Below are positions 1-64,000 of a stretch of DNA of 64,000 bases, in pieces. Source of the DNA: Norana najaformis. Lineage: Eukaryota; Annelida; Clitellata; Crassiclitellata; Hormogastridae. The stretch covers positions 14,549,306 to 14,613,305 of the forward strand of contig OZ029921.1 in NCBI GenBank assembly GCA_964023275.1, written 5' to 3'. Each line of letters opens with the position of its first letter. Within the stretch, counting starts at the first letter, position 1. The notes under the pieces are model-generated. The model did no database searches. It saw only the letters and a program-made list of their open reading frames with translations, and was not told where the DNA came from. The position numbers and the translations under genes are program-made.

Positions 1-785
1 TATGATATGTAGACTGAAAGAGAGATAGAACACATAATGTCATTATATTATCAGCAGCATATACCCTAAAGGGCAGATTCTGTTGAATGAAACTTATGAT
101 ATGTAGACTGAAAGAGAGAAATCGATTAGTGAGTTGGAAGTTAAATGAGTTTGCATACGATTCATAATTACCCGTTCAAGAATTTTAGATGCAGAATTCA
201 AAGTTGAGATGGGTCTGTAATTAGACAGGAAGCCGGGGTCGAGAGAAGGTTTCTTTAACAGAGGATGAACTATAGCAAGGGTAGAAGCAGATGGAAAGGA
301 TCCTTCATGCAATGAGAAATTGATTATTGATGTAACTATTGAACCTACGGCATCACAGCAGCACCCGTTCAGAAGAGATGTAGGAATGGTATTAAGGAGG
401 CATTTTTTGCTAGGTGAAGAAAACACGAGTCTGCAAAACCTCTTCAAGACTTGCTGACTTAAAGTAATCAATGAGAGAAGGTGAAGAATTAGGATAAAGA
501 AATTTATCACATACCGAGTAACCAACAAATTTCAGCCTTATACCAGGAACTTTATTTGCAAAGAAGGTCAAGAATTTGCTTGCAAGCTCTTGGGTAGCCG
601 AGAACACACCAGAGCGATAAAATTTACTTCTCTCTGTGTAATAATTTATTCGAAATCATCGACAGGGTTTTTGGTGATGCAGAACTGATAAGTTTTTAAA
701 TCCCAAGGGATCAAATACACCTCGGGAAACTGACTAGCTACATCATCCTTAACTATTTTAGAAGCGAAGGAAATAAAATATTCAA
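1..785 (-). mobile_element. 5'-truncated LINE, reverse transcriptase N-terminal part
   Basis: On the minus strand 94..528 encodes VHPLLKKPSLDPGFLSNYRP then ISTLNSASKILERVIMNRMQ, the RT-0 to RT-1 segment of L2/CR1-like non-LTR elements. Upstream pieces (410..785) contain ELASKFLTFFANKV, like the linker before the RT in the same group. The reading frame changes between pieces, so the copy is dead. Near the left edge a 25-bp word beginning TATGATATGTAGACTG occurs at 1 and again at 95. Confidence 0.75.
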
Positions 786-791
786 GTAGTA

Positions 792-950
792 CAGTGGCGG
801 ATTTAGCTATGTGCGTTGGGGCAGTTCGTCCCCCCGCGCCCATCTTGGTTATATGCTGGCGCCCCTCAGACCAAACCCGTGCATGGTGGACTGCCAGAAT
901 GTGGTGCCTCTCTGCAAATCCTCTCGTCCCCCCCCACTCAAGCGATCTTG
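792..950. mobile_element. hAT-type terminal fragment (CAGTGGCGGATTTAG end)
   Basis: Starts with CAGTGGCGGATTTAGC, the common first bases of one hAT group, followed by the C-rich CGCCCCCC subterminal pattern usual in these ends. I do not see the matching right end, so the copy is broken and the right limit is approximate. Confidence 0.5.
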
Positions 951-1029
951 GAGCTGCCAGTGAAGCAGTGACTCGTAGAAGGAGGAGAATGAAGACCAAA
1001 GTGAATGGAGAAGGGCGTACGTGACTGAC

Positions 1030-1203
1030 CTTTGGTAGACGTGACCTTGATTGACGTGATCCTCGACATCGGCCATTGCTCGGACGTGAAGCGGTGAATG
1101 AGGTAGGGCTCCGTGGACCATTGGGAGTCCGAAGTAAGCGAGAGCTGCGTTGAGCAATGCAACGACCATCAGATCCCAGTGATAGGCAGGACCCTTCTTC
1201 AAC
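1030..1203 (-). CDS. SLC4A11: SLC4A11 exon, HSPLHVRA segment (last seen in window)
   Basis: Encodes RLKKGPAYHWDLMVVALLNA, ALAYFGLPMVHGALPHSPLH, then VRAMADVEDHVNQGHVYQR, against human [40 protein letters not shown] and VRALALVEERVENGHIYD. Acceptor GGTTAG|G, donor CAAAG|GTCAGT, phases 2 to 2. The next exon would begin near human VKETRLTSLG and must lie left of position 1. Confidence 0.97.
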
Positions 1204-1739
1204 CTAACCAACCAACAGAACACTGCAGTCCAATCTGGTGTTATTGGCTGCATGCTTAAGCATTTTAAACGGTGTATTTTGAACCATCCTTCCTACAAAT
1301 TTGAAACCCTGCAAATTTGAAACCATTTATTTGATTGCATTAAAATTTGACGTCACGACTGACTATGTTTGCGTGTGTATCTCTACCTGGGTATATATAG
1401 CTTGAGAGCAATCGATAGCGCCAACAACGAAATCCAGGAATATACATAACGGTGTTTGTCTTTTACTATTTATATGTATATATACACAAACAAGTGTGCA
1501 CTATAAATGCTTGGACCTATATTTACAGACCACAGTTCTGATGTGTGTGCGAGGATGTGCCTTTTCTTGGTGAGTCCGTTCATAATGGGCAAACCATCTG
1601 TTCTTACACTCCACCCTTCAGGTTACACGTGGTCAACGGCAAGGTTCGAAGTGTACGGGAGCTCAATATTTGCTTGTTTACGTTTCGATTTTTATCGTAA
1701 TGCCGTCAACTGCTGGGTCTGCATCCCTACCACCGATAT

Positions 1740-1885
1740 CAGGCCAATCATCCTCTGGTCAATAACCCCCGGCCAATGACTCCAGGCCAATAGCCCCGTA
1801 AGATAAACTCCCCGGGCAATAACCCACATGGACAATAACCTCCAGAAAAATAGCCCAAGTTGAAAAACTCTGGCCAGTAACCCCC
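1740..1885. repeat. degenerate GGCCAATAACCCC repeats
   Basis: About eight imperfect copies of a 15-20 bp unit around CAATAACCCC or CAATAGCCCC, with variable spacing. No coding or structural role is visible. Confidence 0.6.
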
Positions 1886-2267
1886 AAATATAAAGTGCAT
1901 TAAAGTGTGATAAATAGATTGGCCAGGGATTATTACCCTAGAAACACTATCCTATCACTACCCTATCACTATCGTACCTGGCGGAAGATTGTGTACTTTA
2001 TCAGTTTCGGTATTGTCTCAACTGCGTCCTGGCAAGAATTACGACCTCTAGCATACAGTATAAACGGGAAAATCAAACGGGTCAGGAGCAAGGATAATTG
2101 CCGTCTCCGGCCCAACAGTAGTACATTCTGTGCCTGTTGCACTTCGTGACCCGCAGATATTGCTGAAGAGCTTTCGAAAGTTGCAAAAGATTCGTCTTTC
2201 TATGTTATCTCATTAGTGCCTCTCTACTTCAACGCATTTGCGGCCTATATAGTTACACTAAGTGGGA

Positions 2268-2475
2268 CGCGGTGGTGTAGTGGTATGGTCTGTGGCCTCG
2301 TAACCAAATGGTCGCGGGTTCGAATCTGCCTCAAGCCACTGCGTGGCGACCTTGGAAAAATTGCTCACCCACAACTGTCTGTGAGGAAGGCAACGGGAAA
2401 CCACCTCTCATCTCATCCCCGAGTGACGTAAAGCCTATTGGACCTGCCTTCGGACAGATAACTCATCATTATCAT
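2268..2475 (+). mobile_element. tRNA-derived SINE
   Basis: Has a tRNA-like head with an A box (GTGGTGTAGTGGT) and a B box (GCGGGTTCGAATCTGCC) at proper spacing, followed by a body and an ATCATC tail. The body carries the word GGCAACGGGAAACCACCT, shared with 52472..52492. It is a SINE rather than a tRNA gene, because the acceptor stem does not close. Confidence 0.8.
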
Positions 2476-4525
2476 CATCATTGTCATCATCATCATAGTT
2501 ACACTATATTGTGTTTTACAGAACGACTTATAGTAATAATTCACTCATTCTTACCCCGCGAAGTATTTTTTACATTAACCTAAAGCATGAATCGTGCAAT
2601 TACGGACCCATCAAGTAAATGTTAGTTTCAAATGAGTAACGCTGTATGTATGTATCTAAACATTCATATAGCGCCTTTAAAAAGGAGCTCACAAAGGAGC
2701 TGAAACACGGTTACCTAACAGATGTTAAAGTTATACCATGAGTTATTTTCGTCAGTAGAGTTCCCATTTTCAGTGAGTACTGTTCTAGAAGGACAGTCCA
2801 ATGCACATAAAAAACGATTTCTGATGTGATGTATGGCAACATGGAACCAACATGTCCCCACGCGCTGATCAGCGCAGTGGTTGTCGTCCACCAGCTGGGT
2901 TGATACATTAACACAGAGCACCCTGATGAATTCTGGAACAGAACCGACCGTCGGTGCCCGGTCGAAGAGGGGGCTTTTCAATTTGAGTTTATCCTCAAGC
3001 GGGAGCCACTGCAGATGGAAGGGGGCAGCATAGTTGTTAAAAACGCTAATTAGAAGTGGTTACCGTTAGTAGGTTTCGGGGTTAAACTGTTCATAGCTCA
3101 GCATGATATGATAAGCTATAAACTCTTTATTTTTTTAACAGCTACAGCAGCATACCAGGCATAATTTAAATTTATAGAGTCTCTGTGTATTAGCATTGTA
3201 CTGTACACGAGCTTGTTTTATTTTGTGTTTGTCTTCAAATTCATTAATTCAACCTCTATAGCCATTTATAATATTGACTTTAGATTGTAAGTTGTTCAGG
3301 TTTTATTTAGTTCAAGTTTTTAAATGTAGAATAAAAATCCGAAGAAGTGAATTGAAAGTAGACTACACGTGCCTCTTGCAATAAGTGATACACACGTATT
3401 GGTCTATTTACTTCTTCATGCTTATTTGTAAATTCACATGCTGTAGACTATTCGTTGTATATGAAGATATATAGCATATAAAGCTCTGCAGAATTCAAGA
3501 TATTGAAAAAATGGTTAATTTGCAGCCAAAGGCTTGACAAGATTTCAGAGTTATTATCAATTTTAATAGACAACAACAACTTAGCAGGAATAACTTTTGT
3601 TCACAGGATCTTTTGTTGTCATCCATCGTCAAGTAAAAGTTATTAACGCAAGTGCCTCTTATGAAAGGCGTCAAACTTAGGGCTCTACATGCACAGTCAA
3701 TAGCAGAGTCGTGTTTTTCATCAAATCTGTTTAGATTAACCACCGAGTCTGATCGAGATATTTATTTAATTACAGAAATATATGCAATTAATTTAGAAAA
3801 CTTTTCAACTCATACATGTTTTCAATTTGAACATTATTAGCTGCCTATTTGGAAATGACAAGTTGAAACATCTGTTATTTTAGATATGTTTTCAATTTAA
3901 TTATATTTACGCTGAGAATGGGAAAACGGAACCATATGATTGAATTAACTAGCTAAATATTTAGAAATTTGAATAAAACTAACATTGTTTTATTAGTGAC
4001 TAAATAGCAAGTAAATTTTATAATATAAGCAATCCCTGTTTAAAATAATGTCACAGTGAAGTTAATACTCTTACAAACTGACTATTAGCGAAAAGGACAA
4101 AAAGGATATACGCTTTCTGCGACAACCCTGCGTTAAGGCCAAATGAGAACATGTCGAACATAAACTAGAGTTAAAATAGATTATAGTTAGTATAATAGTT
4201 AAATGATATCTCTAACCATTTTACTTTTTTAGTTTGGATTATACTTGAATAACAGTTTCCATTAATCAGTGGAGTAATTGTAGGACTTCTATCTGTCCGT
4301 TTACAGTATATTTTCATTTTAAACTTATAGTCAACTGCCTATTTTTAAACGGCAAGTTGAAACATCTGTTGCACTGATATATGTATATTCACAGAGAAGT
4401 GTTCGATCTTTCTATTTAGACTGACACATTTTACAGGGCATAATATTATAAAACTGATTAATGTTATAAAGGTTGTCGTAATAGGTCCTAAGTCTTTAAC
4501 CTGGTCATGACGAAATAGACCTGAC

Positions 4526-4691
4526 CTGTTTTCTGAGCTGTTGACCATTGCTCCTGCGATCGATTGGTCCATGAAAAAGAGCAGAGACAGCGAGAAACCG
4601 AGGAACATCGATCCCATGATGGCCGGCCACGACAACTTCTCGAGCTGCGCTGGGGTGAAGACCTCGCCACTGATCAGCTTAAACTTCTCTA
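4526..4691 (-). CDS. SLC4A11: SLC4A11 exon, LLFFMDQ helix
   Basis: Reads LEKFKLISGEVFTPAQLEKL, SWPAIMGSMFLGFSLSLLFF, then MDQSIAGAMVNSSENR, against human [20 protein letters not shown] and NAPENR. Acceptor TTGATAG|TA is needed for phase; the later AG would give a stop. Donor AACAG|GTCAGG, phases 1 to 2. A 20-bp tandem array begins about 22 nt upstream of the acceptor. Confidence 0.96.
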
Positions 4692-4712
4692 CTATCAACA
4701 CACACCAGCAAG

Positions 4713-5035
4713 CTAAGGCGAGGTAAGTTATAATAAGGCAAGGAAAGTTATAATAAGGCAAGTTAAGTTATAATAAGGCAAGGGAAGTTATAATAAGGCA
4801 AGGAAAGTTATAATAAGGCAAGGGAAGTTATAATAAGGCAAGGAAAGTTATAATAAGGCAAGGAAAGTTATAATAAGGCAAGATAAGTTATAATAAGGCA
4901 AGGCAAGTTAAGTTATAATAAGGCAAGGAAAGTTATAATAAGGCAAGATAAGTTATAATAAGGCAAGGTAAGTTATAATAAGGCAAGGTAAGACAAGGTA
5001 TTTTGTAATAAGGCAAGGCAAGTTATAATGGATTC
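4713..5035. repeat. 20-bp minisatellite beside a splice acceptor
   Basis: About 16 copies of a 20-bp unit, AAGGCAAGGAAAGTTATAAT with small variants, in strict 20-bp phase for most of the array. On the minus strand each unit reads as a pyrimidine run plus TTATTATAAC, and the array ends about 22 nt before the acceptor of the exon at 4526..4691. Confidence 0.95.
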
Positions 5036-5412
5036 GATGGAGGAAGGGCGAAGAGAGTCTTTGGAGTGGCAATGACCGTCAACTATGGAAGGGGTGAACT
5101 ACCTACTAGTTGAGAATGTTGTCAAAACCTCGTAAATAGCATTTTTTGCGAAATGCGTTTTATTAATAAATTACTTGCATCATTGCGCATTTTATGCAAA
5201 GGCTCGAATTCTTTTCACAAATGGAATGAATTCATTCGGCGTATTTTTTCCGTCTTTTGCAACATTTCAATCTGTTGAAATTCATTTAATTTGACATTAC
5301 ATAAGTATAATACAATAATATATTAGTAGTAATAGTGTTCTTGTAACTGCAATTTCGTGAAATACTGTTTTCAATTCCATGCATTCGCAGAATTTCATAA
5401 AATTCAATTACC

Positions 5413-6526
5413 CACTGTAACAAATTTTAATAATTTTTTCCTGGGTAGTAAGTGTTATTTCCTAATTGCGTATGCCTCAAAAGTATAGAAAATGGCTGTT
5501 ATTTCTCAAAAACTTTGGTTTTGTGACTAGGACAGTAATATTCTGAAATTTGCCTACTTTACAAAAACATTCAAGATGAATTCAGTGCTGAGTAAACTTG
5601 GAGTAACTGCTAGAACTTTCTAGAACTTTTGAGAATATTCTAGAACGTCCGAGAACCTTCTGGAACTTTCCAGAAATATATAACTAGCAGTATAAATACA
5701 GTTCAGTTTAGTTGTAGCTGCATAAGTGGATACATATCTAAGATGGTATCAAAAAGGCTGCAAGCATCCGGCAGACGCATTTTGCTATGTCTGCGGTCAA
5801 TTTATCAAGACAAGAGCGAAAAAGTACTCCGTGGAAGCATCTGTGAAGCCTACATGTGAAGCATGCCTGTTGGGGATCAAGACAAACCCTGAGCACCTCA
5901 TTTCACCTGCGAGCACTGCAAAAAATGCTGGAGGTAGATTGAACAATTGATATTCGCTTATGTGGCGACATTTTATGTTATAAAAGTTTTAAAAGTTTGA
6001 AATGTTGTAATTTCACAATTTTTTAAAAGCTTCAAAGTTATCGAACAGCTATGATGTATGAATATGCTGCGAGAATGTCTTATACATTAGTCATGGGGGA
6101 AATACATGTTTTATTATCACAATTTCATTTTATTCAGGATATACTGGACTTTGAACGTCGCTACCAAGGACAGAATAAAGAGAGCAGGATGGGAGACTAC
6201 ATTTGGGGCTGATTCGTAAAATTGATTTACAGTATAATCGTAAATCTCGAAAAAACTACTCACTCCTAAATCGTTTGTGGTCAATTTTGTATAACTGTAG
6301 TGTAAATACATGATAATATTGATTTATATATTGTTATTTTTACTTTATTTGCACGAAAACACGCAAATTCGCCTGTTTCTTCATTGGATATAGGTAAATT
6401 TCGAAATATCGTTGTCCTGGTCACAAAAGCAAAGCTTGAAGGGAATAACAACCATTTTGTATACTTTTGAGGTATAAGCAAGTAAGAAATAACACTACCC
6501 AGGCACAAAAATTGTGTTACTTAGTG
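5413..6526 (+). mobile_element. internally deleted transposon with long terminal inverted repeats
   Basis: The ends are inverted copies of about 110-150 bp. CCTGGGTAGT...GTTATTTC at 5441 pairs with GAAATAACACTACCCAGG near 6486, and the match runs on through CTCAAAAGTATA and AAATGGCTGTTATT. The extreme ends are CACTGTAAC and GTTACTTAGTG. Inside is a promoter-like segment (5611..5700) and a broken coding fragment (about 5735..5950) with CKHPADAFCYVCG and a GDQDK-like segment. I recognise these from a multicopy invertebrate transposon protein of uncertain class. No clear target duplication. It lies antisense inside an SLC4A11 intron. Confidence 0.8.
5611..5700 (+). promoter_or_regulatory. heat-shock-element array with TATA box
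   Basis: Seven decamers in strict 10-bp phase place GAA and TTC alternately with exactly two bases between: GAAct, TTCta, GAAct, TTTga, GAAta, TTCta, GAAcg, TCCga, GAAcc, TTCtg, GAAct, TTCca, GAA. Eleven of the 13 units are perfect. A TATA-like TATATAA follows at about 5677 and TATAAATA at 5691. This is the layout of an HSF1-driven promoter. The transposon coding fragment begins about 40 bp further on. Confidence 0.8.
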
Positions 6527-7488
6527 TTATTAGCCTAATTTCAGTGAGGCAAAATAGAAATTCATTTTATGGCAATTTTTTTCAATTTTTCTAGCTGTTA
6601 ATGATGCTTTCCCCTTCCAGTAAAGTTTCAAGAAACCTACTTATTAGGTTTTGCAAGCCCACCGACTATATATGTATATGTATATATAGGCTTATTGTTG
6701 AATGTTTTGATATTGATTGATGCACTGTCTTGTCAGTTTCTCGTCATTGAAAAATAGTAGTAATATCCCATCTCTTCTCTATGCTGTGGACTAGAATAAA
6801 TGACGTACAAGTGGAAGTTGTGGCATCGTGCACTTGGATCGCGGACTATTAGAAACACAATTATTTCAGAGTAATGGTTTTACCGCAGTATTTACAGGAC
6901 GAGGACTAAACCAAAGACTTGATTGGCAAATATTGGACAGAGCTCTCTATTGTACTGTGATACTAAAGATGACTTCGAAAAGTTGCTTCGTTGATTATGA
7001 GCCGTTGTGTACAGGGCAACAGACAGCTTAAGGACTGATCATCACCATTTAGCGAATAAAATACAATTTTTTATTTTTAACATACAATGTTCTTATGACA
7101 ATAAAACAGCACTGCACCCTGTATAGTCGCAAAAGTACAAACTGCACAAAAGAGCAAAGCTGGAATACGTACTTGAAATATAAAATCAGAGGAAGAACAA
7201 AAACCGATATCGATATCCCAACATTTAATTACAGAAACCGAATTCGGTTTTCTTTTTTACCAAGAAAAACGCTACCGACTTTAAACATCGACACCGATCA
7301 AATTCTAATGAACTCTAGAATTCTCGTTTGAAGGGATCATCGCAGCTCTGTTACGCTGATATTGCTACTGTCCAAATTTTGCGAGCCAGCTGATGTCCTC
7401 GGCATATGTCCGAACTTGTATTTATACCCTAGCATGGATATATGCCACTTATATATTAGTAAAATAGCCGAAAATATAAACCACTTAC

Positions 7489-7595
7489 ATTTGACGTCTT
7501 TGAATACAAATGAGCCGAGTAGTGACATGGCCAGAACTGAAACCGGAAGTGCACAGTCGGCCAGCAGGGCCCTTTTGTTGCTGTTCAGAAAAGGA
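7489..7595 (-). CDS. SLC4A11: SLC4A11 exon, LADCALPVSVLA segment
   Basis: Encodes TPFLNSNKRALLADCALPVS then VLAMSLLGSFVFKDVK, against human [20 protein letters not shown] and VLAFSLISSHGF. Acceptor CTTTTTAG|T, donor AAAT|GTAAGT, phases 2 to 1. Confidence 0.96.
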
Positions 7596-7832
7596 CTAAA
7601 AAGTTACAGGTCAAAAGGGCAAAGGTTAAGAGTACTAATGGAGCATGGATGCTATAGATGTTAATTGTTTAATCACATTAGGCCTACGTTAAGTAGATTT
7701 ACTGGTGATGCGGTAAGCGTGCAGACCCGACAGCTAACGGCAAATATTCCCTTGAATTACCTTAACCAATGGGAATGACAGTCTTCTCTTAGTAAACTGT
7801 ATACTGCATATTTATACTAAACTATGCAGCAG

Positions 7833-7964
7833 CACCATCAGTGCAATTAGCACCGTGCATCAGAGCCATGCTTTAACACCATCAGTGCAATTAGCACCGT
7901 GCATCAGAGCCATGCTTTAACACCATCAGTGCAATTAGCACCGTGCATCAGAGCCATGCTTTAA
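7833..7964. repeat. 44-bp tandem repeat, three copies
   Basis: Three essentially identical 44-bp copies in a row (starts 7833, 7877, 7921), each containing CACCATCAGTGCAATTAGCA and GCATCAGAGCCATGC. In the 567-bp intron between the exons at 7489 and 8163; nothing else is seen in that intron. Confidence 0.95.
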
Positions 7965-8162
7965 CACCTTTACGTTCCGTTATAGACCCGGTGCTTCAAG
8001 TTAAACCATGCAGCATATAGAAAAAAAGGTTGTATGGTTGCACGGTTGTTGGACACGTGATGTCGATTTTGCACTTCAGGCTGAAATAATTTTCAGCTTA
8101 AGATCCGAGCTCTTTTGAATGAGGCTTCCAATAAAAAACAGAGATTGCAGCAAATGACTTAC

Positions 8163-8574
8163 GTTTTCGTGAAGTTATAGAGCGAAAGGCTGAGCCAGAG
8201 AGTTCCAAGCATCAGCAGCAGATAAAGGAGGCTGTTCTCTCGAAGGCATTCACTGGTCGTATTCTTCGTCGCGTATCCCGCATCGATCCTCACAGCAACT
8301 GACGACGACGACGACGACGATGATGATGATGGTGATGATAGTGAAGATGAAGAGGATGAATTATCGATCGTCGTCTGAAGCTCAGTCATCAGAGCATTGG
8401 CAGTAATCGCCAGGCCACGGCTGACTGCACCGCTGACGTCATCTGCTAGGCCACGGTTGACCGAAGTGCTTGCGTCATTTGCCAGCATCGTCGACTCTTT
8501 AACAGATGTCGCCGTCGCCGTTGCCGTCATCGACAGTTTATTGCAGGCGCTCGAAAAATAATTAGTCCTAAAAT
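8163..8574 (-). CDS. SLC4A11: SLC4A11 exon, large extracellular loop and next helix
   Basis: Starts DFRTNYFSSACNKLS (human TVKIFWKYYYGHYLDDY region) and ends in the helix LLYLLLMLGTLWLSLSLYNF, against human LLIMLGTLWLGYTLYQF. In between is an expanded loop. It has a 12-residue near-duplication (..VNRGL A / ..VSRGL A), a serine run broken by Leu and Pro, and two N-glycosylation sequons (DNSS and KNTT). The human loop also carries N-glycans here. The serine run comes from a GAC/GAT microsatellite on the plus strand (8301..8360). The acceptor chosen (GTTTAG|AT) keeps phase; the AG closer to the loop would break it. Donor AAAC|GTAAGT. Confidence 0.92.
8301..8360. repeat. GAC/GAT microsatellite inside a coding exon
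   Basis: (GAC)n(GAT)n with interruptions on the plus strand, read as serine codons on the coding strand. It makes the polyserine part of the SLC4A11 extracellular loop. Confidence 0.9.
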
Positions 8575-9965
8575 CTAAACAATAATTATTCCTAAATCTT
8601 GAAAGTTTCTCTTAAAATCTCGAGATTGCAATAGATCTTTACTGCCGTTTGAGTAGCTTTTCTAGAAAATAAAAGCTAATTTTTATAAATTCTGAAAGAA
8701 GAACAATGCTTTGGAGTCTAAAACTTGTAAAATATGTGTAATTTTCAGTAACAAAGTACCTAAACATTTAAAAATCTGGAAAATAGGTTGCTCTAAAATT
8801 TCAAATAAAATTCATCTTAAATAGGCTATAAAACGATTTAGAATCAAAATTATAGAAGCAACAGTCATTTTCTTAAAACTGAAAACTTACAAATTTCTAA
8901 ATAGGAAACATCGCTTTTATAATCTTAGAAGTTGCCGAAGCTTAAACGCAATAAAGAATTAAATTGTATTCTGCATGGCCAAAGATGAGGAAGGACATTA
9001 AAGAATGGTGCTGGTCATGTGAACAGTTTCAGCTTAGGTCAGGAGAAATGGTTATAGATCGGGTACCGATCACATCGATTTTTCTCATGAGGATATACCT
9101 TTCAGACATCTTGACACGGATTGTACTGGACCGATTGAACCAGAGTTATGGGCTTTAGGTATTGTTTATGATATTGGTATTGTTATAGTTATTATGCTTT
9201 AGGTATTGTTTATGGTATTGGTGTTGTTATTGTTATGCTTTAGGTATTGTTTTACTGTTGCCAATTTATAATATGTACACGACAACAAACAGTGTTTTAC
9301 TTTCAAAGTTAACAGCAACAGCTTTTTGCAATGCATTGTAGGGTTATTTGTTACCGTTGAGGTAGGCCTACCATCGGTCATTTCAAGTGACCAAGGCACA
9401 TATTTTACGACTAGTCTGCTACAAGAATTGAAAAAATTCATGGGGTGCAGTGCAAGTTTCAATACACCGGGTCACCTTGGCGCGTCTGGATTAGTGGAAA
9501 AGCGGAACCAGTCTTTAAGTTAAAAAGGATGTTTCACCATGTGATCGTCTGAAATCCCAGACGATGACATATGTTGTATGTTGATTTACGGTATGAACGC
9601 TGAGGGGAGTACTAAACGCGATATGAGGGTCCCTCCTCATTTGGAGTTTTATGGGAAGGTACACAGAAACCACTGACAATTCTCAAAGAAACATGGTCCA
9701 AAGTAGTTTTGATGCCATCTAAACTGGGACGAAAACCAATAAATCTTTTGAAAGAATCATGAGACAATTACGCGGAATCTATAAAATTTATGGAAATCTA
9801 TGATGAAGAAAAAATCAAATCAATAAGCGGTCAAGAGCAATAAGAGGGAAAAAGAGAAATTGGAGAGAACCGGGAGAAGCCGTGATTGTGATCGCCGAAA
9901 AAGCAAGCACTTTCAGCGTGTAAAATAACTACATACCATAACAAAAGAATGAAATTTCTGCTCAC
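8575..9965. other. SLC4A11 intron
   Basis: AT-rich 8575..8960, then the retroelement fossil (8960..9830), then about 130 bp up to the exon at 9966. No host coding sequence seen. Confidence 0.6.
8960..9830 (+). mobile_element. Ty3/gypsy-type integrase fossil
   Basis: Pieces of an LTR-retrotransposon integrase lie in order: a zinc-binding segment (YSAWPKMRKDIKEWC with CEQ), a core segment (VISSDQGTYFTT and GHLGASGLVEKRNQSL), and a C-terminal segment near 9690. The copy is broken in several places, has no LTRs or other genes left, and looks old. A TTAGGTATTGTTTAT repeat block interrupts it. It lies opposite to SLC4A11. Confidence 0.75.
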
Positions 9966-10039
9966 CGTTAATGACGTCTCTGAAGGCATCGGTTGTAAAA
10001 GTGATTGCCATGAATAGGGCGAATATCTCTTCTGTTGAT
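9966..10039 (-). CDS. SLC4A11: SLC4A11 exon, membrane segment STEEIFALF
   Basis: A 74-nt exon reading RSTEEIFALFMAITFTTDAF then RDVIN, against human [20 protein letters not shown]. Acceptor CTCTAG|A, donor AACG|GTGAGC, phases 2 to 1. The acceptor has a weak pyrimidine tract, but homology and phase agree. Confidence 0.95.
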
Positions 10040-11049
10040 CTAGAGTTTCACGAAGCAACATTTTTCTTGTCCAAATTAACTCACAGTAAAGGTAAAAGGA
10101 AAAGGTAACGCACCTGTTGACACTTCTCTACAGAAACTTTACAAAAGCGTTGTTTTGAGGTCGAAAGAACATTCGGCTGATGTGCAAACACGACCAAAGC
10201 AATTCAAACACATGACGCCTTTTGACCTCCCACTCGCAATCTTATACACTGAATCGGAAAGGATGGGTAGCTTACTGGTTACCAGGTGGCCAGTTATTCC
10301 ATGAACAGTCGGCCAACCGAGTAATGACATGGCTCAACGTTATCTCACTTTACTGCATCTGCTAGACACTTATCGACAGCGATAAGCGGCCAGCCATTGT
10401 CGGTAGAAATCAACTGTTTAGCTCAGCCACAAAGCACATTTGAGCTAAGTCATATTATTACCTCTGTTAAGATTTCTGTTTTGTTGGTTGATCGGTACCA
10501 AAGGTCTCCATTTGCCCATGTGCGTAAATCGAACATATTAATTTGCGTGTCTTAAACATAAATAATATAATAATAAGCTAAGGGTTACTATATCTATTTC
10601 ATATTTATCAGATCCTAAGCCATGCCTTTTCTCTTCCCAATCTTTCTTTTCTGCTTAGTTACAAAAATCGTAAATAATACTTTAAGCGATCAGCTTAACG
10701 ATTATTCTTGCTGTCTTTCTGACACAGAAAAGTACGGGGTTCTCGGGATTCTCGATTGTGGACCCAAAATTCTATAATTGACTGCTTTTTTCTGTATGTT
10801 TCGACAAATCTCTGATATCGTTCAGATCTGGACTAAGTGCCATCTTCTTCGGATTTTCTAGGCTGGACTATTCTGTGTATGAACAAACTTGTGATTCCGC
10901 ACAGCAAGTATATAATAATTGAATAAAACAATTATACTGAGCAACTTAGGGTTTGAACAAGAATGCGTACTTATTCAAACTTGAGATTCTGAAGAAGCAC
11001 ACTTGGGGCATTTCACGTGAAGGAAATAAACGTGAGGCTGCATACCTAC
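10040..11049. other. SLC4A11 intron, nothing recognised
   Basis: About 1 kb of AT-rich sequence with no repeat family or coding homology that I can identify. Confidence 0.5.
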
Positions 11050-11182
11050 CTCGTTGACCACTTCATGAGTTTGCTGGCATCAGTGAACGCGAAGATGAGC
11101 AGAAAGAAGGAGTTCCAGAGACCAGTGCAGGCAAACATCGCCGCGAAGTCGAGACCCCAGTCCTTGCAGATGCTGAAGATGA
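11050..11182 (-). CDS. SLC4A11: SLC4A11 exon, membrane segment GLWNSFFL
   Basis: Encodes VIFSICKDWGLDFAAMFACT then GLWNSFFLLIFAFTDASKLM, against human [20 protein letters not shown] and GLWNSFFLALYAFFNLS. Acceptor GTCGCAG|TC, donor ACGAG|GTAGGT, phases 1 to 2. Confidence 0.96.
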
Positions 11183-12041
11183 CTGCGACACAAGATACAC
11201 GCGAGCATCATACACGACGACCGATTGAATGATGCTTCCCTTGCACTTACGGCGCATTTACCAAAGACGCTGCCGCAGCAGCCGCCGCAGCAACTGCCTC
11301 CTCATCAGTCAAACTGAACTAATACGTGACTTGCAGATAAAACGGAATTAATCACTCGAAATACGATGTCATGTGACATATTCGAATGAAACGCTACAGC
11401 TACGTCTACTGCAGTGTTTGCGGCTAATCCTATTTCTCACATCCAGTCAAGAAACTTCCGATTATCGTCCAATTCCAAATCATCATCATCAGATGAGAAA
11501 CTCAAACGTTAGGAAAAATAGTTCTAGGCTGTCTATCTATCTGCAAGGAGGCGTTGAGTACATTTGGCTTGGCATGTGTTAGTTTGAAAACTTGTTGTGT
11601 TTCTTCTTGTTTTGTATTCGCTATTAGTATTAGAACTACTCTAAAATATTTTGTACGCACATTTTCTTGACTCTGGACTCTCGATTGCACAGAAGCAGAT
11701 TGCAACTGCATTTGTTTTTCGGTTTTGCGTTTGCGGTTCGATTGAGTGCCTGCCATATGAAACTGACAATTCTTTGTCCAGCCATGTATTGCAGAGCGAA
11801 AGGTTGCACAATTATTGGACAGCTGAAATCATCTTTTCAGCAGAAAGATAGTTCAACCTTAGGATTACGTCTCTAATCGAATACTATTGATTCGTAGGTG
11901 TGTACATGTACAAGTAAGTGGTTTCTTCGTTCCTTTGTAATTACTCCTTTGTAAAGAGGCAATAACACCATTGGTGATGATCTCACTCCTATACTCGTTT
12001 GACCATCCGGGTGTTGCTCATTCTGCATATACCATCATCAC

Positions 12042-12104
<63 letters not shown>

Positions 12105-12317
12105 TATCATCATCATCATCATCATCATTATCGTCATCTTCGATGTCAGTCCACTACACACTTCATCGTCTCTATTCGGCTGCTTCCTCCAGGGTAAGTG
12201 AGCGGTTTTTAAAATCTGAAATGAGACCTGTCGCAATTAACACACGGTTGCGCTGTCGGGTCAGCTTGCGTTACGCATTAAAGTGCATTTAAAGTGATAT
12301 GCCAAATATCTGTTTAC
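11183..12317. other. SLC4A11 intron
   Basis: Holds one long (ATC)n microsatellite at 12032..12134; the rest is unrecognised. The open frames over the microsatellite are only repeat translations. Confidence 0.6.
12032..12134. repeat. (ATC)n microsatellite
   Basis: About 34 ATC units with a few TTATC and CC interruptions. Confidence 0.97.
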
Positions 12318-12431
12318 CTTTAGTGTACAGAGCCAGCGGAGCTGTAGTTAATAGGATGACCATCGGCTGACCACCACAAATGGCGAAAAATATGCCTCCG
12401 ATTGTCTGAGAGTAGATAACTTTCTTTACAT
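12318..12431 (-). CDS. SLC4A11: SLC4A11 exon, membrane helices with GGQP...TTAPLA
   Basis: Encodes [20 protein letters not shown] then [18 protein letters not shown], against human [20 protein letters not shown] and [10 protein letters not shown]. This is one of the most conserved parts of the SLC4 transport core. Acceptor TTTTCAG|AT, donor AAAG|GTAAAC, phases 1 to 1. Confidence 0.97.
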
Positions 12432-13564
12432 CTGAAAAAAGAGCATTTATTTAGCTACAGAATATAGAGGCGCCCGTCTACTGCTGCAACAGTTCTAAGG
12501 TTAGCAAACTACTGACAACTTAATATTTGCTGTTTTAAATGCGTCGCCTGCATTGTATTCCACTTAACACTCATTCTCAGAAGTTCTGCGAAGGTTTTTT
12601 AAAACTAATTCAATGAAAAATCTAAATGATCAGTCTATATATTCACTACGGGTGTCTGCAGTATTGTAGTTAATAAAACACCAACATTAGATATGTTACG
12701 TCAATGAACAGTTTGGCCACACTTTCTGTGTGGTCGTTGTTGATTACGAATGCGTTCGCCTTTCACCTCTGTTTCATGGTCCCGATCGGTGCTTCTCGTG
12801 GGCTGACAATTTGTGTAAAGCCACATAACCTAGTCCGTAAGGGAAGGGAAGGGAAGGTCGGTAAGGTTGTTTTGTAAATGCTTCGGTCCATAGATTATTT
12901 AAATAACTCTCGTCATTTATTAAGAGAGGTGTATGATGAATGACTGGATGCCTTGGCTTATCTTATCTCATCTAATCTGGATCTGTTTTTGACCAGCAAG
13001 CAATCAGCGATGTTTTATTCACCTGAATGCAGTCTACGCCTACTGATCAAACATTCATGCTGCTTTTTCAGGGGCCTCTCAAAAGCGCCAGAATGAGTGC
13101 AGTCAGAAAGCGGTAAGCGCCTGTTATTCTGTTCTCAAAGCTTCAATTATTAAAGTTTTCAAATAACGGTAATCGTTTTAAGAATCCCCTGGTCACTTGC
13201 GGTCACGATCTGGCAACGCAGCCTCTCTGCGATTGCAATGAATAAGACATGAAGTAGAATGGAACAAAACAGTCTGTTCCATCGTCAGTTCGTCGTTCTA
13301 TCCATCCTTTTGTCCTTCCTTTCTCCTATTCATCCATCCTTCCAGTTGTCATTTCTTTGCTTCGCTCGTTCTATTTGTCCGTCATTCCATCTCTCCATTT
13401 TTGGTCCTCCCGTTCTCCTATTCATCCACCGTTCCATTTTTCCTTTCTTTTATCCCTCCGTTTTTCTATTCATCCATCGTTCCATCTTTCCTTTTTGTTC
13501 CGGCAATTCTTCTATTCGTCCATCGTTCTCTTGTGTGTCTGTTCGTGCGTAGTCAGCCACTGAC
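12432..13564. other. SLC4A11 intron
   Basis: Includes a run of GGGAAGGGAA near 12840 and a degenerate CCATCCTTTCTATTC-type pyrimidine repeat from 13280 to 13530, which keeps several frames open without coding meaning. Confidence 0.5.
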
Positions 13565-13687
13565 CAATATATCCTCCGGTGTTGTCGAAATTGAGGACGC
13601 CGAGAGCAATTGCCGGTAGAATGCAGGCGAAGTATAAGAACACGGTCGTCGAAATCGTCTTGTGCAGCGTTCCATGTCCGCAGAATC
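13565..13687 (-). CDS. SLC4A11: SLC4A11 exon, first membrane helix
   Basis: Reads [20 protein letters not shown] then [20 protein letters not shown], matching human [20 protein letters not shown] and GSLNDENTDG. The helix runs from TTVFLYF to ALGVL. Acceptor GTATAG|GA, donor ATTG|GTCAGT, phases 1 to 1. Confidence 0.96.
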
Positions 13688-14928
13688 CTATACGGTAACC
13701 ACAGATATGCATTCATGAAATCTTATTGCTTACTGATCATGTCTCATTTATCGTGCAAGCTCAAGTTCATGGCAACAGAGACAGTTTTTGAATCTGCGCA
13801 TCCAACCCTCTAGAATTTATCGACTTTGAATCTGAAATGTGCATTTAAATTCGCCTGACCTCCTTCTGGGAAAGTGATGATCTGGTTAAGTCACACAATA
13901 CATAAAAGTTATGCAGATGGGTCAGTGGCTCTTTTCTGTGACATGTTGACAGACAAAATTGATTAATATTGCCAGCAAATGATGGAATTCTGTTCTGAGA
14001 AAAGGCCATCATCAGGTCGTTGCCCATCCGGCGACCGCGAAACAGGCCAAGTAGGATCCGAAGACAGAGGTTTACAGTCTTTTGGTCTTAGCAGAGTTAG
14101 GTCTACATTCTATCTGGACAGGTCTACTAACTGCAGTAGTTATGTATTTAGATCTACATAGGCAAACTTAAGTTTGTCTTTCGTTGGTTGTTTACGATAA
14201 AAGATATGTCTCCTTTTCACGTCAAAGTCGAAAATGTGCTAAATGCGCCTTTTGTGAAATTTCTCCATATAAACCTGACATTTCTTCATATTAAATATAA
14301 AAACTGTGTCGCTTGTATAGTCTGAGATACATCCTCTCCATCCAAACGGGCAGCGGTGGTAAAGGATATCACCCGATCAATTCATTGAAAAATGAGCGGG
14401 GTCGAGGCCATACGGTCGCTTTATAAACCCATACACTTACATTTACATTTTAGAAACAATTCGAGATATAGTGGCGCTTCTTGGGTTTCGACCGGACGAA
14501 AGAAAGATAGCTAGTTAGGGGTAGGTTAGGGTGAAGCGCAGAAGAACCCTCGCTAGACTCTGCGGAGTTCAACAGCTAGACTTTCTACCTACGCTCTGTC
14601 TGTGTTGGCCCTCAGATTGCGACTACAAGCCTAGGTTGTTGACGCAGACTTTTTCTTGCTCAGTGAGTTGCCCTTCTGGGTTTCGTCCGGACTGACGATG
14701 GGTTTTGGGGAGCATTTGGAATTCCAATACAAGGACCATCGATTGATGATGCTCTATGTATTTTGACAACAGCGTTACTCGAGTTTTTGCTAACATGATC
14801 TGCTACAGGCGCCATCTGCAGAGATCCTGCGATTTGAACCTAAGATAGATGAATCAGTTACAGTTCTTTTCTGCAAAGAGACAATGCTGTGTTGTTGGGT
14901 AGCATAAGGGCAGGAGGTGGTCACTCAC
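13688..14928. other. SLC4A11 intron
   Basis: Mostly unrecognised. A short word GGGTTTCG followed by CCGGAC occurs at 14484 and 14680, and again at 39550. The CGATTGATG tail word of a SINE family occurs at 14739. Confidence 0.4.
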
Positions 14929-15016
14929 CGTCTTTGTAATCGGACAGGTAATGAGGCAGACGTCTCCTGAGATCCGCCCTCAACCCACGCGCCACCCAAC
15001 AGCTGTTGACCTCCTC
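14929..15016 (-). CDS. SLC4A11: SLC4A11 exon, linker into the membrane domain
   Basis: Encodes EEVNSCWVARGLRADLRRRL then PHYLSDYKD. This is the SLC4 signature that precedes the first membrane helix (human SLC4A11 [20 protein letters not shown]). Acceptor CATTTAG|GAG, donor GACG|GTGAGT, phase 0 to 1. Confidence 0.94.
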
Positions 15017-15114
15017 CTAAATGACGCAGAAACATCACAGCACGCATCCGCTTTATATACATACGTATAGGCTTTCACGCACATGCATATAAAAATACAT
15101 GCACGCATGCATCG

Positions 15115-15171
<57 letters not shown>
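15115..15171. repeat. (CA)n microsatellite
   Basis: About 28 CA units without interruption. Confidence 0.97.
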
Positions 15172-15172
<1 letters not shown>

Positions 15173-15404
15173 CCTATGCGCATCTGCTGTTGCTTTGCCA
15201 AATGAACTGGCCGTGCTGTTCTGAAGAAAGCGGCTGCTCGTCGTCTTCTGCAGCTAATAAGAAGAAATGGACGACGCCGAGGGTTTTTCGGGAAGTCGCG
15301 CGATGAAGTCGACTACATTACGCGAAGGAGCTCATTATTAGGAAGAGGCGATCATCTGTTTCCGGATTCCACTGGCTCCTCCTTAAAGTGGAGTATCTGC
15401 TGCC

Positions 15405-15812
15405 CAGGGCCGTCTTTTCCATTAGGCACAGTAGGCACTGTGCCTAGGGCCTACGAACTTTATAGGGGCCTACGAAAGTCAAACATGAGATATTGAAAAA
15501 AGATTTATTGATTGACCCGAAAATAGGAAAAGGAAATACAAATTTAATAACCTTAAAGTTTGTACTGAAACAGTTTAAGTTAAGCTGTGCTACATTATGT
15601 TAACTTTGCAGCTCTTTGCATTAGCAAAATCACATATAATGTCCTCAGATGTCAAGTCCTGCATTAAGTCGCGTTCAATTGAAAGAAGTGCAAGGGAAGA
15701 TAGACGTCAAGAAATAATGTGAATGTGTTTAGCTCTAATGCAGCAGAGGTGGCAGTTGGGGCCTACGAATGCGAGAGTGCCTAGGGCCTATGACGACCTG
15801 AAAACGGCCCTG
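15405..15812 (-). mobile_element. non-autonomous hAT transposon with 8-bp target duplication
   Basis: Ends CAGGGCCGT and ACGGCCCTG form the terminal inverted repeat. The 8 bp CTGCTGCC stands directly on both sides (15397..15404 and 15813..15820), the hAT target-duplication length. On the minus strand 15590..15710 encodes RLSSLALLSIERDLMQDLTS then EDIICDFANAKSCKVNIM and a stop, the C-terminus of a zinc-finger-MYM-like hAT transposase. The copy is thus a 408-bp internal deletion derivative that keeps the 3' end of the gene. The intact ends and duplication suggest it is fairly young. Confidence 0.93.
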
Positions 15813-16169
15813 CTGCTGCCTCAGTATCCGGTCCCACATAGTCAGTCTATATGTGTCTGGACTAACAAGCTTCAGGGAGCCACCTCGAGTTGTGGTTTTT
15901 AAGGTCAATTGCTCGGCGTCTTTGTTCGATAGATGTTCATGAGATAATGGCTCAGAATAAATGTCAGACAATAAACGATAAACAATCAAACGATCAAGAA
16001 AACGAACTTGAAAAGAAGCACAAACATAGGTACTTAGTAACGACAAGCATTTGCGTTTCTTCATAAGGCTAAAGGCAGCGGAAAGCATGTTGTTTAATGA
16101 GGTATGGGTTGCCCATCGCTCATTGACTAAGCGCCCCTTTGGACAGTCGTGGTCTTTGGTTGATGAATA

Positions 16170-16330
16170 TTCGACTGAAGTGGACATACGACACCAGTAA
16201 TCCATCAGCTGGACAGCCCCCTCCCTTACGGTTACATGGCTCGATAACGAAGTTCGAATGATGCACCGGGGTCGAACCCCGGACACAAGAGTAAAAGACA
16301 GTCTGCCACCCATTCACTCGGTGGATGTGG
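16170..16330 (-). mobile_element. probable tRNA-derived SINE head
   Basis: On the minus strand GTGTCCGGGGTTCGACCCCG gives a strong B box, with GGGTGGCAGACTGTC as a possible A box upstream. The 192-codon open frame over 15735..16313 crosses from this repeat into the hAT element and is coincidental. Confidence 0.45.
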
Positions 16331-17264
16331 AGCGTTAGTCCACAGCCCTGCTCAGGAGTTTCCTAGAGTGGCGCAATATAAATGTCCGTTACATTGCGAT
16401 ATATAAACAGTGATGAAAGACACGCTCACACACTCACATACACCCCTACAAAGACATGTATATCTATACAGCGGAGATAGATGAACGCTAGCTGTAGACC
16501 CATGTGATTCCGCAGAAGTGTCTTGCATATCAACCGGCGTTAAAAGCTGTGTGCTTTAAAACTCGCTGCAACGGAAGGCACACAAGTTAAGTTTCAGAGA
16601 TCAAAAATAATAATCAAACAGCTGTTCTCTCTACAACCCTTACAACTGGCCAAAACAAATTTCACATCCTAAAGTAACTGTAGAACATCACCTCCAGCAT
16701 CAGGTGTACATACAATTCTTTCATAAATCCTTGCAACTGTTTACATTGATTCTCTACATTCTCTCCAATTCTCCATATTCTTTGGTTTTTTCACACTCTC
16801 GTGATTTTCCATTTTCTATCCTACTCTTTATATTCTCTATAGCTTTGCATTCTCCATATGCCCTCGTATTTTCCGTGTTCTCTAGTTCTATCTTACTTAC
16901 GGACAAACACATACGCCTTACACATAACCTACTAAGGATAATTTACTCACGCATAAGGCATAAGGCATGCATGATTGGTGGCTATAATTCACTGATACTG
17001 TGTACACTATCAGTTCATGACAGCAGCGGCGGTGTTTCCGAATACGTGCAGCCATCACACGCACGCACGCGCACGCATACACACGCACACAAACATTCAT
17101 AGGACTCCATGCATAGAAACATAGGGTAGAGAGGCGAATTTGCACACGCAAACGCACAAATGCACCAAACATACAGGCACGCATCATTAGGCACTAACTA
17201 TCACCGACACGACTACAGGATACGTGGATCACAGACGCACATTTTATTTAGGCTACTACTCATG

Positions 17265-17383
<119 letters not shown>

Positions 17384-18699
17384 ACGCATTCCCTCCAAAA
17401 TGGCTCTGTACAAATCATCACTCGACGGTCGTCTTTAGACGAACAGAAAGAAATTGAACAATAGGGGTCTAATTCTCTTGAACTTACGGGGACATTACCG
17501 GCAATTACCATAAATGTATTAATTTTACAATTACGAAATTCATTCAATGCTATTGAACTGAAACGTTATATGTAGACAGCCATAAAATGTCACAAAATAA
17601 AGACACTAAATAAATAAGTGACACGCATTAAGATCGAGACGACGAACATAACTAAAACTCTAACAGAAACAGCAACTCGTACATAGGGAGACTGTAGGCT
17701 CACATTAAAAGCATGTACCAAATGTATTTGAGTTTCCTTTAAGTGACTTACGTTCGTAATTGTGAATCCGTCAGACTATTAAATCAGAAATAAAACAAGC
17801 GATATATCAGATTCTAAGCCCTTGTGTTAATATAAGGGATACGCTGTCGTATAGCGAGTTTGACTGCTATACTGAGTAACAGGTGACCCTAAATAAACGG
17901 CATTTCTGTTCCTTCTGACTGTGTCTTTGCATCTCTGCCAACTGCATATGCATGTGGCATGTACCGCTCTTGAACTGGGATCAATAAACGAGATGAATGA
18001 GTGAAGGGATGAAGAGGATGAGCGTCAGCAACAGATGCCAGGCCCAACAGACGTCAGCGCAGAATAGACATTCTCTGTTTTGATTAGAATTTAAGTAACA
18101 GCATCGACCTAATGAGAACCGTCGTCTTCCAACTTCCTTTAAGGGTCTGAGACTCACAAGGACTCACGCTACATAAATATTTCATTATGTTCCATTAGGT
18201 TGCATTTCACCCTCCTGAAATCGAAATAACATATTATGTAAATAAGTAAGTAAGTGAGACTTTTGTTTAAACGCCATGTGTTCATCGGGTGAGCGAGGAA
18301 TCGTAGGCGTAAATGTAATGGTGAAATATGTGTAGACTGCCGTTGAAAGCCTCAGGACATCCTTGCCATTTTAATGTGATCTAAACTAATGTAATCTAAT
18401 TTAATCTAAATTAGCGTTGTGATAACGATTTTTCAGACGATAATTCCGCATGTTTTAAGAGCGTTTGTGCTGGGAGTTTCCGTGACGTCATGGCGATGAG
18501 TCATCGGGTTGTTTACTTGTAGTAAGATTGATTTGGCGGCGATAAGAGTCGTTGTCATGTTCACAAAGCATCACTCGACGGTCGTTTCGTGTGAAAAGAC
18601 GGAATCCGTTGGAGAAACCAGTAGATTAACCGGGAAACCAGAAGTCAAGCTGTGATTGGCTAGTAAGTAAGTAATTAATGCATTTGTTGACATGCCTTA

Positions 18700-18965
18700 T
18701 ATCCATCGGCTGAGCGAGGAATTGGAGCGTGGACGAACACACAAATAATTAAATTCATATCAAGGCAAACAGGAAGATGGTAAGCAAGTTGAAGCAGTTG
18801 AGTCTTAAGTTTACACCTGAATAACATTTAAATAACCCGACATAAAGCGCAGAACTGAGCAGTAAATTCCATAGCTTTGGACCAGCCATCAAGATTGCCC
18901 GAGATTCCAACAACACTCTGGTGCGGAGCAAAGCAAGAGGTGGGAGATAACAGAAGATATAACAT
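18700..18965 (-). mobile_element. LINE 3' fragment (RT C-terminus)
   Basis: On the minus strand MAGPKLWNLL, SVGLFKC-like and KTQLLQLAYHLPVCL segments lie in order. This is the C-terminal end of L2/CR1-type elements (AGPKLWNSLP...FKSRLKTHLF). Broken in frame. Confidence 0.6.
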
Positions 18966-19349
18966 GCTACGCCAAATAAAACACAAGGATGAATAGACGA
19001 CCAAGGTGAAAAATTATTATACTTCCTTGAACTATTATAGTTCCCTGAACTATTATAATTCCCTGAACTAGCAAGTGATATCTAATTTATAAACACAATT
19101 AAAAAACCGAACAACACGTAACCCAATTCCGGCAGAATGTTTCAAGTAGATCTTAATAATGAACATGGACTAATTTGTATTGCAACAGTTGATACGATAT
19201 CAATTGATAACGTATCGGTTGACATAGTATCAGATGATATAGCATCAATCCATATATCATAGACCTACTGTGACTATTATGATTTATAAAGTAACTAAGT
19301 GGCCTATTAGCATCATTTTAACATTTGCATTTCTTTTTCTTAGTGCATC

Positions 19350-19520
19350 ATCATCAAGTGGTTAGCGTTCTGGAGGTAAAACCAAGGGTTCTGTGTTCAA
19401 ATCTCCACTAAGACAAAAATATATAACCAACTCAAACCTTCGAAAAGAAAATGTCGTCTGCTGCAGCACCCCACCCGATGATCAAGCAGTTTCAGGCCTC
19501 AGAAGGAGCAGCGAGAGTTT
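19350..19520 (+). mobile_element. possible tRNA-derived SINE
   Basis: CAAGTGGTTAGCGTTCTGG resembles an A box and GTTCTGTGTTCAAATCTCC a B box, about 35 bp apart. The body is short and not recognised. Confidence 0.5.
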
Positions 19521-21011
19521 AACAGACTAAGTTGTGAGTGTGTGTGTGTGTGTGACATGGACTTTGAAGGCATCAGTCAGTTGGACAAGTGCGTGCGTGT
19601 CAAGACGTATGCGATCACATCATTGCGACAGGTGCGCATGATTGCAGCGTCCAGACAAAGCTAGTGATCTTTGTCGAGGCATAGGCCCTACATGAATTCA
19701 CAGAAGTCATTTACACATGGCGTGTGCATGTGAATGTGCACACCACCGGACGATGGGTGTCGCCACTCTGCATTAGAGCGTCGTGATGTTCGTAGTTACG
19801 TGTGTTCTTAATTTAAGGTGTGTTCGGTGCTCGGCAAAGTACAGTGGGGCTTCTGCGATGCCTGCTTCTAGTGAATTATCACTAGACGATTAAAATCATG
19901 TCATTTTGCTTCTGCTGTAGCGCGCGGAAGGGAACAGCAAAGTACTGTTGTCTGAAACTCGGACAACTAGTTTCCTGATTTGAGGTTGCAACTTGCAACG
20001 TGTTTTCAGTTTTACTCACTGGAAAGCGTCAATAAATAACATCTTTATTACTAAGATGTTTAACACTTCAACCCAACATCACGTTCTGCATTAAGCGCAA
20101 CGGATAGAAAAAAAGCTGAAGGGATTTATTCTGCAGTAAACTCCATTATATGACAGATGACTAGCAATTGAAGCAATTCGATTTAGGATAATCACGGACT
20201 GCAATTTCTCTCCGAAGCACTCGATTTGCCTGCGGACTTCTCTGCATCGTTTCTGATGTTATGGTGCTATAGATTTTCTCCGACATATATTAAGCAGATG
20301 ATGATGACATGGAAAATGCATTTAGATCAAACGTCAAATAATCAACACTTTAAAACTGCTTTCTTTCATATGGACTGGAGCGATTCAGAGTAGAAAGGTC
20401 TATTTTGAGCGGGGCGTTATATAAATGCTGTTAATAAATGAAATAATTAATTAATTAATCTAATACCATTGTGATCTAATGACTTTTGCTAAGGTGGAAG
20501 CTTCGCAATGCACAAAGTATCAATCGGTCGAACAGCCAAACAAATTTAGCCGAATTTGCAGTAAGTACAAAATGACAAATAGAGCAGAAAGGGAAAAAGG
20601 GCCGGGATGTCAAAGACTCGCTCAGTCAAGTGAACAACTGGGGCAAATGTTTCCAAGTCTTAACCGTTCCACTAAAGAGCGATTTTGCATAGGGAGTTGT
20701 TACAAGACACAGCCATACTGCCATAGTAATCCAATCAGAGGGCCTGGTCGAGTTGCAGCAAACTGTACGTACTAGTTGAGATAAACTAATATAAATTGTG
20801 GATACTGTGGCAGAGATTGAAGATATCATTGCGTATCGTTTACGCGCCTTTGAGGCTCTCGTTAATTGCGCGTGTTATAAATGTCTGTTTTTAATGGCAC
20901 TCTGATATTGACGGAAGTCAATACATGTAGTATATATAGATTTATGGTACTTTTACAGGGGTTGAAGATATTGTAGGAATGAATGAAAGTACCGTGAAGG
21001 TACATGCTGAC

Positions 21012-21218
21012 CATATCGTCCATTTCGATGGTCGGTTCCTTGGCCATCTTTTGATTATCGTGACTGATGTGTTCTTCAGCCAGTTCTTTCATGTGTTCCA
21101 GAAGTAGCTTCTTGAAGTCTTGCTCGGTCCGTGCTGCCAGCAGCCGTAAACGAAGATCCATGTCGGCAAAGAGCGTTGAGAAGGTCCTGCCTGTCTCAAG
21201 GGCGTTCTTTGTTCCTTT
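21012..21218 (-). CDS. SLC4A11: SLC4A11 exon, end of cytoplasmic domain
   Basis: Encodes KGTKNALETGRTFSTLFADM then DLRLRLLAARTEQDFKKLLL, against human [20 protein letters not shown] and a matching RTEEEFKEAL helix. Acceptor TTTGTAG|AAA, donor GATATG|GTCAGC, 69 whole codons in phase 0. The tail (HISHDNQKMAKEPTIEMDDM) is a charged linker to the membrane domain. Confidence 0.95.
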
Positions 21219-22201
21219 CTACAAAGTTAATCAATCAAACAATCGGTCGAAATTGATTCAATAAACTGAATAATAATTGAACATAAACACAGTCGCTTGT
21301 TCATTAATTTTTTATTGCCACTTTGCAAACTTTATTGATTCATCCGAATATCCTTTCAGGAAACAAAACTGCCACAACAAAAACTGATCTCCGTATTTAA
21401 CCTCAAAGTCTCATTAACTGTGACAAGCGAACAATTGAAGTTCTACAAATCTAACTCTATACTGACAGGCACCGAGTCACCATATTATTAAACATGAATA
21501 AAATTCATTGAAATAAGGCGATAAGCTAAAAGACAAACTTGGTTAAATCTACGTGGAGTAAAGACTTAATCTAAGGACCTGTCTATGGCCGAGTCATTCC
21601 TTCCCAACTTAAAAGAACAGCCATAAGAGTCAAGACGAGGAAAGGCGCATAGAAAGCGGGAAACGGCGAAGACGACGTCCGCATTAGGTAGATGGTAACC
21701 GATGGTAACCGATGGTTACCGATGGTAACCGATGGTAACTGCAGTGTCTGTCCAACGTCTCTGCACTGAACCTCAGCGAAAGTCTTCAACGGACCGAAGA
21801 CGCCTAGAAGGGTGATCTTGAAGACGTAGAGAAATTAAACAACATCTTGGCCGGTTAGTAATTGTGTGAGTAATCATCTGTGGAATGCCAGACTATCATG
21901 GCTAACTCGACCCTTCATCCTTTCGGAGTCAGTAGACGAGAACAACGCATCTTAGGAGATTAAAGAGATGAGCTGCAGTTGGATTGCTGTGGTCATCATT
22001 GCGCTTCAGCCGAGAGATCGTTCAAACTGGCGAGGCCAAACTTTTTATGATGAGTTTATACAGAGACTGTTACCTTTAGCTTTTACCTTTAGATATACAC
22101 AGAGATATGAAGAAAAGTAGCTGTGAAGAGAATAAAAGAGAGAGAGATATATAGAGAGACAGAGAGAGAGAGGCAGATACAGAGACATTTAAAAAGAAAA
22201 C
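21219..22201. other. SLC4A11 intron
   Basis: Contains five or six copies of a 10-bp unit GATGGTAACC at 21693..21738 and a GA-rich run at 22135..22180. Nothing else recognised. Confidence 0.6.
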
Positions 22202-22325
22202 CTCTTTTGTGGGTGTAACGATGAGCACCACAAACCAGACTTCTTGGCTCGATCGTCCGAGGTTGGCTGGTTGCCGGAGCCGAGCGATGGCAACACTTCT
22301 GCGCTGGACGGACGGAACCGTGCAA
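22202..22325 (-). CDS. SLC4A11: SLC4A11 exon, cytoplasmic domain
   Basis: Reads CTVPSVQRRSVAIARLRQPA, NLGRSSQEVWFVVLIVTPTK, against human [20 protein letters not shown] and [20 protein letters not shown]. Acceptor GTTGTAG|T, donor AAAGAG|GTTTTC (weak at +3 to +6), phases 2 to 0. The open frame continues upstream of the acceptor, but the homology and phase fix the boundary. Confidence 0.94.
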
Positions 22326-22439
22326 CTACAACGCCAAGACAACTGCTCTGCTGAACAACAGCACTAGTCACTAATAATAGCACTGGTTGTTCGGTTGTCG
22401 CGCAATTTTCTAAGAATGGGTTGTAAAAGAATGTATATG

Positions 22440-23075
22440 TGTGTATGTGAGTATGCATGTATGATTGCATGCTGTAATTTATGTATGTATGTACGCATGT
22501 ATGCATTTACCGATTGGTATGTATATATGCATGCATGTATGCATGCGCGTAAGTGTGTATGTATGTATGCATATTTGTATGAATGTATGCATGTATGAAT
22601 GCATACATGTATGCATGAATGTATGTATGTATGTATGCATGTATAAATATAAGTGTATGTATATTTAAGTGTATGCATTCAAGCGTGCATGCATGTATGT
22701 ATGTAAGTATGTATGCGTGCTTGTTTGTGTATATGTATGTATGCATGCATGTACATATGCATGCATACATTTATATTTAAGTATGTATGTTAGTTTGTAT
22801 GTAAGTTTGTATATATGTATTTCTGCATGCATGCATGCATGTATATATGTATGTAAACATTTATGTTTGTATTTAAGAATATATGTATCTATGTATGGGT
22901 GTATGTATGGATGTATGTGTGTGTATGTTTGCGTGTATACGTGTATGCATACATGTAAGTATGTAAGTATGTGTATCTTTGCATATAATGTATGTGTGTG
23001 CATGTATTGTGCATTATGTATGTATGTATATATGCATTTATGAATGTATGCATGCAATGTATGTGTGTGTATATG
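22440..23075. repeat. composite TATG/TGCA microsatellite
   Basis: About 630 bp of interrupted ATGT and GCAT tetramers. Both strands stay open for 60 to 130 codons (Cys-Met-Tyr or His-Thr-Tyr runs), only because the repeat lacks stops. It fills most of the intron between the exons at 22202 and 23135. Confidence 0.95.
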
Positions 23076-23134
23076 TGTGTGATGCTGTGATGAGATTAGA
23101 ATCGACAGGCAGACGATGACTGACGTTTACTCAC

Positions 23135-23222
23135 AGAACACAGAGCCATGACTGATCGTAGTCGAAGGATCTGCCCGAATACGACCGACAGGTGCCCTGT
23201 ATGGTCTTCGCCAACTGATGCA
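23135..23222 (-). CDS. SLC4A11: SLC4A11 exon, cytoplasmic domain core
   Basis: Encodes [10 protein letters not shown] and QSWLCVL, matching human VHLLSDTIQG and QSWLCII. Acceptor GGCGCAG|TG, donor TTCT|GTGAGT, phases 1 to 2 on both sides. The acceptor has an unusual purine-rich upstream sequence (GAGA and GATA repeats) instead of a pyrimidine tract. Confidence 0.92.
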
Positions 23223-24493
<1,271 letters not shown>

Positions 24494-24698
24494 CCGAGTC
24501 GTGTGTGAAGAGTAGTTTCTTTGCTTCGACAAACGCAGATGGATGCTCTACCTGGTCCAGAAGATGGTGAAGCAGACAGTCCATGATATGTTCTAGGTTG
24601 GACTCCTGGAGGTCAAGCAGCAACTGTGCTTGGCTGAGAAAGTTCTCGACATCAACAGAGGCTCGAATCTCAGCCGCAAAGTCCTTCATCGGAATCTT
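24494..24698 (-). CDS. SLC4A11: SLC4A11 exon, start of cytoplasmic domain
   Basis: Reads KIPMKDFAAEIRASVD, VENFLSQAQLLLDLQ, then a helix ending in KKLLFTHDS. It matches human [20 protein letters not shown] and MLFTDAG. Acceptor GAATGCAG|AAG, donor TCGG|GTAAAT, phase 0 to 1. An ATG two codons before the splice site could also start a short isoform here; nothing in the sequence decides this. Confidence 0.92.
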
Positions 24699-25874
24699 CT
24701 GCATTCAGTAAATCACTTTGAATGATCAGAAGATGTGCATTCAGAGCAGCTACTGTATGATGCTCTGCTCTCGTCATTCAGTTACACATTTAGACAGATA
24801 GGCAGGGGAAAGCGACTCAAGGCGATGCAACAATATTACATAATTCACGGGAAGGTCGCAGTCCGATTGAACTTAAGCAGTAAACACAGTACATAGTGAT
24901 AAAGAGATTGATGGATTTTAATGTCTTAGTATGATTGTTGCTCATCACTCTAAAACATGTTTCGGTGGTAGCGGTGCTATGGATTCTGCGTCTCTTCAGG
25001 GTTTCTCAGCGTCTAACTTCGTTGCGATGTCGTCTCTTTGTTTCAAGTTTTATTTACATCAAAACCCTATTTACAGCATCTGACTATCCAGATTTATTGA
25101 ATACACTCTCAGACTTTCGGCCTAACGTAAGACTTAAGAAGAGACATCGTTCTCGTCGTCTTATCTCGTTCATCGTAGCGTCGATTGAGAGTGGATTCTT
25201 CTACTGTTGTGATGACCGTCTACCTTCCATTATACACCCTTCTTCTTCCTTTTTATGCTGCAGTCTCCTGTCTTCATCACTAATTTTGTACCTACTTACT
25301 TGACTAGATTTAGCGCTAAGCTGACTAGTTGTCATAATTTGTTAGGAATTAGCTAAGAATGACTAGACTTAGTATAATCTTAAGCCGGCGAGCAATAGAA
25401 TATCTAAATAGTTAAATACAGAAGGCCAGTTTAGATAATTTATGGATATTAAGTGGGTTTTACTGGGGATTTGCTGCGTCTTGACTAAGCAGGCCCAATG
25501 AAATCCGTTGTTCAACGAGGCCAGTTCTAACTGAGACAAAGCAAATTTTAAAGACAGCCCATAGTTTGCCAGACGATCGTTCCAACCGTTGAAACTGCAA
25601 GGGCGAGCATGACAGTGAAGAATCTGAAAATTCTGACATCATTTAGCTGGAATGGAAATTTGGTTGGATCGTGTTTCCTTTAGAATTGTCAATGGTCCGC
25701 GGTTGTCTTCTCATAAACCAACAAATCATGCAGGAGGGAACCCGGTTGTTGCATTTGGCATCTACCTCAGCGCTCATACAGTAAAAGGCGTTTTTTGATG
25801 ACCACGTGGTGAATCATCTTTTCCAGAGATTGATTCTACCTCTCGTCGCCTCCAGACGCTTCAGGGATTAATAA

Positions 25875-26115
25875 AAAGAGGCAGCTCTCATACTTTCGGG
25901 CATGTGCTACGAAAGAGCTGAGACTGCCTAGAGAAAGAAATCATCCAAGGCACAATTCCTGGATCCTGAACGGGGGGGGGGAGACCCAAGATGACATTTA
26001 TAGACAACATCAAGTCGTGGACTGAATTATTACAAGACAGGAGGGAAAGAAACAGACGGCACAACATTTTTCGTGGTGCGGCCAACTCGTCCTCGGCTCG
26101 AAGACGGTTGAACAC
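25875..26115 (+). mobile_element. LINE 3' fragment (C-terminal tail)
   Basis: Encodes a broken SHTFGHVLRKS, LEKEIIQGTIPGS and GGGRPKMTFIDNIKSWTELL. This is the well-known C-terminal tail (FGHVxRK...GRGRP...DNIKxWT) of one non-LTR group. Only the 3' end is present. Confidence 0.8.
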
Positions 26116-27925
26116 GAAAAAGACAAGACTCTCGAGCTGTCAATTTACACAATTTAAAATGTGTTTTTGACACGAAAATAGTCATCAAAATGGGTACAGC
26201 CTTTGATTTTCGTATATACAATTGAATAAACGAAAGTTCAATGACAACAGTACTTCATATGTCAGCATACAGTTGGTAAATGCAGGAATCTTTCGACTGT
26301 ATTCGTTGAAATTTTTGAACTGAGCACATGACAGACTACGTCACAAAATCTTCTTCGCGCTCCCTAACAATATATTTGCGCTAGCTTTTATAGGCCCTTT
26401 CTTGACACATCAAGAGTCACGGCGAACGCCGACGAATTGGCGTATAGAGACAAATTTGCGATGTTACATCACAGAAAAATCGCGCCTTAGCTCGGAACGC
26501 CCACCGTCCAATTACAAACAAGTCAACAGCACCATGACTGATCAACGTCATAGAAATATCTTATATCAACGCGCGTAAATTTACTCAATTTACGCGATTG
26601 AGTAAATTGCAATTGAGTAAATTTACATTTACTTAATGGTAAAAAAATGCGATCGCAGTTGACTAATACTGCACGCGGTTATAGATGATGAAAGTATCTG
26701 TACTTAATGCGAACACTTACTGAAGGTACACCTTATTATACCTTCAGGTAATTTTAACGCGCAATGCTATATCATCATGGTTTGATGGTTTTTAAAATCA
26801 TGGAGTTCTTAAAGTTGTTCTACATTTTTGATTTTAGGACGTTCGACTTGATAATGTTGTTGCAAATTGCATTCTAAATCAAGGCATATATTGTACAGAT
26901 GAAATGAAAAATCATGATTACGCTCTTTATTACAAAAATGTTGTTGTCACTGACGTATTTTTTCTCGCGGAGGCAAGAGAGTGTCACGGATCTCAGTGTC
27001 GAAGCAGAATTCTAGTATCACAAAATTTCATGTTATCCCTATGTTCCATCTTTAGTATGGCGATTTTTTAATGCAAATCAAGATGTTCTTTAAGTTTAAG
27101 ACTCAAAGGAAATGCAATTTATTACTCTTAATCTGCAAACTTTCTCATCCATGAACACTTACAAGAACAGCAAAGACCCTACAACTTCGCAGTAGAATCT
27201 CTCAAAAGACCTAAGCTGCTGGTTATTTATTCATTTTATCTTCATTTAAAACTGGTGCTCGTTTGTAAATGCAAGAAGTATGCTCTTTAATTATGACTGT
27301 TGTATGACTAATAAACTTGCGCTAATTGATATTATTTTATTTGTAAATGTTTACAGAATACTTTTCAAAATAAGCTTAATTTAATATAAATCATTTTCAG
27401 CCTTGCTGTATCACGAATTCCGATCTGTTATATTGACTATCAGGACAAAATGTTGGAGACACTTTAAGATATTCTTGCAGTCAGTTTGAAACCACTCACT
27501 TTTTAAGGAGTGAACGTTGAAAGACCTCGATAGAAGAATAATAAAATCTAACTAACTACCGCCAAAAACTCTGTTCAATAGAAAAGACTTGCTATCTTGA
27601 TTCTGGCGACCAGTTGGGTTACTCATACTTGCTTTTAATCACCGACAGCCATTTTATCTGAGTTTGTATGCTTTATTAAAAAAATTCTGCCAATTAATGC
27701 ATGCTACCTTCAACGTGCAAGGCTTTGAGCGAAAGGAATTGTTGCTGCCCTATCTACTTGCTGAGCCGCGTGTCGGCTCAGTGCTAATCATAAATATGCG
27801 AAAGTCATCTGCTTGTGATCTTGTGATGAAGGCGATCTAACGGTCAGCATCGCTCACAGATCTTATGAAATCTTCCTAACGATTAGCTACTTGATGAGTC
27901 CGACCGCGCACATGCTTAGACGGCG

Positions 27926-27951
27926 CATGCAGCAGCAGCAGCAGCAGCAGC
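27926..27951. repeat. (CAG)n microsatellite
   Basis: About eight GCA/CAG units in a non-coding intron. Confidence 0.95.
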
Positions 27952-30900
27952 GTCGAGGCACAGCAAAGCCGGAAGGAAACAGAGACAGGAACAGACTGAG
28001 ACTGAGACATGCAGATAAAAATATTGAGACATATAGAGAAACAGCGACATAAATGTAGGCACGTAAAAGAGTAAGAGAAGCAGGCAGCTATATATAAATA
28101 TATAAGTATATATATTAAGCGTGATATATATATATATATGTGTGTGTTAACCATGAGAAGCGCTAAGACATGGAGTATATGAAAAGAAGAGAGAGGGATT
28201 GTTGCGACAGAGAGCAAATCTTGCGCGGAGAAAAAGACAGGTTGTAAACACAAGGAAGGCGATGAAATAAGACTAACGGATAATGAATGAAACTAAGAGG
28301 GACAAAGAGAGCGACAGCTAGAGAAAAAGGGGGTTAAGTTAGATATGTTTAATATTGATTAGGCTGATGCGCTGACAATCCATTTCCTGTAACTTGTCGA
28401 GGCTTCTCGGGAAGCGAAGGCTCTGTGGCGGCTGATTCAGAGGCATAACTACTCGTATGAGAGCAGATGCGGATTAGACATCACATAAGATCCGGTTTAG
28501 GATTGAAACGACGCACTCTCCAAACAACGCCGACCGACCGACCGATCGACCGAAGAGCAAGGAACAATGGTCGCAGGCAGTGCCAAACAGCATTGCATTC
28601 CACAACATCTATAACCTCTGATTATCGAGCGGACCATGTAATTCCAGGCGGCTGGAATGTTGCTGGCGATTAGGGTTAATACATGCAATGCATTTGGGGG
28701 TGATGCTGTTAAGGTCTCTGCAACTAACAGTAGCTAACAGCATATGGTTCATTTTTCAGACAGATTGCAACTTTGGAGATAAACTCCAGTGGCAAGACAT
28801 GAGCATTGTTTGCATGCTCATGAACGTTTTGTTCTTAATGACCTTGACATCATTTAGGATAGCGTTAGCAGCGCTTTGTGAAGTACTTAAGAGGCGCTAT
28901 ATTAACGAACTAATGGTCCATCAAGATTTAAGAAATGCATGTTTTGTCTGTGTCGCTTTAGCACATGGCTGACATCTAAACATCGTCACAAATAGCAGTT
29001 TTGTACTGTAAAATTTAACCTACAATAAACCTTTTGCAACCCATTTCCCCAGTTATCTTTCTGGAATTATCTTATGCTTGAAGCGAAACTGTCTTCCTCC
29101 GACTTTCTAAGCGTAAAACACATTTATGTCGATATATGCGTCTGAACTACGTATGAAGGCATTGTCAAATCTTAGTAATTACGTATTCTTTTGCAGTATA
29201 AAATGAAACAATGTCACAGATCCAAACATGTTTTGTGGTTTGCAAGGCACAACAACAGTCTGACATTTTCACACAAAGCATCAAGAGTCGCAATCCGCTG
29301 TACGTCAGGTGTTGCGTAAACACTTATCAACCCAAGTTAAAAAGTCAAGCGTCTCTGGAACCTCATTACATTCGCACGACATCGTAGCTGCCAGTTAAGT
29401 AGGTTCATGCATGGTTTGGTAATCACCAAGTGAAGTGATAGATGTTGTGTTGAAGCAGGTACTATCTCATACGATCTCACACAATACAATTCATCACAAA
29501 ACTAAAACCTTTTGCTTAACGAAAGTTTATTTGAGGAACGAAGTCAGTGAAAAAACCAGCCAGCCTCCACAAATAAGTTAGTTGCTAAACTCACTGGACG
29601 TTGTGAGATGCTCTAACGATTAATTAGCACAACCATCAGCCCACTCTGTCTGTTCGTAGCAGAGAAGAATTATTCAGCAGCGTGTTCCAAACATCAGCAC
29701 GAATAGTGCATCAGAATCGAGAACAGCCTAAAGCCAGGCTGTGAGGTGTGGTTGAAACCTTTGTGGTATATGGACCTCTGAATTGGCTTCTGATCAAAAC
29801 ATCGTCCGCCAAGTCATACCTTAAAGGGACTAATGTTACCTTACCTTGTATCCTATTCTCTTTGCCTTACAGTAGTATGTAGACAACGTAAGCTAACTCA
29901 ACTGCACTTTGTCGCTATCCGATCTTTAAGATTCAGTTCTTCAGAAAGACAGTTTCCTTTCGATGTGCCATTACCATGACTTTTTTCTTGCATGCGACTT
30001 AATCATCATTCACATTCTTTCAAAGTGCGGAGAGTTCTATAACTTCATTCTTTGGCTCAAAGTAGCTTATATAATATATATATATATATATATATATGAC
30101 ACAGTCAAGCAAATGGCCATTCAATGGACGCATTTTTACATGATGCATCCGAGATTCGAACTAGGCACGTTTCATACAGTATTTATAAAGGTTTCGAACG
30201 AAGTTCTGTCCCTACCTCATATCTCGCGTACATCAGAGAAACCTCGTCATCATCTGAAACAGTTAAATTCATCCGTGAATGCATGCACGCATACCTACCT
30301 ACCTACCCACCTACCTAATTAACTATGTGCATACACACATTTACATAAGTACATACATATATTCACATACATGGCATTGAGTGAATTATGATGGACTATG
30401 GCAACAATGGATTGAGCCAATTGAAAATGAATTGCCAATTAATTAACGGAGTATAATGACGTGGCATAGAACATTGACCGTCGGATTTGATCGCTGATCG
30501 TAGAAGGTGAAGGTCAACTCGATGGTAGAAGATGACCTTAAAATATCCTCTCATAAACTACGATCAATTCAACGACTGATCGAAAGCAACCACAAGATCT
30601 CTCCAATGCTTATGCTTTATACCTCAAATGATGATCTATTACATGCCATTTGTATAATGATGCGACTTACGCAGCTGTCGTGGCCAAAAAAACAGCAAAC
30701 ATTAATGTAGAAACTTCGTAGCTTGCAACTGAAAGTTTTAGCAAAAGATTAGAAATGAAATATTTAAACATTTAAAAGAGCAAAAAACATCAGAAAGCTA
30801 ATTTTTCTAGCTTTACAGCTGATCATCTGCCCGCTTTGTAATGCTTTAAATGTATAAGCGTTCAATTTGTGGATATATATATATATATTTTATTTCTGAT

Positions 30901-33037
30901 GTTGAGTCTCTAGCATTCATTTTAAACTGAAAATTGCGTCAACAGTAATATACAAAGCAAGTAATTATAAGCAGTGCCTAACATTTAAAATATTGAGACC
31001 GAAATATTATTATAATAATAAATAAGTTCAGTATTTATACCAGTGCATATATAAACACAATAGAACTGATATAAGCTTGTTGTTACTGCATCCAGCATAG
31101 ACAATACCAGAATTTCTCGCATCGATGGGTGCCGGGGATTAAGAATGTAAGGTAATTCTTTGTGCAAACTAGGGAACCAGAAAGAGGTCACGTGGTTAAG
31201 GCATCAGATTTTTGTTTGTATTTTTAGAGTAAACAACAAAGTAGATTTGTGAAGAAACGCATATCAAAATTAAAGATTTGTGTGTTAGTTTTCGTGTCAA
31301 CTTCACCTACAATGGGTATCCCGAAGAAAAGATTATTGGATTCGTGTCAGTCTAGGAAGCAATCAGCAGTACCTCGGAGTCTTCGCCGACAGCCAAGATC
31401 GACAGTGCATGATCAAGCGCACGTCACTCAAGACATACATTAGCACCGATAGGCGAGAGGGTGTAAACAAGTGACGTAGACCGATATCTCAGCAGAAAGC
31501 TTGCTACTCGTCCACATAGCCACTCCGAACTGCGTCTCTCTGCATCATCTGTGTACTTGGTTGGTCCTAATATAATCTCTGCTTAGAGAGGACACTGTTG
31601 TTGAGAATCCGATTATTTATATAAAATGCTCAGACATACAATGCACAACTGACCGCAGTGACTCTCTGGACTAACTCAGTGACGATTTGTGTCGGTGCTT
31701 TGGAGTTTGATAGATCTTGTGAAATGGAGACTCCTTGTCGAACCTTGAAACCCGTTAGGAAGAAGACCTGTCCGTGCATTCTCTAGATAGTTTCTGTGCG
31801 TTCATTACTTCTGCAGACATCACCAATGCAATCCGCCTTTGTGTTGCATTTTACCACCTGGTTTTGTCGCATCTGTCTGTACCTTACCATCTACAGAAAC
31901 GGAGTCAGTTTTGCACCTGCAGAATTGGATTGGTTGAGCCGCGGTCAACAAACTGTTTCTCTGGCACAGGCTTTGAGACGCCGAGCAATTCCAATACGTT
32001 ATCGTACAATACTTAGAGTGCCATAATTAATGCCCTATACTTTCATCTGAGACTATTCGTAATACGACGGAAGTGTCTGACAATGACTCCCCAATATCAG
32101 CAGACAATTTGTGTATGCTATCAGCCGTATTGTTTTCTATGCGTCACGCAGACCACGTGCGTTCACATTATAAACTTGAATCCGATTATGTCGAATTGAT
32201 TCTGAGTTGTATTGTTTCGTTGGCATTTCCGAACGAGACGTTTATTCGGAGGGCGCGTGAAGCTGCGTAACGGAGAAGCCTCGGATTGATTCATTGGTTC
32301 CATAGATGCACAGGCTACTGGTCACTCGAATCAGCGCTCAAGATAATGCGATGACCTGTGTATCGCACAAACTGAACCGTGGAGATCTCACTTGACGCAG
32401 TTTCCGCTTGATAGAGTAAGGATCGAGCGACGTAAAATCTCTATCAGGCGGCAGCGGCCCTCAAGATAAGCAATCCATTTTTTCTGATGGAACTTCAATC
32501 CCGCTAAACCCATTGCCTCGACGGCCCTCTATAATCTGGGCATAGAAAGAGCACAGGTCATCTAAGAAGGACACAGCATTGGGTGGCAGCAGACATGGAT
32601 TTCTCAGAAAACAGCTACACGCTTTAAACGCCTATTTGCTAAATCCTTGTAAAGAAACGACTCCTGAGATCCGCAAAGGAGAACGACTTCTCAGGGCGAA
32701 CGATTATCTGCTCACAATGGACCTCAGTGGACCAAAAAGGCTGATCATCTGAGATAGGAAACAACGAGTCACTGTCTGCTACACATTAATTCTTAAACGT
32801 CCAGATCAACTGTAAAGCTCGCCTGCTATGCGACATCACATTTCAATCGCGGCTGAAATGCTATACATATGCTACATATGCGTCTAGTCTTTCATATCAG
32901 TTTAAGCGCTTGCAGAAGCTCGTGATATGGACCGCATAAATGTTCGGATCTATATGCCTACATATATACACATGTATCGATTCTCATAATGATGCATGAT
33001 GATATAGATACCCACATACACATATAAATTTCCATAC

Positions 33038-33492
33038 TAGAGATGAGCATCGGGCCGGGCAGAGTCGGCCCAGCCCGGCCCGCGAGAAAGAGAGGGCCGG
33101 GACGGCAGGGTCGAGTTTGGCATTTTTTGAATGTTGCTTTTCACATTTCTCAGTCCTTATGCAAAACTATTAGATTTAGATACTATTAGATTTTGTCTAT
33201 TTTGTACGTTTAAGTTAGCATTTTAAAATGTCCAATACTTACACCGAAGAAGTAATTTCTGAACATTAAACAAACAATCTGCGGTTAGCGGTGCGCCGCC
33301 TACCGATAATCGATAAGCATCGGACCGGACCGAACCGGGCCAAGCCACAATTTTAGGACGCGGTCCGGACCGGGCCCTGCTCGACGCCGACCGGGCCCTG
33401 CTCGACGCCGACCGGACCCCGCTCGACGCCGACCGGGTCCTGCTCGACGCCGACCTGGCGGACCGCGATTGTTCGGCCCATGCTCATCTCTA
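33038..33492. mobile_element. hAT-like MITE with 8-bp target duplication
   Basis: Ends TAGAGATGAGCATCGGGCCG and CGGCCCATGCTCATCTCTA are inverted copies. TTCCATAC stands on both sides (33030..33037 and 33493..33500). The length and end sequence fit hAT. The interior has no transposase remnant. Both subterminal parts are very CG-rich, and the right one contains a 21-bp repeat (GACCGGGCCCTGCTCGACGC-like) in four or five copies (33370..33470). Confidence 0.92.
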
Positions 33493-33668
33493 TTCCATAC
33501 ATATTAACATTTTTCACCATAAAGCACGTGTTACGTTTTTGTCAACCGATTTGCACCCAGGGCTAATACAACGAGCCTGACGTCGATTTTGACATCCCTG
33601 TCGTACAAGTCTTTCAATTATCTATTTTTGAGAGAAACGTCCTCAGAATAATTATACAGATAACTCAC

Positions 33669-34323
33669 CCATCGTCATTGAACTTCCTCCAGATATCAGC
33701 CTGCATCCTCCTCCTCCTGTCGAGCTCAGGCTATTCCGCGCTTCAATTTGATTCGATGAACTCGGGCTCTTGTTACGGTTCTCTTCGCAAATGATCGTTA
33801 CTTCTGTCGGTCGGTAGACTTCCAGCGAGTTTGAAACAGCGGCATGGAACGTCACTTCCGGTGCTGGTTGCAGCAGACGGTCGCTGGCAGCAACGCTGTC
33901 GACGTTTTCGCGATCGGGTGACACCGGTAGTGGGTCAAGGACGACGGGCAGTCTCGTCGGCTGCTCTCCAGGACACGACTGTCGGCCGCGAAGGGTCAAG
34001 TGTCGCCAGGAACCGGATGAACCCTGACGCGGTTCTGGTCCACTGGATGGCGTCTGCGACCCACTGTTCTGCCAGTTACGCTGCGTGACACCTGGTCGAG
34101 ACGAGAGGCCGTTGAGACTAGACAGGGCGGCAGATGAGACCGACTCAACGATCGCCGACACGCATGAGTTGGGCTTCGATCTCGACTGGACCGATGAGCG
34201 ATTGAGTATGATCGGCTGCGACCGAGATCTCCGGTTGAAGGCTGACCTCCGCTGACCCACGTCGAACGTCGTCAGTGAACCATCTGGAACGACCAGACGA
34301 TTCGATCGGTCTTTTCCAGCCAT
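33669..34323 (-). CDS. SLC4A11: SLC4A11 first coding exon, variable N-terminus
   Basis: Opens at ATG 34323 in a good context (GAAATGG), with an in-frame stop 18 nt upstream, and runs 218 codons to the donor ATGG|GTGAGT. The sequence is basic and rich in Ser, Arg and Pro, as expected of a disordered cytoplasmic tail. Near its end, VTFHAAVSNSLEVY resembles human IRFFVNVNLEMQ, followed by a Gly-rich stretch GGGGCRLISGG that may match human SGGCVLLHTS. The assignment therefore rests on position, strand and this short similarity. The exon is much longer than the human N-terminus. It ends in phase 1, which does not fit the next exon found. Confidence 0.75.
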
Positions 34324-34674
34324 TTCGGACTTTAACCTTCAGCTACGAACATCTGTAACTTCACAGTAACTCGTGCGTCTTGCCTCTGTGAACACGGCAG
34401 ACCAAAATCCATTACTAGAACTCAATGCTATTCGAAACATCGTGAATTAGTATTGTCACGCTCCTATATCAACCTCATGTTGATTGACTTCAGCAAGTAT
34501 AGCTATGTCTAGTGAATTGTAAAGGCCAAGATCATATTCCCGAAAATTTTAGGGGGTTGGTAGGATTTGTTGGCATGATGCATTATCCACAAAAGTTGAT
34601 GGTTATAGCCAATATGTCAGGTATGAATCAAGGCTTTGATTGTGTGCTTGTCCTGTGGTTGTAACTGTAATTTT

Positions 34675-35070
34675 AATCGCAAACTTATATAGCGCCACTT
34701 TAAGAGCAACTTCTCAGAGGCGCTTCCATCCCGACAAGACAAATCTTCGATCGAATAGAAAAGGTTTTCAAGCGCTTATGGGAAGGAGGCAGAGAAAGAT
34801 GAAGGAGCTCATGTCACGTGGTGCTAAGCAACTTATTCCAGACAGATGGACTGACCACAACGAAACTTTCATCGTGGACCGTGGATTTCGAGCAGGCGGG
34901 ACAACAAGGTCACCATGAACAGCAGAGCGAAGATTTCTCCGCCCAGGGATGGATGAGACCGAGACATTTAGCTCCTTGAGAAAATATGGAGTACAGCCTG
35001 CAAGACAGTAAAGCATAGGCATCAAGATCTTAATGATTTCATGCATAGGCAACCAATGAAAGTACTGCCA
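34675..35070 (-). mobile_element. LINE 3' fragment (RT C-terminus)
   Basis: The minus strand encodes WLPMHEIIKILMPMLYCLAG then CTPYFLKELNVSVSS. This matches the LHWLPI..RI.FK.L...L.G.AP.YL.EL motif of L2/CR1-type elements. It is in frame through much of its length but lacks everything upstream. Confidence 0.75.
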
Positions 35071-35271
35071 CGTCGTGTTGGAGTAATTGCCGATCTACTG
35101 AGCCGAAGCAATTAAGACATATTGTAGCTGATTAATGCGGGAAAGGTTAATTGAGTTGATAACTGCAATAACCCATGTTCCAAGTTCTTAATGTTAAGGT
35201 TCACTCATTTATCAATGATAAAATAATAATTGTAGGTATGCATTACATGCTGCAAACTTTATGAACATAAT

Positions 35272-35442
35272 TAGTAAGTCATGGGGCGACATATTATTCT
35301 ATTGGTCCACTCAAACAAACACCTTTGTGAGGAGCTGACAAAGGGAAATCTAAAACAGCACCCATTTGTTTTCATTCTTTCTTGTGTATGTGACATAAGT
35401 ATCTCCTTTCCTTGAGATAATATGTCGCCCTGTGACTTACTA
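35272..35442. mobile_element. mariner-like MITE, 171 bp
   Basis: TAGTAAGTCATGGGGCGACA at the left pairs with TGTCGCCCTGTGACTTACTA at the right: 26-bp arms counting ATTAT, with two mismatches. The outermost TA on each side fits a TA target duplication. No coding content. Confidence 0.7.
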
Positions 35443-36999
35443 TGTTGTGATAATTTTTGCGATTTTATTTTGACGTTTGCTCGATTTATGATGTGTTCAC
35501 GACTTATTATGTCAATCCCTTATAATTATCTCTAAAACTAAATTAAAAGTTATGTGCAGAACGTAAATGTGCCGTGCGGACGAAAAAATATTTTGCACGC
35601 ACTTAAACTTGTCATCTTTGTCGGTTTGTGAATAGCATACTATTCAGCCAGCACACACACCTTCAGAACAGGAGCTTGTGTTTCAAATAAACAATGATTC
35701 ATCGCAGGCACCCACAACCAACCGAAAGCATATGACTAACAACATGTCCAGGGCTCGTACGCATGACCAGGGCTTATGTTAGTCACCGACTAGCGCCTAC
35801 GCTCGGACTAATTAGTCTCCAATTAACAGCCTTCGAAAAACGGTATGCGGGAGGCTGGCTTAGCCCACGGAATAACAAGTCAGAGACTAACATACGAGAG
35901 GTAAATTTTACGCTGGGTTTTTCCCATATTTAAGTGTTATTTTATTAGTTATTTTTGGTGAGACAGCATGAATATATTTATGTTCTCTAGCTTAATATGT
36001 ATTAATATTCATAATGCATAGGCATATACATTAAGTTTCATGATTTATAGGCATGAGGCGGTCGTTTCAAACACGAATCATTTATTCGTAGTATTTTTTA
36101 TTCGTAGTATTTTTAGCTAAATTAAGTTCAGGAAAGTTTACGGGTTTGAGTTTTATTGTTGAAACAATTAAACGAATCTAGTGGATTCCAAAGGTCCCTA
36201 AACACTCGTTGACGTCAAAAACTACGTCGAATCGACGAATTGTGTCACCGACTTTTTTAGTTACTACATCAAGACTAGGCTAATTTACGCATGGTTGCGA
36301 GAGCATTGGGGTGAGTCCAAACGTAGCGCAAAGACCTCATCGTGAGTTTATTCGGTAGACGGACGTAAGCCGGAGTTAGTCTGGGTCTTGCAGTTACGCC
36401 GTTGTTGTGCATAAGGCCTCATCCCATATTTTGGGTATCGTCCATATCGTCGAAGCCAAAGACATCATATCACACCTGACCAAGTAATTGTTATCGTGAA
36501 AAATATAATCCACTGGGTATTAAAATATAGGTTTGCCCTATATAGCCTTTATTCAAATTTATTCTGAATAATTTCATGATTACTAATATCAAACATACTA
36601 ACTTTATTAAATTTATTAGTTATGATAGTTATAAATTAATAGTGATAATGACAACAATAACGATTAATAATATCATTATTGTTATCATTATCGTTACTAA
36701 TTGCATATATTTTTAAAGAAACAACATTACACACAGGAAAACATAATAAATACACCATAAGTAAAACATAAGTAAATACACGTAGGCCTATGCACGTAAC
36801 TGAATATTTCAATAGCGCCATGTGGTACCTCACGACGACATACCTCTTCGGGAAGTCGATCTAAACCAGTTTGTAGGTCTACTAGTCTGGAAAATATGCC
36901 TATATCAACGGACGCAAATAAGTGATAGCGAAGATTTGTAGCTGAGGTCTGCGTGCGCCAAGTTAAAAGTGGCAACTGTGTAATGTAATGTAATCAAAA

Positions 37000-37560
37000 A
37001 TTTATAAGGCGCCACTTCGAGGTAAACGCCTCAGAGATGCCTCTGGCCCTCCAACCCAGAAGCACTGGGGAATAAGAAGGTCTTCAAGCGCTTGCGGAAA
37101 AGAGGAGGAGATAGACTAAGAAGTTCCTGGCGTAGGTCATTAGGAAGCTCATTCCAGAAAGCGGGACCAACTACAGCAAAACTTCTGCGCTGGGGCCGTA
37201 GCTGTTCGGACCGATGGGACAAGCAAGTCGCCCCGTACCGCCGAACGAAGTAGGCTGCGGCCCGGAATGGAGGAGGCCAAAACAGAGCTCCCTGAGATGA
37301 AATGGGGCGCAACCTAAGAGGCAATTACGTACAAGAGCCAGCATTTTAAATTGTATACGCTCCTGGATAGGCAGCCAGTGAAGCTCCCCTGAAATGTACA
37401 TTCATATAAGCAGAGATGTGGCCAAACATAGGGATACCTCCCATCAGACGAGCAGCAGCGTGCAAGATAGATTGTAGTTGCGAGATGCAGGAGAGACTCA
37501 AGCCAGCAAAGACAGCATTGCCATCGTCAATCCTGGAACAAATAAACTGTGGGTAGATTC
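37000..37560 (-). mobile_element. LINE 3' fragment with long C-terminal ORF pieces
   Basis: The minus strand encodes, in order, DDGNAVFAGLSLSCISQLQS, AARLMGG, ELHWLPIQERIQFKMLALVR, NCLLGCAPFHLRELC and AFWNELPNDLRQ to FRKRLKTFLF. This is the typical L2/CR1-type RT C-terminus. It uses two overlapping frames, so it is broken. The plus-strand start AAGGCGCCACTTCGAGG is a hairpin tail seen in other copies. Confidence 0.88.
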
Positions 37561-38029
37561 GTGCTTTTAAAAACTGTAATGATTCAAGTACTATTGTAAT
37601 TGGACTGTTCGTTTAATTATAATTACGAAAATCTTTAGTTAACACTACGCTACGAATTGGGCAAGTCGACGTTCGAATTTCGATGGCTGACAACTTTGAA
37701 AGATCGTCGACTGTATGTTTCTCTGTTTAGAGTGCTTCAATGCTAAATTTTAGGTAAAAACGGGTGTCTTTGCATAAACCCGTGAAAGTAATGGCCGTTA
37801 ATAACTTAACATCAGATACTAAGGAGGCAGGAATACACTTAGGCTATGCATTTCTTGTATGCTTGGTAATCAGTTACAACTGCTAGGATTGGGACAGGGT
37901 TCTCCAGTTATCTGTGTAGTGTGCATGGTTCCCTGCTACAGGGTCAAGATATATCGCAGAGCATCCCTTAAATACGACCCACATAGATCGAATGTCTTGA
38001 AACAGATGCTCAGCCGTCAGTGTGGATAA

Positions 38030-38190
38030 TCAGTCGCCGTGTGTCACGGTGGCCGATTGGTTTGCCTCGTAACGCCGACTGTGCGAATTCGAACCTACCA
38101 TCAGACGGTTACTATGTACTTTACGCCCAGTTGCTGAGCGCTTTCGATTGATGCTATGCTTCTTAGATAGTGGCGCTTTATGAATACAGA
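38030..38190 (+). mobile_element. tRNA-derived SINE
   Basis: GTGGCCGATTGGTTTGCC is an A-box region and GTGCGAATTCGAACCTACC a B-box region. The tail CGATTGATGCTATG then GTGGCGCTTTATGAAT matches tails at 49230 and 61449. Confidence 0.65.
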
Positions 38191-38700
38191 AATAAAAATA
38201 GCATAAGTTTCAGATAGGCTATTAACCTATTACTCGTATAATAGGCTTATAAATGGTGACCTACATGCAAATTGCATATGACATGAGCATATGCAAATTA
38301 GTAAACCAATGAAATCATGTAAGGAATGGATCTCAAAATAACAAATAAACCAGAGAATTTAGTTGAGAAAATCTAAGGAAGGAAAGAGAGTTTTATTACT
38401 CGTTTAGCATAAAATGTTTGCTTGTTCTGTCTGTTTATCGGTCTTTCTCTGTCCATCTTTGTCTGTCTGTGTGAAGATCTCTCTGACTGATTTACACCAG
38501 ATAACGGGTCCTTTTTGGTAGCATACGCTGCTTGACGGATACATTGCGTGCTTCTACGCAGATTTCTTCCTTTCTTTGCCCTTCTTTAAGCCAATACACT
38601 GTAGAAGGAATCTACCTCTTTGCATCTCGTCTTGTTGTTCATGCATTCCTTTTATGATCAGCTTATCGAAATAGACACGATTTTTTGCACAATGCATAGT

Positions 38701-39173
38701 TCATTTCCAGTCTCTCTGGCAACATATTTCGTCAATTTCCGACATAATCTTTTCTGGCGCCATCTGGAAACTAAAGTCATCATGCGACTGTAAAAGGGAA
38801 AAGTGAACTGGAGTAGTTGGGGGCTCCTCATATATTGCGGATGGACCTGAGACAATCACCAATAGTTGTCCGATGTATGGTTGACTGGATGATTTGCATT
38901 TTGAGACTGGCTGGTCGCTCGTCAGCTCTGTCGCTGACTGCAACGGACTCGTTGTTCTTCTCAACAGAACAGAGGCCCTATCTTCCGATGCAGACACTGC
39001 AATTAAGAGATGCTGATGGCTGTTGCCGCTTCCCCGACTGAAGCGACGGCTGTTCCTGGACTTATACCAGCCTTCAGACGCCTTCGGCTGTAGCCTCAGA
39101 AGCAATCGCCGAGTAATACAAGCTATAGACCCTGTGTCTGATGGTCGCCGAGTAACCTGAGGAACAAAGCAAT
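38701..39173 (-). CDS. possible terminal exon of an unknown gene
   Basis: An open segment of 157 codons starts after a very good acceptor (TTGCTTTGTTCCTCAG|GTT) and ends in a stop at 38701. An AATAAA on the same strand near 38392 could serve polyadenylation. The frame is also open upstream to 39303. The product is Ser- and Arg-rich, ending QMAPEKIMSEIDEICCQRDW; I recognise no domain. It could be a last exon of a gene to the right, or chance. Confidence 0.3.
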
Positions 39174-40999
39174 TGCATCGTTCATTATTTTTACTGGTTT
39201 TACTTTTTTCGGTTTCAAATTTATACAATTTTTCCTTCAGAGTGCTTTTGAAATTGGTTGGATGTACAGACACAGTCTGAATAAGGCACTCCATGTTCTG
39301 CACTGTCTGGAGAGGAAATCATGCCGTTTCAAAGTTTACAACTGATCGCAGTCAGGGGTGGCGCTGGCCAGAGGTCTGGAGATATGGACCCTATCCATGG
39401 CCTGGATTACATACAAGATTACTAGAAATCCGGTGAGTTGTGGCGTATTTTGGAGAGGAGTCTACAGCTCGTTAAATATCCTTTCCCAGCTCTATGCATC
39501 TAGTGATGCTCTTTCTCACGCTCAACTAGCGCCAAGACCGTTTTCCATTGGGGTTTCGCCCCGGACTCTGCTCGGGCAATTATGACGCTCTCCAAGACTC
39601 ACTACTAGTCTGGGGAGGGGATACCTCTTAACCCCCTTCCTAGCCGCCCCCGAATCGCAGTTCTTATGGTCGTAATGAAAATAATACTTACTGCAGCATG
39701 TACAAGCACCTATATGCACAAGTAATAAGAAATTTAAAAGGTTGATAGCTTCATGTTGGTATTTTAGTAGCATTCTATAGCGCATCGATCCTATGTACAG
39801 CAAAGAAAAAGGTTTATTTAATGTTACGTCGGTAGTTAACGAATGAATAATATATATGCATATACATGTGTACAGTGTGAGAGAAGATAAACATGCCAAC
39901 GGAGAGTGCTCAAAAAGGTTGGGAGGTTAGTGTTGGCCTATCAGATATTATTTGGACAAAATATGTACAACACAGTGAAATACAAAACTAAATTCTGTTT
40001 TTAGTGGATTATAAGTTTTAAGCTTTTCAGATCGATATAGATTTCCAAATGGCAGAGTGCGATTTGTGTGGGGATTGTATTTATGTACATATCTTTATAC
40101 TGCAGAAATATTGCTTTTTGTTCACAGTAAACTCATTTGAAGACTGCTAGCATTAAAAGTGTACTGTGCCATTTATTATGCCATACAGTGTGCGATGTAG
40201 CCTACCAGACCCCCATCCGCTATGAAAGTAATAATCAAACTGTTGCGCATATCACTGATGTTAATCGCTTCCTGTAGTCTCCAAATTGGAGGAAAATTCT
40301 CTTCCACTCGACGATGTCTGATCTACGCACCTGGACAACGGGACAACCAGAGAATACAAACGACTCCAGGTAACGTGTAACCGATCAGAGCGAAGTGCTG
40401 GAATAGTTTGTTTCAATTGTCAAGATCCTAGGGTCAGCGGACTATTTCTCAGGGAAGGGCAGGGCAGGTTTTATCAAAGACTATTCAAGCTGCTGCTGCT
40501 GGCAACTGCGTCTCAGCTGAAGTTGAGATAACATCAGTACGTTTGTAGACTTCAGAGCATGAGAATGAACTAAAGGGACTGGGCTGTTTCGTTTGGCCAG
40601 TCTTTGGGTTTGCAGCATCTTAAAAAATTTTCCTACAATGCGCTTTGTAAATGCACAAACATCAAAGGGTTCGGTCTGTTCCGCGAACAAATTGGTCTAT
40701 GCGTTGAAATTCGTGGCCGAGAAGCGTCCCGGGCTGATGGAGGGAGACCAGTGATGCTGATATTCATCAAAAGACGCTCATTAACCGGAGATTATACTCT
40801 GAAATATTATCTGCTAAATGCTAATGTCATCAGGTGCCATGACGTGGCTTGAGAGTTGTCTGAAGACGTGAACTATTACTGTTTCCAATAACTAGACATT
40901 TCATGTGTTGCCTGTTATATTCTGACAAAACACAGTTGCAGGGCAAAAAGTTACAATTTACTTCTAAGAGCAGCACCAGTTTAAGCGTGCAATGCAACC

Positions 41000-41320
41000 T
41001 CAGGGTCTGTAGTAGCGACGAAGTTTGTTTGCGGATCGAGCAGACACGAACAGAAGATGGCAGATGCTAGAGGGATCTGCTAGCGCCGTCCGCGTTGTCT
41101 GTGCTCGGCCTCGTTCTTCGTCTTCGGCTGAGTGGATTACGAGGAGTCGCTGAGTCTCCACCGCTGCAGCGCCTTTGGCCAACGCTGACATTTAGATGAA
41201 CCGCCAGCGACAACAACGACCCAGGATCTCGAGCATCAATAGCTGCTGCTGCTGCTGCTACTGCAATTGCGGCCATTGGCCACTGCAACAGGCGATGACA
41301 TGGACGACAGCCGACCAACT
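41000..41320. promoter_or_regulatory. CpG-rich patch, possible promoter
   Basis: GC- and CpG-rich against an AT-rich surround, with a short GCT run, keeping several frames open. This could be a promoter or a 5' exon; no transcript evidence in the sequence. Confidence 0.25.
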
Positions 41321-42291
41321 ATAAATTCGCAGCTATTTCATCAATAGACCTACAGGGTCGTCCGTCGACAGGCCGAGACTTACGGAGACAGGCCGAGACA
41401 GAGAGAAATACGGAGGGAGAGGGGAAAAGATGGAGGGAGAGAGAGGAAGAGAGAGAGGGAGAGAGGAAATGGCAAAGCGCATAAGAGCCAGAGGATACGT
41501 CGATTGCAACTTCATATCCATCCTATTGCAGCATTAAGTTGCATCGGTCGTTGAAGAATTTCTTTGACATAACTTGACATCAAATTCCGATGCGTCCGTC
41601 GTAAGTCGAATCATCGTTCGCTTATTGATTGCAACGATACATCAAATACGGGCGAAAGTGTTAGAAAGATTTCGTTTCCATAATCTACACTCAAGTCTTT
41701 TATGGGTTGATTCAGCCGATCCGAGGGAGAATTTGATCGTAATGAGAATGAGCTTGACCTGCTTCTGCCTCGGCTGTAAATATGCTTCACTTCATCATAT
41801 GACATCAGTCGGAACATTTAATGCGCAGTAAAGTTGATGTATTTCAAAAATATACAGTATACTTATGTGCATATATTACAAAACTCTGGTGGAAAACTTT
41901 GCATGTGTAAACTTTGAGCATATGGCAAAAAATAAGACAGCAAAAATCGCATGTCAACATTTCAAAACTTTTCAAAACTTTTACAGTTGTGATATCAATA
42001 TTGCAGATACAAAGCCAAATGTAGCATAAAACTAAAGTCTGCTGACGAAATATAATGTAGATATGTGATCTGATTCTACGAAAATTCCGATTGTGAAAAA
42101 GAACCTATGTCAGTCTGGCCTGAACTTGGTCAACTGGAATTTTAAACATCTATTCTGCACTAACATTACCCGCCTAGAAAATGTTGAAAAATGCTGAAAA
42201 GGAGGGACCTCCTACATAGGACGAGCTTAGCTATCAACCTAGGAAGTGCAAGTCGGTGAGCACACGTGTACCGCGAAACAACTTCTGGCTC

Positions 42292-42316
42292 ATCATCATC
42301 ATCATCATCATCATCA

Positions 42317-42349
<33 letters not shown>

Positions 42350-42363
42350 TCTTTCTCTCTCTC
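42292..42363. repeat. (CAT)n(CT)n microsatellite
   Basis: About eight CAT units directly followed by CT-rich units. Confidence 0.95.
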
Positions 42364-42419
42364 ATGCCACTACTATCAAGGAACAGTGAATAAATACGTC
42401 AACTGTTAACCCTAAATGT

Positions 42420-42800
42420 TGATCATTTCTGTTGGTTGTTTTCCACATACAAGCATTGTTCGATTACCGACGAACATGTCCTTCACGAATATCTTAGAAG
42501 GCGCTACGCAACTGTCCCGAATCGAATAACATTTATTTGAGACAGAGTTATAAGTTATGATCAGTCGTTTGGCGCAACCGTGTATTGCGAGCTCTGTCCA
42601 TCTGGTTAGAATTTTGAGTGTGGCGTCAACTGCCAGCCATGGATGGGTTGTCGTTGGTCTTTGCGTCTGTTTTGCAAGAGTCAGCCGTCCACAAGCGCCG
42701 GACTGTGCAATCTTCTTCCACTCTTGCATTAAGCAGTGCTTGTAGTCAGCAGCGTCTTTCGAGGATGCTCAAAGAGAGCTATATAATTGTTGAGCTGCAT
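42420..42800 (-). mobile_element. possible Tc1/mariner-type transposase C-terminal remnant
   Basis: The minus strand encodes DYKHCLMQEWKKIAQSGA followed by a basic stretch. It resembles the QEWxxIPQ segment near the end of Tc1/mariner transposases. The match is short, so this is tentative. Confidence 0.25.
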
Positions 42801-43807
42801 GGGTTGCTATCTACCATTGTCTGCACTTGGTATCCATTAATCTAACGTGCATAGTGAGTAGCCAAGAAAACAGATTACTCCACAGGAGCAGAGTCGACGG
42901 AGGTTTGTGACAACTATAAGAATGTCTCGAAGAGTCGAAAATCTCTAGACCGACTTAGGCTAAGCGGCCTTGGAAATAAAGCCCCTATCCGTCTGTCTGA
43001 CTGCCTGTCTGTCTGTCTGTCTGTCTGTCTGGGATTCCTCATTTATTTTTCCAACGACGATCGTTCGCAGTTATGCTGACAATTCAGACCTATTCAAGGT
43101 CTGTAGGTAATCATGTATGCATAGTTGCATACACCTGGCATTTATATGTTTTACAGAACGTGTAGAAACTGCAGACGATAATTGTCCATTTTTTGCCTGT
43201 GCTCATCAGCAATAATTATAATTATTAGTCCTCGTCGTATGTTTTTAATCTGGCTGTCATATCTTGCGGCCGAAGCGCAGTAATCGATCAACTGAGGGAT
43301 GACATTTCCGTTCGGACCTAAACGAACGGCCACCATAACTTCACTGGATGCAGAGGAATTCGTGTCCATAGCAACGCACAGGTGGCTAAAGGCAGCCATT
43401 TTACTGCACAACGACCACGCAGGACGGAAGCGCATCCGCCTCTCGCATCGATTAATTGAAGGCGTTTATTGCTTCATCAGCAGCAGAAAAATACAATCAC
43501 AATGCAAGAATAGCATAAGTTATAAATGTTTCCGGTGATGCTGTTAAAAGGACAACCTAAAATGGTTAGCAAACCCTTTAGGTGTATGGTTGTCCCCTTA
43601 CAATTAGAAGTATTTCAGCTGGCTAAACGATTTATATATTTTTAATTGCTTATCAGTGAATATGACTGAAAGTAAATACATAGAAAAACTTAACTAGCAA
43701 GAACAGTTGAGTCTTTTATAAATGCACAGTGCACTGAGCATGCACATTTAATGCTTTAATTTTATTTTGAAACGTGACAAAGACAATGTACTTGTTAAGG
43801 TAGCAGG

Positions 43808-43886
43808 AAAATGATGGAAAATGCTCGCGACCACAATTTTGAAACTCTCTTTCAAAATTGTGATCGCGAGCATTTTCCATCATTTT
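43808..43886. repeat. 37-bp-arm foldback
   Basis: Arms 43808..43844 and 43850..43886 are inverted copies with one mismatch and a 5-nt loop. A further half copy of the right arm (CTCTCTTTCAAAATTGTGAT) follows at 43891. Confidence 0.95.
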
Positions 43887-44410
43887 TACTCTCTTTCAAA
43901 ATTGTGATCCCAATCATTTGGTAGAAAACAAATGCAGTTTGTCATATAAATTATACATAGACCGAATCTCCGTCATACTAAATATGCATGACATAATACG
44001 AAGATACATTCGTATAATAATTTTGGTGCTATTACATAAAGGTATATGGATGGATATATAGTACTTGGTAGCAGATGCTAATGCATTGCACCTCTGAGTC
44101 TGGAGGTGCTTCAGATGAAATGGGTGACTTTGGGTGACATGTCCTCTGCCCCAATGATCGACGCCTCTGCCATATATTCAGCTAAATGGAAAGGTTTTCG
44201 GACAAACGGATTTCTGTCCGAGGCTTGTGCTTAAACCGAAATATCGTCTTACCTTAGAACCACGGCTCTAAAGTCTACATATCTGTATTATATGAGCATT
44301 GAGCAGATATAAATGTAGAAGCACAAAGATAATGTTTCATTGGCAACAGAAGTCATACAGCTTGCTTACCTACTTACTAACTTACTTATTTACTTGCTTG
44401 TCTACTCACA

Positions 44411-44888
44411 GCAACAGGAGGGTTTTTACGGAGAACACGAGACATCAGAAATCCGGGCATCGCTTAAGCACAGAGTGTATGCCAAGTTTGACGACGAATT
44501 GTTTATTACACACGAAAAAGTTAAATCGGACCTCGTTCGCTATGTAGAGGGGAGAGCACGTAACCATTCGGCCACGATTCCACCTGTCCTCTATGCACGT
44601 GAAGAGCAGAGGACCAGAAAGGCAAGGCCTTCGATGGCTGCAGATAATGACATCGTAAAACGGACAGCAGCATCTTTACCATGCACGAAAACATCTTCTC
44701 AAAGCCGCAACAGCTTTCAATGGGAACGCATTTCCATAATGCAGCCATCTTTTATGGCTGGAACGGTCGTACGAAATAGAAATTATTCTGCGGCCGAGTG
44801 CGTTTGCTCCGAATTATGGGCAGTTTCAATTCTAATGCAGAATTTAGAACACAATGAATCGTTTAGAGGTCGTTCCAAGATTGCCTGA
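44411..44888 (+). CDS. possible exon, FLYWCH-transposon-like or unknown
   Basis: 158 open codons follow an excellent acceptor (CTTGTCTACTCACAG|CAA) and end in a stop. The part HEKVKSDLVRYVEGRARNHS, then PPVLYAREEQR, loosely resembles the segment after FLYWCH zinc fingers in multicopy transposon proteins. I see neither the zinc finger nor an upstream exon. Either a terminal exon of an unknown gene or a transposon remnant. Confidence 0.3.
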
Positions 44889-45214
44889 GCATGTCTCACC
44901 GAATGATGAATTGACATCATCCAGGTAAAATCTGTTGCAGACTAACAATCTAATAACAACCAACACCGTCAAGATGATTCAGAATGACGCTGTTGTTGCT
45001 GCCTGTTGTTGCTACGACAAACTAAGTCGGGGTAACAACAGCAACAACAACGACAGAACAACTACTAATGTTTAGCGCAGTCATTATGCCCACCACTACT
45101 TGCAATACAACTATTTTACCGCTAGACGACGTACTGACTGGATAGCTGAATGTCTGTATGGCTGAATGTCTGGATGGCTGAATATCTGGATGGCTGAATG
45201 TAATGTAATGACGA

Positions 45215-45590
45215 CAATTTATATAGCATCGTAAGTAGCAGGCTACTTCTAGGGTGCTTCACAAAGTCAAAAGTCAGTCCAAATACTAGAAGTTATTCAG
45301 TAAACAGAATTTAAGCTGTTTTTATTAGAGGTTGACACTTTTGGACTTCTGAATGGATACCGGAGGGCTGTTCCAAGCACGCGGACCAGCGACCCGAAAG
45401 GCCCGATAACCCACTCTAGTCTTAGATGCCGGTACAAATACATTGGCGGACGTTGGGGTCATCAGATAGTGGCCTGATGCTGTGTGCAAGATAGCGTGGT
45501 GCGCAGTTGTTCAGACATTTGTACAGAAGAAGGCAAAGTTTAAATTTTACGCGCTCCCGATCTTTAGCCATGTATGGAATTCTGGATGGG
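45215..45590 (-). mobile_element. LINE 3' fragment
   Basis: The minus strand encodes RVGYRAFRVAGPRAWNSPPV then SIQKSKSVNL, the GPRxWNSLP segment of L2/CR1-type RT C-termini. The plus-strand start AATTTATATAGCATCG is the usual tail. Confidence 0.65.
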
Positions 45591-47812
45591 TAAAAATCTG
45601 GATGGCTGAGTGTCTGGATGGCTGATTAGTTTGGCTGTAAGGAAAACTGTATAAGGCTAGATGGCTAGAGATGGATTCCAGGGTCTGCATCTTTTCCTGC
45701 ACCTGGAAAAGCAAAAAGGGAAAAAGGGCCTGAAATACTTATTTCAGAATTATTAAAAATCCATAAGTGATTATTGGCTTGCAAGCCCTTTGACTTTGAG
45801 GTCACCATTTGACCCTGCTTCCAACCTGAATACTTCCGTCTACCTCTGTGTCTCTGCATCTGTATCACTTTGCGATTAATCAGTTGGTGAATGTCTGCGT
45901 ATGCATATGCTTGTCTTTCTTTGCTGACATTTTACATATGTCGGTTTTATTCTGTCAGTCTTCTGTCTGTCTTGATTTGTCTGCCTGTCTCTCTCAAGCA
46001 CATGCCAGTGAGTTAGTTATATGGTCACCTGGACATCTATATGGCGCGTTCTACAGGTCGCTTGAAAGCGCTCAATATTGCTACCACCAAATTTTATAAT
46101 ATTTGCAGCAAACACATTTACGTAAGCCGCCTATTTTGGGCTCCTAGTGTAAAGAAACTGTTTGTTCTTTTCAAATCTAATTCAAAGGGAACGGTTTTAA
46201 GAAATTAAATGATCATACCTGTTATTCGTAACGCCAAATGAAGAAATATTAAGACTTACATTACATTAGCGGCACGAACTCCTTTGAGAGGTTCTTGAAA
46301 GGCGCTATACAAATGTTCATATACATAGATACATTAATATTCTTTGTGGCCGTTACCATATTGCAGGAATTATTGCAGGAATTTACTTATTAAATCTAGA
46401 ATAAAGAGGATTAAGAACACAGTTTAAGAGGAAGCAACTACTACTCATTAAGGCAAACATGACGGAAGTTACATATATTTCACTTAAGAGAGTGTGTGTC
46501 GGTTCTTCTTTAACTCCGCCAAGTCTTGCCTTCATTATGTAATATATGTAATCGGTATAAAGTGGCAGCGGTAACACGCTCCTAGGCGTCTTAACATGTT
46601 GCATAACTCCGAATTTTGCACAGACCTTTTGTGAATCAGCTTTCTCTTATCTCTTTATCTCGTTGTCCATCTCTCAGCATTCTGTGTGTGTGTGTGTATA
46701 TCCCTGCTTTTCGTCTCCAAGCTTAAAATTAGCTGTCTCTCGTTCTCTTTTTGTGCTCATGTCTCTCACTGTGTGTGTGTCTCTGGTTTTGTTTCTCTGC
46801 CTTTGTCCACATGTTTCTGTGTGCTTTTGTTTATCAGTCTCTTTCTCTGTATATTTCCATGTTTCTCTGCCTCTGCCTTTCTATCTGCTTCTCATTTGTA
46901 TGTTTTCCTCTGACGAAATGGAAATAGGTGAAGCCAGCTGTGCATGCAGCCTATAGGCCTAACTGCATTCCTCCTCTCACAGTTTACGAACTGAAATGAG
47001 GCAATAAATGAAATGACTCTTTCGATCGATCAGAATCATTTTATACTTCTAAAAGTTTCTGTCTTTCAAAACGAATCCTCACTTTCGCCCATTCAGTTTG
47101 CTCAGCTATGACATCATACTGAACTGTAGGCCTACTAACGCTTTATTTAGGCTGGCAGATTGAAAAGGGTACCACAGAAAACTTACAGAATGAAGTAAAG
47201 TAATAAAAACATTAATTTCTTTTTCAATTCCACTTTGGAAAGAATATGAATCGTTTGTAAGATTCATTTTCTATACTTATTAATTTTTTATTTCTATGTA
47301 CTCTAGGTATAAATATTATCTAAGTGATTATTTTTAATATACATGACGTCGCGAATTCATTTAAATTAACTTAGACGGGAAAAATTGCAAATTATTTTCA
47401 GAAGGAATATACAGGCTTACGATAAAGAGATTCAGTGGATATTTGTTTCTGGATGTCAAAATAATCTTAAAAGTAATAAAAGCACATTAATGTCAAAAAG
47501 ATGGTCAGACAGTTGTTGGAACTAGCAATACAAAATAGATTAAATATTGATCTAAAAAGTTAACAGCAGCTTATTTAAGAGCGTGGTGGTGTTTTTATTG
47601 TGTATGTTTTCAGAATGGGGCTACAGATTAAAATTCAACAAACGTGATTTTTTCATATTTTTTCATATTTAGTAAAAGTGGCATTTAAACAAGTTCATAA
47701 AAATAATGGCTGATTTTGTAACTGTACTGATAAAATTAGTCATTTATTTCACTTATTTGAAATTTATGTTGTCTGTTATCTCACAAATGCTGAAACAGTT
47801 GGTTATCTCCTG

Positions 47813-47838
47813 ACGGACGGACGGACGGACGGACGGAC
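47813..47838. repeat. (GACG)n microsatellite
   Basis: Six to seven uninterrupted GACG units. Confidence 0.95.
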
Positions 47839-48555
47839 AGAAAACCTGAAGATTGAGACTCAATTAAAATAAACGTTAAACGATACCAGGAAGACGGTAC
47901 TTAGCTTAGAGCCAAACTTCAACCTAGATCCTCCCTGTAGTGTTGTGCTTGATTCGCTTAATGCCTTACTGGCTAAGAACTAGTCAAGCGCTGCCCGTGC
48001 ATCTTCATCTGCTTTTTATAAAAGATCACATGACTGTATGGCTATGGGTCATAGTGGCCGTCTTTCCTTACCAGACAATTTATGTCCGCTTTTATAACAC
48101 ATTACTTTGAAATTGTGGTTGGTAGAATCGCACCCTAAGCCATCCATTATTCGGATGCGAAACTGCCTCCAGCTGCTAAAGAGTGTTGTCTCATCATAGA
48201 CCTCGTTTCCTTAATTTCATCCTCTTCTTCAGTCGTCACATTGTCTCTAAATCCACCGTCTTGTAATTGGCATTCATGTAGCGCCTTTTAGAGAGGATCT
48301 GCAAAGAGCTGTTAACGGATCACGATCTCATTAATAAAAGCAACGTTGCCATTAACTTCCTTTTCTTACTGGACAAATTATGGTCGTTATTCACACAGCA
48401 AAGCCTGAAGTTGGCAGACACTGTTTGCTCTAAGAGTGTAAAACTGTTTTCTTTAATCCACTTGCGACCATTTGGGTCCTTCTTCTACTCTCACTATTGT
48501 CTCTCTCCTCCCTCTCCACCAACGACCCTGGAGCTAGGGTTTCTTTATGGAAACG

Positions 48556-48768
48556 CCTTGTTGTTAATGCGCTGTTGTTAAAACAGTGCTGTTGTTAAAA
48601 CAGTGCTGTTGTTAAAACAGTGATGTTGTTAAAACAGTGCTGTTGTTAAAACAGTGATGTTGTTAAAACAGTGATGTTGTTAAAACAGTGCTGTTGTTAA
48701 AACAGTGATGTTGTTAAAACAGTGATGTTGTTAAAACAGTGCTGTTGTTAAAACAGTGATGCGCTAAA
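48556..48768. repeat. 17-bp minisatellite with higher-order pattern
   Basis: About 12 copies of CAGTGCTGTTGTTAAAA. The sixth base alternates C or A in the order C,C,A,C,A,A,C,A,A,C,A, so the later part repeats as a 51-bp trimer. Confidence 0.97.
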
Positions 48769-48859
48769 GCCAGAGGTTGTTTTCCGCTCCATTCCCAGTC
48801 ACTGACCCCAAACTAAACCCAGTTAATCTATCAGCACACTTTCTCTCATGTTTGTGCAA

Positions 48860-49050
48860 TTCAGTCAATCAATCGATCGATTAATCAATCAACCAATCAA
48901 ACAATCAGTTAATCAATCATTCAATCAAGTAACCAAGCATTCAATCAATCATCCACTCAGTCAATAACTCAATCAATCAGTCACACAAACAAGCAACCAG
49001 CCAATCATACAAGCAAATCGTCACTCAATCAGCCAGTCAATTATTCAAAG
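48860..49050. repeat. degenerate (AATC)n region
   Basis: Interrupted CAATCAAT-type tetramers over nearly 200 bp. Confidence 0.85.
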
Positions 49051-50139
49051 TAGGATGCTACAAAAGAAGAAGATGATTCGGTCATGCACGATCGATTTCA
49101 TCGAAGAAAGGTATCGATTGAAACACTGGATGACTCTACAGGATGTTGCTTATCCACCATAGGCTGTTTCTCTGTCTTAGTGGACTGGTCTTCTGGATAC
49201 TGACCTGACTGCAGCTTGGTTTTGGTGCGCCATCGATTGATGCTTTGTGCATTAGACATCGGCGTGAATAGAAGTTATTAATTACTTAATAGTGAATATT
49301 AATGTTGGCTTTTGACAGCGCTGACAGGTACTGTACGTGTAGAAATAACAACGATAACATGGACAGGGAGAGAACAAATAGAGAAACAAGGCAAATAGGA
49401 ATGGGCCAAATCGAATAGGGTATGTGAAGCAGATAAGACAGAAACAGAAGAAGCAGGAATACACACACACTTGCACACACACACATAAACACATCAATCG
49501 TGCACGACCGAATCAGTGTCTTCTGTCAGATGCACTTGCTTCTATGTCTAAAATGCAGGCAATTGTGACTGAAGCATAAACCGGATTGTCCTCAAATCGG
49601 CTGAGGCTGAATGCGCTAAAGACACAATTCATCTGATTTGGCACACGACAGGCAAAAGCAAAGATGGACACAGAGGCGACAGTGTCGACATTTCCAAATT
49701 GGAAACCACAAGACGTCGTCCGGAACCTTAGCGTTGCTTCTGGATGAGATTAACTGTATGGCATTGTCCTTCCTGTTGTAACGAAGGTGTCTCTCTATGC
49801 ACTGTGTTGAGGATTGGAGAAAGGAGATCAGCTGTTGCGACTTGGCTCGCTCTCTTCCAAGGCAGGTCTCGGAATTGGGTGTCCCGATAAACTAAGATGA
49901 TGAGCAATACTTCAGACTTTCATTCGCGACACACAGTATAGCATATCAAGAAACAATCTCTTCGTATATACATGCATAGGCTTAAAATCATCGCTTATAT
50001 ACTAATACAAAGGTCGGCCGTAAGCAAAAGTCATTGCCTACTTTGTCCATTTAAAATGCGCGTCTAAGATGTTCTGGGTTCAATAAACTTTCACCAATGC
50101 AGCGTTAATCGCATATTCAGCCCAATACCAGCCATGTTC

Positions 50140-50392
50140 CTCTCTATCTGTGTGTCTGTCTGTCTGTCTGTCTGTCTGTTTCTCTTTAACATGCACATAT
50201 GCATATGTACATACAGACGTACATACATGCACATATACATATGTACATGCATACGTACATACATGCACATATGTACATACATACATACATACATACATGC
50301 ACATATACATATGTACATACATACGTACATACCTACATACATACATGCATGCATACGTACATACGTACGTACGTACTTACGTACATAGCATG
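50140..50392. repeat. (CTGT)n and (ACAT)n composite microsatellite
   Basis: CTGT units at 50153..50182, then ACATACAT with ACGT and GCAC interruptions to 50392. Open frames on both strands are repeat translations. Confidence 0.95.
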
Positions 50393-52137
50393 TATAACAT
50401 GCAGTCGGGTAACTTGAATTGAAGACGTGCAGATCCATCTGTGACTGGTTAGGGCGTCGTTTTGTCGCCTAGTTGACAATTAAGCAGAGGAATGTCATGT
50501 ACGAAGGAGATGATCAGAGGGCCTACAAATAGATATACGGACAGAAGGACTGCCATCGTGTACCTTGGCTTAAAAAGCACAAACCTGAAGGTCGTCTGCT
50601 GCATCAGACTGGGCAATGGGAGGCAGACTGCATGCAGCTCTACACAGAGTCTATCTTTCACTGCATAAAGTGATGCAGCACTTTGGTCGTTTTTTTCACT
50701 GCACGTTTCGCAGCGGTAGACTTTCTGTTGAGGCCGGACTTCTGTCGGTCTCGCTTGTAAACTGAAGCGAAGGTTAGCAGGTTGCAGCAAGATCTTAGTT
50801 AGCTGAACAGACATCTACAACTTTGTGTTCTTTCTTCCTTCCATCGGGCGAACATTCTTCTCCAACTCAATCACACTCATAAGTGTCTCTACCGTCCATT
50901 ATTGTTACAATCTACTGTTTATTAAGAAATCCCTGAAAATCCTAAACCAAGATCTCACTGAGTCAAAACGAAAGGTTGTTTTAACTGATTTTAAAACTGT
51001 TGCTAAACAATACACCTTAACGTTAAGCCACGTAAAGTCTCGCAATGCGCACCTTTATAACTAATAATGAAATGAAGCTTCAAAATGTAAATGTTTCAGA
51101 CCAAAACACACTGTATTGTAATGTTTGTGTTTAATTGTAATCTTGAATATAATGCCACATAACGTGAAATTTCAGGGACAAATATAACTCTATGAACAGT
51201 TGATGGTACAGATGAACTTCTCTTGGATATGATGATCAAACGGTGGTTGAGCAGAGCTTAAATGATGCTTTTGTCGCAGGAGTGGTAGAATTATCCTAGC
51301 AAGTAAGCAGAGTCCAGGATACATCTTCTTCTTTATGATTTATGAAATCAAATCATCCTTAAGTGAATAACCCAGCGGCAGTGCGTCGACCAATTGCGGC
51401 GGCGCGCCAAGGTTGGAAATCTGGGGGCGGTTGAGCAAGCGAGTTGTTTGCGTCGATGGCTGGGCTGAAGTCCATAGTATGCCGCCAGATACGTCGTTCT
51501 TTCCGTTTTAACGCGATTCGTATGAAAGCGAAAGCAAATACCATGTTGCAAGCGCAGCTAAATTGTAACTGAACTCCAAGAATCTAACATGATATCAGGC
51601 AATGTGTACATATGAAGTTGTATGTGTTTAGTTTTATGTATACGTATATATGCATACATTTCAATCTGTGCATAATACATATACTATATACATGTATATG
51701 ATGGACGCTTAGTGTAAAAGCCTGACGACCATGGCCTCAATGGATAAACTGCTGTTGTTAAGTGATGTTGTCGGGTGAGACCGAATTGTGGCCGTAACAA
51801 ATCCGTCTTTGTGGATAGAGTGCATTTCGATTTGCAGACATCGGGGAAAATGATCGGCACCAGTGCATACATTTTGCAGTGATTGAGACTGAAGGAGACG
51901 CCGTAACCACTAATCCATCACCAGCTATGATTCATGTCTCGTTTTATTTGACAGATCTAGGAAGATCGACCTTCCTTCCCAATATGCTGCGAAAATAACG
52001 CCCGTCAATATTAGAAACTATTGTCCATAAGCATTTGTCTGTATGGCAGTAAATACAGTCAGTATCTTCTTCTTTCTTCAAGTTCTCTGCTCCCGGGGCA
52101 TCATTTCTGATCCTCCGATGACGCCATCCCTGACGTT

Positions 52138-52500
52138 TTGAGCCTCCCCCTCAGTTTACCGTATCCGTCCAACATCATCCAGTCTAGAATCATTTGTCTA
52201 GGTCTTCGATTAGCAGTTTATCCATCGAGACCACGATGGGCGTCAGTCTACTCTCGGGGGTGGAAATGGGGACGGCAAGTGTCTCAAAAAACCTCTGCTA
52301 CCCAAATGCCCACCATGCCACCTTCACAAGGTCCCTCTAACAGAAACACAGTGCGTGGTGGACGACCGAGTACTCGCCGGTATAAGCGAGCCCCCCAGAG
52401 ACAAAGGGTCTGAAGGACGGACGATGAAAGACATCGACGCAGGAGATGATGCCTCAATAAAAACGCCGGAAGAAGGCAACGGGAAATCACCTGTCTAAAA
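52138..52500 (+). mobile_element. possible LINE or SINE body
   Basis: A GC-richer segment with the word GGCAACGGGAAATCACCT (52475), also found in the SINE at 2268. Its nature is uncertain; it lacks an obvious tRNA head. Confidence 0.3.
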
Positions 52501-52759
52501 CCTCCCGAGTTTACTGACAATGGCAAAAAATACATGTACAGTATAAGAAAGATAAAGCAGTCGTTCATTTATTGCATACCTCAAATAAAATTAGTTCCAA
52601 TTAGGCCTAAATTGTACAATCTGATATCCGATCTAAGCAAACAACTATGTGACTTCGGCAGCTCTTGACCTTCGAATATATTTCGGGTGATAAATAGTCC
52701 TTTGATAAATAGTCTTAGTCAGTGACCTAAACGGTGGCATGATGGCCGAGTCAATTCAC

Positions 52760-53100
52760 AATGAAAAGATGGCTCATTCACTTTATCAGTCACTCAGTCC
52801 TCACCCAGTCACTCAGTCACTCAGAAACTAAGTCAGTCAGTCATTCTTTCAGTCAGTCAGTCATTCAATTAATTAATCAGTCAGTCAGTCAGTCAGTCAG
52901 TCAGTCAGTCAGTCAGTCAGACACTCACTCTCCCTCACCCACCCATATACTCATCCATATACACATAGCTCACTGGCTAACTTACGCACTCAGTCAGTCA
53001 CTCACTCGCACACTGATTCATTCACTCACCCACTCACTCATACACTTGCTCTTACACTCACTCGTTTACTTGGTCACTCACTCACTCATTCACATTCAAA
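52760..53100. repeat. (CAGT)n / (CACT)n composite microsatellite
   Basis: CAGT units are longest and purest at 52879..52920, with CACT and TCAC units to 53100. Confidence 0.95.
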
Positions 53101-53129
53101 TACGAAGCTTTTAATTCTCTTGAGCCCAA

Positions 53130-53345
53130 AATGGATTGGAATGGATTGGACACATACTGAGAAATGATTCTCTCCTGAGAAATATCATAGAGGGTAGAAT
53201 AGAAGGAAAGAAAGGAAGAAGAAGACCGAGACAAGTGATATTAGACTGGATGATGGTGGACGGATATGGCAAACTGAAGGAGAAGGCCTAACGACGTCAG
53301 GAATGGCGCCGTTGGACGTTTGAACCTGGCCGGGGCAGAGAACTT
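53130..53345 (+). mobile_element. LINE 3' fragment (RTE-like C-terminus)
   Basis: Encodes GLEWIGHILRNDSLLRNIIE, GRIEGKKGRRRPRQVILDWM and RRQEWRRWTFEPGRGREL, the common tail WIGHILR.D.LL..IIEGR.EGKK.RGRPR of RTE-like elements. Only this end remains, with one interruption. Confidence 0.88.
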
Positions 53346-54269
53346 GAAGAAGAAGCCCAAAATGGATCGAGCACTTGAGGCAAACAACCTCTAGTAGACC
53401 TAAATTTAGTAAACCAGTTGCCTTAATTGTATGAAGTCGATGAAAAGCATTCTTTGCTGTGATTCAACTCGCTACATACAGTCAACCGAACGATGAGAGC
53501 AACAACTCATAAGTGCTGGAATATCTCAATATCTCAGCCACAGTAACTCCACATATCCGCCCTCTCATTCGATCGTCTATGCGAAACAACTTCGGCAACA
53601 TTCCGTAGATTTTCATTCAAATATTGCATTAAATTGCATTGCATTGTATTATGTTTCTGACATTGCAATGAGTTGCGATGTGTTGTAATGATTGCGTTGT
53701 TTTCTATTGTATCGTGTAGTATTCCTTAGAATTGCATTGCAGTTTGTTATGTTTGATCTTATCATATCGCATTGCATTGCGTCGCATCACGTGATGTTTT
53801 ATTGTACTGAATTGTATTGTATTGCAAAGCGCTGTATTGTTTAGTATCACATCTTATTGCATTGTGTTGTAATATCTCAAACGAATGCTTACCAACATCA
53901 TCAACATCGACAGCAGCAGCAACTATCATAGCAGGGGTAGTAGGATGTTCCAAAGCATTTTTGTGTAAAGTCCCATGTTGGAACCAGCCATTACAGTCCA
54001 TCTAGTAAAAAACTGATATAGTGAAAATTTTAGCGAGCTTGAACTATGTTTAGGGGTTGCACAAAATGATCAAAGATTTCTGGGTATTGGATATTCTACT
54101 GACTTATGGAAACTAACAGGAATCAACTCACAAACATAGCAACTTACGCATTTTAGGATGGCTTAAATTATCAATATTAGATAACTGTAATAGAATAGTA
54201 AGTCAATAATCTGCAAGTGCAGTGACAAATTTGCTAGTCATGAACTGACATCTGATATCCTTGCCAGTG

Positions 54270-56060
54270 TTCAGTGCGGTGACAGCACAGATTGTAATTC
54301 TGTATTTGAATCAAGTTCGGCTACAAAGTCTTCTTCTTGGAGTCAAGAATTTTGTGGTGATGATCGTGAACAACTTGCAATAAATATTGTGTTGTTCATC
54401 ATCATTTGTCAAAATTGAGTTGTAATCCTGGATCAGCTTAACTCCTGTCTTGGTCGTGTCATTGACAGCCTTAAGCGCCATCACGATTTGCAATGAAATA
54501 AGACAGTCACTTTCATTTCAGCTTCTAATGAGAAGTGTAGGAATGAATCCTTCAGTTCAAGGATCTGAGAAGATGTTTCTGTGCTGGTGGTAACATGAGG
54601 GAAATAAGTGGGCTGTTAAGGCTAAAAGATTTCGGTATTTCAGTCCAATCGTTCTTCCTTTCTCAGTGAACTTCATGTTTGGATGAAACAAGACCAACGC
54701 AACTGTGACTTCACTCAAGTATCACAGATGATGCCTAGCTGGACTGAATTCAAAGAGTTAAAAATATTCCGTTGCTGTGAAGTTCCAAAAAGGAGAAACC
54801 CGTCCAAATTGAGTTTTTCCTTTTTGGAACTTCACAGCAACTGAATTAATTTAACTCTGTAATTAGTCCATTTAGGCATCGCTGTCATACAACGCAGTTG
54901 TTCAGCCCACAGTTTGGGTGTTGTGTTTGACTTCAACCTGTCATGCAGTGAACACATTAATTCTTTAGATGGGTCTTGTTTCAGTTTGAACTGGAACTGA
55001 ACAGAACATCTACATCTGGAATGAAAAGATGATGCTTGTCATTCACCTACCCCTGTGAACGGCTCCTTGAGCTATAAGGTGAATATTATCGTATGGAATT
55101 CTGCCAAAAAAAGATGATGACTAGTTCCATAAATTCTTTGTAGTCATCACCTGAGTAAATGGACTTCAAACTTTGACTTTGCAGAAGCAATAACTCGCTC
55201 CTTGAACTAATTAATCTTGGCCAGATCCGCTGAGCTGTCTCAGAGCTACTCTCGTTACTCCAAGTCCAGCGGCGAAAGGTGACATATGGCAAATACGGGA
55301 CCAATGGAGGCAGCAATTTTTAGAACAATGCATCCTTTTCAGCTATGATTTTCATCACATGGTAATGACGTGTTAGACGAATTAGATTCTGGCAAAGTGC
55401 TTTTTTGCCTGTGCACCAGCATGCTAACCGGTACTGCTGGCCGCTATGTCAAAGCACATATCCTTGATCCTGTTTCGCAGATTCCATCTTTAGGGCATTG
55501 GATCACGACAGTTGGCCCGAGCTTCCCCACTGCTAAAGTTAATTTAGGTGCATCAAATAGTTTCTCTACTTCCAACAGCGGACACAATAGTAGGCAGTTG
55601 ATCCATCTTCTCTCAGCCACTGCTATAGGACAACATTTGATCATTCCAGTGAACAACAAATGCAGAATCTTGTGAAGATTGAAGTTTCATGGTGCTGACA
55701 AAATCTTCTCAAAATAATGGCCTTGTTTGGCGAATGATACTTCGACTCAATGACATGGTCTAAATACTGATAGAGCTTGAGCTGCAGCAGTCAACATATG
55801 CAGTGCTTCAATGTGAGCGACTTTAGTCTGATTCAAAGTTACAGCCACCTAATCAGTTGCAAAGAGATTCTTGCTAGGGTTTTTACTAGGTAAATGGTAC
55901 TTTCTCATTCTGTTTGATATATTAACACACTCTGAATCATCAGCTGTGTCCTTATTGTTACTGGTTAACTCCAATTCTACAGTCATAGATACTAAAACTT
56001 CCATCTCTTTCTTTGATCTTTCACAGCGTACCACTCTGTCTTACTGGCTTGCAGTTCCGT
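54270..56060 (-). mobile_element. degraded transposon of unassigned class
   Basis: Minus-strand pieces in order: DDYKEFMELVIIFFWQ, GAVHRGR (like GAMHRARWMAK), and near the end AVNDTTKTGVKLIQDYNSIL then TNDDEQ. I recognise this order from a multicopy invertebrate protein often annotated as uncharacterised, with C-terminus VND...GVKLIxDF. It is broken in many places. A foldback of about 46-bp imperfect arms sits inside it (54754..54857). Confidence 0.55.
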
Positions 56061-58068
56061 TTTCCGTATAATAATGATTGAAACATTAATCTAGTTTATT
56101 TAAGTCAATAGAAGTTCGACATTATCCGCAAGGGAGTCCTTCTAAGGGCCTGTTGCATGGTCCACCCACAGTTGCAGTTGCTGCTGCAGGTGACAAATGA
56201 CATCGCATCCTGTTCGTGCGCAGCATCCGAACCAGGTGAAGAAGACGACTGCAGCAGCAGCAGCAGCTTCTTTCCCGCGCGTGCCAATTATTTTCATATT
56301 CAACGAGACGACGGCACCAGATGTCGCTCGCTTTCCTGGTCATATGTACTTCACACGCCAGTCAACAAACTCATTTAATAATTTATATCGAATCATTTTA
56401 AGAACTAATTTCCCAGCGTCAGTAACATATGGTGGGGACACGGACTGTGCAAAATCTCATGAGCTGATTGTCGTTGTAAAGTGCCTAGCAACTTTTTAAA
56501 ATCAGTGTCATCACACTTTTCCTAACTACGGTAACCATTCCGCAATGCTATTGACTAGCTTCATCAGCTGAAGGAATTGTGTCCAATAGCTGAAGTACCG
56601 TATACTTACTTTCTTGCAAGGTATTCAGTCATTAGCTGTTGTATGCTGAGTCTCAGTCCATGCATCATGTTAAATCGGTCACCTGTTGTCGAGACACCTC
56701 AAACGAAAGGAAATTTTGACTACATGCTAATGCTATGCAACGCAATGTCGACAACACGACATCTGTTGTGTTTTAACGCCAGCGTAATAATCTCTCAACC
56801 TCAGAGTCGTGCCGAGTGAAACTGTTCTCGACGCATGCGCGTTTAATAAATGAGCGGTTCATTTGCCTGCTCTTTAATATACCTGTGTGTTTGTGGATTT
56901 ATATGGTTTTTTAAGTTATGGCTTGTCAACCTGTATGCCCATGAGCGTCAATATCTTGCCCCCGTATTGAGTCGATTTTGAAAACACTATAGGATCTAAT
57001 GGAAGATCATTTCGGATAGATACTCCCACGCCGTTGAGAAGGTGGATCTTGCATATTGTTGAGAAAGAAGCAAAGACTGTAACCGGTTCATACTAAGCTG
57101 GGAAACGGATGATTTTAGAGTCAGTCGAAACTCTATCATCGACAATAAAGCTAACAAATGCTAGCTTGATCCATCTGGCGCCGCACTATCATCGAAGCAA
57201 TTTTCTATTCAATGCGATTGTTTCTATTCTAACCAACTCTGATGCAATCAAATTTCGAAATCATGCATACTGTCCTATGTGTGGCCGAAATTAATATCAG
57301 AGATATCGCCAACAAGCAGACTACCGCAAAACGCGTGGAATTCGCATCAGTGGAACGACCCTGGCCTAGATAAGGCGTCGTTCGTGCGCGTGTTAAAGAA
57401 GCTGTTTCCGACAGCCGTACATCGGCCAGGGGCTACCTTCCTCTGAACCGTTTTTATGCAACTATAGGACCATTAACATTCGTTTGGCTGTATTTCTGGC
57501 GTAGATTAAATCGTCCTCTCAAACTTCAAAGACGAGTCTGCTTCCGTCTGACTGAGAGAAATGTACAGAACGCTTCGATATTCTATAGAGAGGCAGTGTG
57601 ATTGTATGTTCTATTACAGGTGCGATGCGTGTAGTCTGCAGTTAACAGTGGCGTGATAAGCAGCAGAATGCTTTTGAAGGAAAAGAAGTCAAACCTGAAA
57701 GCTGACGCAGATGACTGAACCCGGAGTGACTGGTTACTTGAAAATGTGTATGTCTCTATTTGGCCGAACTTTGGTTTAGGACGATAACTTACTTGAGTCA
57801 TTTTATTTATGATGCGCAACAATCGTGATTTACGATCGAAGTTTCTGAGGCGCGTCCGAAATGTCTCTTGGCTTTGGTGACATTCTGAGTGCTTACCGAC
57901 TGATGGAAAATCGCATCCCCTTCAAGAAAGCCACTGATGTCGAAAGCTGCAGAATTACTAAGAAACTATCAAACGATTTGGATGTCACCGGTCGTCATTC
58001 TGCTTCCGGATGAGAATGCGTTGATGCTGCTGCTTTGGACGGTGTATCAATGTTCCGAATAAGCGACT
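56061..58068. other. no supported gene
   Basis: Several overlapping short open frames near 56120..56340 come from a CAG/GCTGC-rich stretch. No splice-bounded exon or known domain seen. Confidence 0.4.
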
Positions 58069-58367
58069 CACATCTGCCTGACAGGAGTCGAATTGACGCC
58101 GACGATGATGGGTGTCAGACGACGATTGTCAGGCAACGAGTGCGTTGTCAGTGCGATGGATGTTAGCGGCCGTATATAGCGCCAGTAGACAGAGGGTCTG
58201 TCAGCTGCTGCCAGAGGCTGGCGATGAGGCATAGGCGCAGTTGACGAGGCGGCTACAGAAAAATCAATACGCAGATCATCATCCAAGTCAACGTCGTCGT
58301 CGGCGCCTCGTCTGTTGTTGCTGCTGCTGCTGCCTTCGGGGCAATTCGTGCGACGATCCAAATTCAA
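58069..58367 (-). CDS. possible coding exon of an unknown gene
   Basis: An open frame of about 99 codons (minus) ends at a strong donor (CAGAT|GTGAGTCG). It is CpG-rich and encodes an Asp-rich stretch (ADDDVDLDDDLRID), then MPHRQPLAAADRPSVYWRY. The first in-frame ATG is at the Met of MPHRQ. No acceptor upstream is convincing, because a CTT/GAA repeat stands there. It could be a first exon. Confidence 0.22.
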
Positions 58368-58377
58368 AACTCAGTTT

Positions 58378-58482
58378 TGTCTTCTTCTTCTTCTTCTACT
58401 TCCTCCTCCTCCTCTTCTTCTTCTTCTTCGCGTTCTTCTTCTTTTTCTTCTTCGCTTTCTTCTTCGCGTTCTTCTTCTCCAG
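58378..58482. repeat. (CTT)n-rich microsatellite
   Basis: Interrupted CTT and CCT trinucleotides. Confidence 0.95.
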
Positions 58483-58860
58483 CTGGTTGGTTCATTGTGG
58501 AGTCTGTCTGTCTCTTTCTCCGAACTCGCATCTGAGAATGATTTCAGATTAGATCAGATTAGATTAGATCACGTTAGATTAGATTAGAACACATTAGATT
58601 TACAGATAATTTCTTAGTCCATGTTCTGCATGCAATGTCCCTTGGAAATTCTGCTGGTTCTACATAAAACCAAGAAGCCTAAGAAGTCGAGCGTCGTTCC
58701 TCCTAGCTATAGACTGATCAATTCAAACTACTCTCGCCTTCCAAAACTTAAGTCCTTTATTCTGTCACACATAATTTCATCTTAAAACATTCTTCTATGA
58801 ACGCATCCCTTTCCCATTTCTGTCAGCCTAAACATAATCCACCCTTATTCTATTCTGCAC

Positions 58861-58932
58861 CTTCTCTCTCTCTCTCCCTCTCTCTCTCTCTCTCCACGTC
58901 TCTCTCTCTCTCCATGTTTCTCTCTCTCTGGT
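58861..58932. repeat. (CT)n-rich run
   Basis: CT repeats with short interruptions. Confidence 0.95.
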
Positions 58933-60024
58933 CTCCTGGCAGCAGGACTTGGTCCTTGACATGGCATCTTTAGACAGCCCCTCACACTTGACGAAACGCT
59001 CGTTTCCCTGCGCTAAGCTTTAAGTAGCGCTTTAGAAATTTTGAGCTTACGTTTACGAATCACTTGCTACCTGGATCGCTTTAGTCAAGCATCGGTGAAC
59101 AATTGACTGATTTCCCTTACACATCAGCACATCACATCAAAATACATTTCAACGCATCTAACTGCAATACAATGTTCATAAGCAAAAGTTAGCTCATCAG
59201 ATGTAGCTGACTGATGTATGCCAGGACTCAGCCTGTACCCGATAACACAGAACAACCCTTTCTCTGCTCTATACGAGCAGCTCCGTTAAGCTATTGAGTC
59301 TTGGAATCGACGTTGCCAACGCGCGACAGATGGTTGTGGGCGGAAAAGGTACGATGGGCAACACATTTCAGTTTATGACGTTTCATTTGCGTATAGTCCT
59401 TCGTCTTAATATCATTCAGGTGATCTTCTGTGTACCTCAGAACACAAATTCCTTGCGTACCTTGCCTTACCTTATATTATGTGACTCTGGTTTCACCTAA
59501 CTGGTATAGTTTACCATTCTTCACGTCAGCTGACGGAACACTCTGTCTTACCTGATCAGCGATGATTAAATCCCATGGAGGTATTTTAGTAGCATGCAGA
59601 CGAATGTTTCTTCAACCGGAGGTTTATTCAGCTGCATTGTCAAAGCGGATGGTCTCGTCGTCCTTCAAATCCATTCGTCAGTCTCTTCGTCTAAGTCTGA
59701 CCTTTCAAACGGTCTGTCTCGGGTTCCATGTGCCGACATATGCCGCTTATTAGCATTCTAGTTACGCGATCAGGTAACACATTGCTGCTCATCTTTGAAA
59801 AGCCCCTGCACAATAATTCTCGTCATTTCCCATTCCTCCTCCTTTCTCTTCCTCACCGATTCTCCTTCTTCTCCTCTTCATTCATTTTTCTCTTCCCCTC
59901 TTTTGCTTCTCCTCCTCCTCTTTCATCGTCTCCTTTCCCTGCCTCCTTTGTCGAGTCCTCCTTGCTTTCCTCCTCTCAGTCGCTTCATCTTTCGTGTCTA
60001 ATCGGCTCTTCCTTTTATTCCTGT

Positions 60025-60312
60025 TCCTCCTCTGTTCTCCTGCTCTTCCTTTGGTCTCCTGGTCCTCCTCTGGTCTCCTGCTCCTTCTCTGGTCTCCTGC
60101 TCCTCCTCTGTTCTCCTGCTCCTCTTCTGGACTCCTGCTCCTCCTCTGGTCTCCTGCTCCTCCTCTGGTCTCCTGCTCCTCCTCTGGTCTCCTGCCCCTC
60201 CTCTGTTCTTCTGCTCGTCCTCTGGTCTCCTGCTCCTCCTCTGGTCTCCTGCTTCTCATCCAGAGGAAGAGCAGGAGACCAGAGGAGGAGCAGGAGACCA
60301 GAGGAGGAACAG
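60025..60312. repeat. 18-bp minisatellite that flips orientation
   Basis: About 13 copies of CTCCTGCTCCTCCTCTGGT-like units on the plus strand, then at 60254..60269 the array turns and continues as AGCAGGAGACCAGAGGAGG. Arms 60218..60253 and 60270..60305 are perfect 36-bp inverted copies. Open frames here on both strands reflect the repeat. Confidence 0.95.
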
Positions 60313-60379
60313 GAAGTTGAGAAGTTGCTAAATTTTGCCGTACATAAATATTCAGGAAACTTTTCACATGACCTATAAG

Positions 60380-61785
60380 TTATATAAGCTACGTTTGTGC
60401 GGACTGTCGTAGCTAGAAGAATGATATAAACTAATGTCTCCAAGTTTCGAAAATATATTAGTGATTACACAATTATCATTGGGTTAGGTAAGCATCTCCG
60501 TGTCCTACCACAGATGTTATTTCTATGTCATCCACATGTTTTCTATGTCATCTATGTTATTTACTATGGCTATCATAGTAAGACATGCTATTCAATAGAT
60601 ACTTTAACGTAATAAGAGTTTGACCACATGATTTCGTAAGAATATGAGTGATGAAGATTGCTTCAAATTAAGCGTGCGAGATATAATTTATAGGGAGCCA
60701 GATACTTTTGCCGCTGGTCGTTCGATTCAGCAGTCATGCGATTAAAGTTGAGTACGGTTTTTTAAATTAGCAGGTGCTTGATTAAATCTATCGCGTGCCT
60801 TTTAGGAACGAATGCGAATGGCAACGAAGACTAAGAAGACAGAGACACATGTAAACAGATAGACATACACAGATTTAGGCAGCAAACACACAGACTGACA
60901 AAGAGAAAGATAGGCAGACATAGGATGAAGGGACAGATCGTGTAATTAGAAAGACATAGTCGGTCCGACGCACGGACGGTAAAAGAGGCTAACAAAAGAC
61001 GGACAGACTGGATGTTAGTCTCGACTAACAGGCCGACAGACAGGCAAACAAATACATGGAGAAAGACAGACATACAGTACATACACACATACAGGCAGAC
61101 ATACCGGCAGAATACTGATATGCAGGTTAGATAAAGTATAGGGGACTGAAATCGGATACACGGACAAGCAAATATGGACGGACGGGTAGGAAGAGCTGGT
61201 GGATGGACGTGGCTATCTTCACTTTGTGACACAGTTGATTGTATAGTTTCTTTAGTATCCTTGCATATTCTCTCCTACGTTCAGAGATGTCTGAGTCGCG
61301 TTTTAAACTGTTCTGACGTAGCTCTTCTGGCGATTTTGTTCCCCTATATAGTTATAGTTCGGTCGTCCATTTATCCTGGCCAACAATTAGGACATTTGTC
61401 CAATCCCAATTTATGATCCGCTTATAACAGACTGGGAAATGGCCAATTCAGTTTGAAGCAATCTTCGATTGATGCCTTGGGCATTATAAAACGGCGCTAT
61501 AGAAGTCATTAGATTAGATATATTCATACAACGATCAACATGTTGAACCGCTTAAATGATTTTGCATACTGAGAGCGATTCGTAATGCTAACGAGCAAAC
61601 AATTTGTCGCAACCTGTATATTCTTAATTTCTGCTAACAGTAATAATTTTCTTTAATTTGAAATACATAAAAGGGGAAACTGAAATGCATTACTGCTAAA
61701 TCACAAGTAATTTAATAACCTTTACTGTAAACCAAAACATAATCCTTACTCATCGCTTTGAATTAGGCCTACAGCTTTGCATTTT
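60380..61785. other. no supported gene
   Basis: Contains a degenerate ACAGACA-type region (60840..61110) and a SINE tail (61449..61505). Otherwise unrecognised. Confidence 0.4.
61449..61505 (+). mobile_element. SINE 3' tail
   Basis: CGATTGATGCCTTGGGCATT then CGGCGCTATAGAAGTCATTA, nearly the same as 49232..49278 (CGATTGATGCTTTGTGCATT then CGGCG and AGAAGTTATTA). The head is not clear in either. Confidence 0.5.
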
Positions 61786-61974
61786 CAGGAAGGAAGGAAG
61801 GAAGGAAGGAAGGAAGGAAGGAAGGAAGGAAGGAAGGAAGGAAGGAAGGAAGGAAGGAAGGAAGGAAGGAAGGAAGGAAGGAAGGAAGGAAGGAAGGAAG
61901 GAAGGAAGGAAGGAAGGAAGAAAGGAAGGAAGAAAGGAAGGAAGGAAGGAAGGAAGGAAGGAAGGAAGGAAGGG
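61786..61974. repeat. (GGAA)n microsatellite
   Basis: About 46 GGAA units with two AGAA interruptions near the right end. Confidence 0.98.
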
Positions 61975-62074
61975 TGGATGGGTGGAAGAACTCTCGGCAT
62001 TTATGGTGTAAAAACGTAACGTCAGAAAACGTAATTCACCTGATTGAGCTGCAGTGAAGCAAGACATGATGCTC

Positions 62075-62345
62075 AGTCAAAACAAAATCGATAGGCAAAA
62101 AGGGTCCGGTTCCAGATCAAGATCCAAAAGTCAGACGCAGAGACAGCGTGGCAGCTGGTGTTTGGTGTTGGACAGGAGAACGAGATAAGAGGAAGAAGGG
62201 GTGTCAGGGTATGATCTGTGAAAGAGGTATGTTTTGAGTTTTGATTGAAAGGCCGAAACAGAAATTGCAAGCGGTGGAGCATCGATGAGTTTGTATGATG
62301 AGTCGGAAAACTGTCGCAATTCTGGGGGAGTTTAGTTATGTTTCT
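62075..62345 (-). mobile_element. LINE 3' fragment
   Basis: The minus strand encodes LRQFSDSSYKLIDAPPLAIS then VSAFQSKLKTYLFHRSYPDT. This matches the (S)FKSxLKTxLF..xY end of L2/CR1-type elements. Only the tail is present. Confidence 0.75.
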
Positions 62346-63574
62346 CATTTGAAAAGCGTGTTCCTGAGTGCAGTGCCCAAATAAGCAAGGCGAGTAAATG
62401 CTTGGATATATTGCTGTTTTAGAGCCCCTAACGAAGGCAAATGTTCATGCCATGACAACGTAGACGCCGCCAGCACCTTTCGCTGCTAATTGAAAACTTT
62501 AATATGCTTCATGACGTGCAACGGCACGACCTATGCAAGTCTCATCTGGTAGGTCTCCTCCACTGTAGAGAAATCCAGGGTTTCCATGCAGCCATCACTT
62601 GCCAGAAACTATAAACAGCAAATTACTATGTCTGCCTATGCGTCTATAAATGCCATTAGCTTCTATTTATAGCTTCTAACGCCGAAACGTCTCTACAGAA
62701 ACCTAATTGCAGACTACGATGTCAAGATAGCGGTTTTGATCACTGCTCCATTGCTTGACGTCGATCTGCATCTATAGCCTGACCTTTTGAGATGAACTTA
62801 TTAGGGCACTGCGTGAACAAAGCAAGCGCGATTTCTCATAGGAACAATCGGGCATAGTGGTTCTAATCATTTCCAAGGAATGGGTCCTTCACCTCCACTG
62901 CAGGGACAGACATGCTGCTAAAAGTCTAGACTGGATTGCGTCAACAGTTGCAGCGATATGATAGCACGTCTTTTCCAGATTAACGATGAAATTCGTTGTT
63001 GGTCGCTGCGACTGTACGTGGCGCCGTGCGTCCTTCATCAAGGCAGCATCAGTGCAGAATCTAGACAGTGACATGGTCATGCACGGCTTGGACAAAAACA
63101 AGCGAAGTACAAGCGATTATAAGTCTAGGTAAGGTAAAGTAAGCTAAGCTCCTGAGGTCAAATCAGATCAGGTCAATGTTCATTTAACAAACTTTTAATA
63201 TAGTCCATTAAATTGTTTCAGAAGGTCGCAGAATCATACATGCAAATAAATTGAGAACAAAATTGTAAACTTGTGGAACAGCTTGGACGAGAGTAGGCCT
63301 ACATGTAGGTTACTATCTCGGTTAACACAGCATAAACTTTTAATATCAAGTTCAGAGAAACTGTCGGTTAAGCCAATATGTAGTAGAAGTTTCGAAATAA
63401 ACTAACCCTCATCTGAATGACTTTGAAACAATCGCACTATAGATACAGTATATATGTTACATATAGAGGCGTCACTCTACTGTCGAGTCCTGGAAAGATC
63501 GTGGCCACAGTGATGCTGAATCGTATAAGGGTTGATGTAGACAAAAAGCTAAGACAAGAAGAATGAATTTAGAC
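62346..63574. other. no supported gene
   Basis: No repeat family, splice-bounded exon or known domain recognised. Confidence 0.4.
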
Positions 63575-64000
63575 CAGGGCCATTCTGCTGCCAGCAAATT
63601 TTCACACTTAGACATATAATTGAGAAGACTCTAATATAGGAGGTTCCTGTACTTATTAACTTCATTGATTTATAAAAGGACTTTGACAATGTTCACAGAG
63701 AGTCACCGTGGAAAATAATGAAGAGTTATGGAATTCCAACTAAGATAATTGATGTCACCAAGAGCTTTTACAATTGCAGTCGATGTGTTTCAGATGGTAA
63801 CTGGCGTGCGTCAGGAATGTGTTTTGCCACCTATGATTTTTGCCCTGGTTGTGGATTGGGTGATGTCGAGAGTGACGGAAGGCAGTAACACTGGACTGAA
63901 ATGAATAAACGGCGATAGGTTAGAAGACCTGGACTTCGCAGATGATAATTATTGCCCTGCTAGACAGCACTTGGAAAGGCATGAACAAAACTAACATTTA
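63575..64000 (+). mobile_element. LINE reverse transcriptase, continues beyond window
   Basis: Encodes QIFTLRHIIEKTL, INFIDL.KDFDNVHRESPWKI, MKSYGIPTKIIDVTKSFYN and, after frame changes, LEDLDFADD. These are RT motifs 3 to 5 of the non-LTR group with KAFDSVHRESLW and DLDFADD. Broken copy; its 3' part lies beyond 64000. Confidence 0.88.

Follow-up and report, generated by a model that had tools for sequence, protein, structure and literature searches.

The 64-kb stretch of DNA analysed here (the window) contains two exons of an SLC4-family gene on the minus strand, and a transposon copy lies antisense between them (Table 1). The earlier note had placed the element antisense in an SLC4A11 intron; PF00955 matches on either side of it bear this out at the level of the SLC4 family. 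The element had also been described as bounded by long inverted repeats; this was confirmed, with an extent of 5411-6526 (the left end not at 5413) and TTA on both flanks. The inverted arms 5436-5556 and 6391-6511 are 78% complementary. The first transposase exon is followed by the splice-donor-like GTAGAT, and base 723 of the query is joined to the last part of the element, the middle of the longer copies being missing; this copy is therefore unable to make transposase. Deletion derivatives of this kind keep the array described below and could probably serve only as non-autonomous carriers of predicted HSF sites. The same part of the window contains two tandem repeats, approximately 14 copies of a 20-bp repeat (TAAGGCAAGGTAAGTTATAA) at 4714-4992, beside the probable SLC4 exon, and 3.1 copies of a 44-bp repeat (100% match) at 7833-7968.

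Table 1. Features of the transposon copy and of the surrounding SLC4-family gene (positions in the window)
Feature	Position	Strand	Evidence
Open frame with probable SLC4-family exon	4345..4767	-	PF00955, 1.5e-5, 24.4 bits (cut-off 27, narrowly missed)
Target-site duplication TTA, left	5408..5410		Read at element flank
Whole transposon copy, 1116 bp, internal-deletion derivative	5411..6526	+	Similarity to 40 scored copies; longer copies 2.3-2.7 kb
Left terminal inverted repeat, starts CCCACTGTAAC in this copy	5411..5556	+	Inverted arms and termini
HSE array, 13 alternating GAA/TTC units, 11 perfect	5613..5675		Unit scan and template score
Two TATA-like sequences	5678..5698	+	TATATAA 5678-5684; TATAAATA 5691-5698
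First coding exon of transposase gene, frame broken, encodes YVCGQFIKTRAKKYSV...	5743..5933	+	Exon of relatives
Last-exon remnant (QDILDFERRYQG...GDYIWG), brought adjacent by internal deletion	6136..6212	+	Comparison with longer copies
Right terminal inverted repeat, ends CTTAGTG	6391..6526	-	Inverted arms and termini
Target-site duplication TTA, right	6527..6529		Read at element flank
Another exon of the same SLC4-family gene	12289..12450	-	PF00955, 8e-9, above cut-off

An array of heat-shock elements (HSEs) is located between the left inverted repeat and the two TATA boxes. The unit scan agreed with the earlier description of 13 strictly alternating units, 11 of them perfect, whereas the extent given for the array, 5611-5700, had to be corrected to 5613-5675. 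The units are 5 bp apart with GAA first; TTT at unit 4 and TCC at unit 8 depart from the pattern, and at most five units in succession are strictly perfect in this copy. At least three nGAAn units in alternating orientation and 5-bp phase, which define an HSE, are thus present. When the window was scored with a GAA-first template of 13 units, the array matched 37 of the 39 core bases and gave the top score, whereas 60 order-1 resamples of the window reached 25 at best (the TTC-first template was left out of this comparison). The claim that random DNA would not yield such an array was thereby upheld. No other run of at least four perfect units was found elsewhere in the 64-kb window. A TATA box had been reported to follow the array; TATA sequences are indeed present, but the one adjoining the array has drifted from the family consensus ATATAAATA to TATATAA, and the intact box is the second one, TATAAATA. 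The start codon is at 5743, with 67 bases between it and the array. Just upstream of the array there is a 23-bp segment (ATGAATTCAGTGCTGAGTAAACT, 5576-5598), of which 21 bases recur in inverted orientation within a sister family's promoter region (L103, oriented 242-264).

A whole-genome similarity search yielded 531 candidate places, of which 40 were scored, and all 40 sequences were read (L001-L040). Besides the window copy, the main matches were 78-90% identical, and the median divergence from the family consensus was 5.6% (range 1.8-9.6%). The question raised in the earlier note, whether other family members keep the decamers, could be answered in the affirmative. A recognisable array was found in all 40 copies compared, with 5 to 12 of the 13 units perfect; there were at least three consecutive perfect units in 39 copies and at least five in 31, the longest run being nine. 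Among 14 extra copies picked by promoter similarity, the corresponding numbers were 13 and 7. In the family consensus 12 of the 13 units are perfect (unit 8 is TCC), and the array is followed by ATATAAATAGCAGTATAAATACAG. The right end of the array together with both TATA boxes was found, allowing up to 3 mismatches, at 162 places genome-wide and nowhere with the reversed control. None of the 40 copies, some of which were read short of the far end, showed an intact transposase frame, so that the family may be extinct. Two copies on different chromosomes (L092 on C15 and L094 on C8) represent the same insertion with similar flanks and a related open frame of 124 residues; the element appears to have been carried along in a segmental duplication.

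According to the available text of its description, the CMCT clade comprises EnSpm/CACTA, Mirage, Chapaev, Transib, Plavaka, ESTA and Lanisha together with RAG1, and is characterized by 5'-CA..TG-3' termini, target-site duplications of 2-5 bp, and C(2)C and H(3-4)H motifs between the second D and the last E (PMC12730594). The commonest termini in the other copies of the present family, CACCGTGTAAC ... CTTAGTG, are of this form, and the left end of the window copy has drifted from them (CCCACTG). Placement of both ends succeeded for 14 of the 40 copies, of which eight measure 2.3-2.7 kb and six 0.7-1.9 kb (L006 and L032 were excluded from this count and from that of the flanks because their end matches were spurious). 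Identical 3-bp flanks, that is duplications within the size range of the clade, were found in six of these 14, the window copy included (TTA in two, TAA in three, AAA in one), and differing flanks in eight. The fragments of the family contain PCYLC and KVHILDAH, which correspond to the C(2)C and H(3-4)H motifs, and the sister frames contain CFLC plus KVHYLHSH or KMHFLHSH; these motifs, like the catalytic D and E, were assigned by eye. A RAG1/Transib-like fold was tentatively predicted for the transposase of a sister family, the family's own fragment having given an unusable fold.

There was no accepted Pfam match for the family fragments or for the first sister protein, no NCBIfam match for two sister proteins, nothing convincing in sequence searches against solved structures and no match in a phage search with a sister protein. 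The best Pfam matches of the family fragments, GRAS (2e-4) and DUF2789 (0.006), were below the cut-off and were dropped as chance. Elements of the Transib superfamily proper have a 5-bp target-site duplication; the duplications found here are 3 bp, and assignment to that superfamily was rejected. Helitrons have no terminal inverted repeats and no target-site duplication, and encode a Rep/helicase protein. A Helitron with HSEs was also rejected, since the present element has both kinds of repeat and its sister protein is predicted to be RAG/Transib-like. At the level of the clade rather than of one named lineage, the element is most likely a cut-and-paste transposon of EnSpm-Mirage-Chapaev-Transib (CMCT) type that acquired an HSF-driven promoter.

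The abundance of long arrays in the genome was compared with that of reversed control patterns. Six perfect units gave 71 matches against 1 for the reversed pattern (the six-unit pattern equals its own reverse complement and was counted on one strand). The 50 of these matches that were listed represent 43 distinct places, 41 with the flanks of the element and two without them. Seven perfect units gave 70 rows and none in the control. Sixty-eight of the 70 were within 3 mismatches of the family array, which random spacers reached in 54 of 5000 cases; of the other two, L095, at 4 mismatches, is a family copy by its flanks, and L102 is unrelated. With five perfect units there were 344 matches against 10 in the control, and among the 100 listed 97 were at most 2 mismatches away from the family array (a distance reached by random spacers in 176 of 5000 cases), the other three being at 3 mismatches, a distance that does not discriminate. 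Among the matches listed, the family holds most of the genome's arrays of at least six perfect units.

For one of the two six-unit arrays outside the family (L071/L100), an Hsp90 frame (PF00183, 7.7e-13) has its likely start approximately 1.7 kb downstream; this array shares the 2-bp spacing of the transposon array. It can be regarded as a host control, indicating that the code also occurs at a heat gene of this genome. The second one (L074/L101, C9:331556-331983), which is near no gene identified, comprises two perfect runs, one of four and one of six units, within about 55 bp. The array had been said to be stronger than many heat-shock gene promoters. In a comparison with three Hsp70-family genes and Hsp90, in which promoters behind 5' introns were possibly missed, the upstream stretches of the former (4.4-4.5 kb each) contain at most three consecutive perfect units, and that of Hsp90 contains six. 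Four matches to HSF DNA-binding domains were found in the genome, three of them nearly complete; one match was strong (1.2e-19) and two were weaker.

When the six decamers of the consensus array were compared with one another, 1 of 36 cells in the cores and 8 of 24 in the spacers were different (Fisher p 0.0019). Alike cores with differing spacers are what one would expect if GAA and TTC had been kept while the array was a working promoter in the active lineage. Selection on today's copies was rejected: at non-CpG sites of the 40 inserted copies, the core cells were as little protected (65 of 1430 changed) as the spacer cells (41 of 773; p 0.47), and the flanks were changed at 5.3-5.4% (core versus flanks, p 0.22). 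With CpG sites included, the values were 80 of 1505 for the core and 73 of 926 for the spacer (p 0.013); this p value was not used because the gap vanishes without CpG sites. Since core and spacer decay alike, the persistence of the array in present copies reflects shared ancestry and not present selection, and since the copies decay neutrally after insertion, the array would belong to the promoter of the parasite, with no sign of preservation by the host.

We consider it likely that the array is the promoter of a family of DNA transposons with terminal inverted repeats and a RAG1/Transib-like (CMCT) transposase, and that this promoter is driven by HSF under heat or proteotoxic stress. Heat or protein damage would release HSF, whose trimers would bind the array cooperatively (13 units correspond to about four trimers' worth), bound HSF would drive transcription from the adjacent TATA box, and transposase would be produced under stress, now or formerly, while the family was active. 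We infer all steps beyond the anatomy of the DNA from the sequence. That host genes receive working HSF sites is conceivable, as a possibility only.

Alternatively, replication slippage might have expanded a tandem decamer that has no function in regulation, and the array would resemble HSEs simply because the repeated unit is close to a palindrome. Four copies (L016, L018, L023 and L039) have lost exactly 10 bp and L013 has lost 30 bp, as slippage would produce, and the neutral decay of present-day copies is also in agreement with such an origin. Against it stand decamers that vary in their spacers and hardly in their cores (see above), the position of the array directly ahead of two TATA boxes and an open reading frame, and a 2-bp spacing identical with that of the array upstream of Hsp90; we regard this explanation as unlikely. 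Subterminal binding sites for the transposase, which would function in transposition and not in transcription, are a still less probable identity of the array, despite the CMCT-type features of the element. Such sites are present in En/Spm and Ac elements, and subterminal repeats are common in the CMCT clade. The array, however, is one-sided (shifted registers aside, no place in the window exceeds 25 of 39 with the same template, which random sequence also reaches at most), it is internal to the left inverted repeat and adjoins a TATA sequence, its unit is exactly the HSF code, and it is absent from the single copies read of five sister families, whose proteins are related.

Equally improbable, in our estimate, is a promoter responding to another factor that recognizes inverted nGAAn units, or to an HSF other than HSF1, such as a germline HSF, with a developmental trigger in place of heat. 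The genome has four HSF-domain matches, and a germline HSF, HSF5, is known from the available text of an earlier report (PMC11059408), but the same code is found upstream of Hsp90, a classical heat gene. A heat- or stress-responsive, HSF-driven transposase promoter remains our preferred reading.

No HSE array was detected in one copy each of the five sister families, within the 0.7 kb ending at the GDQDK motif, where the best 13-unit scores were 18-21 of 39 (a scan that would miss a promoter behind an upstream intron). On this small sample, the array as a shared trait of the transposase group was rejected. In the abundant sister family (L103, L110-L113), whose five copies are near-identical where they overlap (one substitution), the promoter of L103 has seven TGCTGA/TCAGCA half sites versus 0.44 expected. 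A pair of these half sites, TGCTGAAGTCAGCA, which we take to be a MARE-like site, stands nine bases before TATATAAA in all four copies that reach this part, the fifth being shorter. The same family includes L108, with an open frame of 520 residues. In another sister family (L106, L114-L116) GCTGACGTCAGC precedes a TATATAAGG-type box by about 13 bases in all four copies, the box reading AATATAAGG in one of them; the core TGACGTCA is presumably a CRE core, full within GCTGACGTCAGC. In the other three families, one copy each, the scan was confined to HSE arrays and TGCTGA half sites; of the latter there were none (L104, L105) or two (L107). That three families each have a different palindromic site of factor type ahead of a TATA box is to be taken as a lead, not a result. 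It is possible, though on balance doubtful, that within one group of animal transposases different families captured different stress or signalling pathways of the host through palindromic sites of their own and were amplified by them, spreading distinct regulatory sites genome-wide.

Among the top-ranked matches of a literature search, whose coverage lay mostly outside subscription journals, no publication on an HSE array or promoter in a RAG/CMC-type (CMCT) transposon was found. Heat-responsive transposons are already known in the form of Caenorhabditis Helitrons and a plant retrotransposon. If our reading is true, a RAG-like cut-and-paste element would represent an independent origin of the heat-responsive trait in another class of transposons, one in which heat turns the transposon on and may spread heat switches to host genes, and its dozens of natural insertions would offer material for asking whether transposons rewire the heat-shock response.

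In the available texts, ONSEN is described as a copia retrotransposon of Arabidopsis that uses the host's heat-stress response for its own transcription (PMC3907296; PMC6927752). Its heat response was shown experimentally in a plant, whereas the present family consists of DNA transposons known from sequence. In Caenorhabditis, the HSEs of Helitrons are bound by HSF-1, and heat induces the transposase (Garrigues et al. 2019, PMC6927752). According to the available text of that study, Helitrons supply 46% to two-thirds of the HSEs of C. elegans, a share not comparable with the one found here because the HSEs differ in length, and among the genomes compared there the Helitron-HSE enrichment was seen in Caenorhabditis only (PMC6927752). 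As far as that text goes, clustered HSEs in the element's own transposase promoter, a large share of the genome's HSEs, and mostly decayed, non-autonomous copies are common to both. In contrast to the present elements with their terminal inverted repeats and target-site duplications, the Helitrons are rolling-circle transposons backed by HSF-1 ChIP and heat-expression data. The Caenorhabditis Helitrons are the nearest precedent, presumably alike in mechanism and different in element class and genome.
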